The notes below the pieces were generated by a model that saw only the letters and a list, made by a program, of their open reading frames with translations, did not search any database and was not told where the DNA came from. A DNA stretch of 64,000 bases from Rhodothermaceae bacterium (lineage in GTDB: Bacteria > Bacteroidota > Rhodothermia > Rhodothermales > Bin80), in assembly GCA_009841335.1 (NCBI GenBank), contig VXLY01000079.1, positions 1 through 64,000 of the forward strand. The letters run 5' to 3'. Positions 1 to 64,000 of the stretch are shown piece by piece. A program made the translations under genes and the position numbers. Position 1 is the first letter of the stretch, and every line of letters starts with the position of its first letter.

Positions 1-1464
1 GCCAAAAATACCCCCTCGCGACCCCCGAGTCAACCCGTACCTGTCGAAGTCAGGAGCGTTTTCGATGTTGCATCGGTATCGAAGCAATTCTGTGCATTTG
101 CTATTGCCCTTCTCGTTGATGAGGGAAGGATCGCACTTGATGATGATGTCCGAACGCATATGCCGGAGTTGCCGGATTTTGGACATACAATCACCCTTCG
201 GCATCTCCTTTATCATACCAGCGGGCTTCGAGACTGGCCAGGAATGCTTGCGATGGCTGGACGCAACATGGAGGATGTGATCTCTATGAACGAAATCACC
301 ACTTTTATCAAGAACCAGCGCACGTTAAATTTTGTCCCTGGAACGCAATACAGTTACTCCAATTCAGGTTACACTGTCCTCGCATTGCTGATTGAGCGTT
401 TGAGCGGGCAATCCTTCCGAACCTTCACGGAGGAAAGAATATTTGCACCGCTTGATATGACACGGACGCATTTTCAGGACGATCACGAAGAGATCATACC
501 CGGGCGCGTAATCAGCTACACTTCGCAATTCGGTAAACCTCGACGAATTGGTAACGGCCTCATGGCCCTCGGATCAAGTTCTTTGCACACGACGACTGAG
601 GACCTCCTGAAATGGGTACAAAACCTTGAAGACCAGAAAATAGGATCCCCAGCGGTACATGCCATGATGAGTTCGCAGGGACAGCTAAACGATGGATCTG
701 AGATTTCCTATGGCTTCGGGCTTGTCAGAGGGACTTACAGGGGATTGACAACAATCTCGCATTCGGGCGGATGGGCTGGTTTTCGTACCGTAATCCTGCG
801 AATACCCGATCATGAGTTCACCGCCATTGTGCTTAGCAATTCAGCCATTATGAACGCCCCAACCATGGCACAGCGCATTGCAGAGCACTACCTGGATGCA
901 TTCATGTCCCCGCCAAATCCACCTACCGTCACTGCGGACGATGTGCCTCCACTAAGCGACTACACGGGAGTTTATGACTTCGGGGAAGCAGCCGTTCTGC
1001 AGTTAATTGCCAGAGGGGAATCACTTTCAGCTCACTGGCCACCCACTCCACCAGTACCTGTTCAGCCAATTGGTGTAGACTCCCTCCGCATTCCAGCACT
1101 CAATCTGACTATCACATTCACACGCGATTCTTCGGGTTCAGTCACAAACGCATCCACACAGGGATTAAACGCCGAACGCCGTTACCAATCAGAGGATACG
1201 AACCTGTCTATGTATGAAGGATGCTACACAAGCGAAGAGCTTGGCGTATCCTACTCAGTTAATGCTCATGATACTGTACTGGTCGCAAGTGATCCTCGCG
1301 GTAAAAAACTAACTTTTACAAAGGCGGTTGACCATGTCTTTGTGGGTGACACCTGGTATGTACCTGTCATCCGCATGGAGGCGGATAAAACCACGGGAAC
1401 GGTGACACATTTTGAAGCCAACAACCCGCGCAGCCTGCACGTACGATTCATCAAAGGCTGCTAA
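1..1464 (+). CDS. Serine hydrolase, class C beta-lactamase/PBP4-type family (5' partial)
   Basis: The reading frame is open from base 1, so the gene starts outside the window; the ATG at 160 in the ORF track is internal. The upstream part matters because it contains the nucleophile: an SVSK tetrad (SxxK) at fragment residues 25-28. It is followed by YSNSGY (the Y-x-N motif, near residue 119) and HSGG (the H/K-x-G motif, near residue 254), the three catalytic signatures of the beta-lactamase/transpeptidase-like fold. About 150 residues after the catalytic domain form a separate C-terminal domain of the kind seen in exported esterase/peptidase relatives. These proteins usually hydrolyse esters, amides or D-amino-acid peptides; the substrate cannot be told. 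The stop codon overlaps the stop of the convergent NHL gene by 4 bp. Confidence 0.88.
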   Translation, partial: AKNTPSRPPSQPVPVEVRSVFDVASVSKQFCAFAIALLVDEGRIALDDDVRTHMPELPDFGHTITLRHLLYHTSGLRDWPGMLAMAGRNMEDVISMNEITTFIKNQRTLNFVPGTQYSYSNSGYTVLALLIERLSGQSFRTFTEERIFAPLDMTRTHFQDDHEEIIPGRVISYTSQFGKPRRIGNGLMALGSSSLHTTTEDLLKWVQNLEDQKIGSPAVHAMMSSQGQLNDGSEISYGFGLVRGTYRGLTTISHSGGWAGFRTVILRIPDHEFTAIVLSNSAIMNAPTMAQRIAEHYLDAFMSPPNPPTVTADDVPPLSDYTGVYDFGEAAVLQLIARGESLSAHWPPTPPVPVQPIGVDSLRIPALNLTITFTRDSSGSVTNASTQGLNAERRYQSEDTNLSMYEGCYTSEELGVSYSVNAHDTVLVASDPRGKKLTFTKAVDHVFVGDTWYVPVIRMEADKTTGTVTHFEANNPRSLHVRFIKGC

Positions 1465-2513
1465 ATCCGCTCCAGCTTGATAGGATAAGTCTTGCCTGCG
1501 TTCCACTGGCAGACATACAGGTTTTCGTCTGTGTCCACGCAAACATCGTGGCAGTGGTTGAAAATGGGCTCATCCTGCAACATGAGCTGGAGAACCCCAT
1601 TTTCATAGACGGGCGGGGTTCCACCAGGATTCGAAACCACGCGATCGTTCTTGTCCAGAATCGTTACAAATCCAGAATCAGGCGTCTGATTTAGGTACCG
1701 GAGCCTTGACCAGCACACGCCTGAATACAGCATCTCTCCGTGAATCACCGCACGGCACACATACGCACCAGGGAGAAAGATCGTCGAGAGGTAATCTCCA
1801 TTGAGAGAAAACCGCTTAAAGGCATTGTGGGCCCGACTCGTGCATATCAGCGATGGATTACCTGGATCACGCAGATCTACGCACACACCGTGTACTGTTT
1901 GGAACTGATGATCCTCGTCCCCCCTACCCCCGAACTTTCGAATGTACTCGCCCACGGCATTAAACTGGAGAACCCATTGTGAACCATAACCATCGGCTAC
2001 GTAAATGTCCCCATTCGGTCCGACAGCGGTTTCTGTTGGATGATAGGCGTCAGACTCCGCATATGCTCCGACTTCATGTGGATGGGGAAGCCTGAGGACT
2101 ACCTGACCATCCAGCGTGGTCTTGACAACCTGCGGGTTTCCATCGAAACCGTTATCACAAATCAACAGAAATTCCTCTCCGCCAGCGTTCCATAGCGTCA
2201 GGCCATGCCCATAAGGATAAGCATTGCCCCAGGTATCAAGTACCGTGCCCGACCTGTCATAGATCAATACATTATTACGTGTTTCATCTCCAATCATGAT
2301 CAGACGCCCCGCGCTGTCCTGGACCATCTCGTGGCAGTTATTTACGGGCACGAGGCCTGGATCCTGTTGCCCCCAATTCCTATGCACACGGTAACGGTAG
2401 TCACCGTGACCAATGATCTCGTCCGGTTCAGTCGGTTTGATGAGAATGTTTCCTGAAAACAGGCCCGCGCCTGCGGCCTGGATGGTAAGTTGGGTAAATG
2501 CGCGTCGATTCAT
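1461..2513 (-). CDS. NHL-repeat beta-propeller protein with Tat-like signal
   Basis: The ATG at 2513 is preferred over the ORF-track start at 2546 because it places MNRRAFTQLTIQAAGAGLF at the N terminus: a twin-arginine pair followed by a hydrophobic stretch, as in Tat substrates. The remaining roughly 310 residues contain repeated blocks such as NGDIYVADGYG and ENLYVCQWNAGK, typical of six-bladed NHL/SMP-30-like propellers related to peptidylglycine alpha-hydroxylating lyases. The protein is therefore expected to be a periplasmic folded propeller, either binding a ligand or acting as a lyase/lactonase. It lies downstream of the PKS on the same strand but about 460 bp away, so co-transcription is uncertain. 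No catalytic residues were assigned. Confidence 0.75.
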   Translation of the reverse strand: MNRRAFTQLTIQAAGAGLFSGNILIKPTEPDEIIGHGDYRYRVHRNWGQQDPGLVPVNNCHEMVQDSAGRLIMIGDETRNNVLIYDRSGTVLDTWGNAYPYGHGLTLWNAGGEEFLLICDNGFDGNPQVVKTTLDGQVVLRLPHPHEVGAYAESDAYHPTETAVGPNGDIYVADGYGSQWVLQFNAVGEYIRKFGGRGDEDHQFQTVHGVCVDLRDPGNPSLICTSRAHNAFKRFSLNGDYLSTIFLPGAYVCRAVIHGEMLYSGVCWSRLRYLNQTPDSGFVTILDKNDRVVSNPGGTPPVYENGVLQLMLQDEPIFNHCHDVCVDTDENLYVCQWNAGKTYPIKLERI

Positions 2514-2971
2514 GGTGAATTGTTTTATGCCACTAAGATTAATCACGGATCATTCGCAAGTCGGCCGTGGTGGTCCATCATACTAGGTCTGACTTGGCCC
2601 TAATACTTTGCAGTTTAAATTGACTGAACCCACAAGGCATTCCCCATTATTGAGGACCGCACGATAAACACTCACGTAAAACATACCTGTGACCGGCAAC
2701 GAACAACTTATTGAATGATGAGGTTTCCCCTTTGCCTCACAGCGGCCTACTCCATCATTGGCAGGAGAAAAAATTTTACTGAATTTCCCATCAGAGATCT
2801 TGAAGTCCAGAACTAGCCTGATTCCCCAACCAAAGAACCTCTTGGGGCGCACTTGGCCATACTTGATCCTCAAACTGATACCTGGAGAGCCCCCGCGGGC
2901 ATGATTAATTTTGGGGATTCGATCCCGAAATGGGTCACATTATCAACAGGCTACTAAGATACCGGAGAAGC
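2514..2971. other. Intergenic region between the NHL gene and PKS, with an ORF remnant
   Basis: This 458-bp stretch has no gene with a convincing start. It holds the minus-strand ORF remnant described separately. No clear hairpin plus T-run terminator for the PKS gene was found. Confidence 0.6.
2583..2939 (-). pseudogene. Possible gene remnant, unknown family
   Basis: The ORF track lists 96 aa from a TTG at 2873, but the frame is open for another 22 codons up to a stop at 2940-2942 and contains no ATG near its beginning. The conceptual product has a protein-like composition, with alternating hydrophobic residues near its end (for example GMFYVSVYRAVLNNGECLVG) and several cysteines, so it may be the C-terminal part of a beta-rich exported protein whose 5' end has been lost. 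No family is recognised. It may also be a chance ORF. Confidence 0.3.
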
Positions 2972-5900
2972 TTAAGTCTTGAACCAGTAATGTTCGCGTT
3001 GGAATGGATAACTGGGCAGCGAGATTCGACTCCTCTTTTCTCCGGCAAACAGTCCTGAAAAATTCAGTTTGAGACCTGCCTCATACAACCTTGCAACGGA
3101 TTGGGAAAAACTACTCCCCATAGATCCGTCAGTCGAACCATTTCGTGGTCTTTTGAAGCTTGCCAATACAATCGGCACCTGTACACCATTCGTAGTCTGC
3201 TGTGCGACCTTTGGCCAGTCTGAAAGAATCTTTGACTTCAAGAGCATGTCAGGACCAACTTCCACTACAGCAGTTACTCCCATTTTCGCAATCGTCGCAA
3301 CACATTTGCCAAGTGCCGCGGGTGAACGCGTCTGCCTAGTCCAATACGCTGCATCCATAGATAACTCGGGGCTTACCTGTAGGCCAGTCGAACCACTCAC
3401 CATCTGGGTGGACGGTGGTGCGAAGGATACCTCTTCCAGGATGGCTTGAGCATTCCCGTTTTCGAGATATCCATCCATCAGTTCAGTACACCGCGCCGCA
3501 AGGACCAGTCCATCCTCAAGCTTCAAAACACCGGCTGCATACGCAGCTGCTAGCTCCCCCGTACTAATCCCAACGACCACATCTGGAGAAACCCCGACAC
3601 TCTCCCATAGCGCAACCTGGGCGCATTGGAGGGCAAAAACGGCTGGGGACCGCCATACCTCCGAGTCCGAAAGATTATTTGAACGACCAAACATCACATC
3701 CAGTAGGGAGCCTCCGAATTCTCCTTGAAGTAGCTCATCACACCGATCCAGGACTGCACGCACGACTGGCTCGCTACGATACAATTCTTCTCCCATTTCA
3801 AGTCCTAGGGTCTCCTCCGCATTGAAGACGAATGCTACCTTTGGAGCTATTTCAGGCACTGGTAATCTTCCATTCGTGCTAGCGACGCTCATCAGTCCAT
3901 TCCGCAGTGACTGTTCATCATCATAAGTAATGCCGGCACGATGAGATAAGTGACTCCTTCCCACTGCTGCCGTCCAGGCCATATCTGATAGCAATGCGTC
4001 CGAGTTCTTTTCGGGCGGCTTTTTGAAATGCTCATCCAACCAGGAAAGGTATCCTCCCGCCAACGCTTGTAGTGCCTCGTTTGATTTCGCAGATAGGGGC
4101 AGAACCCTCATGCGCCGCTGATCTTCATCTACAGGATCTGGTAGGTTTACTCCCATCTTCAGATCGGGAACAGCAATATATTCTGGCGAACCTATAGGAA
4201 CACAAAGTCCCGAATCGCCCGGTACACTGTAACCCTCAACCACAACGTGGGCGTTCGCCCCTGAAATTGCAAAAGCACTGACTCCCGCCCGCGGTGGCCG
4301 GTCAGCTCGGCTTGGCCAGTCTATTTTCTCCGATGTGACTTTAACCGGCAATTGATCCCACTCCACATGCGGGTTCGGCTCCTCAAAATGCAAATGCTTC
4401 GGGATCACTCTCCGCTCCATTGCTAACAACACTTTAATGAGACCCGCAACTCCCGCCGCTGACTCAAGATGCCCAATATTGGTCTTTGCCGTTCCAAGCA
4501 AAAGCGGGCGATCTGCTTCACGATCCCTACCATATACGGAAGCAACTGAGTTCACTTCAATCGGATCTCCCAATTGGGAACCAGTTCCATGTGCTTCCAG
4601 AAAGTCAACCTCAGAAGGCGGAATACCAGCCCGACGAAGCGCATCTTCCAGCACCTGCTTCTGTGCCTGACCGCTCGGTACCGTAAGCGATGCACTCGGA
4701 CCATTTTGATTCAATGCAGAACCACGGATCACACCCCATATTCGATCCCCATCGGACACGGCATCACTTAGTCGCTTAAGAATTACAACGCCGCAGCCCT
4801 CTCCCCGAACGAAACCATCTGCACTTGCATCAAATGTCCGGCAATTTCCGCTTGACGATAGCATGCCGTACTCCGCCATAAACCTATTGATCGCAGGAGA
4901 AAGAACCACATGGACACCTCCCGTCAGAGCAAGATCCACATCTCCAGATTTGAGATCGGAAGCTGCCTGATGAATTGCAGCCAAAGAAGATGCGCAGGTC
5001 ATATCCACCGCCACAGCTGGTCCCATCAGCCCCAACAGAAAAGCGACACGTCCGATAGCGACACTTCCTGCAGTGCCGAGATAGTTGTACTCCTGATCGC
5101 TTCCCGAAATTAAATCACGGTATTCACTGGCTGCCATGCCAATATACGTTCCCGTTCGGCTGTGCCTGAGGGAATCGGGATCCATTGCAGCATCTTCAAG
5201 GGCCTGCCAACTGGTCTCCAGGAGCATACGTTGCCTCGGATCCATGCCGCGGGCCTCAATCGGACGGATATTGAAGAATCCTGCATCAAACTGATCCAAC
5301 CCGTCCAGAAATGATCCCAGTCTCAGGATAGGATCGTCAGCAGCAGGATCCCCCGCTACCCCCTCCCATGGACCAGAATCAGGGCGTCCATCCGAAACGG
5401 TATTGCCCCCGGATTCAAGCAATTCCCAAAATGCCTCAATGTCCGGTGCGCCAGGAAAACGACACGCCATTCCGATCACTGCAATGCCGTCCTCCTCGTT
5501 CCGCACAACTGGTTGTTGTTGTGTAACGAGCTGCAGCGGGGCGGGAGCAGGACCGAGTGATCCTAATTCATCGGCCAAGTGCTCCGCCAGCATGTTGATG
5601 TCCGGATAGTCAAATACCACTGTATTTGATGCAACATACTCGTCAGCAAATGCGCGATTAAGCCGATTCCGTAGTTCAACGGCCATCAATGAATCCATCC
5701 CTAAGTCGAAAAATCCCACAGTAGACGAGGGAGCACTCGGCAAGCGCAAGACTGCTTGTAACTCTTGCTGGAGGAAGGATATGAGCAGATCCTTGTGTTC
5801 CGCTGCCGGCATTCTGCGCAACTGGGATATGGGATCTTCCAGGAAGACTGTCGTATCGGCTTCTTCCTCAGATGTGTCTTGAAGCAAATCACCCAGTATA

Positions 5901-8900
5901 GCAGGCCGATCCTCACTAGCCTTCTGAAAAACTTCCCAGTCCATCGCCATGACCACAGAATGCGTTACATCTGCACGTACCAGTTTATCAAGCGCCTTGA
6001 TACCCTGCTGTGGAGTGAACCAGCGGCCACCAAGTGCAGCCCTCCGTTCCTCAATACTCTCCTTTCGTTCCGCAGCTTCGCCAATTTCCGACCAGGCCCC
6101 CCAGGCAATTGCCTGACCTGGAAGTCCAATCGCACGCCGATGCGCAGCAAGCTGATCCAAGAATGCATTCGCAGTCGCGTGATTTGCCTGTCCCGGATTC
6201 CCCATGACCCCTACGCGACTTGAAAAAAGAACAAACAAATCCAGATCACAATCTGCAGTAGCACGATGCAAATGCCATGCACCTACTACTTTGGGCCATA
6301 ATACCTGCTCAAACCTATCCCACGTCTGATTTCCTAGTGCACCATCTGATAATACACCTACACTATGGATTACTCCGGCAAGGGGCGGCAATTCCTCCCG
6401 TATATCCGCAAGCATTTTGTCCACCGCGTCGAGATCCGTCACATCTGCAAGAGCTACTCGCACGGTAACGCCACGCGCTTGCAATGAATCAACTACCTCC
6501 TGTGCCTCCCCTTCCGGTGGGCGCCGCCCGTTCAGCACGATGGCGCCTGCTCCATGATCCGCCAACCAATTTGCGACAGCAAGCCCAATTCCTCCCAGAC
6601 CGCCAGTAACCAAATATGTTCGATCCCCTCTTAACTGCCCCCTAACCAGGGCTGATGTCGTGACTACAATCTTGCCAAGGTGGCGGGCGGACCGCATGAA
6701 CTGCAGAGCAGCACTTGCTTCGGCCAGCGGCCATCTGCTATGACGAATGGGCGTTAGACTCCCTTCGCTAAATTGTTTCAGTAAGTTCCTAAGAACCCGG
6801 CCAACCCACTCGGGGTCCGTTTTTTTGAGTACGTCTAGTTCAAGAATGGCGTATTTCACATCTGGGCGTACGGCCGCCATCTCCTCTTCACTCAGAATAT
6901 CCCGTCTTGCTAATTCTACAAATCGACCTCCCTGAACAAGGCATGACAGACTCGCATCAATGAAACCCTCGCTCGTAAGACTATTCAGTACTACATCAAT
7001 TCCCTCACCATCTGTAGCCTCAAGGATTTCTGCTCCGAAAAGTGTATCACGACTATTGAATACATGCTCCACCCCTAACGAACGCAGGTATTTCTGCTTT
7101 GGGGCACTTGCCGTTGCAAAAACTTCGGCCCCTACGGCCTGAGCCAACTGAATGGCTGCCAAACCCACACCACCCGCTCCGGCATGAATCAGCACCCGAT
7201 CACCAGCCTCCAAGCCCGAAAACTCGTATGACAGCGCAGCTGAAACAAAAGCACTCGGCACCGTAGCCATTTCCGATACAGAGAACCCCTCTGGTGCACG
7301 CGCTACAAGTTCTCCATGTGTCACCATCTCCGCTGCGAATGCACCAAACCCCAGCCCAACTACGTGATCACCAACCGAAACAGTTGTCACCTCAGAGCCT
7401 ATCTCCAGTACATCTCCACATACCTCCCTGCCGAGATTTCCCTCTTGAATGAATGCGAGAGAACGAAATACGTCCCAGAAATTAAGACCGGCGGCCTTGA
7501 CTGCGACACGAACCTCTTTCGGCTCCAATCCCCGATGAGACAGCGTCTTGACGTGGATGTTTTCAATTACGCCATCTGGATCTGGGGCAAGCACCCAAGG
7601 AGCGTCATTCGGAAAACTGAGACGTTCCAAGCCAGCATTCTCTCTGGCCAGACGTGCTACGTTTCGTCGTCCGTTACGATAGGCAATATGATTTTCATGG
7701 TCAGGGTTGAGCAGCTCCGTCACCAGATCGGGTTTTGCTGCAGTTTCGGCTGGATCCAAGTCAATCATTCTTGTCTGCAGATGCGTCAATTCCCGGGATA
7801 CACCCTTACCGAATCCCCATAATGCCGCACCAGCTATCTGGCCTGTGAACTCCCTTTCCAGCACTTGGGCACCCCGAGTAATAAACCAGATGCCTTTGTC
7901 CGGTAAGACGTTGGTGTCTATTACTGCCTGTACCAGTACCAGCGCACTCTCCACGATTCGCCTGGTATCCTGCGCCATCTCATCGGTTGAAGCATTTGGA
8001 CCTGCGCCATCAAGTGCGCCAAGATGCACAACTCCCTTCAGCGGCAAATCTTTGGAAACGCTTCGCAGCAACTCTTCCCACGATTCCCGGCAACTAATGT
8101 CGATGGCGACCTGGATCATTCCAGGTTCCTCTGATTCAAGGGCGAGATTCTTGGAGTCTGCTACACCAGCTTCCACGAGTACAACTGTCTGGTTATTGCT
8201 GACCAAGTCTTCTGCAAGACATTGGGCGGTCCCATTGTGATCGGCCACCAGTACCCAAACACCGGTACGCTCCTGTATTTCGGTGGGACCTTGGGCTACG
8301 ATCACCCCCTTGTCGTGTCTTCTGATTGCATCAGTTTCCTCAATTCCCAGGATCTCCACCTCACCAAAACCTGCATCGCTAAGTGCACGCCGCCATACTG
8401 CCGGACTGGCCAAAGCATGGTGAGGACGGTAGTCATCGGCAAACCGCCACCAGCCGTCCAGTTGCCCGAACGTCAGATCCATCCAGCCCTGCCCACTCAG
8501 GTTCTCAAGCGCTACCAATTGACCAGACGGTGCGAGAAGATCCCGACAGTACTCAAGCGTCTCATGAAGATATCGAGTGGCATGTATCACATTGGAGGCA
8601 ATCAGCAAATCGTAGCTGTGCATCTCAAAGCCCTGCGCTACAGGATCATTTTCAATATTTAGCGGGCGGTATTCCATTGGTTTACCCCCAAATCGTGCTT
8701 CCGCCTCCGCAAAGAAGCCCGCCGAAATATCGGTATACATATAATCAAAACGCCCCTCTGGGAGTTCGGGAAGGATGGCGGCAGTGGCAGAGCCTGTGCC
8801 CGCACCAACCTCAATGATCCTCAGGTGGCGCTCGGCTGGCAATTCGCTTACAAGCGCAGATACCGTTTCTTTTAGAATACGGTTTGCCGCTCGAGCCACC

Positions 8901-11900
8901 GGCGCTTTGAGGTACAGATCTCCTGGAGTCGGATCTCCGCTACTGAAAAGCAGTGTCAGTGGATCCTTCTGAGCACGAAGCACTTCGCCCAAGGCAGTTC
9001 CACAACGCCGAAAGAGCCCGACCTCGGTTGTACCGTGAGGAAACCGCTCAGCCATCCCATCTGCAAACTCTTCCAGATCCACCGGCATTTCGTCGGGCAA
9101 TGCATCTCCAGATGCAATCCTGACAACAAAGGAGCCATCTAGCTCCTCCACAATTCCGGACTTGGCCAGCATCTCAAGCATTCGACGAAAGACGCGCTCG
9201 TGATCTGAAATGACCCCCAATCGTTTCCGTAGAACCTCCGATTCTATAATGTCCCCTTGCTTACGCTTCCACCCCAGTTCCTCCAAAGTTGCGAGCGCAC
9301 GCGAGCGAGACCACCGCTCCAGATCATCTAGGAGAGCATTCCTCTCTTCGGGTTGAACCCCTTCTTCGCTCAAATACGCTGACAGAAGCCCAGAACTCGC
9401 CGCAACCGTTCCCGGGGATGGAAGAAAATCTGCCGACAGTACTGCCGGAACTAAAGGACTTTCACGCCAGAGAATTTCGTACAGAAGATCATCAATATCT
9501 TCTACCGCGGAAAGCAACGCTCCCCGGGTCGCACGCTTCACAATATACCCGCTCAATCCACCAATCAGAGTACCATCCGTGTCATAAATGCGCAGTTCGG
9601 CGCTCATTATCTCCGCGGTGGAACCTGATTTTTCTTTTGCCCCCTTTGAGACCTCCTTCATTCTGACATGACAAACCACATTGTTCGGCAGTCGTCCTGA
9701 TAACCAGAGGCGATCCCAGCCAAATGGTAGATAAGTCGTCTCCCCTTCAACTCCGCCCGGGTTACGTGCGGCAGCTACAACCTGGAAACACCCATCCAGA
9801 ATCAGAGGGTGAATGTCCAACTCATTACTTTCAATTGTGTCAGGGAAAGACACTTCCCCTACTGCTTCTCCGGGTTTGTACCAAAATCTCTTGAGTGTGC
9901 GGAAGGAGGATCTTAGGTCAATTCCCGTGTCGGCTCTAGCCTGGTAGTAAGATGAAGCACTTCCAGTAGACATCCCGGCCCTCAGATCTTCCAGATTAAC
10001 CTGGCCACTTTCTTCCGGCATCGCGGTAGCCGAAGACAAGCTGCCCTCCACATGCATCACCCAATCCTCTCCCTCTCCCCGACTGAATATCTGTATGCGT
10101 TGGGGCTTTTCGGCCTCCGCAGGAGCAATAAGAATCTGCATTTCCCGCCCATCATCGTCCTCACTATCACTGGATTTTTGCTCTGGAAACACTAGTGCGT
10201 TATGCAACTGCATATCTTCCACGATCACCAATCCGCTCCCTTCAGTGAGACATGCCGAGGCTGCCATGGCACCATAGAGTGCACCAGGGGCAATGACCCG
10301 GCCGAACACCTGGTGATCTTGCAGCCAATTTGGACTTGATCGGAAGACCTCCGTTTCGTACACCACCTCACCACTCGCAAAATCACGTCGTGAACCCAAC
10401 AGGGGATGATCGCCTGCGCTGAAACCGCGCCTCTTTGACTCTTTGATCCAGTAGTGATCACGCAGGAACGGATAGCCCGGCAACTGAATACGCCGCCGAA
10501 CCTCGCCCGCAAAGAGTCCCTCAAATTGAATGGTCAGACCCGCCTGGTACGCCTGAGCAACGGCCTGTTGAAAATCACTCGTCGCCGCATCCTCCGGCAT
10601 ATCACCGGAGGGCACCTGGAGGCTTGAAATCATGAACGGCGGCGTCTGAGACTCAGGCCAAGCCAGCGCCACCATATTGGTCAGAATCGGACGCGGACCA
10701 ACTTCAATTATTAGATCAACCCCGAGCTCCGAAAGTGTTTGAACACCCAATGCAAACGCGACCGCTTCGCGACCATGCCGCCGCCAATAAGCACCATCAA
10801 GAGTCTGACCGGACCCCACCACTTCCCCTGTTAAATTGCTCACTACTTTCAGCGAAGGAGCCTGGATCGCAATCTCACTCAGAGACGCTTCCAATGTATC
10901 CAAGACCGGCTCCATCATCGCACTGTGAAACGCCTTGGACGTATTCAGACGTTTGACTCGGATACCCTCGGATTCAAAATGTTCGATGATCGACTGGATC
11001 CGGGGGATCGGGCCACTAACAACCTGGTGCGTACCGTTATTCGCCGAAACGCTCAACCCAATACCCGGTGTTGATGCGTTTATCTCCTCAACCGCGGAGG
11101 CTACCTGCGCTGGGGGGGCAAAAACAGCAGCCATGGCACCAGGGTCTGTCTCTGCAAACAGAGCACCTCGTGTGATCGCAAACCGCATCCCGTCTTCTAA
11201 GCTGAATACTCCCGCCGCCTGCGCAGCCGCCAACTCCCCAACACTGTGTCCAATCACCACAGAGGGCTGAATTCCTATACTTGCCCAAAGGGCAGTAAGT
11301 GCACACTCCAACGCGTAAAGAGCTGGCTGCTCCCACGCCGTATTGCTTAAATCACAATCGGTACGTCCAAAAATAGCGTCCAACAGCGAGAGCTTTCGCT
11401 CGGCCTGGAATACTGCTTCGCATCGATCAAACACCGCCCGTGCAACCGGTTCGCATTCATAGATCGCGCGCCCCATACCGGTCCACTGACTTCCCTGTCC
11501 GGTATAAGCGAACGCTATTTTGGTTGCGGCTTGAGGACGGATGTTTTCAGCCGAATCAGCAAGCGCTGTGAGCTTCTGTCTCAGGGATACCTCATCCTGA
11601 AAAACTACGCCGGAGCGATACTCAAAATGACTTCGCCCCATCGCCGCCGTCCACGCCATGTCTGCGAATAATGGCGCTGCTGCGGAGCCATTCAGTGTAA
11701 CTTCTTGCCCGCGCTCATCCAGCCACTGCATATAATTCCCCGCGATTGACTGCAAGGCGGCCGGAGATTTGCCAGATAGGGGAAGTAGTCGTACCTGTCG
11801 CTGCGGAGTAACCTCTCCATCGGACAATGGGGATTCACGCTCCCCTGACGCTGACACAGTCTGGGGTACATTTATTACCCGATTCCGGTCATTTGACGTT

Positions 11901-13222
11901 CCATTCTTGGCAAGGTATTCCTCCAATATGATGTGGGAATTGGTGCCAGATATTCCAAAAGAGTTGATGCCCGCAATACGTGGTCTCCCATTGGCCGCCG
12001 GAAGATCCATCATCTCCGAAGTCACGCGCAGGTTCATCTTATCCCAGTCAACGGCCGGCGTGGGGTTATGAAAATGTAAATGCTTTGGAATGACTCCACG
12101 CTGCAGAACAAGTACAGCTTTGATCAAGCCAGCAATCCCGGCAGCGGATTCAAGATGACCAATATTGGTCTTCACTGATCCCACGAGCAGCGGCCGATCC
12201 GGCGCTCGCCCCTGACCATAAACAGTTGACATTGCTTCGAGCTCAATGGGATCGCCTACGGATGTCCCTGTGCCGTGCGCTTCCACATAATCCACTTCCG
12301 CCGCGGTGACCCCCGCATCCCTGAGTGCCTGGCCCATCACCTGCTCAAGAGCAGGAATGTGCGGAACGGTCATGCCCACACTGTCTCCTCCATGATTTAC
12401 CGCCGAACCCTTAATCACTGCCCAGATTTTATCGCCATCTGCCTCGGCTTCCTGCAGACGCTTCAATACAACAACCCCGCATCCTTCGCCCCGTACATAG
12501 CCATTCGCCGATGCATCAAACACTTTACATTGTCCGTCCGGGGAGAGTATTCCCGCATCAGCACGAATCTTAAATACATGACCACTTAAAATACTCTGTA
12601 CTCCACCAACAATGGCCATATCAGTCTTTCCCCGCTGCAGATCAGATACCGCGTCGTTCACTGCAACCAGAGACGAGGCACATGCAGCATCTATCGCTTT
12701 TGATGGACCCCGAAGACCCAGAAAAAAAGATACGCGCCCATTTGGACCGCTCATACTGGTTCCAGACATCGCGTAGAGACTGGAAGCCGCATCCACAGGC
12801 TTATGATTGGATTCCACAATCCGCATCCTGTACTCATAATTACTGATCCCCGTATATACCCCTGTGAGGCTACCCTTTAGGCCAAGTGGATCTATTCCCG
12901 CGTCTTCAAGGGCCCGCCAGCTGGTTTCCACCATCATGCGTTGCTGTGGATCTAGCCAGTTGGCCTCAACAGGTGAAATCCGAAAGAATTGCGGATCAAA
13001 CTGCTCAATATCATCGAGGTATGAGCAGAAGCGACATGCATCAGGCAGATTTGGGATGTCTGCAAACATCACGTCAATGCGCCTATTTCCCGCCCCTTTC
13101 GGGATATCCATCACAGAATTTTGGCCGGAAACAAGCAAACGCCAATAATCCTGGATACTTGCGGCACCTGGAAACTTGCATGCCATTCCTACAATTGCAA
13201 GGGGAGCTTTGTCCTGATTCAT
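2972..13222 (-). CDS. Type I polyketide/fatty-acid synthase, KS-AT-DH-cMT-ER-KR-ACP-KS-AT(degenerate)
   Basis: A 3416-aa iterative-type megasynthase. KS1: Cys181 in DAACASSL, plus EAHGTGT and KTNIGHLES. AT1: GQGSQ, Ser660 in GHSVG, His766 in SKAFH, which resembles malonyl-specific (HAFH-type) ATs. DH: His970 in DHQVFGRVIAP and Asp1143 in LDGCFQ, both intact. C-methyltransferase: EVGAGTG near 1473. ER: HAGAGGVGLAAIQ near 2015. KR: TGGLGGIG near 2205, FSSRVG, but GQANHATANAF places His2348 where Tyr is usual. ACP: Ser2511 in GMDSLMAVEL. KS2: Cys2743 in TCASSL. The final AT is degenerate (GISTG, Ser3220). The protein stops just after the post-AT motif YPFQREHYW, with no second ACP and no TE. Inferred product: alpha-methyl-branched reduced fatty-acyl chains, released with help from the neighbouring ACP and hydrolase. 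The gene probably has its own promoter region, since 610 bp separate it from the upstream hydrolase. Confidence 0.95.
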   Translation of the reverse strand: MNQDKAPLAIVGMACKFPGAASIQDYWRLLVSGQNSVMDIPKGAGNRRIDVMFADIPNLPDACRFCSYLDDIEQFDPQFFRISPVEANWLDPQQRMMVETSWRALEDAGIDPLGLKGSLTGVYTGISNYEYRMRIVESNHKPVDAASSLYAMSGTSMSGPNGRVSFFLGLRGPSKAIDAACASSLVAVNDAVSDLQRGKTDMAIVGGVQSILSGHVFKIRADAGILSPDGQCKVFDASANGYVRGEGCGVVVLKRLQEAEADGDKIWAVIKGSAVNHGGDSVGMTVPHIPALEQVMGQALRDAGVTAAEVDYVEAHGTGTSVGDPIELEAMSTVYGQGRAPDRPLLVGSVKTNIGHLESAAGIAGLIKAVLVLQRGVIPKHLHFHNPTPAVDWDKMNLRVTSEMMDLPAANGRPRIAGINSFGISGTNSHIILEEYLAKNGTSNDRNRVINVPQTVSASGERESPLSDGEVTPQRQVRLLPLSGKSPAALQSIAGNYMQWLDERGQEVTLNGSAAAPLFADMAWTAAMGRSHFEYRSGVVFQDEVSLRQKLTALADSAENIRPQAATKIAFAYTGQGSQWTGMGRAIYECEPVARAVFDRCEAVFQAERKLSLLDAIFGRTDCDLSNTAWEQPALYALECALTALWASIGIQPSVVIGHSVGELAAAQAAGVFSLEDGMRFAITRGALFAETDPGAMAAVFAPPAQVASAVEEINASTPGIGLSVSANNGTHQVVSGPIPRIQSIIEHFESEGIRVKRLNTSKAFHSAMMEPVLDTLEASLSEIAIQAPSLKVVSNLTGEVVGSGQTLDGAYWRRHGREAVAFALGVQTLSELGVDLIIEVGPRPILTNMVALAWPESQTPPFMISSLQVPSGDMPEDAATSDFQQAVAQAYQAGLTIQFEGLFAGEVRRRIQLPGYPFLRDHYWIKESKRRGFSAGDHPLLGSRRDFASGEVVYETEVFRSSPNWLQDHQVFGRVIAPGALYGAMAASACLTEGSGLVIVEDMQLHNALVFPEQKSSDSEDDDGREMQILIAPAEAEKPQRIQIFSRGEGEDWVMHVEGSLSSATAMPEESGQVNLEDLRAGMSTGSASSYYQARADTGIDLRSSFRTLKRFWYKPGEAVGEVSFPDTIESNELDIHPLILDGCFQVVAAARNPGGVEGETTYLPFGWDRLWLSGRLPNNVVCHVRMKEVSKGAKEKSGSTAEIMSAELRIYDTDGTLIGGLSGYIVKRATRGALLSAVEDIDDLLYEILWRESPLVPAVLSADFLPSPGTVAASSGLLSAYLSEEGVQPEERNALLDDLERWSRSRALATLEELGWKRKQGDIIESEVLRKRLGVISDHERVFRRMLEMLAKSGIVEELDGSFVVRIASGDALPDEMPVDLEEFADGMAERFPHGTTEVGLFRRCGTALGEVLRAQKDPLTLLFSSGDPTPGDLYLKAPVARAANRILKETVSALVSELPAERHLRIIEVGAGTGSATAAILPELPEGRFDYMYTDISAGFFAEAEARFGGKPMEYRPLNIENDPVAQGFEMHSYDLLIASNVIHATRYLHETLEYCRDLLAPSGQLVALENLSGQGWMDLTFGQLDGWWRFADDYRPHHALASPAVWRRALSDAGFGEVEILGIEETDAIRRHDKGVIVAQGPTEIQERTGVWVLVADHNGTAQCLAEDLVSNNQTVVLVEAGVADSKNLALESEEPGMIQVAIDISCRESWEELLRSVSKDLPLKGVVHLGALDGAGPNASTDEMAQDTRRIVESALVLVQAVIDTNVLPDKGIWFITRGAQVLEREFTGQIAGAALWGFGKGVSRELTHLQTRMIDLDPAETAAKPDLVTELLNPDHENHIAYRNGRRNVARLARENAGLERLSFPNDAPWVLAPDPDGVIENIHVKTLSHRGLEPKEVRVAVKAAGLNFWDVFRSLAFIQEGNLGREVCGDVLEIGSEVTTVSVGDHVVGLGFGAFAAEMVTHGELVARAPEGFSVSEMATVPSAFVSAALSYEFSGLEAGDRVLIHAGAGGVGLAAIQLAQAVGAEVFATASAPKQKYLRSLGVEHVFNSRDTLFGAEILEATDGEGIDVVLNSLTSEGFIDASLSCLVQGGRFVELARRDILSEEEMAAVRPDVKYAILELDVLKKTDPEWVGRVLRNLLKQFSEGSLTPIRHSRWPLAEASAALQFMRSARHLGKIVVTTSALVRGQLRGDRTYLVTGGLGGIGLAVANWLADHGAGAIVLNGRRPPEGEAQEVVDSLQARGVTVRVALADVTDLDAVDKMLADIREELPPLAGVIHSVGVLSDGALGNQTWDRFEQVLWPKVVGAWHLHRATADCDLDLFVLFSSRVGVMGNPGQANHATANAFLDQLAAHRRAIGLPGQAIAWGAWSEIGEAAERKESIEERRAALGGRWFTPQQGIKALDKLVRADVTHSVVMAMDWEVFQKASEDRPAILGDLLQDTSEEEADTTVFLEDPISQLRRMPAAEHKDLLISFLQQELQAVLRLPSAPSSTVGFFDLGMDSLMAVELRNRLNRAFADEYVASNTVVFDYPDINMLAEHLADELGSLGPAPAPLQLVTQQQPVVRNEEDGIAVIGMACRFPGAPDIEAFWELLESGGNTVSDGRPDSGPWEGVAGDPAADDPILRLGSFLDGLDQFDAGFFNIRPIEARGMDPRQRMLLETSWQALEDAAMDPDSLRHSRTGTYIGMAASEYRDLISGSDQEYNYLGTAGSVAIGRVAFLLGLMGPAVAVDMTCASSLAAIHQAASDLKSGDVDLALTGGVHVVLSPAINRFMAEYGMLSSSGNCRTFDASADGFVRGEGCGVVILKRLSDAVSDGDRIWGVIRGSALNQNGPSASLTVPSGQAQKQVLEDALRRAGIPPSEVDFLEAHGTGSQLGDPIEVNSVASVYGRDREADRPLLLGTAKTNIGHLESAAGVAGLIKVLLAMERRVIPKHLHFEEPNPHVEWDQLPVKVTSEKIDWPSRADRPPRAGVSAFAISGANAHVVVEGYSVPGDSGLCVPIGSPEYIAVPDLKMGVNLPDPVDEDQRRMRVLPLSAKSNEALQALAGGYLSWLDEHFKKPPEKNSDALLSDMAWTAAVGRSHLSHRAGITYDDEQSLRNGLMSVASTNGRLPVPEIAPKVAFVFNAEETLGLEMGEELYRSEPVVRAVLDRCDELLQGEFGGSLLDVMFGRSNNLSDSEVWRSPAVFALQCAQVALWESVGVSPDVVVGISTGELAAAYAAGVLKLEDGLVLAARCTELMDGYLENGNAQAILEEVSFAPPSTQMVSGSTGLQVSPELSMDAAYWTRQTRSPAALGKCVATIAKMGVTAVVEVGPDMLLKSKILSDWPKVAQQTTNGVQVPIVLASFKRPRNGSTDGSMGSSFSQSVARLYEAGLKLNFSGLFAGEKRSRISLPSYPFQREHYWFKT

Positions 13223-13832
13223 CTCTCCAGAAACTCAGTTAATCAACATTGAAAATCATCCAATCAGTTTGCTGGACGACCAAATTAATCTACTACGCAG
13301 TAGCCGAGGAAGTTGCTTTCACGCGAACAGTCATTCTGTCCACCTCTAGACGCTATTGGTGTTGGATTAAATGCAAGATAACGCAACCACCGCTATGAGA
13401 CTGTACAGTGCTCAAATTTACGGGGGGATGTCCCAAGATCAGAGATCAGCAGATCTCTTCAAATGCATTTTCAGCAGTTGAAGGCAAGGGTTTTGCTCGC
13501 ACGATATTGGGAGGACAATAATGGATTTCGTGGGGCGATGGCCCAAATAGCCTACTGACAAAATACCCGTTTTTAGACCGAATCTTCAATTTCACGCATG
13601 CTCGCATAGGGTCGTATTTAGTCGGTTGGAGAATCGCTCTTGACCAAGAGCGCCCCAAGGTCGCTTAACCGCTGAAGAACATGATTCCGGCCATACTGTG
13701 CAAAAACGACAGCTGCGTCGGACATGTTGTAGATCGTTATCACCTGGACTATCTGCAGTGGCAATTCAATGAGAATTATGCCGTCCTTGTGTTGCAGCTT
13801 ACACTCAGATATACAAATCTATTCCACCTCAA
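13223..13832. other. Intergenic region upstream of PKS
   Basis: About 610 bp between the hydrolase stop and the PKS start, unusually long for this window. ORFs here (13446-13658 minus, 13681-13908 plus) show no recognisable protein features. A short inverted repeat, CTACT-acgc-AGTAG, lies about 65 bp upstream of the PKS start. The length suggests a dedicated PKS promoter or leader, but no promoter was identified with confidence. Confidence 0.5.
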
Positions 13833-14771
13833 TCAAGGCTTCATGAGGTTGTACTTTCTGAGAAACTCAACTACGACTTTCGCACATTGGGCAGGCTTTT
13901 CGAGCTGAAGAAGATGTGTCGATTCAGGTAAGAAATCGTAGTCCACCTTAACAATATAGCTTAGGTCAAACGTCGGTAGATAGGAATACGGTAATGTGGG
14001 GTCAGCTCCGAGAACCTTTACTGGACAACGGATGTGATCAAAGTCTGCGAGCACTGCAAAGCTCCCCGCGAATTCCAGTATCCGCGCCTCATACTCGGGC
14101 GGACAGCACAGTTCATATCCGTCTTGATCTGCAGATTCGCGTAATGTGGTTTCTGCCAAGAGTTCAAAAACCCCAGGAAGAACCCACTGAAAACTCGGCA
14201 GGTAAGGGATAATCTCTGCGAGATGCGCCTTGGTTGGAAACTTATTGGCACGCATCCGGGTCAACCCGGCATTACGAATTGCTGCTGCCTCAAATTCAGC
14301 ATAACCTCTACCGCCCTTGCAAATGGGAGGATCAAAGAGAATAAGACCTGAAAACAGATTCGGTCTAATGTGAGGTTGTACAGCTACAAGAGCTGTCAAA
14401 GAGTGGTAAATCCCTACTCGCGGTTTACTGCCAAAATGAAGGTCAACCGCATCCAGAATCAACTCAAGATCCTGCGCAAATGTCGGAAGATTGTGGTATT
14501 TCACATCCCCAACAGGATTCCAGCCGTGATTTCTGAGATCATATACTATAACGTCAAAGTCCTCGAGAAAGAGCGACCAAAAGGGATAGTACAGATCTAC
14601 CGCGAAACCATTTCCATGGCTCAAAACAAGTCGAGGACCTGCTGGATTCCCGTGGCGGCGGATAACGACCAAGGAATCGTCACGCATGCGTACCTCATGG
14701 GCAGAGTCCGGATGGGGTACTACCCAATTCCCGCCTTCAACCGCCATTTGTTCCTGCGATGGCTTCAACAC
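13833..14771 (-). CDS. Alpha/beta hydrolase, candidate chain-release enzyme of the PKS locus
   Basis: 312 aa. The fold is clear from the oxyanion-hole motif SHGNG (residues 51-55), the strand-loop VIVYDLRNHG, a nucleophile elbow with Ser124 in IYHSLTA, Asp257 in LGADP and His286 in STHLLQLEKP. The elbow departs from the usual G-x-S-x-G: tyrosine and threonine occupy the two small-residue positions, though all three triad members are present. There is no signal peptide, so it acts in the cytoplasm. It lies between the discrete ACP and the PKS on the same strand; since the PKS has no thioesterase domain, a role in hydrolysing or transferring the finished chain is the simplest reading. A broader esterase role cannot be excluded. 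ATG 14771 is used; ATG 14747 is an alternative. Confidence 0.82.
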   Translation of the reverse strand: MLKPSQEQMAVEGGNWVVPHPDSAHEVRMRDDSLVVIRRHGNPAGPRLVLSHGNGFAVDLYYPFWSLFLEDFDVIVYDLRNHGWNPVGDVKYHNLPTFAQDLELILDAVDLHFGSKPRVGIYHSLTALVAVQPHIRPNLFSGLILFDPPICKGGRGYAEFEAAAIRNAGLTRMRANKFPTKAHLAEIIPYLPSFQWVLPGVFELLAETTLRESADQDGYELCCPPEYEARILEFAGSFAVLADFDHIRCPVKVLGADPTLPYSYLPTFDLSYIVKVDYDFLPESTHLLQLEKPAQCAKVVVEFLRKYNLMKP

Positions 14772-14982
14772 TCTTTGATAAAGTAATTCAGGAATCTAAA
14801 TGAGCGATTCCTAGCGCACACCTCCCAGGCTCCTTGTACATAATACGAGCAGCACATGAGTGACCAGACACCCTGTTAGGTAATCTGACATCCCTGACCA
14901 TTGCCAGAATACAACACCCCCGCGTCCTTTGGTGAATCACCAAGGGAAAACCTAGACAATAAGACCTACTCAAGAAGCGAGA

Positions 14983-15210
14983 CTAGCCACCGGCTTCGAT
15001 ATGATCGACTACTGCTCGCATGCTGCCGAGGTTTACGGCGTCCTCAGGTGTAATGTTAACATTAAACTCCTTACAAACTTCCTTCAGGAAAGAAACGGCA
15101 TCTACCGAGTTAATCCCGAGATCCGAGGCGCTGGAGTTTATTGCATTTGGGTCACTAATACCAAGGTGCTGCTCCAAGAGAGATTGAAAACGCTGTTCTG
15201 TTGTTGCCAT
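14983..15210 (-). CDS. Discrete acyl carrier protein
   Basis: 75 aa from ATG 15210; the 104-aa ORF-track version adds 29 residues with no ACP character. The LGINSVDAV motif carries the phosphopantetheine-accepting Ser35, followed by helix residues FLKEVCKEFNVNIT and a conserved-looking C-terminal helix. Length and acidic composition fit a free-standing ACP. It heads the same-strand series ACP, hydrolase, PKS. Because the PKS ends in KS-AT without a carrier, this ACP is the best candidate to serve KS2 in trans. It differs from housekeeping AcpP (which usually reads LGADSLD), supporting a specialised role. A strong GC-rich hairpin sits in its 5' leader. Confidence 0.88.
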   Translation of the reverse strand: MATTEQRFQSLLEQHLGISDPNAINSSASDLGINSVDAVSFLKEVCKEFNVNITPEDAVNLGSMRAVVDHIEAGG

Positions 15211-15241
15211 TATTAAGTTGTACTTGTGGTTTACGGTTAAT

Positions 15242-15263
15242 CGCGGGCTGCTATCAGCCCGCG
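15242..15263 (-). promoter_or_regulatory. Perfect 9-bp stem hairpin in the leader of the ACP gene
   Basis: CGCGGGCTG-ctat-CAGCCCGCG is a perfect inverted repeat with a 4-nt loop, 32 bp upstream of the ACP start. No T-run follows on either strand, so it is not a standard intrinsic terminator; a leader structure affecting mRNA stability or translation, or a regulator site, is possible. Confidence 0.55.
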
Positions 15264-15497
15264 AGGCTAAGCTCAGAATATAGTGAAAAACTTGCACAAT
15301 TCATATCCTTCATTACTTTACTTTCGTCAGAACTTGGTTCTCTGTATGTGAGCCTCCATCAGGCCTCTGGCTTCAAGCTTAACCACATTATGCTCGAAAC
15401 CCAATCCACTAATACTAATTCCTGACAAACCCGATAAGTCAATCCACACGGAAATCAATTGAACTGTTGTATTTCTCCTGCTACGCGTTCCAAGTTT

Positions 15498-16244
15498 TCA
15501 GAAGGGAAAATCTATACTCAGATTCAACACGTGTGCTTGTAGCGGTGTGGTCTGCGTAATACGCCCAGTAAAACCAATTACATCTTCCACGGACAGCATT
15601 GGTACATCCATGGACACAATTAGTCGAATTTCGTTGCCTTCGTTGTCCGTGGCTACCACTAGGTCCTCTTCAAAGCCCGTAATGACACAGTCCGTCATCA
15701 GGATACGCCCTATACTGCGCGACGAATCTGCTTGCACATCGGAGATACTTGTGTAGTCAATGCTCCAGGTCAGCGCACCTGCCCGAGTCATCAGCGACCT
15801 GAACCCCGACTCAAGGCCTGCCCGATACTCTCCCGTACCAAAAAAATTCGCCATCTCTACCTTGATCGAATCCAGTACCTGGGCTGACAGCTCCCATGCT
15901 ATACCGTTACCTACAGTAATATGAACTAATCGCTCCACCGGGGCAAGGAGAACCATAATTCCATTATTGGTTTCTGGTGCACCCAGTTCCCAAGACGTAT
16001 ATATTGCCTCTGTGTACGCCTCTATTGACTGCTGCTGCAAGGATTCCACAGTTACTCCCACGAGTGCAACCGATGAACTGTCGTAAAAAGCCGATACCAT
16101 ATTCATCAGTTCATACTCATCTTCCGCTTCCAACACATCCGCCTGATCAACTATCCAGTCAGGTTCGAGCGGCTGATCGGCTATCATGCAGCCAAACACT
16201 ATGACCGTGAGTAGAAAAAACACGATATGCTTCCACATACTCAT
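15498..16244 (-). CDS. TPM-domain lipoprotein (TLP18.3/Psb32/MOLO-1 family)
   Basis: 248 aa. The N terminus MWKHIVFFLLTVIVFGC is a lipoprotein signal with the lipobox cysteine at residue 19. The body starts with WIVDQADVLEAEDEYELMNMVSAF and continues with IMVLLAPVERLVHITVGNGI, the characteristic TPM domain layout (helix, strand, NGI/GxG turn). TPM proteins are membrane-anchored periplasmic or lumenal domains of poorly defined function, some with phosphatase activity. About 85 residues after the TPM domain form an additional beta-rich region not assigned. Start ATG 16244, or 16238 two codons later. It is followed at a distance by the PKS-locus ACP gene, with no evidence of functional linkage. 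Confidence 0.8.
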   Translation of the reverse strand: MSMWKHIVFFLLTVIVFGCMIADQPLEPDWIVDQADVLEAEDEYELMNMVSAFYDSSSVALVGVTVESLQQQSIEAYTEAIYTSWELGAPETNNGIMVLLAPVERLVHITVGNGIAWELSAQVLDSIKVEMANFFGTGEYRAGLESGFRSLMTRAGALTWSIDYTSISDVQADSSRSIGRILMTDCVITGFEEDLVVATDNEGNEIRLIVSMDVPMLSVEDVIGFTGRITQTTPLQAHVLNLSIDFPF

Positions 16245-16419
16245 CGGCCGAACCCCGCTGGAAAGTTGTAGGAAAATAATAGTAATAATTTGCCTGTCTT
16301 ATCGCAACGTAAACAACCAAACTACCGTGTTCTGTATGCGCAAGTATATCATGCAAAAGCCGACATCTGGTGCTGTTACTTTATCTAATCCTCCTGGGAT
16401 ATCCAACAATCGGTATGAT

Positions 16420-16776
16420 TCATGCTTCCAGCTTCCGGTGGAAACATGTTCTAGCCCCAGTATGACATGCCCCACTACCTTCCTGTTTCACTTCAAACAG
16501 CAGCGCGTCTCCATCGCAATCTAATCTTATGGATCTTACTCTTTGGAACTGACCGCTTGTTTGACCTTTGATCCAGACGCACTTCCGAGATCGACTCCAA
16601 TACGTCATGGTACCAGTTTCTATCGTCTGCACCAATGTAGCCCGATTCATGTAAGCTACCATCAATACCTCATGTGTGCTTACATCCTGAACAACGGTTG
16701 TTATTAGACCATCTTTAGTAAATACCGCGTCAGCCATCTTTGCGGTTATAAGTTTGTCCATTTTTTGGATCTTCAT
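16420..16776 (-). CDS. hisI: Phosphoribosyl-AMP cyclohydrolase
   Basis: 118 aa, the normal length of a stand-alone HisI. Family signatures are in order: VAYMN, YWSRSR, WIKGQTSGQ, the metal-binding DCDGD and CHTGARTCF with the zinc-binding cysteines. It catalyses the third step of histidine synthesis, opening the purine ring of phosphoribosyl-AMP in the cytoplasm. HisE is not fused and no other his gene is in the window, so the pathway genes are dispersed here. An alternative ATG lies five codons downstream (16761). The gene is divergent from yidD, with a 70-bp shared promoter region. Confidence 0.95.
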   Translation of the reverse strand: MKIQKMDKLITAKMADAVFTKDGLITTVVQDVSTHEVLMVAYMNRATLVQTIETGTMTYWSRSRKCVWIKGQTSGQFQRVRSIRLDCDGDALLFEVKQEGSGACHTGARTCFHRKLEA

Positions 16777-16846
16777 TGTTAATGGGGACCTTTATGTAAA
16801 AGAGATGTAGGACAGGCAATCCCTACATCACTGTTAATACCAGTGC

Positions 16847-17089
16847 ATGCTGCGAAAGTTATTCATATTGCCGATACGGGCTTATCAGTTGTTGATAGCT
16901 CCGCATCTGCCCAATGCATGCCGCTACACACCTTCATGCTCAAATTATGCCATTCAGGCCATTAACCAGTATGGTATACTTAAAGGGGTAGTCTTGGGCA
17001 TCTGGCGCTTAATGCGATGCAATCCGTGGGCAAAACACGGATACGACCCTCCTAGATGGTTCGGTGAACATTCTGCTGTGGATCAATGA
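16847..17089 (+). CDS. yidD: Membrane protein insertion efficiency factor YidD
   Basis: 80 aa with the diagnostic LPNACRYTPSCSNYA and GVVLGIWRLMRCNPW blocks; the three cysteines are in the usual positions. YidD is a small amphipathic inner-membrane-associated protein that helps YidC-dependent insertion. In this genome it is separated from rnpA/yidC and instead overlaps the moaB start by 4 bp (ATGA), suggesting translational coupling. Confidence 0.95.
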   Translation: MLRKLFILPIRAYQLLIAPHLPNACRYTPSCSNYAIQAINQYGILKGVVLGIWRLMRCNPWAKHGYDPPRWFGEHSAVDQ

Positions 17090-17580
17090 GTTGTCACGAA
17101 TCCAATGCACCCACCATATTGCGGTTCGCACTGATTACAGTCAGCGACACACGAAAGAAAACCACAGACACAAGTGGCCTCCATATGGCGAACCTGATCA
17201 CAGAAAATGGTCACGAGATAACCTCACAATCAATCATACCGGATGAACCGACAATAATAAAGGAGGTCATTCGTGCACAATCCGAGTCAGCAGATGTGTT
17301 GTGCCTAAGTGGTGGAACGGGCATCAGCCGCAGAGACCAAACTTACGAGGCGGTCAGTGCACTTCTGGACAGAACGATGCCGGGCTTCGGCGAACTCTTT
17401 CGCATGCTTTCCTGGCAACAGGTCGGCAGTAAGGCCATGCTCTCCCGAGCGATTGCCGGGATTTACGGTAGCTTGGTCGTATTTGCTCTTCCGGGCTCGC
17501 CTAAAGCCGTTGTGTTGGCAATGGAAAAATTAATACTCCCCGAGGCCCGACATATAGTTTCTGAACTGCGTAAACATTGA
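17086..17580 (+). CDS. moaB: MoaB/MogA-type molybdopterin biosynthesis protein
   Basis: 164 aa. The MoCF-binding signatures LSGGTGISRRDQTYEAV, PGFGELFR and ALPGSPKAV are all present. Members bind molybdopterin and adenylylate it before molybdate insertion. No other moa/moe genes are nearby. The first 12 residues (MSCHESNAPTIL) precede the usual family start, but the 4-bp overlap with yidD supports this start. Confidence 0.9.
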   Translation: MSCHESNAPTILRFALITVSDTRKKTTDTSGLHMANLITENGHEITSQSIIPDEPTIIKEVIRAQSESADVLCLSGGTGISRRDQTYEAVSALLDRTMPGFGELFRMLSWQQVGSKAMLSRAIAGIYGSLVVFALPGSPKAVVLAMEKLILPEARHIVSELRKH

Positions 17581-17583
17581 TTG

Positions 17584-18186
17584 ATGAAAAAAGTCGTCGG
17601 ATTGCTGGTTGCCGGTTGCTGGAGCTGTTTTCCTGTACTTGTGTCGTCAGCACAGGAGTTGACTACAAACGCACAGCTATTCGAGAATTTGGGCCTTGAG
17701 TGTTTGGGAGATGTCCCCCACGCGGCAGACTCCCTTGCTCTGGTTCCTCCCTCAAACCTCCCCTACCTGACGAGTGCACTGATTCAACATTGGCAGCAGC
17801 AAGGTACTGAACTCTATTCCACCGACTCTCTTCGAACATCAAAGCCTTACTATTCACTTTCCTGGGAAATTTCCAGGGCCACCATTACCTACACGCGAGC
17901 GGGCCGCAGAACGCTCTCGCGTTCGGCAGAACTAGATCTGCGTTACTCATTCCTGGGAAAGGATGGAGAGTTCCTTGTGCATGACTCCTGCCAACGAGCC
18001 TTCTCGGACAGGATTCCAAAGGGCATTGTTGAACAGCTTGAGTCGCCTGCCTACCCGGAAACTCAAGCAGAGCTCCCCCCGGAAAGCTGGATTCGCCGAT
18101 ACGTGGAACCCGTCATATTGGCCGCAGCGACAGGATTGGCTGCATTTCTGTTTTTCAATCTGAGAAGCAAACGTGTTGACCCGTAG
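17584..18186 (+). CDS. Unknown exported protein with C-terminal membrane anchor
   Basis: 200 aa from ATG 17584; the ORF track begins at an adjacent TTG. There is an N-terminal signal peptide (KKVVGLLVAGCWSCFPVLVSSAQ) and one transmembrane helix near the C terminus (PVILAAATGLAAFLFFNL) followed by a short basic tail, so the roughly 145-residue middle is predicted to be periplasmic. No family was recognised. It is 3 bp downstream of moaB and its 3' end overlaps the next lipoprotein gene by 14 bp, so it belongs to the yidD-moaB-lipoprotein-nnr transcription unit. Confidence 0.7.
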   Translation: MKKVVGLLVAGCWSCFPVLVSSAQELTTNAQLFENLGLECLGDVPHAADSLALVPPSNLPYLTSALIQHWQQQGTELYSTDSLRTSKPYYSLSWEISRATITYTRAGRRTLSRSAELDLRYSFLGKDGEFLVHDSCQRAFSDRIPKGIVEQLESPAYPETQAELPPESWIRRYVEPVILAAATGLAAFLFFNLRSKRVDP

Positions 18187-19831
18187 TATAGTACTCGCAG
18201 GAATGGTTCTGGTCTGTGGCTGCGCAGAGCCTCGTCCTCCCACGGGAGGTCCACGCGATGAGACTCCACCCCAACTCGTATCTGTGGAACCCGCACACGA
18301 ATCAGTTAATGTCCCTCCGACAACCCAGCTAAAATTGACTTTTTCGGAGTACGTGAACCAGGCCTCCTTTGTACGTGCACTATCCATCACCCCAGCACCT
18401 CAAGGCCGCTTGCGTATGAGGTGGCGTAAGAGGTCAGTTACTATACAATTTCCCGAACCACTGCGAGACTCTACGACTTACGTGGCTACACTCAACGATG
18501 AGTTTAGAGACTGGCAGGGAGTTCGACTCTCCCGCCCGCTATCCTTTGCTTTTGCCACCGGACCCGTGATTGACCAGGGAAAATTGTATGGCCGCGTGAT
18601 TGATCCCATACAAGGCAAACCCGTCGCCGGTCTACCAGTTCTTGTCTTCAACCCCGGTGAAGAAGTAAATGGCATACCAGCATACCAAACACAAACTGAT
18701 TCTGACGGGCAGTTTGGACTCAGAAATGTACGCGAGTCTGATTTTTTCATCTTGGGACTACGGGACGCCAACCGCAACCTCAGAGCGGATGATGGCGAAC
18801 AGTTTGCCGTTCCGCCGAACCCATTGATTAAAGCCACTCCTGATACAATTGAACAATTTTTGGACTGGGTGTACACAAAAGTGGACACGCTAGGACCTGT
18901 CATAGAACGAATTCGTGCCACTTCAAACAGACTAGTTGAGGTCCGGTTTAGCGAAAAGGTCGTCCTGTCTGATCTGTCGGGAGAATCTTGGGCGATCGCA
19001 GATTCAGTTGATAATACACCCGTCGCCGTGCATTCCAGTTATCAACTGGAAACGGATACGCGCGTGGTATACCTGATGACTGACGCGCTGCTAGAACGCT
19101 CCTATTCGCTTCTTCCGGACGCTTCGGTGCAGGATTCTAGCGACAATACCGCATTGATAGAGACCATCTATTTTGCGGGAAGTACACGCATGCAGCGAAT
19201 TGAACCTCGTTTCGAACGGTTTCTGCCAACCAGTACAGAAGATCAGTATGAATTGGCGCCTTGGGAAACACCAACGATTGTCTTTAATCGGCCGCTTACC
19301 CTACCGATTCTGGACAGTCTGGTGACTGTTCAGGATTCAACCGGAACACCTGTGAGCTTCGAAAGCGCCTCTTCCAATGGAACAAGTTATAAATTGCTTT
19401 CTCTGGATGACCCAACACAGGTGTATCGCATCGGCGTGTTGGATCCAGACAGCGCCCGGGTTCGATACTTCAAACGGCTGGGACCTCGCGAACTCGGAAG
19501 CTTTAGTGGTATTGTAACTCCACCTGGAGACAGTGTCGTAGTTATACTTACGGATTCAAATGGTCTGGTGATTTCGACTACTCATCCAAATTCAACTGGC
19601 GCATTCACGTTCGTTGATCTTCCGCAAAACACGTATCAATTGCGTGCTTTCATCGATCGTAATCAAAATGGTTACTGGGATGGTGGCATGATCCATCCCT
19701 ACATGCCCGCCGAACCCATTACCTGGATGCCAGAACCTGTCACGATCCGCCCGCGCTGGGATACCGTATTGGGATATACACTCCGTATCGGCACCTTGTC
19801 TGTGGGTTCTGTATCATTCTCTGATCAGTAG
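18173..19831 (+). CDS. Ig-like (Big_5/SbsA-type) domain lipoprotein
   Basis: 552 aa. The GTG at 18173 is chosen because it gives a full lipoprotein signal, LTRSIVLAGMVLVCGC, with the acylated cysteine at residue 17; the ATG at 18203 would cut the signal in half. The sequence after it, PPTGGPRDETPPQLVSVEPAHES, leads into a Big_5 Ig-like domain (about 28-130), a pattern common in Bacteroidota lipoproteins. A carboxypeptidase-regulatory-like segment (GKPVAGLPVLVFNPG) follows, then more beta-sandwich repeats and a second regulatory-like domain near the C terminus (TGAFTFVDLPQNTYQLRAF). It is expected at the outer membrane or periplasm; its function is unknown. Confidence 0.8.
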   Translation: MLTRSIVLAGMVLVCGCAEPRPPTGGPRDETPPQLVSVEPAHESVNVPPTTQLKLTFSEYVNQASFVRALSITPAPQGRLRMRWRKRSVTIQFPEPLRDSTTYVATLNDEFRDWQGVRLSRPLSFAFATGPVIDQGKLYGRVIDPIQGKPVAGLPVLVFNPGEEVNGIPAYQTQTDSDGQFGLRNVRESDFFILGLRDANRNLRADDGEQFAVPPNPLIKATPDTIEQFLDWVYTKVDTLGPVIERIRATSNRLVEVRFSEKVVLSDLSGESWAIADSVDNTPVAVHSSYQLETDTRVVYLMTDALLERSYSLLPDASVQDSSDNTALIETIYFAGSTRMQRIEPRFERFLPTSTEDQYELAPWETPTIVFNRPLTLPILDSLVTVQDSTGTPVSFESASSNGTSYKLLSLDDPTQVYRIGVLDPDSARVRYFKRLGPRELGSFSGIVTPPGDSVVVILTDSNGLVISTTHPNSTGAFTFVDLPQNTYQLRAFIDRNQNGYWDGGMIHPYMPAEPITWMPEPVTIRPRWDTVLGYTLRIGTLSVGSVSFSDQ

Positions 19832-19840
19832 ATCTTTCAA

Positions 19841-21448
19841 ATGGAATTACACACAGGTAACCAGTCCGTTCTTGATGCCGACCCGCTGCTTGCAGGATTT
19901 CTTCCGCTCGTGCGCGCAGAAGGCCAGAAAGTACTTGATCATCTGACCATTGAAGAATTTGGAATACCTCCGTTCACATTAATGGAAAATGCAGGACGGG
20001 GTGCAGCGCTGATCATTGAGCAAAGTTACGGCCCAATGCCCGGACGCAAGGTAGTTGTGTACTGCGGCAGTGGCAACAACGGGGGGGATGGTTATGTTGT
20101 TGCACGCATACTGTATAACCGGGGAGCGCATGTATCTGTCTTTTCTTCGAAGCCTCCCGCCAGTCCCGAGGCAAAAAATCACTGGGTGTTGCTCGAAAAG
20201 TTGCAGTCTTCCGATAGTTCGGACCGACTACATCTTAATCCTGCTACTCACGAAGGACCTCGCACAGCAGACCTGTACATCGACGCCCTCTTCGGAATAG
20301 GGATCAACCGTCCATTGAAAGGCATGGCTGCTGAACTGGTTGAGCGACTGAATGCAACAAATGCTCCCGTGATTGCCTTGGATATTCCATCTGGACTGGA
20401 TGCCGATCTGGGGTTGCCGCATGGTACGGCAGTACATGCGGACTTAACGTTGACATTTAATTCGCACAAGCCGGGATTTTTCTTGGGAGAGGGACCGGCA
20501 TACACCGGCCACGTAAGTGTAGTCCACATCGGTGTTCCTCCGTCATTACTGACCCATGATGCAGTGCGCCCAGTGGACTGGATTTCTACAGATGAGGCGA
20601 TCTCCTCCGCTATTCCGAGACGAGATCCGCAGGCACACAAGTACAGTGCCGGGATGGTCCTCGTGATTGGTGGATCTCCGGGTTTATCTGGAGCTCCCAT
20701 GTTGTCTTCACGCGCTGCCGCGCGCATCGGAGCAGGTTATGTCGCCTGTGCTGTACCAAAAAGCATTCAGCCTATCCTGGCAGGGGCAATGACCGAAATC
20801 CCGGCCATCGGTTTGAGTGAAAGCTCTGACGGTGGAATTAAAACCGAGGCTGCAATGCATACGCTTCAGCCGTGGCTTGCCAAGGCGAATGCATTGGTTA
20901 TTGGCCCTGGCTTAGGCCGAAATCCCAATACACAGCAGTTCATTCGCACCGTGTTGCGGGAATGCTCTGTTCCTGTTGTAGTGGACGCAGATGCATTGGT
21001 CACTGCTACCGAACTCCTAAATACTCATGATGAGCCCCGAAACTGGATCCTCACACCTCACACCGGGGAATTCAAACGTATGATCAAAAGCAAGGACCTC
21101 AGCCGTAACCGACTTCATTTGGCGCGCGAATGGGCATCAAACTGGAACTGTACGCTGATACTCAAAGGATCCCCCAGCATTATCGGACTTACCACAGAGC
21201 GGGCTGTCGTATGCAGTACCGGAAATCCTGCACTCGCTACAGCCGGAACGGGGGATGTTTTGTCGGGCTTATGTGGCGGCTTGCTTGCCCAAGGCTGCAG
21301 TTCATCAATCGCAGCAGTTTGTGCTACACACATTGGCGGAAAGACTGCAGATCAATACGCTGAAAGAAACCACCCCGGCACGATGATTGCTGGAGATATG
21401 ATTGATGGAATCTCTGACGCGCTGAATTCGTTACTGAGGGAAACATAA
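19841..21448 (+). CDS. nnr: Bifunctional NAD(P)H-hydrate epimerase / ADP-dependent dehydratase
   Basis: 535 aa fused enzyme. The N-terminal YjeF_N epimerase half (about 25-235) has VVYCGSGNNGGDGYVVAR. The C-terminal ribokinase-like dehydratase half (about 250-530) has VIGGSPGLSGAPMLSSRAA, LTPHTGEF and NPALATAGTGDVLSG, with the catalytic Asp in the last motif. Together they repair hydrated NADH/NADPH in the cytoplasm. It is the last gene of the yidD-moaB operon, 9 bp after the Ig-like lipoprotein. Confidence 0.94.
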   Translation: MELHTGNQSVLDADPLLAGFLPLVRAEGQKVLDHLTIEEFGIPPFTLMENAGRGAALIIEQSYGPMPGRKVVVYCGSGNNGGDGYVVARILYNRGAHVSVFSSKPPASPEAKNHWVLLEKLQSSDSSDRLHLNPATHEGPRTADLYIDALFGIGINRPLKGMAAELVERLNATNAPVIALDIPSGLDADLGLPHGTAVHADLTLTFNSHKPGFFLGEGPAYTGHVSVVHIGVPPSLLTHDAVRPVDWISTDEAISSAIPRRDPQAHKYSAGMVLVIGGSPGLSGAPMLSSRAAARIGAGYVACAVPKSIQPILAGAMTEIPAIGLSESSDGGIKTEAAMHTLQPWLAKANALVIGPGLGRNPNTQQFIRTVLRECSVPVVVDADALVTATELLNTHDEPRNWILTPHTGEFKRMIKSKDLSRNRLHLAREWASNWNCTLILKGSPSIIGLTTERAVVCSTGNPALATAGTGDVLSGLCGGLLAQGCSSSIAAVCATHIGGKTADQYAERNHPGTMIAGDMIDGISDALNSLLRET

Positions 21449-21542
21449 TGGCGCCTGATTCCTTCACTGACGAGAATCATGTGGTACATGTTTTCGATTT
21501 TTGTCTTAAATTCTGCATCCGGTAACCCAAAAACAAATACTC

Positions 21543-22208
21543 ATGGCATTGCGTAAATCCCCCAAGGCCGATCTGAAAAGGACATATGGTTTCTTCGTAC
21601 AGGTTGGCATGATCGCTTCACTCCTTCTGCTGATTCTGGCATTCAATGCAAATCTGGATAGCGGAGATGCTATGGAGATTGAGCAGATTGAGCAGGAGGT
21701 CGTCCAGATGGAAGAGATTTTGCAGACTGAGCAAATCCAAAAACCACCTCCACCACCACGTCCACCGGTGCCCGTAGAGGTTCCAAACGATGAGGTCCTT
21801 GATGATGATGACTTGGATCTTGATTCCTTTCTAGACTTGGATGCTCCGATCAACATACCTCCTCCGCCACCACCGCCAGACGAGGAAGTGATCGAGGAAG
21901 AGCCAGAATTCTTCGAAATTGTTGAAGATGACCCGGTACTGATTGGTGGTATCGCCGGACTCCAAGCCAAAGCGAAGTATCCAGAGATCGCTCGTAAGGC
22001 CAATGTTGAAGGCCGCGTTATTGTTCAGTTTATCGTAGACGAGAATGGCAATGTGCGTGAGCCCACGATCCTTCGTGGCATTGGTGGTGGATGCGATCAG
22101 GAGGCTATTAGACTCATCATGGAAGAGGCTGAGTTTATTCCCGGGCGTCAGCGCGGGCGTGCCGTACCGGTGAGGACGTCCCTCCCAATCGTATTCAAGT
22201 TGCGTTGA
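21543..22208 (+). CDS. TonB-family energy transducer, single C-terminal domain
   Basis: 221 aa with classic TonB order: a short cytoplasmic N terminus, one transmembrane helix (about 18-38), an acidic and proline-rich periplasmic spacer (PPPPPRPPVP, then PPPPPPP), and a TonB_C domain (about 135-221) with YPEIARKANVEGRVIVQFIVDENG and GRAVPVRTSLPIVFKLR. It should transmit proton-motive force to outer-membrane receptors with ExbB/ExbD, neither of which is in the window. Its C-terminal domain is very close in sequence to the three domains of the 24995 gene, indicating local duplication. Confidence 0.9.
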   Translation: MALRKSPKADLKRTYGFFVQVGMIASLLLLILAFNANLDSGDAMEIEQIEQEVVQMEEILQTEQIQKPPPPPRPPVPVEVPNDEVLDDDDLDLDSFLDLDAPINIPPPPPPPDEEVIEEEPEFFEIVEDDPVLIGGIAGLQAKAKYPEIARKANVEGRVIVQFIVDENGNVREPTILRGIGGGCDQEAIRLIMEEAEFIPGRQRGRAVPVRTSLPIVFKLR

Positions 22209-22858
22209 TTTCGTGACCTTATGACATAAGGGTTGAGTGTTGAGTGTCGCGTGTCTTGGCATTCATTCCAGGTCCATTTAGTAAGCTTTGCCGGAGGTCG
22301 ATAACTTGGCCTTAGGATGCAGGGGGTCTTCGCTCCAACGTAGGAGTGAGGGCCCCTTATGATGTTGAGACCGTTCGGTGGGGGGCAAGTCCAGCGTGCC
22401 TTGATCCACATATGCGAGCCTACTCTGGGACGTGGTACGGGAACTGGATCGGAAATGGAAACATGGCTAAGAAGGAACCGATTTGCGGTCCAAGCCTGTT
22501 GTGCTTCAACAAACACGCAAATAGAAACTGAATGCCAGCGGAGACAGTAGGTAAACTTCCCGTGGTGAGAGCGAGGGGGATTAATGGTGCGGTGATTGCC
22601 TGGCCAGCCTAGAACGCGGACAGAAATTAGCAGGTGCGTTTGCTACTAGTTCTGTGAGAGAGAATGCAACATCTTACGCGGATGAATCCAGAATTAACAG
22701 CAGCAGCCGCTCACACACAATAACGTCAGTCGCAGCCGAAAAAAGGTGCGAGGTACCGTAAATACCAACAGCTCCCAGCGCTTGTGGCGTTGTTCAAGCG
22801 TTTCGAGAACTGTACATGGCACCACGCTAGTCCGCTGATTGATTAGAACTCTTGAAAC
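22209..22858. other. Intergenic region with a possible decayed intron-like RNA
   Basis: 650 bp without a credible gene; overlapping short ORFs on both strands lack protein features. The middle part (about 22330-22600) is G-rich and structured-looking, with phrases such as GGGGGGCAAGTCC and GGAAATGGAAACATGGCTAAG that resemble the 5' domain of bacterial group II introns. No reverse-transcriptase ORF accompanies it. See findings. Confidence 0.4.
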
Positions 22859-24286
22859 TCATGTAACCGTGCTGGGGTGCTGTGAAGTGTCGGAGCTTGC
22901 CTTCTTGAACCGCCAACCGTAGAGCATCCGCCCGTAAAAGTTGAACCATTTGCGTGCTGCGGCATCTTGAAACGGATACTCGGCACCGATTTGTCTTGCT
23001 GCAGCTAGTCCCGTCACAAAACAGGTTTCCTGGCTGTTGATCAGAGTATGGGCCCCACAATGCCACGTACGCTTTCTGCCCTGAATAAAGCCAAACAGAG
23101 GTACCAGGAAAGCCAGATGTTTCACATCGTGAACGATGTGCTGAAACCACCATTTTTTAACAATCTTGTCTTCGTCGATTTTGCTGGTCGCATTGTACGT
23201 CACCAGACAGGGCTTGTCCGAGTGACTGGCCCATGGCTGCTGATTGTGCATAATGTAGGTGATTTCATAGTTGTCAGGCCTCGCACCATACTGCTCTATA
23301 TAGTTGCTCCGGGTCGTCAGCGGCTTTGAATCGTTATCCGGGAGAATAGAAGCGTCAGAGTGAATCACTGTATGGTTATGTAGCTCACTTTCATATCGGA
23401 TTGAGGAAAGAATGTAGCGTTCTAGGAAACTCGGTTGATCCAAGATCATCAGGGTTTGATTTGCATTGCAGGCAAAGATTACATCATCAAACTTTTCCGT
23501 ATTTCCAGCCTGGTCTTCTACGATAAGACCGGATGGTTCACGATATACCTTTCGCACGGGCCGGTTCAAATATATCTTGTCCATGAATGATTCGGCCATG
23601 TTCTCGTAGATACGTCGCGTTCCCTGATCCCACGTCTGCATTGGAGTTGCACGCTCAATATTGAAGAACTCCAGATACCGGCAAAACATTGACGCGGGCA
23701 TATCGAATACGTTCGTCGCCATCAAAAAATTCACGAACATGGGTTTCAGAACCTTGTATCTGAAATCACCTGAAAATCCGCCTAGATTGAGGATAACCCT
23801 TATACTGATGTAGTTGAACGGATTGAGAGCATTGAGAAATTTGGATCTGGTACGGTTTAGTTTTCCGATCCATTGCAAGCGTTTCAGGATCTTCTGGAAC
23901 TTCTTGATTTCCGGTTCCAGCCGCCTACTGATTTCGGAATCGAAGTCGTGAGCGTACACTTCGCCATGATACCCCACACTGTAGCTGAATTTGGTATCAA
24001 GTAATTCAATCCCGTGTTGCTCCATAAAAAGGAGAATGTGGTGGTATACAGAGGGGATGCATGCGGTAACTGAGATGTCAAATGGGATTGATGTCCCGTC
24101 ATCTTGCGGCATATCTGCTGTAATTGCATTGCCCCCGATCTGATCTTGCGCTTCAAACACCCGAAAATCGAATTGGTCAGGCTGCTTGCTCAATGCCCAT
24201 GCCGCTCCTAAACCTGAAATACCTGCACCTACAATGGCGACCTTTTTCAGGGACTGGCTGTTCCGATTTTCTGAATACTTCTTCAT
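22859..24286 (-). CDS. FAD-dependent amine-oxidase-like oxidoreductase
   Basis: 475 aa. A dinucleotide-binding motif, VAIVGAGISGLGAAWALS, begins at residue 16, followed by FRVFEAQDQIGGNA, the usual FAD-binding beta-alpha-beta unit and ribose-contacting Glu. The C-terminal GAHTLINSQETCFVTGLAAA resembles the second FAD contact of the predicted NAD/FAD-binding family often found near DUF1365 and cyclopropane-fatty-acid synthase genes. Those partners are absent here. There is no signal peptide, so it is cytoplasmic or peripheral. The substrate is unknown; a lipid or isoprenoid is a guess from relatives. It interrupts the TonB cluster on the opposite strand. Confidence 0.8.
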   Translation of the reverse strand: MKKYSENRNSQSLKKVAIVGAGISGLGAAWALSKQPDQFDFRVFEAQDQIGGNAITADMPQDDGTSIPFDISVTACIPSVYHHILLFMEQHGIELLDTKFSYSVGYHGEVYAHDFDSEISRRLEPEIKKFQKILKRLQWIGKLNRTRSKFLNALNPFNYISIRVILNLGGFSGDFRYKVLKPMFVNFLMATNVFDMPASMFCRYLEFFNIERATPMQTWDQGTRRIYENMAESFMDKIYLNRPVRKVYREPSGLIVEDQAGNTEKFDDVIFACNANQTLMILDQPSFLERYILSSIRYESELHNHTVIHSDASILPDNDSKPLTTRSNYIEQYGARPDNYEITYIMHNQQPWASHSDKPCLVTYNATSKIDEDKIVKKWWFQHIVHDVKHLAFLVPLFGFIQGRKRTWHCGAHTLINSQETCFVTGLAAARQIGAEYPFQDAAARKWFNFYGRMLYGWRFKKASSDTSQHPSTVT

Positions 24287-24994
24287 GGGTAAATCATGAA
24301 TACTTGTAGGCTAAACTCCTGGAAAATGGCTCCACCAACATCAAGCCACTAAAAATTACTCTAGAAAGTTAAATGGCATGTCCTATGTAGGGTGGGACGT
24401 AATATCCTTTTTCTAATCCAATTTTGGTAACCTTTTTGTAATTGCGTCGGTTATTCAGTATGAGTTCCCTGGACGCTGCGCCAAATCGATAACATTCAAC
24501 CCATACCTTGGCCGTATCAGGAAAGATGGCCACGAACGGTTTTAATTTCTCAGAGAAATTACTCCGCAGTGCCGGTGCCGGAGAGTGCAAAAAACTAAGT
24601 GTAAGCTTTTCATTTTACGCAGTCATAAAGGGAATATGATGCCGAGGCCAAAATACAGAATGTATTTTTACTGGGTCAGAGCAGATCGCGGATGATTGGA
24701 ACCGTTTGCAGGTGCGTTTTCCAGAACATGGTTCCTTGTTTGGGGTTTGGCAGGAACAAAGATGGTCAGTAGGGAGATAATGGTGCAGTCAACATCTGTG
24801 AAACGACTGCAGTTCAGCAGGAAATAATCCCTGGCACGATAATTGTTTGACTGTGGTTGGCGGGAGCCGAATATGCTGTACTCGTCAACTGAATGTGAGC
24901 ATCACAAACCGATTCCTTAACTACACAGTATCAGGTATTACCAGTCTGCGGCATTTGCTGTAAACCCTCTTCACTAACCCGGACCCAACCTAAC
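24287..24994. other. Intergenic region with a gene remnant
   Basis: 708 bp between the oxidoreductase start and the triple-TonB gene. It carries the minus-strand remnant at 24369-24620; the rest (24621-24994) shows no ORF, repeat or RNA that I recognise. Confidence 0.5.
24369..24620 (-). pseudogene. Possible gene fragment without start codon
   Basis: The frame is open from just after a TAA upstream and would read KLTLSFLHSPAPALRSNF through to GYYVPPYIGHAI, but no ATG is near its beginning; the ORF track uses a TTG at 24590. The composition is protein-like (clustered aromatic and basic residues, KVWVECYRFG), yet no family was recognised. It may be the tail of a lost gene or a chance ORF. Confidence 0.25.
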
Positions 24995-26134
24995 ATGGCA
25001 TCACGAGAATCCTCCATAGACGACCTACCAAGCAACCGCCCATTCTCTGTACAAATAGGTCTGATAGTCGCACTCCTCCTTGTTTCATCCATTCTACTGA
25101 TTTCGAGGTGGGATTCGGAATCAGGAAACGACTCGGAAGTCTATGAAATCGTCGAAGAAATGCCAGAGCTGATTGGCGGCCTTAGTGGACTCCAAGCAAA
25201 GGTGACATACCCGGAGATCGCCCGAAAGGCCAACGTTGAAGGCCGCGTCATTGTGCAGTTCATCGTGGATAAAAACGGCAGTGTCCGTGACGCTAAGATC
25301 CTTCGTAGAGTCGGTGCCGGACTTGACGAAGAAGCTTCCAGAGTCATCATGGAGGAGGCGAAATTTATTCCTGGACGCCAAGACGGTAAACCCGTGGCGG
25401 TGAGACTATCCATTCCAATCGTATTTAAATTGCGCAATGAGTTTGAGTCCCTATCCGATCAATCAAAGTCCCCAGAGAACCAGGATGTTTATGAAATCGT
25501 CGAAGAAAATCCGAGGCTGATTGGCGGCGTTCGTGGACTCCAAGCCAAGGTTAAGTACCCGGAAATCGCCCGAAAGGCCCATGTTGAAGGCCGTGTCATT
25601 GTGCAGTTAGTCGTGGATGAAAATGGAAATGGCCGTGATGCCGAGATCCTTCGTGGAGCTGGTGCCGGACTCGACGAAGAGGCTATCAGAGTCATCTATG
25701 AACACGCGGAATTTACTCCCGGACGCCAAGACGGTAAACCTGTAGCAGTAAGAGTCTCTATTCCGATCGTATTTAAATTGGACAACGAGTTAGAGTCCCT
25801 CTCCGATCAATCACAATCATCAGAGAAGCAGGATGTTTATGAAATCGTCGAGCAAATGCCAGAGTTGATTGGTGGCATTGGTGCGCTCCAAGCCAAGGTG
25901 AAGTACCCTGAGATCGCCCAAAAGGCCCACGTTGAAGGCCGTGTCGTTGTGCAGTTCATCGTTGATGAAAATGGCGATGTCCGTGACGCCGAGGTCGTTC
26001 GTGGAGCTGGTGCCGGACTCGACGAAGAGGCTACCAGAGTCATCATGGAGGAGGCGAAATTTATTCCTGGACACCAAAGCGGTCGCGCCGTACCGACGAA
26101 GACATCCCTCCCGATCGTATTTAAGTTGCGCTGA
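24995..26134 (+). CDS. Membrane-anchored protein with three tandem TonB C-terminal domains
   Basis: 379 aa. After a short N terminus and one transmembrane helix (about 17-39) the chain contains three TonB_C domains starting with VYEIVE at residues 49, 165 and 281, an exact 116-residue period that includes near-identical linkers (ESLSDQSKSPENQD, ESLSDQSQSSEKQD). Each domain has YPEIA-K-VEGRV-VQ and GLDEEA blocks. Unlike ordinary TonB it has no proline-rich spacer; the extra domains may take over that distance-bridging role or allow several receptors to be contacted. The third domain ends in GRAVPTKTSLPIVFKLR, like the single-domain gene upstream, while domains 1 and 2 share GKPVAVR-SIPIVFKL. 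Whether it is an active transducer is unknown. Confidence 0.88.
   Translation: MASRESSIDDLPSNRPFSVQIGLIVALLLVSSILLISRWDSESGNDSEVYEIVEEMPELIGGLSGLQAKVTYPEIARKANVEGRVIVQFIVDKNGSVRDAKILRRVGAGLDEEASRVIMEEAKFIPGRQDGKPVAVRLSIPIVFKLRNEFESLSDQSKSPENQDVYEIVEENPRLIGGVRGLQAKVKYPEIARKAHVEGRVIVQLVVDENGNGRDAEILRGAGAGLDEEAIRVIYEHAEFTPGRQDGKPVAVRVSIPIVFKLDNELESLSDQSQSSEKQDVYEIVEQMPELIGGIGALQAKVKYPEIAQKAHVEGRVVVQFIVDENGDVRDAEVVRGAGAGLDEEATRVIMEEAKFIPGHQSGRAVPTKTSLPIVFKLR
25139..26131 (+). repeat. Three 348-bp tandem intragenic repeats
   Basis: Units start at 25139, 25487 and 25835, each encoding one TonB_C domain plus linker (the last lacks the linker). Spacing is exactly 348 bp, and identical runs between units are visible, for example CGAAAGGCC followed by GTTGAAGGCCG. 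This indicates recent in-frame tandem duplication. Confidence 0.85.
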
Positions 26135-26307
26135 TTTACGCTGACCTTCAAAAAGATGCCCCACAGTTTCACCGAAATGCCGGGGCCCTTGTTCTGTAGA
26201 GTGACCAAGTTTTCGGTCAGGGGAAAGTGTTTGAGTGCCAACCCGTTCTGCTACTCAAACTTGACTTGCGGGAGTTGTATGCTTTGCTTGGGCGTAATTT
26301 ACGGTTT

Positions 26308-26329
26308 TGAGACGCGATAAGGCGTCTCA
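26308..26329. repeat. Perfect 8-bp inverted repeat
   Basis: TGAGACGC-gataag-GCGTCTCA, a perfect stem with a 6-nt loop about 175 bp downstream of the triple-TonB gene. No T-run follows, so it is a weak terminator candidate. Confidence 0.4.
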
Positions 26330-27083
26330 GGCCTCGGTTGGACCTCGCTGGCATTTATGCTATCAAACTGGCACGGGCTACCGAAAACGACGATCATAGC
26401 GGACGTGGGCTCGGATTCTGCTGACGATGAGGACCGCTGACTTTGATTAAGGGCGGGTGAGGATATTGATGCCGATGACTACCCCTATCTGAGGCCGCAA
26501 TTTGTTACAGAGACGCATCCCAGTCCGTCCGCGAAAGGCGAGATTCATCGACTGGTCGTGACATCGAAGAGTAAGCTTGCGGTCACCTCATTTGTCTTTG
26601 AGATGCCCTGACAGCAAACCTGAATGGAGCGTCCACGATTGTGTTTGCCCTTCCCATATCGATATACCGATTGGGCCTTTAAACACGCTCCGCTTGAAGG
26701 ATTCGATGGTATGACCACGTGGAAAATGGGACCCCTCCAGCCAACACTCATCGTCCAGGATCCAGCCAGCGCATGTACGCGCGCCCTTCTAGCGAATTCC
26801 AATCCCGACTTACTAGTGTCTTTTGTCCAACGCCACTTACGTTTTTCGTCAGCGACACTTCACACTTCATTGAAGCTGAGCGCCTGAGTACTCATGCAAT
26901 CAGTGAACTTCCATTCATATATCTGTGAGGAGAAACGACTTCAGACCGGCAAGTCAGACTCATTTGACGATTGATGAAACACGAAAGTAAGGCAGTGGAG
27001 CAGACTCAGTAATGTGAACGATGCCAGCTTTACCAGAAATAATTCTGGAATTTATTACTTGAATTTCGGTTATTTTGCCAAAG

Positions 27084-27122
27084 TATAACAAAAATGTTAC
27101 AAAAACGTTACAATAACATTAC
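27084..27122 (+). promoter_or_regulatory. Four helically phased 11-bp-spaced repeats upstream of the TonB-domain lipoprotein
   Basis: TATAAC (27084), TGTTAC (27095), CGTTAC (27106) and CATTAC (27117) recur at exactly 11-bp intervals with A-rich spacers, ending about 57 bp before the start codon at 27179. One-turn phasing is typical of cooperative activator sites. Confidence 0.5.
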
Positions 27123-27178
27123 TGATGGTGTTGAACTTGTAACTTGCCCATCAAGTGTGGGCCTAAACGGAGTATGCT

Positions 27179-27865
27179 ATGGCAAAAATCGTCGCACTAG
27201 TCTGTGTTTTGATCAGCCTCAATGCTGCCGCATGCACAAGTTCTCAAACTGCCCTAAATAACACTTCCTACGCTGACCATATAGGTATCATTGATCTCCC
27301 CACGTTGGTAAACTCTCCGGCTGGCCCCCTGCAGCATGCTGCTTACAATGGAGCCGACAACAAAAAAGTTTTCGTGTCCTTCCTGGTAGACGAAACAGGA
27401 CAGATTGTGAATCCCATCGCAGTGCATCACACGGATGATGTCATAACGCAAAAAGCCGTTAGAGCACTTGAGCACGTACGCTTTGAACCCGGTCGCATTG
27501 GATTACAGCCAATCAGTGTCGAGATGACTATGCCTGTCTCCTTCCGTGGGCAGAACAATGCACCAGATCTGTATGACTTCCTGGACCAGGTCCCCATCTT
27601 ACTCGGAAGCATGGAATCTCTTGTTAAGGAAATTCAGTACCCCGACCGTGCGCGTCGAGCTAATCTCGAGGGACGTGTCACAGTGGCCTTCATTGTTGAC
27701 GTGAATGGAGCTGTCCGCCGCCCCACCGTTACGCAAAGCCTCGGGGCAGGCTGTGACGAAGAGGCGCTGCGGGCCATTCAACTCGCACGCTTTGCACCGG
27801 GCCGGTTGGACGGTGTTCCTGTCAATGTAGTAACCTCCCTGACCTTCGTATTTACGCTGATCTGA
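27179..27865 (+). CDS. Lipoprotein with two TonB C-terminal-like domains
   Basis: 228 aa. The signal KIVALVCVLISLNAAAC ends in a lipobox cysteine, so the protein is lipid-anchored and not tethered by a TonB-type transmembrane helix. A first, divergent TonB_C-like domain (about 60-122; KKVFVSFLVDETGQIVNPIAV, RFEPGRIG) is followed by a better-conserved one (about 138-228; YPDRARRANLEGRVTVAFIVDVNG, GAGCDEEALRAIQLARFAPGR). Lacking the ExbB/ExbD-interacting helix, it cannot be a conventional energy transducer; it may bind receptors or peptidoglycan. It is the third TonB-domain gene in 6.3 kb and convergent with rpiA. Confidence 0.82.
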   Translation: MAKIVALVCVLISLNAAACTSSQTALNNTSYADHIGIIDLPTLVNSPAGPLQHAAYNGADNKKVFVSFLVDETGQIVNPIAVHHTDDVITQKAVRALEHVRFEPGRIGLQPISVEMTMPVSFRGQNNAPDLYDFLDQVPILLGSMESLVKEIQYPDRARRANLEGRVTVAFIVDVNGAVRRPTVTQSLGAGCDEEALRAIQLARFAPGRLDGVPVNVVTSLTFVFTLI

Positions 27866-27922
27866 TTGTTCATCAGACACGATCAAATACGACCAAAACC
27901 GATCAGCCTCAAACCTGAACCG

Positions 27923-28618
27923 TTACGGTTTACGGACCAGAACTTCTACACCGGAGTCAGTCCCGACAATAACTTCGGTGGCCAGTCCAACAAACAGACC
28001 GTGATCCAGCACACCTGGCATATCCAGCAATGTGCGACTGAGTGCAGCTGGGTCACCGATCGGACCAAACTGTGCATCAATTATCCAAAAACCCTGATCA
28101 GAAACTATCGGGCCGTCCTTCCGGAGCCCCAACCGCAACGCTGCTGCCGCACCCATAGCTTGAAGTGTCCGCAACACAACCGGTGCGGCCATGGGAATCA
28201 CCTCAATGGGCACCGGCATCTTTGTGCCCAGTTGCTTTACCAGTTTAGAAGTATCAACCAGTACGATAAACCTGTCCGCCTGACTGGCAACAAGCTTCTC
28301 GCGTGTATGTGCAGCCCCCCTACCCTTGATTAGGTCAAGCACAGGACTGACTTCGTCGGCCCCGTCAACCGCAATATCCAGCCTTCCCTCAATATCATCA
28401 AAAGTACAAATTGGTACTCCCTGCGCACGTGCTTCAAGCTCAGCCGAACTGGAAGTTGGTATTCCCTTGATCAACAAACCTTCTTCCCGAATTCTGCGCC
28501 CAAGAGCCGCTATTGCGAACGCTGTAGTGGAACCCGTGCCAAGGCCGACTGTCATACCGGACTCGACGTATTGTGCCGCATTCTCGCCTGCCTGTTTTTT
28601 GGCGAGGTTCTGGCTCAT
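27923..28618 (-). CDS. rpiA: Ribose-5-phosphate isomerase A
   Basis: 231 aa with VGLGTGSTTAFAI (phosphate-binding), DIAVDGADEV (catalytic Asp pair) and KGRGAAHTREKLVA (catalytic Glu/Lys), all in the RpiA order and length. It interconverts ribose-5-phosphate and ribulose-5-phosphate in the pentose phosphate pathway. Its ATG overlaps the stop of the upstream permease by one base (TAATG), so it is translationally coupled to the two MacB-type permeases, an unusual operon partner. Confidence 0.96.
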   Translation of the reverse strand: MSQNLAKKQAGENAAQYVESGMTVGLGTGSTTAFAIAALGRRIREEGLLIKGIPTSSSAELEARAQGVPICTFDDIEGRLDIAVDGADEVSPVLDLIKGRGAAHTREKLVASQADRFIVLVDTSKLVKQLGTKMPVPIEVIPMAAPVVLRTLQAMGAAAALRLGLRKDGPIVSDQGFWIIDAQFGPIGDPAALSRTLLDMPGVLDHGLFVGLATEVIVGTDSGVEVLVRKP

Positions 28619-29841
28619 TACTCGTGCCTTAACGATTCTATCGGATCCAGGCCTGCTGCCTTATAAGCCGGATACACTCCAAAAACCAACGCAATCAAGG
28701 TGACGCCAATTACAGCACCGATCGCCCAAGTCCAAGGGAAGACGAACGAGGCATCAAACACCCACCCGAGAATGTTGCCGCCCAAAACCCCGACGAGGAT
28801 ACCCATAATTCCACCAATTTGACATAGAAAGATCGCCTCGTACAAGAATTGACTCAACACATCCCGTCTTCGCGCACCCACAGCCTTTCTTACACCAATC
28901 TCGCGAGTACGCTCAGCCACTGAAACAAGCATAATATTCATGACTCCTATACCAGCGGAAAGGAGCGTGATCAGGCCAACGGCTGCTCCTCCCGCCTTGA
29001 CCTGGTTTGTAAAATTGGTGATTCCCCCAACAAAGGATTCTGTACTTTCTATCTCAAAATTATTTTCCTCGCCAGGCTGCACATTGCGGATTACCCGAAA
29101 AATACCTATGGCTTCCTCTATCGCTTCATCTATTGTCTCCATTGACGGGGTCTGCACTTTAATCTCTATGTCCCGCCATGCGGCGCTGTAGCTTTGAATA
29201 ATACGGGTAATGGGAGCCAGTGCTAGACGATCCATGCTGTTCCCAAATACTGCGCCTTTTTTGGCTAGTACACCGATCACTTGGTAGCGCCTACCATCAA
29301 CGATGATTTCTTTTCCGATCGAATTAATGTTTGGGAACAGCGTATCATCAAGTTCATGTCCGATAACCACTACATTTCGTCCTAACCGCACATCCAATGC
29401 AGTTACATTGCGCCCACGAGCAACATCAAATCCGTTCGTGCCAACCCAATGCTCATTAACACCTAAGTGTATCACTACGGGATCTGTTTTCTGGTCTCCA
29501 TACCGGGCTTCATCTGAATCTCCAGCTACAAGGGTTGGACTCACCGCAGACGGCAACTGTGCACGCTCCGCGTACTGGCGCACTTGTTCGTAAGTAATGT
29601 TTGGTCGTGCGCGATATCGCGAACCGGAACGGTTAAATCCACCAGACTTGTAGATGGTGAACGTAGTTGCACCGAAAGATTCGACGGTAGAAACCACCTT
29701 GGTCTCTATGACCTGAACCGCAGTTACAGCTACAATAATGGCAAATACACCAATTACAATGCCCAATAGTGTAAGCATGGAGCGCAGCTTATGGCTGCGT
29801 AGGATCCCCCAAGCAAGTCGCACAAATTCCAGGTTAAACAT
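28618..29841 (-). CDS. MacB-type ABC transporter permease
   Basis: 407 aa from ATG 29841; the ORF-track start at 29865 would overlap the previous gene by 23 bp. The architecture is an N-terminal transmembrane helix (LRSMLTLLGIVIGVFAIIVAV), a large periplasmic MacB_PCD domain (about 50-270) and three C-terminal helices of the FtsX domain, with the coupling helix ERTREIGVRKAVGARRRDV. Such permeases work with an ATPase to move lipoproteins, peptides or toxins by mechanotransmission. It is about 37% longer than FtsX and has the MacB/LolC layout. It forms an operon with the following 418-aa paralogue and rpiA. Confidence 0.9.
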   Translation of the reverse strand: MFNLEFVRLAWGILRSHKLRSMLTLLGIVIGVFAIIVAVTAVQVIETKVVSTVESFGATTFTIYKSGGFNRSGSRYRARPNITYEQVRQYAERAQLPSAVSPTLVAGDSDEARYGDQKTDPVVIHLGVNEHWVGTNGFDVARGRNVTALDVRLGRNVVVIGHELDDTLFPNINSIGKEIIVDGRRYQVIGVLAKKGAVFGNSMDRLALAPITRIIQSYSAAWRDIEIKVQTPSMETIDEAIEEAIGIFRVIRNVQPGEENNFEIESTESFVGGITNFTNQVKAGGAAVGLITLLSAGIGVMNIMLVSVAERTREIGVRKAVGARRRDVLSQFLYEAIFLCQIGGIMGILVGVLGGNILGWVFDASFVFPWTWAIGAVIGVTLIALVFGVYPAYKAAGLDPIESLRHE

Positions 29842-29842
29842 A

Positions 29843-31099
29843 TTAGCCGTAACGTAATGCGTCAATTGGGTTCAGGCGGGCCGCGTTCCAGGCAGGTACT
29901 ACACCAAAGGATACTCCTACCAGCACACAAATTCCAAACGCTAAAAGAACCGTGCCTGTGGCCAGAACCGCCGGTATAATTTGATTGATAATGGCCGTGA
30001 TCCCTAGAGATAACGCCACCCCGCAAGCTCCGGCAGCAATACAAACCAAAACTGACTCGATGAGAAACTGTGCCAGCACGGCACGTCTACTAGCCCCTAC
30101 CGCCTTTCGAATACCAATCTCTTTGGTGCGCTCCTTCACCGTTACAAACATAATATTCATAACCCCAATACCACCAACCACCAGAGCAAGTCCCGTAAGG
30201 AAGATGCCAATCGCGTAGACTACCGCCTTTATCGTTGCCAATTGCTCACGGAATGCCTCCGTCTTATTGATTTCAAAATTGTTCTCTTCCAACGCATCAA
30301 GTCCCCTGGCAGCACGCATGATGCCCGTCAACTCCTCTTCAAGTAAGGGGACGGCATCCCCGGACCCGGCATTAACCTTAATCGTTACGCTCCTGAAGCG
30401 CCCAAAATGACGCTCAAAAGTTGTGAGCGGAATCTGTGCCTGCTCGTCGAACGAGAACATGCCAAAAAACTTGCCCTGCTTTTCCAACACCCCGATCACC
30501 TCGAATCGCTTACCACCCAAACGGATCGTTTTGCCCAGCGCCTGTTCGTTTGGAAAAAGAGACTCACGCACAGCATCACCAATTACCACCACGTTGCGGC
30601 CAACCAGGTTATCCAAGTCATTATACCAGCGCCCTTCCACAAGGTCTACATTATCTACCCTTGCTATTTCGGGAGTTGATCCTTGGATGTGTACGCCATA
30701 CATGGCGCGATCGCGATAACGAATTGGGCGACTCGTATCAACCAGCGGAGCTACTGCGACTGCATACTGAGAGCGCTCGCGAATATGTTCTGCCAAGTCT
30801 GAACGAAGGTCTGGTCGAGACCATTGCCGTCGCCTTTCATCTCCCTCAACAAACCAGCCCGTCTTCTCAACATAGATTGCGTTAGTGCCTAGCAAGGCTA
30901 AGGAACGATTCATCGCCCCTTCCAGACCATTGATGATCGTAAACATCGCAGTCACAGTCACAATCCCGATGATAATACCGAGCATCGTTAACCCGCTGCG
31001 CAGACGATTTGAGACGAGGGAGCGCAGAGCGATGTTCAACCCCTCCCAGATTTCGATGAAAAAATGAATCAAAGCGGAAATCATATACTGCCGGAGCAC
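29843..31099 (-). CDS. MacB-type ABC transporter permease (paralogue)
   Basis: 418 aa (413 if started at ATG 31084). It has the same design as its neighbour: first helix LRSGLTMLGIIIGIVTVTAMF, a periplasmic domain, then FtsX helices with KERTKEIGIRKAVGASRRAV. The two permeases probably form a heterodimer. No ATP-binding subunit lies on either side: upstream (31100-31501) are only a short leader and DUF5989 on the other strand, and no Walker A protein of ABC type is found in the window. The ATPase must be encoded elsewhere. Confidence 0.9.
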   Translation of the reverse strand: MLRQYMISALIHFFIEIWEGLNIALRSLVSNRLRSGLTMLGIIIGIVTVTAMFTIINGLEGAMNRSLALLGTNAIYVEKTGWFVEGDERRRQWSRPDLRSDLAEHIRERSQYAVAVAPLVDTSRPIRYRDRAMYGVHIQGSTPEIARVDNVDLVEGRWYNDLDNLVGRNVVVIGDAVRESLFPNEQALGKTIRLGGKRFEVIGVLEKQGKFFGMFSFDEQAQIPLTTFERHFGRFRSVTIKVNAGSGDAVPLLEEELTGIMRAARGLDALEENNFEINKTEAFREQLATIKAVVYAIGIFLTGLALVVGGIGVMNIMFVTVKERTKEIGIRKAVGASRRAVLAQFLIESVLVCIAAGACGVALSLGITAIINQIIPAVLATGTVLLAFGICVLVGVSFGVVPAWNAARLNPIDALRYG

Positions 31100-31265
31100 T
31101 TTCTAGCATGTACGCAAACGCAATACTCGTGTTGCACACCCCTCGCAACAAAAACGCATTGACCTTTGGTCGCCCTGACCCTACCTGCACAGATTGGACA
31201 TTTAGTTCGGTTATCGCGTAGAACGCGCGGGGGTCTGTATCTGCTCACGCGTTCGCTCGTTCGGT

Positions 31266-31427
31266 ATGAAAAGCAAGATTCACATTATTGCTGAGTTTAT
31301 GCGATTCTTGCGGGTACGCAAGAAATATTGGCTGATGCCCATTGTGGGACTCCTCCTGCTGTTGAGCCTTCTCATCGTTTTAACTCAGGGATCGGCGTTG
31401 GCACCGTTTATTTACTCCCTGTTCTGA
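31266..31427 (+). CDS. DUF5989 family small membrane protein
   Basis: 53 aa, too short for the ORF track. The frame reads MKSKIHIIAEFMRFLRVRKK, then YWLMPIVGLLLLLSLLIVL and ends SALAPFIYSLF: an amphipathic, basic N terminus and a single transmembrane helix closing in the APFIY motif typical of DUF5989. Family members are often found beside carbamoyltransferase and SGNH-hydrolase genes, which are absent here. It lies 74 bp upstream of parA on the same strand. Function is unknown. Confidence 0.8.
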   Translation: MKSKIHIIAEFMRFLRVRKKYWLMPIVGLLLLLSLLIVLTQGSALAPFIYSLF

Positions 31428-31501
31428 TTTGCGGCTGCTTCCATCTCCCATAACAAATAAACTTTGTGCGCCCCCAAACCGTACGTGAGTGAACTCTAGG
31501 C

Positions 31502-32311
31502 ATGGGTCAGATAATAGCGATTGCCAACCAAAAGGGCGGCGTTGGAAAGACTACAACTGCAATCAACCTCGCAGCTTCCTTGGCTGTGGAGGAGCGTATG
31601 ACGCTGCTTGTAGACATGGATCCACAGGGTAACGGAACTTCAGGGCTTGGACACGATGTCAAAAGCACGGGGCCTTCGGTGTATGAGGTCATCATTGGAA
31701 CGGCAACACCAGATGAAGTAGTCACCAGTACGGAAGTGCCAAATCTGGACCTGCTGCCCGCCAACATTAACCTCGTAGGGGCAGAAGTTGAGCTTATTAG
31801 TGTTACAAGACGTGAACGCCTTCTAAAGCATGCACTGAGCGAGATCACAAAGAAATATGACTATGTGATCATTGACTGTCCCCCTTCTCTTGGACTCCTG
31901 ACCGTCAACTCGCTCACTGCTGCCGACAGTGTTATTATTCCCGTACAAGTGGAATATTTTGCCCTTGAAGGACTTGGGTTACTGCTCAATACCATCAAAA
32001 TAATTCGCAATGGTCTCAACCCTGACCTACAAATTGCAGGTGTGCTCCTAACACTATATGATCAACGCCTGCGGCTTTCCCGCAGTGTACGCGACGAAGT
32101 GAAACGTTACTTTGGTGATCGGGTGTTTAGGACCATCATACACCGGAACGTTACGATCGCAGAAGCTCCAAGCTTCGGGAAGCCCGTAGTAATGCATGAT
32201 GCGACCAGCACCGGGGCCCGTAACTATCGTGCCCTCGCGAGGGAAATCCTCCAGCTTTCCACTTTTTCCAGTACTGGTACTCCGCGCTTTACTTCCACAT
32301 CGAACAGCTGA
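31502..32311 (+). CDS. parA: Chromosome-partitioning ATPase ParA (Soj)
   Basis: 269 aa. The deviant Walker [15 protein letters not shown], the Walker A' [11 protein letters not shown] and Walker [12 protein letters not shown] identify a chromosomal ParA of Soj type without an N-terminal HTH. It moves ParB-parS complexes over the nucleoid by ATP-dependent DNA binding. The next gene is parB, 56 bp downstream; no parS site was found in the window. Confidence 0.96.
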
Positions 32312-32367
32312 TCCAGCAAATGGTACATTGCGGGGAGTTACTGTAAATATCCTCCTCCAGTGTGCAC

Positions 32368-33255
32368 ATGTCAGAAAAAAAGACTGCGCTTGGACGCGGA
32401 TTAGGTGCCCTGCTTGACCATGAAGGACTCCTCCGTTCCAAAGAGGATGCTCATACATTGGTTAGTGGCACATTCGCATTACCCCTGAGTGCGATCAAGC
32501 CTAATCCGTACCAGCCCCGACAGGATTTTAAGCCTGAATCACTTGATTCACTAGCTCAGTCCATCAGGCAACTGGGAGTAATTCAGCCAATCACCGTCCG
32601 TGCCATAAACGATGGTGAATTTGAGCTAATCAGCGGCGAGCGACGCCTGTGCGCTGCCAAACTGGCAGGAATAGAGAAAATTCCGGCCTATATCCGACCG
32701 GCAAAAGGCGAGCAAATGCTCGAAATGGCCCTGGTTGAAAATATTCAACGGGAAGAGCTCAACCCGATTGATGTTGCCCTCGGCTATCAACGACTCATTG
32801 ACGAATACGAGCTGACACAGGAAGACGTCGCCCGCAGGGTCGGTAAAAAACGCTCAACTATTGCAAATTTCTTACGCCTCCTGCACCTACCGCCCAATAT
32901 CCAAATCGGACTTCGGGAGAACGCCCTCACACCCGGCCACGCTCGCGCTTTACTAGCCCTTCGAAACGAGAAAACCCAGCAAAAACTTTTTAGAGAGATA
33001 CAGCGCCAGGACCTCAGCGTGCGTGAAGTAGAAAGACGTGTAAAACTCCAACAAAAACAGACTCGTAAACCAAAAACAACAGCTATCCTCCGCAATCCCC
33101 ATATAGTTGATATCGAAAACGAGCTGCGCAAATTCTTGGGGACAAAAGTGCGCGTAAAGGAATCAACACAGGATCGAGGCCAAATCGAAATCCACTACTA
33201 CTCGAAAGAAGATTTTTCGCGCGTGCTCGAATTACTCACCGGCGCTGTCCAGTAG
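32368..33255 (+). CDS. parB: Chromosome-partitioning CTPase ParB
   Basis: 295 aa from ATG 32368 (the ORF track uses a GTG two codons earlier). It begins KKTALGRGLGALL, typical of chromosomal ParB. The ParB/Srx domain carries NPYQPRQDF and SGERRLCAAKLAG (CTP-binding); the helix-turn-helix region includes TQEDVARRVGKKRSTIANFLRLL; the C-terminal dimerisation part contains KFLGTKVRVK. It loads and spreads from parS as a CTP-driven clamp. It is followed 1 bp later by the DUF5683 gene. Confidence 0.96.
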   Translation: MSEKKTALGRGLGALLDHEGLLRSKEDAHTLVSGTFALPLSAIKPNPYQPRQDFKPESLDSLAQSIRQLGVIQPITVRAINDGEFELISGERRLCAAKLAGIEKIPAYIRPAKGEQMLEMALVENIQREELNPIDVALGYQRLIDEYELTQEDVARRVGKKRSTIANFLRLLHLPPNIQIGLRENALTPGHARALLALRNEKTQQKLFREIQRQDLSVREVERRVKLQQKQTRKPKTTAILRNPHIVDIENELRKFLGTKVRVKESTQDRGQIEIHYYSKEDFSRVLELLTGAVQ

Positions 33256-33256
33256 A

Positions 33257-33877
33257 ATGGTTCATCCCACACTGAGAGCCTCCACACTCGTTGGCCTGTG
33301 CCTTCTGCTGGTAATCCCATCATCTGTTCAAGGTCAGTTGGATCCTCTGATGACGGATTCAGCATTTGTCCATCCAAGCCCGAACAAAGCCCTACGGCGT
33401 GCAATAGTGCCCGGATGGGGACAGCTATATAACCGCGAGTACTATAAGGTGCCCATTGTTTACGTAGGTATTGCCGCCCTCGTCGGTTCTGCTCTTTTGG
33501 TTAACAGAAGATACCGGCTTTACCGACATGCCTACCTTTATACCGCACGCACCGATCAGGACGGAATTCCTATATTCCCTCACTATGCAAGTGACTATGC
33601 CGAGCTTATTAGCGACCTAGGACTGAACCCCGAGTCAAGCTTGATGCCAGAAGAGATCGCAGCACGTCGCGCCAGATTAGAACCTCAGTTCCGTGCTAAC
33701 CGGGATAACCTGCGACGCAATAGAGACCTATTGTACTTCGGCACAATCGCATGGTACGGACTCACGATCCTAGATGCATACGTAAGTGCACATTTAGCAG
33801 AGTTTGACGTAGACGAATCGCTGACTATAAGAGTAGTGGGAGGGCCAGAACGGCTCGGGCTTGCGATCACTTGGTAA
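33257..33877 (+). CDS. DUF5683 membrane protein (ParAB-associated)
   Basis: 206 aa. A signal peptide (TLVGLCLLLVIPSSVQG) is followed by the DUF5683 core: NKALRRAIVPGWGQLYNREYYKVP, a transmembrane helix (IVYVGIAALVGSALLV), a tyrosine-rich loop (RYRLYRHAYLYTART) and a second hydrophobic stretch near RRNRDLLYFGTIAWYGLTILDAYVSAHL. Genes of this family regularly follow parAB in Bacteroidota, as here with 1 bp spacing. Its role is unknown; the location suggests a link with the cell envelope or division. Confidence 0.88.
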   Translation: MVHPTLRASTLVGLCLLLVIPSSVQGQLDPLMTDSAFVHPSPNKALRRAIVPGWGQLYNREYYKVPIVYVGIAALVGSALLVNRRYRLYRHAYLYTARTDQDGIPIFPHYASDYAELISDLGLNPESSLMPEEIAARRARLEPQFRANRDNLRRNRDLLYFGTIAWYGLTILDAYVSAHLAEFDVDESLTIRVVGGPERLGLAITW

Positions 33878-33898
33878 TTTTGACCATTGTTGTGTGGT

Positions 33899-35011
33899 AT
33901 GGCACGCATTATATACGCACTTAGTGGACAGGGACGTGGTCATACGTCCCGGGGCATGGCCGTAGCCGAGGGACTGCGTGGACGCGGACATCGTGTGCGA
34001 TTTTGCGGGGGCGGAGCAGCACAGAAGATCTTGCAGGCCCAGGGAGAAAATGTAATCCCTGTGCGACAACTGCAAACGGTCCTACGGAACAATACGATCC
34101 AGGCGCGGGCGACCATCTTGGCGAATTGGCCATCAATCCGTAACCTCGATCAAATTGTACGCAAACTGGCCGATCAAATCAGCGAATGGAAGGCTGATAT
34201 GGTCATCACGGATTTCGAGGCATTTTCCTGGCGAGCAGCCAATCTTCTGGATCTCCCGGTGATCTCTCTCAATCATCAACAAATTGTCACGGAGACCTGC
34301 TATGCACTCCCCACCCGACACAAATATCACGCCAATCTTGCACGTATAGTGATTAATATCGTCGCACCACGCACACCCAACAGACTCCTGTTATCGTCTT
34401 TCTTCTATCCCGAAGTGAAACGTCCGGAAATAACGACCATTGTTCCTCCTATCATTCGCTCCGAGATCGTCCAGATTGAACCAACTGAAGGAGAGCATGT
34501 CCTGGTCTACTACAACCAGCCGGAGGGAAGTCAAGCACTGCTGGAGCACTTGCGTACAGACGGTCGCCGTTACATCGTTTATAACTTTCCCAAACCCGGA
34601 AACACCTCCAACTACCCGAACATAACCTTTAAGCCTGCGTGCGTTGAAGAATTTCTGGAAGATCTGGCCGATTGCAGAGGCGTTTTATGTACAGCCGGAT
34701 TCACGTTACTTAGTGAATCTCTTTACCTGGGGAAACCACTGATGGTCGTACCTAATCGTGGTATCTTTGAACAAACACTTAACGCTATCTTTCTTGAGCG
34801 AGAAGCCTTGGGAAAAGCTGTAATTGGTCGAAATATATCCGTAGATGATTTAGCGCAATTTCATGCGTACATTGATTCCAAGGCGAACATGAACCGTTCA
34901 TCGAATGTTCGGGGGAATAGTGAGGCAATTGACCTGATTGAAAAAGAACTGCATCTATCTGCAACTTCCTGGGCCCACCTTCGTCCTGAATCACAGACAG
35001 CCCCCACTTGA
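33899..35011 (+). CDS. Glycosyltransferase of the MJ1255/VC2487 (GT-B) family
   Basis: 370 aa from ATG 33899. The N-terminal half begins RIIYALSGQGRGHTSRGMAVAEGLRGRGH, the glycine-rich GT-B motif seen in MurG-like and MJ1255-type proteins. The C-terminal half has VLCTAGFTLLSESLYLGKPLMVVPN, the donor-nucleotide-binding region (G-ES-GKP-P). It is expected to transfer a sugar from a nucleotide donor to a lipid or surface acceptor; the acceptor is unknown. It sits between the parAB unit and the sphingolipid genes, so glycosylation of a sphingolipid is a reasonable but unproven idea. Confidence 0.78.
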   Translation: MARIIYALSGQGRGHTSRGMAVAEGLRGRGHRVRFCGGGAAQKILQAQGENVIPVRQLQTVLRNNTIQARATILANWPSIRNLDQIVRKLADQISEWKADMVITDFEAFSWRAANLLDLPVISLNHQQIVTETCYALPTRHKYHANLARIVINIVAPRTPNRLLLSSFFYPEVKRPEITTIVPPIIRSEIVQIEPTEGEHVLVYYNQPEGSQALLEHLRTDGRRYIVYNFPKPGNTSNYPNITFKPACVEEFLEDLADCRGVLCTAGFTLLSESLYLGKPLMVVPNRGIFEQTLNAIFLEREALGKAVIGRNISVDDLAQFHAYIDSKANMNRSSNVRGNSEAIDLIEKELHLSATSWAHLRPESQTAPT

Positions 35012-35086
35012 CGTTCAAACCTAGACGCTATTGCCATACGCTAAGGTATATTATCTATTCCTTGACTAAGCTTCTTTCCTCTCCAT

Positions 35087-36346
35087 ATGATTAACCCGGA
35101 CGAAGTACTGCCAGCAGAGCCCGCTATTTTTGGGAAAACACGGGCCTTCATGGCACCCGGGGCCTTGATCAATGAGGCAAAGAGGGCCAACCTCTATCCC
35201 TATTTCCGTGCAATTTCGCGCAGTGAGGGGACGAGGGCATTCATTGACGGCCGGGAGCTCATCATGGCCGGATCAAATAACTATCTGGGATTAACCAGTG
35301 ATCCACGTGTTAAGGAGGCTGCCAATGATGCAATTGCCCGATATGGGACTGGCTGCACGGGCAGTCGATTTTTGAATGGTACGCTTGATATTCATCTTGA
35401 GCTTGAAGCACGGCTGGCCGCTTTTATGCAAAAAGAGGCGTGTGTTCTGTTTTCAACGGGTTACATGACGAATATGGGCGTGATTCAGGGGATCACGTCC
35501 AAAAACGATCTGATCTTCTCGGATAAAGAGAACCATGCCTGCATTGTGGCCGGCACCCAGGTGAGTGCAGCCGACACATGGCGTTACCAGCATTTTAATA
35601 TGGCACATTTGCGTCGCCTTCTCGAGAAAGCCGACGCTGAAAGGCCGGAATCTGACAAACTCATCGTCACCGATGGTGTGTTCTCCATGAGTGGGCGAAT
35701 TGCTCCAATACCCGAACTAGTCAAACTTGCCAACGAGTTTGACGCCGCTCTGATGCTGGACGATGCCCATGCCGTTGGTGTGATTGGCCCAGGTGGACGG
35801 GGCTCCGCGGCCTATTTTGGATTGAATAAAGAAGTACCTCTGACCACAGGAACATTTTCAAAGAGCTTCTCTTCGCTGGGTGGTTTTGCAACTGGAGATC
35901 TTGATGTAATTGAGTATATCCGACACATGGCACCCGCGCACATCTTCAGTGCGTCTATGCCACCCAGCACCGTAGCAACCGTGCTCAAGTGTCTGGAAAT
36001 TCTCCAGGAAGAAACTTGGCGACTTGAACGCCTGTGGCAGATTTCGAACTATATGCGGGAGGGCTTTCGGAACGCCGGCTTTGATGTCTGGACCAGTGAA
36101 GCTCCTATCATCCCCGTCGTAGTTGGCAACGAGATGATGACCGCATTCCAATTCTGGACTGACCTACTGGAGGCAGGCATCTTTGTGAATCCGATCGTAC
36201 CGTGGCGCGGTGCTGTCCCTCGCGGCCTTACAATCATGCGTACATCATACATGGCGACGCACACTGATGAGGATTTGGACTTCATCCTTGATGCATTCTG
36301 CCGCGTAGGCCGCAAGCACGGAGTGTTGGCCAGCCCTGTGATATAG
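35087..36346 (+). CDS. spt: Serine palmitoyltransferase-type alpha-oxoamine synthase
   Basis: 419 aa. PLP fold-type I signatures: SNNYLGLTSDP, YGTGCTGSRFLNGT, DDAHAVGVIGPGGRG and the Schiff-base lysine in TGTFSKSFSSLGG. Among alpha-oxoamine synthases (KBL, BioF, HemA, SPT) the N-terminal extension and the MAPAHIFSASMPPSTVA segment fit soluble bacterial SPT best. It would condense serine with a fatty acyl-CoA to give 3-ketosphinganine in the cytoplasm, the entry step to sphingolipids. It is followed 4 bp later by a GNAT-fold gene that may supply the next acyl transfer. BioF or KBL activity remains possible. Confidence 0.85.
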   Translation: MINPDEVLPAEPAIFGKTRAFMAPGALINEAKRANLYPYFRAISRSEGTRAFIDGRELIMAGSNNYLGLTSDPRVKEAANDAIARYGTGCTGSRFLNGTLDIHLELEARLAAFMQKEACVLFSTGYMTNMGVIQGITSKNDLIFSDKENHACIVAGTQVSAADTWRYQHFNMAHLRRLLEKADAERPESDKLIVTDGVFSMSGRIAPIPELVKLANEFDAALMLDDAHAVGVIGPGGRGSAAYFGLNKEVPLTTGTFSKSFSSLGGFATGDLDVIEYIRHMAPAHIFSASMPPSTVATVLKCLEILQEETWRLERLWQISNYMREGFRNAGFDVWTSEAPIIPVVVGNEMMTAFQFWTDLLEAGIFVNPIVPWRGAVPRGLTIMRTSYMATHTDEDLDFILDAFCRVGRKHGVLASPVI

Positions 36347-36350
36347 CAGT

Positions 36351-37517
36351 ATGTCAGGTATGCACTCATGTACGGTTCGCCCGGTCAAATCGCGGCGGGA
36401 CCTACGACGCTTTGTTCAATTCCCGTACGACTTATACCGGAGCAGCCCATTCTGGGTACCCCCGCTTCGCATGGATCAGTTTGAGGTCCTGAACCCGCGC
36501 AAGAACCCATTCTTTGAGCATGGACGGATGCAGCTATTCCTTGCATTCGATGCGAACGAAAAAGTCGTGGGGCGAATCGCTGGCATTGTCAATGGCATGC
36601 ATCTGAAAACTCACAACGATGAGACCGGTTTTTTTGGGTTCTTCGAAACCGAAGAGCACTTCGAAACTGCTGCTGCACTTCTGGATCGGGCTGCCGCCTG
36701 GCTTCAAGAGCAGGGATTGAATACTATGCGCGGTCCGGTTAACCCAACCTTGAATGATCCGGCTGGCCTCCTGGTTGACGGATTCGACCGGGTACCCGCA
36801 ATAATGATGGCCTACAACCCTCCATACTACAAGGACTACCTGGAGCGCTGGGGACTTGTTAGTGTCATGACCACATGGGCATACTACATTCACCGCAAGC
36901 ACGTGGCAATTGACCGCATGCGACGTGGGGCTGCTATCATTTATCGCCGTAATCCTGGTGTGTCAGTGCGTACGCTTGATATGTCCCGCTTCGACGAGGA
37001 GGTGGCCACGATAAGAGAGATATACAATGACGCCTGGTCTGACAATTGGGGGTTTGTCCCTATTACAGACAACGAGTTTGTACACTTGGCAAAGGCAATG
37101 AAAGCTATCGTAGATCCAAGGATTTGCTTTTTTGTCGAGCTTGATAGCAATCCGGTAGGCTTCACGGTTTGTCTGCCCGACATCAATCCGGCACTTCAAC
37201 GACTCCCAAACGGTCGCTTGTTGCCGTTCGGCTTAATTAAGCTGCTGATTCTAACAAAATTCGCTGGCATACATAGTGTTCGTATGCCCCTCATGGGAGT
37301 TCGCAAAGAATATCATGGCCGCGCCCTTGATGTACTTCCTGTTCTTGAGACCATGGAACGGGGTCCGGGCTACGGCTACCAAAGCTGCGAGACTAGTTGG
37401 GTTCTCGATAACAACCATGTACTCAAGAACCTGCTAAGCTCCATCAACGCGGACGTGGATAAAGAATATGCCATCCTTGAAACATCGCTCGTCGAAAAAG
37501 CGGCCTCAAAGTCATAA
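36351..37517 (+). CDS. GNAT-fold N-acyltransferase, candidate bacterial ceramide synthase
   Basis: 388 aa with a two-part GNAT-like layout: an N-terminal domain with PVKSRRDLRRFVQFPYDLYR and FLAFDANEKVVGRIAGIVN, and a C-terminal acetyltransferase-like domain with NPVGFTVCLPDINPAL and VRKEYHGRALDVLPVLE. Proteins of this type are commonly encoded beside serine palmitoyltransferase, and in Caulobacter an N-acyltransferase of GNAT type acts as ceramide synthase. On that basis it may acylate the sphingoid base. It is tightly linked to spt (4 bp). The function is inferred from position and fold only. An alternative ATG is at 36360. Confidence 0.65.
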   Translation: MSGMHSCTVRPVKSRRDLRRFVQFPYDLYRSSPFWVPPLRMDQFEVLNPRKNPFFEHGRMQLFLAFDANEKVVGRIAGIVNGMHLKTHNDETGFFGFFETEEHFETAAALLDRAAAWLQEQGLNTMRGPVNPTLNDPAGLLVDGFDRVPAIMMAYNPPYYKDYLERWGLVSVMTTWAYYIHRKHVAIDRMRRGAAIIYRRNPGVSVRTLDMSRFDEEVATIREIYNDAWSDNWGFVPITDNEFVHLAKAMKAIVDPRICFFVELDSNPVGFTVCLPDINPALQRLPNGRLLPFGLIKLLILTKFAGIHSVRMPLMGVRKEYHGRALDVLPVLETMERGPGYGYQSCETSWVLDNNHVLKNLLSSINADVDKEYAILETSLVEKAASKS

Positions 37518-37596
37518 CATCGTTGTTCAGGATCGCCGTTATCCGGGCCTTGTCTGCCGCTACCCTACGTCGGCGAAGGAGTATAGCACAAAAGGT

Positions 37597-38202
37597 CTAC
37601 CGGAACAGTCCTCTTGCCCAGCGCAGTGAAGCATTGGCCGTCACCGCCATGGCAGCTGCCAGCGCATCGTACAATATATCCCGGACATCAAATACGCGAT
37701 CCGGCAGCGCCAGTTGGAGGCACTCATCAATCAAACCAAGAACAGTTGTAACCACGATGACGACTAATGGGCTCGCGAATACTTTCCTACCAGATGCGGA
37801 TCTCTCCAGCAGCGCTGCATAAATTAGCAGGGCAACGATACCATATATGATCAGATGCATCCGTTCCTCCGGCTTTGCAATGCTCATGAGTATGAAACCA
37901 TAGACCGCCGCAATCGCCGTTCCAGCGACGATCTCCGACCATCTCGGCATTGTGCTCATACCTTGTGTCAGAACGAAAACCAGAACCAGAAAACAACCTG
38001 ACAGAAACAGCCACGGCCCCCAGCCGCTGGCTTCCAGTGGCTGAAGCAGATCCCTCACCACACCAAGCGTCAGGTAGACTACCGATACGACTAACACAGC
38101 ACAAGCCCAAAGCCAGCGCTCGCGCCTGGAAACAAATAGCCTCATGCGGGTCAAGTTTTTTGGAAGGGGATTATATCTGAGTTTTAGCAGGGAATGCAGC
38201 AA
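37597..38202 (-). CDS. VanZ-like membrane protein
   Basis: 201 aa (182 if started at ATG 38145, which fits the first helix better). There are several transmembrane helices and the VanZ-like signature PEERMHLIIYGIVALLIYAALLE ... LGLIDECLQLALPDRVFDVRDILYDALAA, with the conserved D-E-Q and P-R-D-D pattern. VanZ relatives are linked to envelope or antibiotic tolerance, but the biochemical function is unknown. Convergent with the GNAT gene. Confidence 0.82.
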   Translation of the reverse strand: MLHSLLKLRYNPLPKNLTRMRLFVSRRERWLWACAVLVVSVVYLTLGVVRDLLQPLEASGWGPWLFLSGCFLVLVFVLTQGMSTMPRWSEIVAGTAIAAVYGFILMSIAKPEERMHLIIYGIVALLIYAALLERSASGRKVFASPLVVIVVTTVLGLIDECLQLALPDRVFDVRDILYDALAAAMAVTANASLRWARGLFR

Positions 38203-38281
38203 GTCATATCATAGGTGCAGGTATACAGAACTCTTTTGTCGTCGGCTTATACGGTTCCCTGCTTTTACTCATGCAAGACAC

Positions 38282-39313
38282 TTACTGGCTTACTGTATCA
38301 TTGATGACCTGTAGCAGACTCGTCACCGGATCATGTGTATCGTGTGCGATCTCCCAAATCATTACACCAGGAAAACCATTCTCCACTATATACTGCGTCT
38401 TGTCGGCAATAGTCTGCCTACCGTTATAGTAGATGTTTTCGACTCGGTCCATTCCAGGAGCATTCGGATACCGCGCAGCAATATCTCGGTATGCAACACC
38501 TCTGCCTCCATTAACATCAAAATCTCTTCCATAAAACGGCAGGCCAAGGATTATCTTACCCGAGGGCCATTTACGGTAGTTGACCCAGTAGGCCAAACCG
38601 GTTGCAGAAGCATCTGACCCCGTCCCGATGGCTTGATCAAAGGAAGAATGGGGGCCAGGAGCAGACCATGGTCCAGAAAAGTCGTATCCCATCACGTGCA
38701 CGTAATCAACCAGGTGATACACTTCATCATAATGCCTGCCGAACCAGTCTCCGGGATAGACATCAAGTGATATTCCCCAGCTGTCCAGCTCGCTTCGGAG
38801 TTCTTTCATCAATGACATAAAGGCAACCTTTTCGGAGGCTATCGGAATATTGGCATCATCTTTATTCCATTCTTCCCAGTCAATATCAACCCCATCAAGG
38901 CAGTTTTCAGCCAAGTACTGCCTGACGGTACGAACAAAATTTCCGCGAGCACCTTCATTCGCGGCAAGAACAGGATAATTTGACGAACCTGCACCTCCGC
39001 CAACCGAAACATAGACCTCAACTCCATTTGCGTGGGCTGCCTGAACCAATGAGTCTAATCGGGAAAGATCTGCAACATTAATCGATCCGTCAGTTTCCGG
39101 TATCGCAAACGCATAGATCACACGCGTAAGCATATCCCACCTTATTTGGGATATGGGTAATACATCGTGCTTGTAGCCGGGATAAAAGCCAATAATCTGA
39201 TGCTCGGTGACCTTACGGTCAAAATCGCACGTCGAGAAAGGTTCTTCCTCAACAGCCGAGGTGCAGCCTGTTATCGCCAGGACAATAACACCAACAGTAC
39301 CAATGGATCTCAT
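38282..39313 (-). CDS. Glycoside hydrolase family 18 lipoprotein (chitinase-like)
   Basis: 343 aa from ATG 39313; the ORF-track start six codons upstream is less likely. A lipoprotein signal (RSIGTVGVIVLAITGC) is followed by a GH18 TIM barrel: VEVYVSVGGGAG (strand 3 SxGG motif) and CLDGVDIDWEEW, the DxxDxDxE catalytic motif with the acid/base Glu. Later conserved pieces are MGYDFSGPW and LGLPFYGRDF. It should hydrolyse beta-1,4-N-acetylglucosamine polymers or chitooligosaccharides at the cell surface or in the periplasm. No T9SS C-terminal sorting domain is present. Confidence 0.92.
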   Translation of the reverse strand: MRSIGTVGVIVLAITGCTSAVEEEPFSTCDFDRKVTEHQIIGFYPGYKHDVLPISQIRWDMLTRVIYAFAIPETDGSINVADLSRLDSLVQAAHANGVEVYVSVGGGAGSSNYPVLAANEGARGNFVRTVRQYLAENCLDGVDIDWEEWNKDDANIPIASEKVAFMSLMKELRSELDSWGISLDVYPGDWFGRHYDEVYHLVDYVHVMGYDFSGPWSAPGPHSSFDQAIGTGSDASATGLAYWVNYRKWPSGKIILGLPFYGRDFDVNGGRGVAYRDIAARYPNAPGMDRVENIYYNGRQTIADKTQYIVENGFPGVMIWEIAHDTHDPVTSLLQVINDTVSQ

Positions 39314-39432
39314 AACCGATATATATGACAAGGAGAGTTATGACCAAGTTTGAACATTGACTATATGTCCAGCCTACCGCCAACTACATGTCTGATCAAC
39401 TGGCATCTATCGCCAACTCAATCATACATCGC

Positions 39433-40038
39433 TTAGAAAAGCTGGTCAAAAAAACGGGGGAGTATGCCCGGTTCCAATGCAACTGCCAGAAGCAACCCAC
39501 CTATTGCGCCCCCCAGATGGGCCTCGTGAGCAATCCCAAATGATCTCCCACTTTTCATCGCATAAATGCTTCCAGCTACAAACAGGAATGCGAAAAGCAC
39601 CGCCGGGACGGGCAGCGCTGCAAAAATATAAATCAGATCATACGGAGCAAACAATACGTAGCAAAAGAGTACCCCACTTATGGCCCCACTCGCCCCAACC
39701 GCACTATACCCGCTATTGCCCCGATGCTGGAAATGTGTCAAGGCATGTGCACTCAAGAGCGACCCCATATACAATATCAGATAATCCGCGCTCCCCATAC
39801 GAGTCTCCAGTGCTGGCCCGAAGAAGTACAGTGTAATCGCATTGAAGGCCAGATGCGTGAGCGAAACATGCACAAAACCACCGGTGATATAGCGGTATGG
39901 CTCCTTTGACACTCGGGTCGGTCTAAATCCCAGACGATCAATCAACGTCGGGTCGGCAAAGAGCGCAAAACCGCTTACCATGACAATAGCAACGAGGAGC
40001 AATATCGTCACGGGTGAATCTGGTCCAAATAGCCCCAT
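39433..40038 (-). CDS. Rhomboid-family intramembrane serine protease
   Basis: 201 aa with six predicted membrane helices. Catalytic residues are visible: Ser117 in GASGAISG and His174 in HEAHLGGAIGG, plus the HVSLTHLAFNA motif in helix 2. It cleaves transmembrane substrates within the inner membrane. It starts 4 bp after the purQ stop, so it is probably co-transcribed with YceI and purQ. Confidence 0.92.
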   Translation of the reverse strand: MGLFGPDSPVTILLLVAIVMVSGFALFADPTLIDRLGFRPTRVSKEPYRYITGGFVHVSLTHLAFNAITLYFFGPALETRMGSADYLILYMGSLLSAHALTHFQHRGNSGYSAVGASGAISGVLFCYVLFAPYDLIYIFAALPVPAVLFAFLFVAGSIYAMKSGRSFGIAHEAHLGGAIGGLLLAVALEPGILPRFFDQLF

Positions 40039-40041
40039 GAA

Positions 40042-40725
40042 TTAGATTTGTAGCAGGCTTCGGAAAAGCATCGCGCCGTCCCGACTGCCAAGAGCCTCTT
40101 CTGCCGCTCGCTCAGGGTGAGGCATCATGCCGAGCACGTTTCCAGCCCTGTTCACTATGCCCGCAATGTTGTTGGCGGATCCATTGGGGTTGGAATCCGG
40201 TGTGACCTCACCGGCCGGTGTCGTATACCGGAACACAACCTGTCCATTTCGCTCCAACTCTACCAACTCGGATGCCTCCGCGTAGTAGTTACCCTCACCA
40301 TGAGCGATAGGAATACGTAAAACCTGGCCCAACTCAGCATTACGTGTATAGGGTACGTCTGTGTTATCTATTCGTAGATGGACCCACGTACAGGCAAATC
40401 GAACGGACGCATTACGAAGCAATGCACCGGGCAAGAGCCCACATTCACACAGAACCTGAAAGCCATTGCAGATGCCCAAGACAAGGCCGCCGTGCTCTGC
40501 AAAGCGGACGACGCTGTCCATAATTAAAGAAAATCGGGCAACCGCTCCAGCCCGCAAGTAATCCCCATAGGAAAAACCGCCTGGCACAATAACGAGGTCA
40601 ACTGGAGGTAATTCCCGTTCCTTATGCCAGATAAACGTGGTTTCGAGACCAAAAACATGCCGTGCAACGTGGTAAGCGTCGTGGTCACAGTTTGAGCCCG
40701 GAAAAACAATGACGCCTACACGCAT
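40042..40725 (-). CDS. purQ: Phosphoribosylformylglycinamidine synthase, glutaminase subunit
   Basis: 227 aa from ATG 40725. The ORF track's longer start adds 32 residues unlike PurQ, whereas [18 protein letters not shown] is the canonical beginning. It is a class I amidotransferase with nucleophile Cys in GICNGFQVL and the His-Glu pair in [10 protein letters not shown]. It supplies ammonia to PurL for purine synthesis; PurL and PurS are not in the window. Confidence 0.96.
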
Positions 40726-40736
40726 CAATTCTTGGA

Positions 40737-41324
40737 TTAGTCCTTTATGACTTCCAGTTCTAGAATGATCTCCACATTGTGTCCAACAATAAATCCTCCG
40801 GCCTCGGTCAATTGATCCCAAGATAGATTGAATTCCTTACGATTAATCACCGTGCGTGCCTCAAACCCGGCGCGCTCAGAATCCCCCATCTTGGTCGTTC
40901 CCAGAAACTCACTTTCCAACGCAACCGACTGGGTAACATCTCTGATCGTGAGATCTCCAACTAAATGAAAGTTGTTGCCTTCAATGTTGGTTACTTCTGT
41001 ACTGGTGAAGGTTATATTCGGAAACTCTTCAGCTCCGAAAAAATCATCCGAGCGCAAGTGGCCATCCCGACGCTCATTGCCGGTGTCAATACTGCCCGCT
41101 TCAATCGTAGCGCTGACCATCAGGGTACTCAAGTCAGTACCGTCCATCAGGATTTCTGCATCATAATCAACAAATTCACCCCGAACGTTGGAGATCCCCA
41201 AGTGACGTACCTTGAACCCAATGTTAGAGTGTACTGCGTCAATTGACCAAGACGAAGGTTCCTCAGTGGGTACCGAGAAAGCCAGCAGACAGAGCGAGAC
41301 GCAAAGGATTAAACGTGTTTTCAT
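40737..41324 (-). CDS. YceI-family periplasmic lipocalin-like protein
   Basis: 195 aa from ATG 41324, which gives the signal peptide [18 protein letters not shown]. The mature part has the YceI pattern: [63 protein letters not shown] and [26 protein letters not shown]. YceI proteins are eight-stranded barrels that bind isoprenoid or lipid-like ligands. It is 11 bp upstream of purQ. Confidence 0.93.
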
Positions 41325-41475
41325 TTCCGCAAAGAAAAAATATTGGTTACTACAATCCGGCGGGTGAAACGTCATAGATCCCAGTAGGATTCCCGGAGCT
41401 TCCACCATCCCACCTCACGATTCAACATTTTTCCTCTAGAATCGTTTTTATCCGCCCTGTGTATTTTGGCCTCCG

Positions 41476-42351
41476 ATGATCCCACGTGAACTCTTCGCCA
41501 AAATTCGGCGAATCGAAATTCGTACTAAAGGCTTAGTTAACAACGTTTTTGGTGGAGAATACCACTCAGCCTTTAAGGGTCGTGGCATCGAATTCTCGGA
41601 AGTACGCCCCTATCAGTTTGGGGACGATATTAGAACGATTGACTGGAATGTGACTGCACGCACAGGAGACACGTTCGTCAAGATTTTTGAGGAAGAGCGA
41701 GAACAGACGCTGCTGCTTGTTGTGGATATCTCGGGCTCCAGTGATTTTGGCAGCCGTGACAAATTCAAACGGGAGATCGCCGCGGAAATCTGCGCAATCT
41801 TGGGATTCAGTGCCATTAAGAACAACGATAAGGTTGGCCTTTTGTTATTCTCTGATCAGGTTGAACTCTTTGTGCCCCCAAAAAGTGGACGACGGCATGT
41901 ACTACGCCTGATACGCGACCTGTTTGCGCACGAGCCCTGCTCGTCGGGCACGTCTATCCAGGCGGCATTGGATCATATCCTCCGCGTAATTAGACGGAGA
42001 TCAATCGTTCTACTGGTTAGTGACTTTCTGGACGAAGGCTTTGAAAAACCGCTGCGCATGGTCTCTCGCCGACATGACACCGTTGCTGTGCAGCTGCAGG
42101 ACCCCCGCGAAAAATCTCTCCCCTCCCTTGGACTGGTCACTCTGTTCGATCCAGAAACCCATCGGGCACAACTGCTGGATACGGGAAGTCGTGTGGTACG
42201 GAAAGCGTTTCGCCATTCTTCTCTGGACAGAAACACTCAACTTAAAGTACTTTTCCGGCGTGCCCGGGTTGACCACGTCGAAATCCAATGTGGCGAAGAC
42301 TTCGTTGACCCATTGGCAAAGTTCTTCCGTGCGCGTGCACAGATTGCCTGA
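41476..42351 (+). CDS. DUF58 domain protein, first gene of the Bat operon
   Basis: 291 aa. The DUF58 core motif GRGIEFSEVRPYQFGDDIRTIDWNVTAR is followed by a VWA-like fold with a DISGSSD MIDAS motif. DUF58 proteins normally form a module with a MoxR AAA+ ATPase and the Bat proteins. Here no moxR precedes it: the next gene upstream is yceI on the other strand. Its stop overlaps the next start by one base (TGATG). Confidence 0.9.
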   Translation: MIPRELFAKIRRIEIRTKGLVNNVFGGEYHSAFKGRGIEFSEVRPYQFGDDIRTIDWNVTARTGDTFVKIFEEEREQTLLLVVDISGSSDFGSRDKFKREIAAEICAILGFSAIKNNDKVGLLLFSDQVELFVPPKSGRRHVLRLIRDLFAHEPCSSGTSIQAALDHILRVIRRRSIVLLVSDFLDEGFEKPLRMVSRRHDTVAVQLQDPREKSLPSLGLVTLFDPETHRAQLLDTGSRVVRKAFRHSSLDRNTQLKVLFRRARVDHVEIQCGEDFVDPLAKFFRARAQIA

Positions 42352-43319
42352 TGAGGAGATTGTATTTGTGTGCTACACTTGCTACAGTAGCAACCCTTTT
42401 TGCTGAGGTCGGCACGCTTCAGGCCCAACGTGTGGAAGCCTATCTTTCTGAGGACAGCGTTACTGTGGGCGGTCGTTTTGCCCTTACGCTTGTGGCAATT
42501 CATGGGTTTGATGAGATGCCGTCATTCCCAAGCATGGATTCCGCTTTTGGTGATATTACTCCCGTCAGACTCATATCTGCCGGAACACGCCTATTGGACT
42601 CTGATGTGCGTTTGGACAGCGCCGTATACGAGGCAACCACCTTTGCCCTGGACACGGCCCGGTTGGCGCCACTCACCATCCGTTTCCCAGATAGTGACGT
42701 GACAGCCACAACACCGGCCCAAGAGTTGGTTGTGATATCCGTAGTTCCACAGGACGCCGCGGATATCCGGGGGTTGGCACCACCGGTTGGATTTGGGCGT
42801 CCAAATTGGCCATATGTCCTTTTGGGAATTGGCGTCCTGATTGCAGGTGCATTGATCTGGTACCTGATCTGGCGACACAAAAATCCAAAACCTCTTTACA
42901 TCAGTGAGCCCGAAGAGCGTGCGCCCCCCGACCCTGCAAAAGTTGCACTGGAGCGCCTACGCGCACTTGAAAATGCTCCCCTCGCTAAAAGAGCGCAGGT
43001 TGAAGCGTTTTACGTAGACTTATCGGACATACTTCGTACTTACATTGAGGACCGACTACACATGCCAGCCCTTGAATGTACAACCCGGGAACTAGTCCAG
43101 ATTCTGGTGGGCCCGAGCGTGCAGCATCAAGTGCCCTCCGGTATTCCAGAACAACTGGATCAGGTCCTTTCTCTTGCAGACTTAGTCAAATTTGCGGATG
43201 TGACTCCCGCTGTAAATGAGGGGCGATCTGTGCTGAAAGAAGCGGTAAAGATTGTCAACCGAGTTGAAGTCAAGTTTGACCAGCGTGCGGCCGCAGAAGA
43301 TTTTGTTAAAGTGAGCTGA
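42351..43319 (+). CDS. DUF4381/BatD-like membrane protein of the Bat operon
   Basis: 322 aa. A signal peptide (LYLCATLATVATLFAEVGTLQA), a beta-rich periplasmic region with VEAYLSEDSVTVGGRFALTL (like one BatD repeat), a transmembrane helix (WPYVLLGIGVLIAGALIWYLIW) and a cytoplasmic helical part containing VEAFYVDLSDILRTYIEDRLHMPALECTTRELVQIL, the DUF4381-type tail. Its place between DUF58 and batA is the family's usual one in Bacteroidota. It probably helps assemble the Bat membrane complex. Confidence 0.82.
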   Translation: MRRLYLCATLATVATLFAEVGTLQAQRVEAYLSEDSVTVGGRFALTLVAIHGFDEMPSFPSMDSAFGDITPVRLISAGTRLLDSDVRLDSAVYEATTFALDTARLAPLTIRFPDSDVTATTPAQELVVISVVPQDAADIRGLAPPVGFGRPNWPYVLLGIGVLIAGALIWYLIWRHKNPKPLYISEPEERAPPDPAKVALERLRALENAPLAKRAQVEAFYVDLSDILRTYIEDRLHMPALECTTRELVQILVGPSVQHQVPSGIPEQLDQVLSLADLVKFADVTPAVNEGRSVLKEAVKIVNRVEVKFDQRAAAEDFVKVS

Positions 43320-43324
43320 CTGTC

Positions 43325-44308
43325 ATGGAGTTTGCCCAACCGCAGTGGCTGTTTCTGCTGACTCTGGTCCCGCTCTACGGGCTCTTGCAATGGTTCCGCA
43401 GGCGAGGTACACCGGGCCTTACCTTTAGTAATCTGCGGGCCGCACATGATGCACCGCGCGGTCCGCGTGTCTATGCCATCGTTCTTCCCCCGTTACTGCG
43501 CATGGGAGCATTAGCCTTGTGCGTACTTGCACTTGCCCGTCCCCAGGTGCGCGAAGTAACACAGGAGCGCTATGCGGAAGGTGTTGATATCGTTCTGGTT
43601 CTGGATACCTCTACAAGCATGCGAGCCGAAGACTTTCGACCAAATCGATTCGAGGCAGCTCGTGAAGTAGCTTCTGAGTTTATCGCAGGGCGCATGTCAG
43701 ATCGGGTTGGGCTTATTGTGTTTGCGGCAAAAGCGTACACACAGGCTCCGCTCACGCTGGATTATGCGTTCCTGCAAAGTATGCTGGAGGAAGTCGAGGT
43801 CGGTAGCATCCAGGATGGCACTGCGATTGGTACTGCACTGGCCACCGCTGTCAATAGACTTAAGGATACCTCTGCGGAGAGCAAAGTTATCATTCTGCTT
43901 ACGGATGGACAAAATAACCGAGGCGAAATTGATCCAGTAACCGCTTCCGAGGTTGCTGCAACCCTCGGCGTACGTGTCTATGCGATCGGGGTCGGCACCT
44001 ATGGAGAGGCACCGTTCGTCTTTGACCGCCCTTTTGGTGGGAGACAACGTCAAATGGTCCCGGTGGAAATTGATGAGGACATGTTGCGTTCAATTGCACA
44101 GGGGACCGGAGGACAATATTTTCGAGCTACCGATGAGCGGGCACTCCGCGAAATCTATGAACAGATCGGCGATCTGGAGAAAAGCCAAATTGAAACACGT
44201 ATATATACAGACTATGAGGAACGGTACGCACGTTATCTATGGCCTGGGCTGCTTCTGATCCTGATTGAGGTTCTGTTGAAAACAACCCTGCTCCGTCGCT
44301 TTCCCTAA
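43325..44308 (+). CDS. batA: BatA, membrane-anchored VWA protein
   Basis: 327 aa. Two N-terminal hydrophobic helices (the aerotolerance BatA_N region, WLFLLTLVPLYGLLQWF), then a VWA domain with MIDAS residues in VLDTSTSMRAEDFRPNR and the downstream DGTAIGTAL and LLTDGQNNRGE motifs, then a C-terminal helix. Bat proteins are implicated in oxygen and stress tolerance of Bacteroidota and spirochaetes, probably as an inner-membrane complex. Its stop codon overlaps the batB start. Confidence 0.93.
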   Translation: MEFAQPQWLFLLTLVPLYGLLQWFRRRGTPGLTFSNLRAAHDAPRGPRVYAIVLPPLLRMGALALCVLALARPQVREVTQERYAEGVDIVLVLDTSTSMRAEDFRPNRFEAAREVASEFIAGRMSDRVGLIVFAAKAYTQAPLTLDYAFLQSMLEEVEVGSIQDGTAIGTALATAVNRLKDTSAESKVIILLTDGQNNRGEIDPVTASEVAATLGVRVYAIGVGTYGEAPFVFDRPFGGRQRQMVPVEIDEDMLRSIAQGTGGQYFRATDERALREIYEQIGDLEKSQIETRIYTDYEERYARYLWPGLLLILIEVLLKTTLLRRFP

Positions 44309-45348
44309 TGGCTTGGCTTAATGAGTCATACTATTGGACTCTCTGGGCGGTCCCCCTGGTTATCGCGCTCAGTTTGTACGCGTCCTGGCGGCGACGGACA
44401 CTACAGGTGCGCTTTGGTGACATTCCACTCGTACGCAGGCTCTCCCAAAGCGTAAGCGGTCGTCGACGACGCTACAAGGCCTCAATCATCGCAGCAGCGG
44501 TTGGATTGCTGGCTATTTCGCTCGTTGGCCCCCAAGTGGGTACCCAACTGCGTGAAGTAAAGCGAGAAGGTATTGATCTGGTGATTGCATTGGATGTATC
44601 AGCGTCAATGCTGGCAGAGGATGTTGCACCAAACCGCTTGGGACGAGCACGCAACGAAATCAAGAAACTTCTGGGAGAGCTGCGTGGAGATAGAGTGGGG
44701 CTGGTAATCTTTGCGGGTGACGCATTCATCCAGTGTCCGCTAACCACCGACTACAGTGCTGTGCGACTATTCCTGGATGTTGCTAATCCGGACCTGTTGC
44801 CTACACCTGGCACAGACTTTAGTGAGGCACTTCGGATGGCTATCCAGGCCTTTGATGCTCCTTTACCTAGTATTGATACTGAGGCTACAAGATCAAAAGC
44901 TCTGCTGATTGTATCTGACGGTGAAAATCATGTTGCTGAACTGGAAGATATTCTGACCGCGGCACGCGACGAAGGAATCACGATTTTTGCAGCCGGCGTT
45001 GGTGAGGTGGAGGGAGCTCCAATTCCCGTATATGGTGCAAGCGGCCAACGTACTGGGTACAGACGAGACCTTGAAGGGCAAATAATCCACTCAAAGCTGG
45101 AAGAATCCAGCCTCAGGACCCTCAGCACAGATGGGGCCTATTTTCAGATCGGCCGTACATCCAGTGCGCTTTCCAGTGTTATTCCTGCACTCGAACGGTT
45201 GGATCAAGCTACACTGGCGGAGGAACAGTTTGAAGATTACGATCTCAAGTACCAGTGGCCCTTAGCATTTGCACTGCTGTTACTTTGTGTAGACGGCCTT
45301 ATTTCCGTCCGCCGAAGCTCTCGGGCTAACTCACAGGAAAATACCTGA
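44308..45348 (+). CDS. batB: BatB, membrane-anchored VWA protein
   Basis: 346 aa, paralogue of BatA with the same order: N-terminal hydrophobic helices (TLWAVPLVIALSLYASW), VWA domain with IALDVSASMLAEDVAPNR and PGTDFSEAL MIDAS motifs and IVSDGENH, and a C-terminal membrane helix (QWPLAFALLLLCVDGLI). BatA and BatB likely form the heteromeric core of the complex. Confidence 0.93.
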   Translation: MAWLNESYYWTLWAVPLVIALSLYASWRRRTLQVRFGDIPLVRRLSQSVSGRRRRYKASIIAAAVGLLAISLVGPQVGTQLREVKREGIDLVIALDVSASMLAEDVAPNRLGRARNEIKKLLGELRGDRVGLVIFAGDAFIQCPLTTDYSAVRLFLDVANPDLLPTPGTDFSEALRMAIQAFDAPLPSIDTEATRSKALLIVSDGENHVAELEDILTAARDEGITIFAAGVGEVEGAPIPVYGASGQRTGYRRDLEGQIIHSKLEESSLRTLSTDGAYFQIGRTSSALSSVIPALERLDQATLAEEQFEDYDLKYQWPLAFALLLLCVDGLISVRRSSRANSQENT

Positions 45349-45352
45349 CAAA

Positions 45353-46141
45353 ATGACCTTAGCAACCGTATTAAGCATTCTCTTGGCAAGTATCCAGATA
45401 ATCCCGATGGGCAATGCCAAGAAGCATGGTCGGAATGGTAATGATTCTCTGGAGCAGGGCCAGTACGAAGGAGCCGCTTTTGCGTATCAGGAGGGTCTCT
45501 CGTCCTACGAATCTGCTCCGGAAATAGACGAGACTTACTTCGGCCTTCAGAATAATCTGGGGCTTGCACTTCATCAAAACGGGGATTTTGGGGGAGCACA
45601 AAACGCGTTTTCGGAAGCACTTGCATATGCACCCTATGACCAGGCCAGGACTACCCCAGCGTACAATGCAGGAAACAATGCATTTAGGAACCAGCAGTTA
45701 GAGCAAGCCCTGGAGCATTATCGGGAAGCCTTGTTGGCAGACCCGGAGAACGAAGATGCTAGGTACAATTTTGAGTTTGTAAGCCGACAGCTGCAAGAGC
45801 AGCAGAATCAGCAGCAATCTGAAAGTGACGATCAGGAACAGCAGGAAGATCAGGATCAGCAGCAAGACCAAAACGATCAGGCGAACGAAAGCGATCAAGA
45901 ACAGGATGAGAATCAGACAGAGCAGGAGGAAAACCCTCAGGAGCAGGAGGAACAGTCTCAACAAGAGCAGCAGGAAGAACAACAGGAACAGGATCCGCAG
46001 CAAGAGCAGCAGCGCGAGACACCTTTGACCCGTGAGCAGGCTGAACGTATCCTGGAAGCACTGGAGAACGAAGAAGAAGAACTCTTGCGAGAAGTACAAA
46101 AAATGGAAGGACGCCCGAGGCGGGTTGCAAAAGACTGGTAA
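45353..46141 (+). CDS. batC: BatC, TPR protein with Gln/Glu-rich tail
   Basis: 262 aa. A short hydrophobic N terminus, TPR repeats (about 25-135; GNDSLEQGQYEGAAFAYQEGL, GNNAFRNQQLEQALEHYREAL), then about 80 residues made almost entirely of Gln, Glu, Asp and Asn (about 145-220), and a C-terminal helix starting with TREQAERILEALENEEEELL. The low-complexity tail is known from other BatC proteins. Lengths and composition of the tail are unreliable for homology searches. Confidence 0.88.
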   Translation: MTLATVLSILLASIQIIPMGNAKKHGRNGNDSLEQGQYEGAAFAYQEGLSSYESAPEIDETYFGLQNNLGLALHQNGDFGGAQNAFSEALAYAPYDQARTTPAYNAGNNAFRNQQLEQALEHYREALLADPENEDARYNFEFVSRQLQEQQNQQQSESDDQEQQEDQDQQQDQNDQANESDQEQDENQTEQEENPQEQEEQSQQEQQEEQQEQDPQQEQQRETPLTREQAERILEALENEEEELLREVQKMEGRPRRVAKDW

Positions 46142-46147
46142 TTTCTG

Positions 46148-47986
46148 ATGCGGCGTAGAATCTTATTGATCGGCCTTGCCAGTGCGTGTATTGTGTATTT
46201 GTCCCATTATTCGTTGGCACAAACCGTCAATGGTCTGGTCTCCTCGCCTACGATTGGTGCACAGGAAACGGTGGCGTATACACTGGAGATTTCCGGGACG
46301 AACGCCAGTGATATCGTCAATCCCAGCCCACCGGCTGCGGAGGGCCTGACACTAGTTTCCCCAAATGCATCAAGGGGTACTAACATGTCCATTGTTAATG
46401 GACGCGTCTCCAGGAGTGTAAGCTATACCTGGCACTATAGACCCGAGGAGGAAGGCAGCGCGCGCATCCTCGAGGCGAACGTAACGATTGGTGACTCCAC
46501 CTTCCATACATCACCGGTTACCGTAACCGTTGTGCCACAGGCGCAACGACCGAGTCCTCAACGAAGATCTCTCTTCGGTGGGTTCAGTTTGTTCGACAAT
46601 CCGCCTGATGCTCCACCGGAAGTGACCGAACGGGATATCTTCATTCGCGCAACCCAGAGCGATCGTGAGGTTTACCTGAATGAGCAGATAGCGATTGATT
46701 ATAAGCTGTATTTCCGGCCGGGTACAATGCCTCGTAACAGTCGCCAAGCAGACTCCTGGGATGCCGAAGGCTTTTGGCGGGAAGAGTTGGATCTCGCTAC
46801 GGCCCTCACGCCCAATATGGTCGTGGAAAATGGTATTCGCTATCAAGTCATTTCAATCCGGCGTATCGCCGTGTTCCCGACGCGAGCGGGAGAACTCACC
46901 ATTGATCCCCTCAAAATTTCGACAGAGGTTCAATCCCCAGACGCAGACCCATTCAACAGTCCTTTGTTTTCACAAAGATATTCAACGGTTGAGCGAGCTT
47001 CGCCCGTGATAAATATCACGTCCAACCCGCTGCCTCCTGGTGCACCCGATGGGTTCACAGGTGCTGTCGGACAGTACACACTCCGTGCCGCGCTGAGCCG
47101 CAATACACTTGAGGTCGGTGAAGCACTACAACTCACGCTGACGATTGACGGGACTGGTAATATTGCCCTGATTGAAGCCCCACAACCTGAAATACCGGGA
47201 ATTTTTGAAATCTATGACCCCGAGGTAAGTATTTCGAAAATGGGCACTAACACCTTAATCAGTGGAAGCAAAACCTTTACCTGGCTACTGATTCCACGTT
47301 CTAACGGCACCTTCCAGATTCCTCCGGTCAAGTTCGTTTACTTTGATCCTTCACTGGCACAGTATATCGTGCGATCGAGCGACCTCAATCCCATAACCGT
47401 AACCGGCACGGCCGCAGCGGCTTCTGCCACAACTGTGACGGCTTCGGGCTTTCCCTTTGATGATATTGCAGTGCTTAAGCGGGATCCTAACTGGGTAACT
47501 GCTACCCATACCCCACTCCACCGGGGTACATGGTTCTATTTGCTACTCCTGATTCCCGTGCTCGGTGTTGGCGTTACCGCTGTGGTGAGGCGGCGGACAA
47601 CCCGTCTTGCTACGGATACCGCCTGGGCCAGGAACCAACGTGCACATCCTCTCGCCCGCAAACATCTCAAGACCGCACGAAAGCGTCTAACAGAGGGAGA
47701 TCCTGATGCATTCTATGCAGCGCTTGAACAGTCTGTACTCGGTTTTGTCGGCAATCGGCTGAATGTCCACGAGCGTGGACTCACACGTGCACAACTTGCA
47801 GATCAATTAAACAAGGCCGGTATTCGCACTGAAAGACAACGCGAGTTGATCAAATTCTTGGATACTTGTGATGCCGCACGCTTTGCTCCCATCGCCGCCG
47901 CAACCAGCCAAATGGAGGAGCACTTCGCTCAAGGTAGCCGGATTTTGAGCACCATTGCCCGCGAACTAGAATCTGTGATCTCATGA
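46148..47986 (+). CDS. batD: BatD, periplasmic multi-domain protein with membrane anchor
   Basis: 612 aa. A signal peptide, then repeated beta-sandwich units with the BatD pattern (IGAQETVAYTLEISGTNASDIVNPSPP; VYLNEQIAIDYKLYFRPG; LEVGEALQLTLTIDGTGNIALIEAPQPEIPG), a transmembrane helix near residue 460 (FYLLLLIPVLGVGVTAVV) and a cytoplasmic helical tail. It is the largest Bat component, probably spanning the periplasm. Its stop overlaps the batE start by 4 bp (ATGA). Confidence 0.92.
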   Translation: MRRRILLIGLASACIVYLSHYSLAQTVNGLVSSPTIGAQETVAYTLEISGTNASDIVNPSPPAAEGLTLVSPNASRGTNMSIVNGRVSRSVSYTWHYRPEEEGSARILEANVTIGDSTFHTSPVTVTVVPQAQRPSPQRRSLFGGFSLFDNPPDAPPEVTERDIFIRATQSDREVYLNEQIAIDYKLYFRPGTMPRNSRQADSWDAEGFWREELDLATALTPNMVVENGIRYQVISIRRIAVFPTRAGELTIDPLKISTEVQSPDADPFNSPLFSQRYSTVERASPVINITSNPLPPGAPDGFTGAVGQYTLRAALSRNTLEVGEALQLTLTIDGTGNIALIEAPQPEIPGIFEIYDPEVSISKMGTNTLISGSKTFTWLLIPRSNGTFQIPPVKFVYFDPSLAQYIVRSSDLNPITVTGTAAAASATTVTASGFPFDDIAVLKRDPNWVTATHTPLHRGTWFYLLLLIPVLGVGVTAVVRRRTTRLATDTAWARNQRAHPLARKHLKTARKRLTEGDPDAFYAALEQSVLGFVGNRLNVHERGLTRAQLADQLNKAGIRTERQRELIKFLDTCDAARFAPIAAATSQMEEHFAQGSRILSTIARELESVIS

Positions 47987-48723
47987 GGCATTGTGCTCTG
48001 TTGTTTGCTCTGATTGCAAATGTCGCGTTTGCGAATGCACAGCAACTAGAAGATGCGCTTCATCTTTTTGACGAAGCTAACGGGCTTGTTGAGTCCGGGG
48101 CCTACGCAGAAGCCATTGGCCAGTACCACGCTGTTCTGGAAACCGGCTTTACGAGCGGTGCCCTGTACCATAACCTTGCCAGTGCATATTTCCGTCTAGA
48201 TGAGATTGGTGAAGCCGTCCGTTATTATGAGCTTGCGCGACGTCTACTGGGAGATGATCCACAACTCCTGCATAACATCCAGATTGTGGAAGCCAAGATT
48301 CAGAGTCCCTTCTCCGAGCTTCCTACGCCATTCTGGCGGGCTTGGTGGTACACTTTGTTCGGCCAATACAGTGCTCTGAGGTTTCTAATCTCAGGTCTGG
48401 GGTTTTACTTGATTGCCTGCCTGTTGTACGCTCACTACATTTGGTCACAGACGCGCAATAACTGGCACAGGCGTGCACGCGCAGGAGCGCTGGGAGTTGG
48501 CCTGTTACTTCTTTTGATCGCAGCACTGGTTTCCGGTGAGCGAAGTTCTATTCAAGGCGCCGCCATTATTGAATCCACAACGCTCGTCACGGAAACCGGA
48601 AGCATTGACGTACCCGAGGGAGTAAAGGTGTCGTTTATCGAAGAAACGGATCTCGGTGCAGAGGTAAGCTTGCCTAATGGGGTACGCGGTTACGTAGACG
48701 CAAGTGTTCTCGGATTCTTCTAG
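47983..48723 (+). CDS. batE: BatE, TPR and SH3-like protein
   Basis: 246 aa. A signal peptide, a TPR pair (about 25-95; AYAEAIGQYHAVLETG, GALYHNLASAYFRLDEIGEAVRYYELARRL), two membrane helices (LRFLISGLGFYLIACLLYA; AGALGVGLLLLLIAALVSG) and a C-terminal SH3b-like segment (ETGSIDVPEGVKVSFIEETD ... GVRGYVDASVL). This is the usual BatE layout and it closes the operon. Confidence 0.9.
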   Translation: MRHCALLFALIANVAFANAQQLEDALHLFDEANGLVESGAYAEAIGQYHAVLETGFTSGALYHNLASAYFRLDEIGEAVRYYELARRLLGDDPQLLHNIQIVEAKIQSPFSELPTPFWRAWWYTLFGQYSALRFLISGLGFYLIACLLYAHYIWSQTRNNWHRRARAGALGVGLLLLLIAALVSGERSSIQGAAIIESTTLVTETGSIDVPEGVKVSFIEETDLGAEVSLPNGVRGYVDASVLGFF

Positions 48724-48815
48724 GTCCGATTGGAACCCCCAATCTTTCATCCGCCACGATTTGCGATAGAATTGCGCTCTCGAATGAATGTCTACAGATA
48801 ATCCAGGATACCGTG

Positions 48816-48844
48816 GTCAGTGTCTGTTCCGTAGAACCACTGAC
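48816..48844 (+). terminator. Hairpin downstream of the Bat operon
   Basis: GTCAGTG and CACTGAC form a perfect 7-bp stem around a 15-nt loop, about 90 bp after batE and just before the convergent aminotransferase stop. No strong T-run is present, so a terminator role for either strand is tentative. Confidence 0.4.
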
Positions 48845-48885
48845 AAATCAAGCGTACCCAGAAGCCTCAGTATGTGCTCGAGAGG

Positions 48886-50253
48886 CTAAGCAGGCAATTG
48901 GTCTTGCGTGGCATCCAATGCCTCACACAGCGCAGTCAACAGGAATTCCACGTCATCTTCCGTAAGAATAAGCGGCGGCGAAATCCCCAATGTGTCTCCC
49001 ATGGCCCGGAGAATCAAACCACGGTTTATTGCCTCTGCCCGAAGTTTTGTCCCCATTCCGAGCGATGACGGGAACTGGTCACGTGTGCGCTTATCTGCAA
49101 CGAGTTCTACACCTGCCACCAATCCTCTCCCACGTACCTCCCCAACAAGTGGATGAGGGGCAACACGATCCCGCAAACCTTCATGAAGCAGTGCACCAAC
49201 AGTGCGCACATGCTTCAGAATATTCCTCTCTTCATAGATTTTCAGGCACTCAAGGGCTACAGCAGCAGAAACAGGATGCCCGGTATAAGTCATCCCATGA
49301 GCAAAAACACCAACCTGATCACTCCCTGACTCTAACGCGTCATAAACTCTCTGATTGACCATGACCGCGGAAATCGGCAAATAGGAAGCGGAGAGAGCCT
49401 TGGCTGTTACCAGTATGTCCGGCTCCATGCCGACAGTCTGACTGCCCCACATATTTCCGGTCCGACCGAACCCGCATATTACCTCATCAGCTACCAATAA
49501 TACATCGTGCTTTTTCAGAACATGCTGAATCGCTTTGATATAACCTTTTGGGGGAACAATCACACCTCCCACCCCCATGATTGGCTCGGCAAAGAATGCC
49601 GCTACCGTCTCTGGACCCTCCAGGGTGATCAGTTCGTCTAGCTCCGAAGCCAATCTAGCCCCAAACGACTCCTCCGACTCACCTTCATGTGCACACCGGT
49701 AGTAATGTGGTTTGGCTGTATGCAAAAACCCTGGAAGCGGAAGATCGAATAGTTTGTGGTTTTTTGGTAGTCCAGTTAGACTTGAAGAAGCAATCAATGA
49801 GCCATGGTATGCGTCCCGACGGGCAATTATCTTTTTCTTCTTTACGCGTCCCAGTGCGTTATTGAAGAACCAGATCATTTTCACGGCTGAATCAACTGCC
49901 TCCGACCCTGAGTTTGCAAAAAATACTTTAGCCATAGGCACCGGAGCTATACGGAGTAGCTCCTCTGCCAAGGCAACACCAGGCGGATGGCTTGCCGACG
50001 CAAACATATGCATGAATGGCAGTTCCTGGAACTGCCGATAGGCTGCATCCGCTAGCCGACTCTCACTAAATCCGAGCGAAGCTGACCACAAACCTGCCAC
50101 ACCCTCCAGATAACGATTCCCGTGCTCATCAAATACCCACACACCCTCTCCGCGGGTAAATACCATGGGATTGTGGGTACCCAATGACGTAAAGGGATGC
50201 AGAACCGAAGCACGATCCTGAGCCGAAATTGCACTGGAAGCAGACTCTGGCAT
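48886..50253 (-). CDS. Class III (omega-amino-acid type) aminotransferase
   Basis: 455 aa from ATG 50253 (ORF track starts four codons earlier). PLP fold-type I, class III signatures: FANSGSEAVDSAVKM, DAYHGSLIASSSLTG, LLVADEVICGFGRTG and the PLP lysine in LVTAKALSASYLPI. The long N terminus and RGEGVWVFDEHGNRYLEGVAGLW fit beta-alanine/taurine/putrescine:pyruvate-type transaminases. The amino donor cannot be determined from sequence alone. It is monocistronic as far as can be seen. Confidence 0.88.
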   Translation of the reverse strand: MPESASSAISAQDRASVLHPFTSLGTHNPMVFTRGEGVWVFDEHGNRYLEGVAGLWSASLGFSESRLADAAYRQFQELPFMHMFASASHPPGVALAEELLRIAPVPMAKVFFANSGSEAVDSAVKMIWFFNNALGRVKKKKIIARRDAYHGSLIASSSLTGLPKNHKLFDLPLPGFLHTAKPHYYRCAHEGESEESFGARLASELDELITLEGPETVAAFFAEPIMGVGGVIVPPKGYIKAIQHVLKKHDVLLVADEVICGFGRTGNMWGSQTVGMEPDILVTAKALSASYLPISAVMVNQRVYDALESGSDQVGVFAHGMTYTGHPVSAAVALECLKIYEERNILKHVRTVGALLHEGLRDRVAPHPLVGEVRGRGLVAGVELVADKRTRDQFPSSLGMGTKLRAEAINRGLILRAMGDTLGISPPLILTEDDVEFLLTALCEALDATQDQLPA

Positions 50254-50348
50254 GACTATGACCAATAGCTTATGATTCTCAAATACTCCCGCCCCTCATA
50301 ACACTAAACAACGAGTGCTTTGGAGCGTACCGCTGTGAACCGGAGAGT

Positions 50349-50684
50349 TCAGCTCTTGGACCGTGCCTCCTCCAGCGTCCCGTAGACACTTACAATCTGA
50401 TCAAATCCACTGATCTCAAATACCTCCCGTACTGCAAAAGACAAACCACAAACAGAAAAGGATTTGGGAGGCCTGAATGCTTTCGCCAGCTCGAGAACAA
50501 CTCGCAAGCCTGCACTGCTGATGAAGTTTACCTTGCTGAACTCCAGGATGAGTACACGATCCTCATCCGTCGTGCCCTCAAGGATAGATTGCTTGAAGAG
50601 AGCAGTGTTCGAACTATCAATCCTGCCATCCAGAATCGCAGCCTTAGCGTCGTTTTCGCTGTTCCAGGTAACCCTTAGAGACAT
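50349..50684 (-). CDS. STAS-domain anti-sigma-factor antagonist
   Basis: 111 aa, a single STAS domain. The phospho-acceptor loop reads VNFISSAGLRVVLELA, where Ser57 aligns with the phosphorylated serine of SpoIIAA. Such proteins relieve anti-sigma inhibition in partner-switching systems or regulate other targets. No anti-sigma kinase or sigma factor gene is adjacent. Confidence 0.9.
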   Translation of the reverse strand: MSLRVTWNSENDAKAAILDGRIDSSNTALFKQSILEGTTDEDRVLILEFSKVNFISSAGLRVVLELAKAFRPPKSFSVCGLSFAVREVFEISGFDQIVSVYGTLEEARSKS

Positions 50685-50863
50685 GAAATTTACCCCAATT
50701 CTTGTTTAATAAGACAAAACACAAGCCTACAACGTCGCGTAAAGCAACTTTCCCAGCGCTGTAAACATCACAATAAGGCTCGATTTTCGTCCGAACCCCT
50801 TAGAAACACTTTTGTTGCATTGTGGGAAGGCCTGCCCCGTGTATAACGCAGTCACATCAGTTC

Positions 50864-52678
50864 ATGGCGTCATCGCAGTACTTAGTCACCGCCCGTAAAT
50901 ACCGTCCGCAAGTCTTTGAAGACCTCGTGGCGCAGTCACATGTGGTCCAGACACTGATAAATGCCCTCAAACTGGGACGGCTAGCCCATGCTTACCTCTT
51001 TACCGGGCCTCGCGGCGTTGGAAAAACAACTGCAGCCAGAATCCTGGCGAAGGCCATTAACTGCACGGAGAAGTCCGGCGGAGAAGTCGAACCCTGCCTA
51101 AATTGCGACTCCTGTAAAGACTTCGAAACACAGCGAAGTCTGAATATCTTTGAGATAGACGCGGCCTCCAACAATCGCGTGGAGGATATCCGCGAGTTGC
51201 GCGAAAATGTTCGTGTCCCACCACAAGGAGGGCGTCGCAAGGTGTATATCATTGATGAAGTACACATGCTCACCACTGCGGCCTTTAATGCACTCCTGAA
51301 AACATTGGAGGAACCTCCACCACACGTACTCTTTATTTTTGCAACCACAGAGCCGCATAAGGTTCTTCCGACTATCCTGTCCCGCTGCCAGCGCTTTGAT
51401 TTTCGGCGTATTCCAACAAAAGATATTGTTGATCATCTCAGTAAAATCTGCAAGAGTGAAGGGGTCACCGCAGATGAAGATGCGCTCCATCTCATTGCTA
51501 ACAAAGGAGATGGTGCCCTGCGCGATGCACTCAGCGTCTTTGATCAGGCTGTGGCACTCTGTGGATCAAATCTTAAGTACTCCACTTTGGCCGGTGCACT
51601 GCGTGTGGTGGACATAGAACTGTATTTCGAGGCCACACGGTACATAGCGCAGCGGGAAGCGGGCCTTATGCTCAGCCTCACCGAAAGAATCATGTCGGAT
51701 GGACACGATGTGAGAGAGTTTTTCAGCGGTCTGGCAGAACATGTACGTAACCTGTTGATTGCCGTTACGCTAGGTACGGATGCCCTGATTGATGTTAGTA
51801 AAAGGCTGCGTGCACGGTATGTGGAAGCTGCCGAGGAGTTCACCGAAACCGTGCTGCTCCGCATCCTGATGGTCATAGATGAAACCCAGAGCAGGCTGCC
51901 AACTTCTACGTCTCCCCGTCTGGCAGTAGAGCTGGCCATGATCAAGATGGTACGAATGGGGGATAGCGTCGATCTTTCGGACGCCTTGGCACAGATTCGC
52001 CGCCTGGAGCGTATGGTGCAGCATACACCTGTGCAGCGGCCGGCTACCGCAACTGCGATGCCGCCGCCCACACAAAACACGCCTCCTCCCAGACACACTC
52101 CCCCCTCTGGAACTAAACCCGCCCCGTCTCCCCGCAATGCCGGCACTACTTCGGACACCCAACATATTAGTGCCCCACAGTCGCATGCCATTGGAGGCGA
52201 ATCCGTCCTGGATCGCCATCGACGAAAAAAAACCACCCCCGAGCAAACACACCACTCTCCCGTTCAACCACAGCAGGAAAAATCTCAGCCCGATCAAATT
52301 CCCCAGCCAGGCCTCCAGGAGGCTTGGTCGCAGGTCCTGACAGTCCTGGCCAAACATAACAATGTACAAGGCGTCCAGACCATGATGGACTCTCGTGCCA
52401 TAAACACGTCTGGCAATACCCTGAAGGTCGCAGTTGCCAACGATATTGTCAGGGGCGTTGCAAGAGATGCAAATATGCTGGAAGCCATTAAAAAATCCAT
52501 GCAGACAATTTCCGTCCTTAACGGCCTTGAAGTCGATTTCGTCGTTAGACCGGAGCTCTTTCCATCAATGAACCCCGATTGGAATGCCGAAATAGAAAAA
52601 CTGAAGAAGCAATTCCCCAGCCTACGACTGCTCACCGAAGCCCTTGACCTTCACCTGGCAAATAATCCCACGCCCTAA
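50864..52678 (+). CDS. dnaX: DNA polymerase III subunit tau/gamma
   Basis: 604 aa from ATG 50864 (the ORF-track start adds 14 residues unlike DnaX). AAA+ motifs: GPRGVGKTTAARILAK (Walker A), CLNCDSC (zinc cysteines), VYIIDEVHML (Walker B) and TILSRCQRFDF (sensor/SRC). Domain III ends near residue 390; residues about 400-485 are a Pro/Thr/Gln-rich linker, followed by a C-terminal domain. It loads the beta clamp and tethers the polymerase. In the linker an A8 run (52225-52232) could allow a shorter gamma-like product. It heads dnaX-ybaB-recR. Confidence 0.95.
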   Translation: MASSQYLVTARKYRPQVFEDLVAQSHVVQTLINALKLGRLAHAYLFTGPRGVGKTTAARILAKAINCTEKSGGEVEPCLNCDSCKDFETQRSLNIFEIDAASNNRVEDIRELRENVRVPPQGGRRKVYIIDEVHMLTTAAFNALLKTLEEPPPHVLFIFATTEPHKVLPTILSRCQRFDFRRIPTKDIVDHLSKICKSEGVTADEDALHLIANKGDGALRDALSVFDQAVALCGSNLKYSTLAGALRVVDIELYFEATRYIAQREAGLMLSLTERIMSDGHDVREFFSGLAEHVRNLLIAVTLGTDALIDVSKRLRARYVEAAEEFTETVLLRILMVIDETQSRLPTSTSPRLAVELAMIKMVRMGDSVDLSDALAQIRRLERMVQHTPVQRPATATAMPPPTQNTPPPRHTPPSGTKPAPSPRNAGTTSDTQHISAPQSHAIGGESVLDRHRRKKTTPEQTHHSPVQPQQEKSQPDQIPQPGLQEAWSQVLTVLAKHNNVQGVQTMMDSRAINTSGNTLKVAVANDIVRGVARDANMLEAIKKSMQTISVLNGLEVDFVVRPELFPSMNPDWNAEIEKLKKQFPSLRLLTEALDLHLANNPTP

Positions 52679-52692
52679 GCAACAATACAACC

Positions 52693-53013
52693 ATGTCAAA
52701 TATTTTCAAAAAAATGGCCGAAATGCAAAAACAGATGGCCAGTGTACAAGAAATGGTCGGCCGGATCACAGCCACCTCGGAAGCCGGAGGTGGAATGATC
52801 AAGGTGACTGCCACCGGATCCCAGCGCATTGTCAAGGTTGAGCTAGATCCCGATATCGTTGATCCGGAGGATATAGAAATGCTGCAGGACCTCATCATAG
52901 CAGGCGTAAACAAAGCCCTTGAAGAAGCTGGCGAAGCTGCACAGAACGAACTCCGAGATCAGGCCGGAAACTTTCTCCCGAAAAATATGGATCTCTCCAA
53001 GTTTGGACTCTGA
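52693..53013 (+). CDS. ybaB: YbaB/EbfC nucleoid-associated protein
   Basis: 106 aa with the family pattern FKKMAEMQKQM, GGGMIKVTATGSQRIVKVELDPDIVDPEDIEMLQDLIIAGVNKAL. It forms small DNA-binding dimers with a pincer shape. It sits between dnaX and recR, the near-universal arrangement, with 3-14 bp gaps. Confidence 0.96.
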   Translation: MSNIFKKMAEMQKQMASVQEMVGRITATSEAGGGMIKVTATGSQRIVKVELDPDIVDPEDIEMLQDLIIAGVNKALEEAGEAAQNELRDQAGNFLPKNMDLSKFGL

Positions 53014-53016
53014 GTT

Positions 53017-53631
53017 ATGCAATTCGCCTCAGAATCGGTGGAAATACTGATTGAGCAATTCTCGAAGCTCCCCACTATCGGCCGTAAGAGTGCGCGGCGA
53101 CTGGCTGCACATGTTCTCAAAATGCCGAAAAAAGAAGTGTCCCAACTTGCAACTGCACTGCTTGAGGTTAAAGAACGAGTACGCGCCTGTCGAATCTGCC
53201 GGAACATAACGGATACGGAGATCTGCATCATATGTAGTTCCAGCAAACGGGCCGTAGAAATGATTTGTGTCGTACAGGATCCCGAGGACATTCTAGCACT
53301 CGAGCGCACGGGCGAGTATCGTGGTACATATCACGTCCTGGGCGGAGTGATCTCACCACTGGACGGGGTTGGTCCAGATGATTTGAATATCCGTTCCTTA
53401 CTTGAACGCATTGGAAAACCGGACTCGGAGATTTCCGAGATAATCCTGGCGATAAGCCCCACCGTGGAAGGAGATACGACTGCTTTCTACTTAGCCCAGT
53501 TGCTGGAGCCCTTCGGGATAAGGATTACGCGCCTTGCCCGGGGAATCCCTGTTGGCCTCACCCTAACCTATGCGGACGAAGCTACACTATCCCGAGCTAT
53601 TGCCGGGCGTGACGTTATGTCGGAACCATGA
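53017..53631 (+). CDS. recR: Recombination protein RecR
   Basis: 204 aa. The helix-hairpin-helix [14 protein letters not shown], the zinc finger with Cys58, Cys61, Cys70 and Cys73, and a Toprim domain ([29 protein letters not shown]) appear in the RecR order. It works with RecO and RecF to load RecA on gapped DNA. Its last 45 bp overlap the end of the convergent symporter gene. Confidence 0.96.
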
Positions 53632-55260
53632 AAAAAGCATACCAACGGAAAATACCGTCACAGCTCCAACCACATTGTGCCATAAAAAGGAGACCTCCGG
53701 CGCCAAAAAATTGACTGCTGCAACAGCCCCCATCCCCGCAATCAGTCCGTAAAAGGCCCCCACACCACGCCCGGCAGGGACCATTGCAAGAATAAAGACT
53801 CCCAAGATTGAACCATAGAAGAAAGAACCAAACCGATTCACAACCTCAATCAACGAGCCCAGGGTCACCGCAAAAGTAGCCACAAAACATGCAAATATCC
53901 CCCAGAAACCTGTGGCTAGTTTACTGACCCAGAGCATGTGACGCTCAGGAGCATCCGGGCGAATCCATCGCCGATAAAAATCAATTACTGTTGCCGTAGA
54001 AAGTGAATTGAGTTCGGAAGAGATACTGGACATGGCAGCAGCCATTATCGCCGCAATGAAGAGCCCGGTCAATCCCAAGGGAAGAATATCCAGGGCGAAG
54101 CGCGGCATGATATAATTCACATCTCTGACGGATTCCTCCCCGGTAGCTTCGCGTACGAGATTAAGTGCATCGTTACGCAAGTTACCTACGTTGCTCTCAT
54201 GTGCTTCCAGCCGCTCGGCTGCACCTGGCAAGCCCGCAGCAACCTCCTCGGCAGCGGCTGCTCGCGCCGTAAACTCTGTGCCGTATTGACTTTCCAGTTC
54301 GGCATACTCCTGCGGAGCGTGATTGCGCACCGCAGCTTCATGCGCCGGATTGTACAGGAGGGGAGGTGCCTGAAATAAATAGAAAACAAATACCAGAACC
54401 CCAATGAGCAATACCAGAGACTGAAGTGGAATTTTCCAGTAGGCGCTCATCAGAAGGGAGCGTCGCGCCTCTACGACCGAACGGGCCGCCAAGTAGCGCT
54501 GCACCTGACTCTGGTCTGTCCCGAAATAGGACAACATCAAGAACGTTCCTCCCAGAAGTCCAGACCAGAATGTGTATGTTTCGTTAAGAGTGAATGAAAA
54601 ATCAAATACTTGAAGCCTGCCGGTAGCCCCGGCAATCTGAAGAGCATCGTGAGGGTTCACCGGCATCTTTACAAGAAGAACAACCACGACAGCTGCCAGA
54701 GAAAGTACTATCAGCACCATTTGCTTCACATCCGCCCATGCCACTGCCTGAATACCGCCAAACATCGTGTACAGTACCGTAGGGATTCCAATCACGGCTA
54801 CACTTAGCGTAAGATCCCACCCAAACACTGCCGCCATAACCACAGCCGGTGCGGCTAGTATGGTCCCGCAACTCATACCGCGGGACATCAAAAAAAGAAA
54901 ACTGGTAAGCGACCGTGTCCCGGGTCCAAAACGCTTCTCCAAATACTCGTACGCCGTGTACACTCCGCTCCGATGCAGAAACGGCACCAGCGTAACCCCC
55001 AGGATCACCATAGCCAAGGGAAGACCAAAGTAAAACTGAATAAAGCGGATACCATCGGTCGCGCCTTGGCCTGTGGTCCCGATCATAGTCACGGCAGAGA
55101 GCTGTGTGGCCATGACCGAAAGTCCAACGGCCCACCAAGGAAGACTCTGGTTTGCCAGAAAATATCCTTTGAGGCGATCAGTGTCTCTAGAACGACGAAG
55201 CCCGTCCCATAGGACGTAGGCGAGATACGCCGCCACAATGAACCAATTAATCGGATGCAT
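53587..55260 (-). CDS. Sodium:solute symporter (SSS family)
   Basis: 557 aa, about 13 predicted membrane helices. SSS signatures: [36 protein letters not shown] near the N terminus, [17 protein letters not shown], and [32 protein letters not shown], the conserved sodium-site region. A soluble-looking insertion (about 300-370; [16 protein letters not shown] onward) separates two helices. The substrate is unknown; sugars, solutes or carboxylates are all possible. It is preceded by a 38-aa membrane peptide gene with a 3-bp gap. Confidence 0.92.
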
Positions 55261-55263
55261 TAC

Positions 55264-55380
55264 TTAGTTGTAGATTGCGTGCAAAAGCCACAGAATCAAC
55301 ATTATTATCCCTTGAGCGGCAAAGACGCGAATCAGCGTATGAATATATGATTCGGAAGATTTTTGATCCAATTCGGTCAT
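55264..55380 (-). CDS. Small single-helix membrane protein preceding the symporter
   Basis: 38 aa, missing from the ORF track. It reads MTELDQKSSESYIHTLIRVF then a hydrophobic helix GIIMLILWLLHAIYN and stops 3 bp before the symporter ATG. The tight linkage and helix suggest a companion subunit or leader peptide for the symporter. No family name can be given. Confidence 0.6.
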   Translation of the reverse strand: MTELDQKSSESYIHTLIRVFAAQGIIMLILWLLHAIYN

Positions 55381-55397
55381 ATGAATTTACTTGCTAT

Positions 55398-56045
55398 TTA
55401 CCGATCCCCATAGGCCTGCAGTGCAGTTCCGCTAAGTGCCGCTGCAGATTCGGAGCATAGCTGGATTGCTAGCTCAATCAGGTCATCAGCACGAACACCT
55501 GTACCTGTGCTTTTGCCATATCGGATGATTGACGGCGCAAGAGCGTACGTGCGCAGTACAGGATATTCCGCCGCAACCGCCTCAACTAGCCGTAGTAACC
55601 CCGCTTTGCTTGCAGCATAAGCCCCTCCGCGCGCCAAAGCCGCTTCAAGGCCTGAACGAGCACATATGCCCACTAGTGTCCCTCCTTCCGGGAGCATGTG
55701 TCGGGCTGCTTCTCGAAAGCACAAAAAACTGGACGTAAGATTCACACGCATCATGCGCTCCCAATCTTCCAGTCTAGTGTCCAGCAGAGGCCACTCATTC
55801 CACATCCCAACCGCATGCACCAAAACATCAATACGACCATACTGATCCTTTATACGGGCAAAAGCATCTGTGACCTCGGCTTCCTTAGTCAGGTCCAGGG
55901 CTAATTGTGTAGTATCCACACGTCCAATAGACACCACACATGCTCCGATCTCTCCAAAACGTGCAACCAGGCGCTGACCTAATCGACCGCCCGCACCTGT
56001 TATGACCACTGTCTTATCCTGTAAATGCGAATTGTTACAACTCAT
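55398..56045 (-). CDS. Short-chain dehydrogenase/reductase
   Basis: 215 aa. The Rossmann motif VVITGAGGRLGQRL, the NNAG-equivalent LVHAVGMWNEW and the YAASKAG catalytic Tyr-Lys pair are present; the catalytic Ser is in ICARSGLEAA. It is slightly shorter than typical SDRs (about 245 aa). Substrate is unknown. Its start overlaps the DUF4440 stop by 4 bp (ATGA), and it is 17 bp upstream of the small symporter companion, so all four genes probably form one operon. Confidence 0.88.
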   Translation of the reverse strand: MSCNNSHLQDKTVVITGAGGRLGQRLVARFGEIGACVVSIGRVDTTQLALDLTKEAEVTDAFARIKDQYGRIDVLVHAVGMWNEWPLLDTRLEDWERMMRVNLTSSFLCFREAARHMLPEGGTLVGICARSGLEAALARGGAYAASKAGLLRLVEAVAAEYPVLRTYALAPSIIRYGKSTGTGVRADDLIELAIQLCSESAAALSGTALQAYGDR

Positions 56046-56527
56046 TCGATACTATCGTGTACATCATCAGGGATCTGGTCCGCAGAAGTATGGTCATGAA
56101 CGATACGCCAACCTCCTTCGGTATAATCAAGAATCAGTGTGAAGAGCCCGGTAGGTTGATCATTTTCCCGCTCCAAAGCATAAGCACCAAAGACCATGGC
56201 ATGTTTGTCGCTAAGCATACGAATTTCTCGAAGATCAAACGTTAACGTACCCATCGCTGCACGATCGGGATATACGCGGTGGTACCTCTCCAGCGTTGAC
56301 TGCCAGCCCCGAATCTCCCCACTTGATCCTGCAAAGCGTAAACTGTCGCTATTCAGATAGCCCTGCATAAAAGTCTCAATATCTCCCGCATTCCATGCGT
56401 CCTGCTGCATCAGAAGTACTTCGCGAATTGCGTCCTCCTGCGGAGGTGCACAACCCATAAGTAAGCCCGTAAGAAGGATCGAGCTACAAGAAAACACTTT
56501 CAATGGTCTGAACATGGTTTTCAACAT
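56042..56527 (-). CDS. DUF4440/SnoaL-like lipoprotein
   Basis: 161 aa from ATG 56527; the ORF-track start adds 22 residues before the signal. The lipobox is in SSILLTGLLMGC. The mature region has the NTF2-like pattern VLLMQQDAWNAGDIETFMQGYLNSDSLRFAGSSG and ends WRIVHDHTSA, typical of DUF4440. Members are ligand-binding or isomerase-like folds; no function can be assigned. First gene of the SDR-symporter operon; divergent from sprA across about 134 bp. Confidence 0.85.
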   Translation of the reverse strand: MLKTMFRPLKVFSCSSILLTGLLMGCAPPQEDAIREVLLMQQDAWNAGDIETFMQGYLNSDSLRFAGSSGEIRGWQSTLERYHRVYPDRAAMGTLTFDLREIRMLSDKHAMVFGAYALERENDQPTGLFTLILDYTEGGWRIVHDHTSADQIPDDVHDSIE

Positions 56528-56661
56528 TGCGTTGCACGTGTTTAATTCGTCATCCGCCTTTAACGTACAAAAAAAGGACCTGCATATCAGCAACTACCGA
56601 TACGAGCACTGAGGATTTAAGGTCGAGTAAACAGTAAATAGACGCTCGTCAGCAGGACCGA

Positions 56662-59600
56662 ATGCAAACGAACGGACGCAGATTCTTCGCCGCGCGCCAA
56701 CTCGTGGTATACACTGGGGGGGCTGTGCTGATCTGGATGCTACTGGCGCATGCAGTCGCGCAAGAAGATTGGCGAAAAGATACGTTCTCGGATTTCGCCG
56801 TCGCAGATACGGACAGTGTAACGCTGTATCAGATTGATTCGCTGCGCTCAATGCTCTTCCGTATGGGCCGGGATTCCGTCCGGACTATGGCACTGAACCT
56901 GGGCCTGGACAGCCTCTTTCTGGCCCGCATCGACTCGCTTGCGCCACCTGACACCAACGAACGTGCTAAGCGGTATCTGTCAAGCTTGAGACCGTCCGGG
57001 CGATCAGCCACAACATTCCGGTGGGTGCAGCGATCGCTCGGACCCGGGCTGTTTCCCGGCTGGCGACATGAGGTTGAACTGGATTCTGTCACTGGTTCAT
57101 TCTACAGGATCACAGAACAGGTGGCCGGAAAAGATGTCAGGTATGCCATACACGTTACCCGGGAACAGTACCGGGATGAAAAGCTGTCCGCAGCCCTTAA
57201 CCGAAACTGGCGCAGCCTAGTTGAGCGTCAACTATCTCTCGAGCAAAGACAGCGTCGTGGCCTGGGGCTATCCATCTCTGTACCCGGCGGACGCCAAAGT
57301 GGATTCACGACCATCTTTGGAAAAAATGAAGTAGATCTGCGCGTCAATGGCAGCGCAGATATCCGACCAGCATTTGTTTACGAAAAGAATGCGCAACAAG
57401 TCCTTGTAGGACGGGGATCACAGCTGTCCCCAGAGTTCAAAATGGATTTGCGCCTCGGGGTTACCGGAACAATCGGGGACAAGATGCAGGTGAATGTCGA
57501 CTGGGATACGAACCGTGACTTTGACTATCAAAACCAACTGAAGCTTGTCTATACCGGCTATGAGGACGAAATTATCCAGAGCATTGAAGCCGGTAACGTT
57601 TTCCTGCAGACACCATCTACGTTGATCCGGGGTGGACAAAGCCTGTTTGGTATAAAATCTGAATTTCAGATGGGAGCCTTTCGGCTAACAACAGTAGCTA
57701 GCCAGGAAAAGGGACAATCAAATAGTCTCTCTCTGGATGGTGGGGCCGAAACTTCGGAATTCAGCCGCAAGCCAACTGACTATAATCAACGTAAGCACTA
57801 TTTCCTCAGTTACTACTTCCGCAATCGCTGGAATGATGCACTCAGCGATCCCCCCAACATCATCCTGGACGCGGTCTTTTCACACATCACGGATCTTGAA
57901 GTCTGGAAACTAACGCCGGTCTCCCCGGAAGAGCAAAATGTCCGGCAGGTTATTGCAGTCGTAGACCTGGGTGAACCTGCACGAATCGTAACAGAGGCAA
58001 ACAGTTATACGGACGAGCTTCACCCAAACAGCAATCTGGATCAGTACGATGCTATGGAGCTGCAGAATGAACTGCGCTTGGGATCTGCCGTGCCTCAGGA
58101 CTATCTTGAGAGTTTTGCTATGGAGCAGCCCCTGACTACCGTGGATTACCAGGTGGGACAGTTCAAAAAACTTGAGATAGGGCGCGACTATGATCTGGAT
58201 GAGGGCCTGGGCTTCATTACCCTCAGACAGACTATCCAAGAAAGCGAGGCCCTTGCAGTGTCCTTTCGCTACCTCGCGGGAGGAACAGAGATTCAGGTAG
58301 GTGATTTTTCCAGTCAAACCGGCGGTGGAGATAATAGCCAAGTTGGTGAACGTCTTGTATTGAAGCTGCTCAAACCGGTTAACCTCCAGCAGCCTGCGAA
58401 CCTGGGGGAAGTAGATGAGCTGAACCCCGCGGCCTGGTACCTGGAAATGCGTAACATCTATGAACTTGAGCGTGGGCTCTTACCGACCGAGTTTCTTTTG
58501 GATATCAGCTTTGAGCCGCCCGGCCAAGCCGCTACACAGACTATTCAGGGCGTCACAGGACAGCAAACGCTGATCCAGGTACTAGGACTTGACCGCCTCA
58601 ACGAAGATGGTGCCCAGAAACCGGATAATCTGTTCGATTTCCTGCCCAACTATTCGGTTATCCCCGGCGATGGATTTTTGATTTTCCCATACCTCGAGCC
58701 CTTCGGAGCGCGTATGGAAGCATTGATTGATGCCAGTGGACTCAATGACGAAGATAACGCACAAGCAAAGGAATTGTACGTGTTCAAGGAGCTCTATACC
58801 CAAAAGCAACTGAATGCTATACGCAACACCGGCAAGAATATTTACACTATTGAAGGTTCCTACAAGGGCGGTATCCCTTCCTTCTACGACCTGAGAGCTT
58901 ATTCCGGCCTTGTTGAAGGATCCGTGCGCGTTTCTTCGGGAGGCAACACACTCGTAGAGGGGGCAGACTACATCGTAGATTATCTGGGGGGCACGGTTAC
59001 AATTATTAATCCTGTACACCAGACTGCCGGCCGCGACATAGAAATTGATTACGAGGAAAACTCATTCTTCAATCTGCAGCAGAAAACTCTTCTCGGTGCC
59101 AGGCTGGAGTACACTCCGCGCGAAGAATTCACTGCCGGCGGAACCCTAATGCGGCTGAGCCAGAAATCCATCACAGATAAATTCCGCGTCGGAGAGGAGC
59201 CCGTCTCTAATGTGATTTGGGGCACAGATACAAGACTGCAACTCGAACCTCGATGGCTTACTAGGGCAGTGGACTGGTTACCCCTGATCCAAACCAAAGA
59301 GGAGAGTTCAATCACAGTGGTCGGCGAATTTGCCCAACTGCGTCCGGGACACGTATTGACCAATGCCTTTAAAGACCAACGGCGTGAGCTTCGTAAGAAT
59401 GGCCTCGATTTCTTCCCAGATGAGACACAAGGGGTCTCCTATGTAGACGACTTTGAAGGGTTTGAGAATTTGATTTCACTGACGCGCCAAGGCGCATGGC
59501 TGCTTAGTAGTGCTCCTATTATTGGTATGCACAGTGATCTGGGAGGTGTAGATATCCCCCTGCATAATGAAGGACGATCAATCATGGGTTGGTATACCCT

Positions 59601-62600
59601 TAATGCGTCATCCCTGAACCAATTCGAAGGAGACCTCGAGGATGCAGTGCGGCTTGTCACACCTCAACAGGTGTTCCCTAACCGAGAAACCCTGCAGAGT
59701 GACCGCTTCCTTACAACATTTGACGTCTATTTTACGCCGCATGGACGGGGCCCCTACAATTATAATCGTGACTTAGGACGCTTCCTGGATAATCCTCGCG
59801 AGGCTTGGGGGGGCATTACGCAAAGATTAACAGAAGGGAATACGGACTTCACTTCAAAGAATATTGAGTTCGTCGAATTTGTGATGCGACCGTTTCCCGA
59901 GAAGGGAGAAACAGACCCAAACGCAAAGCTGATCATTGATATTGGCCGCATTAGCGAAGATGTGATCCCCGACAACAAGCTCAACACCGAGGATGGCCTA
60001 TCGCTGTCCGAGGTCGGATCGGTAGGTAGTCTGGCCAGATTGTCTACTGGTCAACAGAATCAAAAAATTAACCCCATTGAAGAAGGCGAACGCATTACCG
60101 AGGATGTTGGACTGGACGGCCTACCCTCATTTCCCAATAACAAATTTGAACAGGAGGGCGGTGCAGGCACCGAACAATTTGTTTTTGCCGACTTTCTTGC
60201 GTCCCTGGATAATACCGTCAGTGTTAGATATCCCGAGGTACTAGCTCGGGAAAAGGCAAAAGCCCTACTGGATCCGTCTGCCGACGACTACTATTACTTC
60301 CTAAACGAAAGTTTTTTCAACAATAATCAATTTTATCCCGGTGGGGCCACTATACAGGAAAGATTTTCCCGATTCTTCGCAGGACATGAACTGAATACCT
60401 TTGATGCTCAGAACAAACTGGGCGGCGGCGGAGATAACAGCGGAAACTCTCGAATACCCGATACCGAGGACATCAACCTGAACTCTGCCATTGACACCGA
60501 TAACAGCTACTTTCAATATGAAGTACCGCTGAATCTCGCAACCCTGGATGAACTTGCTCGGCCCGAGAACACTAACGATTACGTTATCAATGAAATCGAA
60601 TCGCCGGGAGGCGGGGGGACCGGATGGTATCTGGTACGCATTCCAGTGAAGAATTTCACCAGACGTGTGGGAAGTATTCAGGACTTCACACTCATGGAGT
60701 CTATCCGCATTTGGACTACTGGACATACCGCCCCGATAACCTTACGATTTGCGACACTCGAGCTCGTTGGAAGTCAATGGCGAGCGAATGATTTGGTCAA
60801 CGCAACTGATGTTGACGGTGAACCTGTTCCACCTGAGGATCCGCTTACGGGAGCGCGAATCAGTATTGAGAGCATCAACAACGAGGAGAATCCCAACTAT
60901 GAGATCCCAAAAGGTGCGGTCCGGAACCGCATCCGTGATCAACAATCGGGCAGCATTGTAGATGCTAGAGAACAAGCCATGATTATTCGTGCGAGTAATC
61001 TTCGTGCTAACCGGCATCTTGCAGTCTACCGCACTTACACCTCTCCTCAGAATTTTCTCAAATACAGAAATCTGCGCATGTTTCTACACCTTGACGGGAC
61101 CATTGACGGCAGACCCCTCGAGGCTGAAGACCGGGAAGCAGTGAGGTTTTTTATGCGACTAGGCGCAAACGAAGGCTCGGACTATTACGAGTATGAACAA
61201 CCACTTACTCCCAGCCCACTGTACAAATTGCCCGATGGGACAAGCGAACGCGCCGATTACCTGTGGCGCACCAATCAACCCAACCCTGATCCAGATGGTC
61301 AGGCCATGATTGACCTCAACTCCGTCAATATCGTTCTGAGTTCACTGAACCAAATGAAATTCCTGCGTGACACTTACGAGGACGAGTCTGGTGCCGGATT
61401 TAATCCCACAGAGGTGTTTTGGAGCGATGAGCACGGAAACTTTCAGTCTGTCATAGCAGAGTTTGCCCCACCGGGCACACGAATTGGAATTCGCGGAACA
61501 CCCAACCTTAACCGGATAAATACCATCGTGATCGGAATCCGTAACGCCTCCGGGGAAGAACAGGCGGTGATTGATGCAAATATGTGGGTAAATGAACTCC
61601 GGGTTTCCGGGTATGACCAGGAAGTGGGCTATGCAACTTATGGAACTGCGGACGTCAAGTTAGCTGATCTTGCACGTGTGAAGCTGTCAATGCGTATTCA
61701 ATCGGATGGTTTTGGTGGACTTTCGAGTACACTGGCAGACAGAGAACAACTTAACATCCAAAACTGGACCGTAAACTCCCAATTGAATGTGGACAAATTC
61801 ATTCCCGAACAGTTTGGATGGACCTTGCCTGTCAGCGTAGAGGTGAAGGAAAATTCCAGTGTTCCACGATTTGATCCAAACCGTGGAGATATACGCGTGA
61901 GCAGCCTCCAAGCCGCAGTCGCCGCGGATTCAACGTTATCCAGTGAGGAAATTTCTGCTCGTCAGGATCAGATTCGCGTAGAGGCCCAGACGTTCTCCAG
62001 GGCGTCCTCATACACCGCACGAATAAACAAGAACGGATCACGTTCGCGATTGCTGCGCAATACAGTTGATGGACTCGCTTTCAGTTATTCACACGCAGAT
62101 ACCGAAGGACGCACACCCACGCAGTCCTTTCGAAACTCCTGGCGGTGGAATTCTTCACTGAGTTATCGTCTACAAGTACGCAACCCACGCGTGTTGCGAC
62201 TGTTTTCGTGGCTGGAGGAGGTACCTGTGCTGAAGCTGTTAAGCAGTATTGGTCTCAACTACCTGCCCACTTCATTGGATTACAGCTTGACTGCGAATCG
62301 TGCATTCAGCTCTTCAAAGCAACGCCCCGATCCGGTTCGTCGACGAGGCTCTGAGTTGCCTCTGGATGTACAATTCCCCGTTCGCCCACAGCACCAGTTC
62401 ACTCATTCCCGAACCTTCGGATTCCAGTACAACCCGTTCGGGTTTCTGAATCTGACTATTAATTCAAGCACGAACCAGAGCCTGAATGCAATTGGGGTAG
62501 ACACACTTTACTCCGTCATTCTTGTCGATTCCACTGGAGCAGAGTCCCGACTTGATGATACATCTCTGGCCTCGCTGATCGAAGAAGGAATAATTGATAA

Positions 62601-64000
62601 ATCACAGATCGGGTCGAGCGCATTTGAACTCACCGGTCTGCGGCATCGCAAATTTGGACCGGTGTTCAGACAGGCACTCGGGGGCGGCGTACCAGGTGGG
62701 CCCTCTGTCCGCCCGGAATCTTATAGCTCCCAACTAAACGCAACCTTTCGCCCACGCCTTCAGCGTTATAGGGCCCTGTCCTGGGTGCAGGTGCAGGATA
62801 TGACCTACGCAGCAAACTTTAGCTGGTCAAACGGATCAGTAGGCAACAACACCGGGGCTCGGATCAGCACGAACATTTCTCTCCGAGCAGGTCTTAGCCT
62901 GCGCCCACAGGATTTGTTTGAAAAGTTTGGCTTCTATCAGCGACTCCAGAATTCGCAGCGCGCTGCCGAGGCTGCTGCGCAGTCTCGCCGCCAACAAAAA
63001 GAGACTGAACGAAGGGAGCGTCGTGAGCAGAGACGCAGAGAAAGAGAATTAGAACGTCAAAGAGCCGAGATAGCCGACACCACTACCACACAAGAGGTAC
63101 CTGACGTCGAATTAGACGATCCCGACGACACGCCGTCCATTGATATACCGGCATTTGATGAGCCCCAAACCCTGACAGAAGACACCACACGCGGACGAAG
63201 ATTCCAGTTTCCCCCAGGCCTGACCCCCAAAGCACTCACACGTCGATTGCTACTCGCCATCACAGGCGTCCGGGATTTATCAGTGAGCTATACTGGAGCA
63301 CGCCAGACTTCGGCCAATAACATCGGCCGCCTGGACGAAAACGGAACCGTACAGGTCAACTACAGACTGCGTGATGCGGTGCTCGACGGTGAGGGGCCCT
63401 CACTTAGATACAGGCTGGGACTTGATCGTACTATCTCACCCGAACAAGGCCGTATCCTCAACGAACGTCTACAGGTTACCGATGCACTCAACGATGTGAA
63501 TCGGTGGTCTGCCCAGACCTCACTCAACCTGTCATCCAGCCTACGGATCTCACTCAACTGGAGAATGGAAAACGGCGACCGAGAGAATCTCACCTACCGA
63601 ATCCTAGACGACGGGCAACCCGGGGCAGATACAACCCGCAGCGGTAACATTTCCATATCCGCCTGGGCGCTTGGCGCCTCCTACAGAGATCTATTTGTGG
63701 CACAACTGGAGCAGTTCCGCGCAGACTGTGGAGAAGCCTGTGTATCAGACGGCATATTGCCCGACACACTTTTCTCATCTGCCCTGACAAATCGACTCGT
63801 GTACGAAGATTTTCGGTCAAGTTATCTTACGCTTGGAGCTGGGGGCACCATGCCCTTCCCACTGCCGAGTTGGAACGTCACATACTCAGGAATTTCCAAG
63901 TGGCCAATCATTCGAAGAATCGCGCAATCGGCTACGTTACGTCATAGCTATACCGCCGATTTCTCGTCAGACTTCAGATCTAATCTCCGTGGCGGCCAAC
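56662..64000 (+). CDS. sprA: SprA, type IX secretion outer-membrane translocon (3' partial)
   Basis: Not in the ORF track because the frame runs off the window; only antisense shadows were listed. From ATG 56662 the frame appears open to the end, at least 2446 codons. A signal peptide (VYTGGAVLIWMLLAHAVAQ) is followed by the SprA N-terminal pattern KMQVNVDWDTNRDFDYQNQLKLVYTGYEDEIIQSIEAGN and GGQSLFGIKSEFQMG. Further SprA traits include NGLDFFPDETQGVSYVDDFEG and a long series of amphipathic beta strands in the C-terminal half. SprA forms a 36-stranded barrel that exports T9SS cargo and gliding adhesins. A highly charged Arg/Glu segment (about 62980-63075) is an unusual insertion. No cargo gene with a C-terminal sorting domain was seen in the window. 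Confidence 0.95.
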   Translation, partial: MQTNGRRFFAARQLVVYTGGAVLIWMLLAHAVAQEDWRKDTFSDFAVADTDSVTLYQIDSLRSMLFRMGRDSVRTMALNLGLDSLFLARIDSLAPPDTNERAKRYLSSLRPSGRSATTFRWVQRSLGPGLFPGWRHEVELDSVTGSFYRITEQVAGKDVRYAIHVTREQYRDEKLSAALNRNWRSLVERQLSLEQRQRRGLGLSISVPGGRQSGFTTIFGKNEVDLRVNGSADIRPAFVYEKNAQQVLVGRGSQLSPEFKMDLRLGVTGTIGDKMQVNVDWDTNRDFDYQNQLKLVYTGYEDEIIQSIEAGNVFLQTPSTLIRGGQSLFGIKSEFQMGAFRLTTVASQEKGQSNSLSLDGGAETSEFSRKPTDYNQRKHYFLSYYFRNRWNDALSDPPNIILDAVFSHITDLEVWKLTPVSPEEQNVRQVIAVVDLGEPARIVTEANSYTDELHPNSNLDQYDAMELQNELRLGSAVPQDYLESFAMEQPLTTVDYQVGQFKKLEIGRDYDLDEGLGFITLRQTIQESEALAVSFRYLAGGTEIQVGDFSSQTGGGDNSQVGERLVLKLLKPVNLQQPANLGEVDELNPAAWYLEMRNIYELERGLLPTEFLLDISFEPPGQAATQTIQGVTGQQTLIQVLGLDRLNEDGAQKPDNLFDFLPNYSVIPGDGFLIFPYLEPFGARMEALIDASGLNDEDNAQAKELYVFKELYTQKQLNAIRNTGKNIYTIEGSYKGGIPSFYDLRAYSGLVEGSVRVSSGGNTLVEGADYIVDYLGGTVTIINPVHQTAGRDIEIDYEENSFFNLQQKTLLGARLEYTPREEFTAGGTLMRLSQKSITDKFRVGEEPVSNVIWGTDTRLQLEPRWLTRAVDWLPLIQTKEESSITVVGEFAQLRPGHVLTNAFKDQRRELRKNGLDFFPDETQGVSYVDDFEGFENLISLTRQGAWLLSSAPIIGMHSDLGGVDIPLHNEGRSIMGWYTLNASSLNQFEGDLEDAVRLVTPQQVFPNRETLQSDRFLTTFDVYFTPHGRGPYNYNRDLGRFLDNPREAWGGITQRLTEGNTDFTSKNIEFVEFVMRPFPEKGETDPNAKLIIDIGRISEDVIPDNKLNTEDGLSLSEVGSVGSLARLSTGQQNQKINPIEEGERITEDVGLDGLPSFPNNKFEQEGGAGTEQFVFADFLASLDNTVSVRYPEVLAREKAKALLDPSADDYYYFLNESFFNNNQFYPGGATIQERFSRFFAGHELNTFDAQNKLGGGGDNSGNSRIPDTEDINLNSAIDTDNSYFQYEVPLNLATLDELARPENTNDYVINEIESPGGGGTGWYLVRIPVKNFTRRVGSIQDFTLMESIRIWTTGHTAPITLRFATLELVGSQWRANDLVNATDVDGEPVPPEDPLTGARISIESINNEENPNYEIPKGAVRNRIRDQQSGSIVDAREQAMIIRASNLRANRHLAVYRTYTSPQNFLKYRNLRMFLHLDGTIDGRPLEAEDREAVRFFMRLGANEGSDYYEYEQPLTPSPLYKLPDGTSERADYLWRTNQPNPDPDGQAMIDLNSVNIVLSSLNQMKFLRDTYEDESGAGFNPTEVFWSDEHGNFQSVIAEFAPPGTRIGIRGTPNLNRINTIVIGIRNASGEEQAVIDANMWVNELRVSGYDQEVGYATYGTADVKLADLARVKLSMRIQSDGFGGLSSTLADREQLNIQNWTVNSQLNVDKFIPEQFGWTLPVSVEVKENSSVPRFDPNRGDIRVSSLQAAVAADSTLSSEEISARQDQIRVEAQTFSRASSYTARINKNGSRSRLLRNTVDGLAFSYSHADTEGRTPTQSFRNSWRWNSSLSYRLQVRNPRVLRLFSWLEEVPVLKLLSSIGLNYLPTSLDYSLTANRAFSSSKQRPDPVRRRGSELPLDVQFPVRPQHQFTHSRTFGFQYNPFGFLNLTINSSTNQSLNAIGVDTLYSVILVDSTGAESRLDDTSLASLIEEGIIDKSQIGSSAFELTGLRHRKFGPVFRQALGGGVPGGPSVRPESYSSQLNATFRPRLQRYRALSWVQVQDMTYAANFSWSNGSVGNNTGARISTNISLRAGLSLRPQDLFEKFGFYQRLQNSQRAAEAAAQSRRQQKETERRERREQRRRERELERQRAEIADTTTTQEVPDVELDDPDDTPSIDIPAFDEPQTLTEDTTRGRRFQFPPGLTPKALTRRLLLAITGVRDLSVSYTGARQTSANNIGRLDENGTVQVNYRLRDAVLDGEGPSLRYRLGLDRTISPEQGRILNERLQVTDALNDVNRWSAQTSLNLSSSLRISLNWRMENGDRENLTYRILDDGQPGADTTRSGNISISAWALGASYRDLFVAQLEQFRADCGEACVSDGILPDTLFSSALTNRLVYEDFRSSYLTLGAGGTMPFPLPSWNVTYSGISKWPIIRRIAQSATLRHSYTADFSSDFRSNLRGGQ

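Follow-up and report, generated by a model that had tools for sequence, protein, structure and literature searches.

A single-helix protein with three tandem TonB C-terminal domains encoded near tonB in a Rhodothermaceae genome

The window, a 64,000-nucleotide stretch of a Rhodothermaceae genome, contains a gene whose product combines one membrane helix with three TonB C-terminal domains (CTDs) in series. TonB, a protein of nutrient uptake, is usually viewed as a single arm that is driven by a motor and carries one domain for receptor binding. Tandem TonB CTDs are already known in kind; what is new here is the combination of one helix and three domains without a spacer. Such a paralogue, conserved but with three domains of the receptor-binding type and no evident segment for coupling, is an experiment of nature that sets the parts of TonB needed for force against those needed for binding.

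Domain architecture and predicted structure

Pfam TonB_C (PF03544) matches the 379-aa protein three times, with a whole-protein E-value of 8.8e-63 (209 bits, cut-off 24.6) and per-unit scores of 76.8, 73.3 and 71.9 bits, all above the curated cut-off of 24.6 (Table 1). The sequence-only reading had proposed three such domains from VYEIVE motifs at residues 49, 165 and 281; the ORF translation has the motif at exactly these positions, 116 residues apart, and the three Pfam matches bear out the domains themselves. In the DNA, Tandem Repeats Finder gives a period of 348 nt, or 116 codons (score 1357, 83% matches), with copies starting in register at 25135, 25483 and 25831. By the repeat finder these copies are 82–83% identical, and a fourth, at 71%, lies at 21905 and corresponds to the ordinary tonB's own CTD. 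The sole hydrophobic helix (residues 18–36) aligns with canonical TonB anchors, as expected from the single TonB-like anchor read earlier, and is followed by twelve proline-free residues before unit 1. A proline-rich spacer is absent (4.7% proline overall), again as had been read, while the neighboring tonB has one. A lipoprotein reading was rejected because the sequence holds no cysteine anywhere and hence no lipobox. The M56 peptidase domain (PF05569) gave no Pfam match in the protein.

Table 1. Features of the three-unit gene and of the neighboring TonB_C genes in the window
Feature	Coordinates	Strand	Basis
Ordinary tonB, 221 aa: anchor, probable motor box, Pro-rich spacer, one CTD	21543..22208	+	ORF list, Pfam, unit tree, anchor alignment
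Three-TonB_C protein ORF, ATG start, 379 aa, no cysteine	24995..26134	+	ORF list, Pfam (three matches), sister-species orthologue, purifying selection
Signal-anchor/TM helix, residues 18–36, diverged TonB-type	25046..25102	+	AlphaFold helix (low pLDDT), hydropathy 2.57, ungapped alignment to canonical TonB anchors
TonB_C unit 1, residues 49–147, N-type beta3	25139..25435	+	Pfam, unit comparison, AlphaFold
Linker 1, NEFESLSDQSKSPENQD, low-pLDDT core 150–162	25436..25486	+	AlphaFold, sequence
TonB_C unit 2, residues 165–263, N-type beta3	25487..25783	+	Pfam, unit comparison, AlphaFold
Linker 2, NELESLSDQSQSSEKQD, low-pLDDT core 266–278	25784..25834	+	AlphaFold, sequence
TonB_C unit 3, residues 281–379, C-type beta3 like ordinary tonB	25835..26131	+	Pfam, unit comparison, AlphaFold
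Lipoprotein-like satellite, one degenerate and one full TonB_C	27179..27865	+	Pfam, synteny in several congeners

The AlphaFold model of the whole protein, built from a 21-row alignment, shows the helix at low confidence. It is followed by three units of beta-beta-alpha-beta topology, for the most part at pLDDT >90, which are joined by disordered linkers at residues 150–162 and 266–278. The model's pTM of 0.37 indicates that the units have no fixed mutual arrangement. A separate model of units 2–3 agrees with the full-length one; the best Foldseek match of this model is the TonB chain 6i97_D (TM-score by target 0.80), and the PDB entries that match it best are likewise TonB CTDs, several of them receptor-bound (6i97, 9dc4, 2gsk, 2grx). 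A profile search of PDB sequences returns the same TonB CTD family. Structure prediction, named earlier as a check, gives each TonB CTD its own confidently predicted fold, with flexible linkers in between. Every unit retains 34–37 of the 39 columns conserved in the canonical CTDs of the class.

Origin of the gene and exchange between its units

The window genome (G000) is a draft assembly of 121 contigs, and the three-unit gene might in principle be a single TonB domain multiplied by an error of assembly or annotation. However, the family search returned an intact three-unit orthologue in the congener G009 (contig JAPPGC010000097.1, 87% identity over residues 1–379), a Bacteroidota MAG that was assembled separately and independently shows the same three units. 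The genes flanking this orthologue are collinear with the window, in the same order and at about 95% DNA identity. The units themselves differ by 18–21% in DNA, and at 79–82% identity they are too divergent for a simple collapse or expansion; moreover, two-unit orthologues exist in further congeners. The assembly artefact was rejected on the sister-species gene and the divergent units: an artefactual origin of the triple repeat appears very unlikely, with hardly any probability left to it.

The ordinary tonB is the paralogue closest to the source of the three-unit gene. A tree was built of 51 TonB_C units from the family; it has few columns and leaves many forks open. In it, all units of the three-unit gene and of its two-unit orthologues form one clade (support 98/91). 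Its neighbors are two single-domain satellites of G001, followed by the subclade's own canonical tonB. Units group by position, last with last and N-terminal with N-terminal. The G003 orthologue has two units in 265 aa, that of G001 (bin80, Rhodothermaceae) has two units and an in-frame TAA between anchor and domains, and several congeners are without any orthologue. Judged from these comparisons, the three-unit gene is a satellite paralogue of the adjoining tonB, descended from a TonB CTD. The simplest history would lead from one unit to two in the ancestor of G000, G009, G003 and G001, and then to three in G000 and G009 through copying of an N-type unit. No relic TonB_C copies were found in the gaps 22209–22858, 24287–24994 and 26135–27178. 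A scan for sigma-70-type promoters gave matches not above those in shuffled sequence and is uninformative for this bacterial group. Elsewhere in the window, a single 3416-aa ORF (2972–13222) reads from its sequence as a type I polyketide synthase.

The units also exchange sequence within the gene by intragenic conversion. In the 200–250 nt block of the units, unit 1 of G000 pairs with its own unit 3 (92%) and unit 1 of G009 with its own unit 2 (96%). Owing to this exchange, the divergence between the two genes peaks at 20% in 25245–25494, with about 5% on either side. Over the last hundred bases of the units, beta3 included, N-type and C-type sequences remain clearly distinct, at mostly 57–75%, the exception being the converted block in unit 1 of G000.

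Between G000 and G009 the three-unit gene differs at 112 of 1140 nt and 50 aa, the ordinary tonB at 8 of 666 nt. When the same substitutions were placed at random (5000 trials), 74 aa changes were expected under neutrality and the simulated minimum was 59. The dN/dS ratio is 0.31 for the whole three-unit gene and 0.10 for the tonB CTD. These values indicate that the gene is under purifying selection between the two genomes, less constrained and faster-evolving than tonB. They also bear on the view that it is a drifting paralogue of little function, heading for loss at a duplication-prone locus. Downstream of tonB in G005 (L052, 4671–7665), several lipoprotein-like genes of ~130 aa, each with a single TonB_C, stand in a row, which marks the locus as prone to duplication. 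Drift would fit the rate (112/1140 against 8/666 nt), the intragenic conversion, the missing orthologues in several congeners and the G001 stop after the anchor, which implies that some relatives can do without the gene. However, the aa changes fall below all 5000 neutral simulations, dN/dS is 0.31, and reading frame and units are intact in two species, so that drift toward loss seems unlikely.

Anchor, missing motor segment and proposed function

The anchor aligns without gaps with 19 canonical anchors (DL....F.VQ.G.I..LLL) and reads VQIGLI, including the Q of the V-Q-x-G motif. Canonical anchors have an invariant Q/E at this position; the window protein retains it, but G003 has I and G001 has K there instead. 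The SHLS motif is absent, as it is from the canonical TonBs of the same clade. After the anchor, the canonical TonBs of the class align on a near-invariant QEVVQMEEI..QT.QI.KPPPPPRPPVPVEVP; aligned with them, the three-TonB_C protein has no segment of the EQEVVQMEEI..KPPPPP type. From its position and conservation, the EQEVVQMEEI segment is probably the motor box, a strand predicted to follow the TM helix that is reported for all TonBs and thought to activate the motor/force cycle (PMC12204202). Because motor box, domain II and a single CTD were each tested for and none was found, the protein should not be classed among the canonical TonB energy transducers.

What the protein does instead can be proposed with moderate confidence. 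It would sit in the inner membrane, with its three TonB CTDs tethered on the periplasmic side. Within TonB, beta3 is the strand with which the TonB box pairs (PMC3602595), and each CTD could take up a TonB box or similar beta-strand peptide on its beta3 edge, making the chain a multivalent binder. Lacking the motor box, the chain would not be powered by ExbB-ExbD and would most likely buffer, scaffold or compete for TonB clients rather than energize transport. The window genome encodes one strong ExbB and two ExbD on contig C9 and has 41 Plug matches, so that motor and clients exist and there is a TonB economy to modulate. Satellites in congeners are often lipoproteins from which the TonB anchor is entirely absent, which speaks for this reading. 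The retained VQIGLI motif, which could dock to ExbB, and the broken, evidently dispensable gene of G001 count against it. We give about an even chance to the protein being a motor-uncoupled, TonB-derived multivalent display of CTDs that modulates or competes for TonB clients.

The sequence-only reading had suggested that the extra domains might bridge the periplasm, bind several receptors or act on ordinary TonB as a competitor or regulator. Bridging as a fixed ruler has lost ground: unit number is two or three among orthologues and one in the nearest paralogues, and this variation led us to disfavor it. Binding of several receptors or a competitor role is favored, since the units keep nearly all conserved CTD residues and the probable motor-coupling segment is missing.

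Alternatively, the protein may be a motor-coupled variant of TonB, in which the anchor docks to ExbB-ExbD, units 1–2 and the linkers serve as spacer and unit 3 reaches outer-membrane receptors. The VQ.G.I anchor core present in both three-unit species and the beta3 of unit 3, the most canonical of the three, would suit this arrangement, and by our own estimate the stretched chain reaches near 20 nm, which could cross a periplasm of 100–200 Å (PMC3602595). However, the motor box is missing (PMC12204202), the anchor Q is gone in the two-unit orthologues, two or three units give no constant length, and units 1 and 2 retain nearly all conserved CTD residues, beyond what a spacer needs. Motor coupling is thus doubtful. 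Returning to the uncoupled display, a broader and tentative proposal is that the window protein and its lipoprotein cousins constitute a motor-free TonB-domain family that arose repeatedly from tonB. Such a family might modulate TonB-dependent uptake through occupancy of TonB boxes or of TonB, with repeat number and beta3 type (units 1–2 N-type, the last C-type) setting strength and client choice.

Tandem TonB_C domains in related genomes and known systems

The three-unit gene points to a wider, uncharacterized set of TonB_C satellites beside tonB in this class. The lipoprotein-like satellite of the window, which precedes rpiA, is also found near tonB in G009, G003, G005, G002 and G008, and is frame-broken in G001. 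Two-domain, spacer-less TonB_C proteins with a lipobox-like Cys lie near tonB in G010 and G013. One G001 satellite (L051, 2222–2758) has a TonB-like anchor ending in LILAC, which suggests a TonB anchor turning into a lipoprotein signal. On contig C105 of the window genome, two adjacent paralogues (L045, 397–1815 and 1969–3303) each comprise a signal peptide, ~330 residues that match no Pfam family, and a TonB_C at the C-terminus; ORFs resembling them occur in G001, G003 and G009.

Surveys of the class and the phylum scored the best candidates per genome. Among the class matches listed are two-domain TonB_C proteins in G239, G242, G173 and G175 and M56-type fusions with two TonB_C (three in G207); M56 was confirmed by Pfam in L077, L080 and L083, the other fusions being read by eye. 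L077 (412–2829) joins an M56 (BlaR1-type) peptidase to three TonB_C and is a possible sensor of the TonB box or of envelope state. Further strong matches in the phylum sample are ORFs of ~620–680 aa, likewise with two TonB_C. The domain-architecture search that had been called for earlier found one helix with three TonB_C only in G000 and G009 among the matches listed. As stated earlier, an ordinary TonB carries a single domain of this kind, but in the class two or more in series recur, including a three-domain M56 fusion. By these matches, tandem TonB_C is recurrent in related genera, both as lipoproteins and as M56/BlaR1 fusions.

A search of a literature library turned up no relevant paper on TonB C-terminal domains in tandem or in multiple copies. 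TonB proteins that carry a pair of such domains in series were reportedly noted by Chu, Peacock and Vogel in Biometals in 2007. With these the window protein would share the tandem CTDs, but it has three units and no proline spacer. With the canonical Bacteroidota-type TonB encoded at 21543–22208 it shares a diverged TonB-type anchor, the PF03544 CTD and the gene neighborhood; in contrast, it has no motor-box-like strand or Pro-rich domain II, and three CTDs rather than one. The M56 (BlaR1-type) fusions L077 (three TonB_C), L080 and L083 (two each) likewise carry two or three TonB_C in series, but have a multi-helix M56 peptidase module where the window protein has a single helix. The satellite TonB_C lipoproteins (e.g. 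L052, L059 and that at 27179 in the window) are equally spacer-less and TonB-derived, with one or two domains; however, they have a lipobox-like Cys, whereas the window protein has no Cys and an anchor that looks uncleaved.
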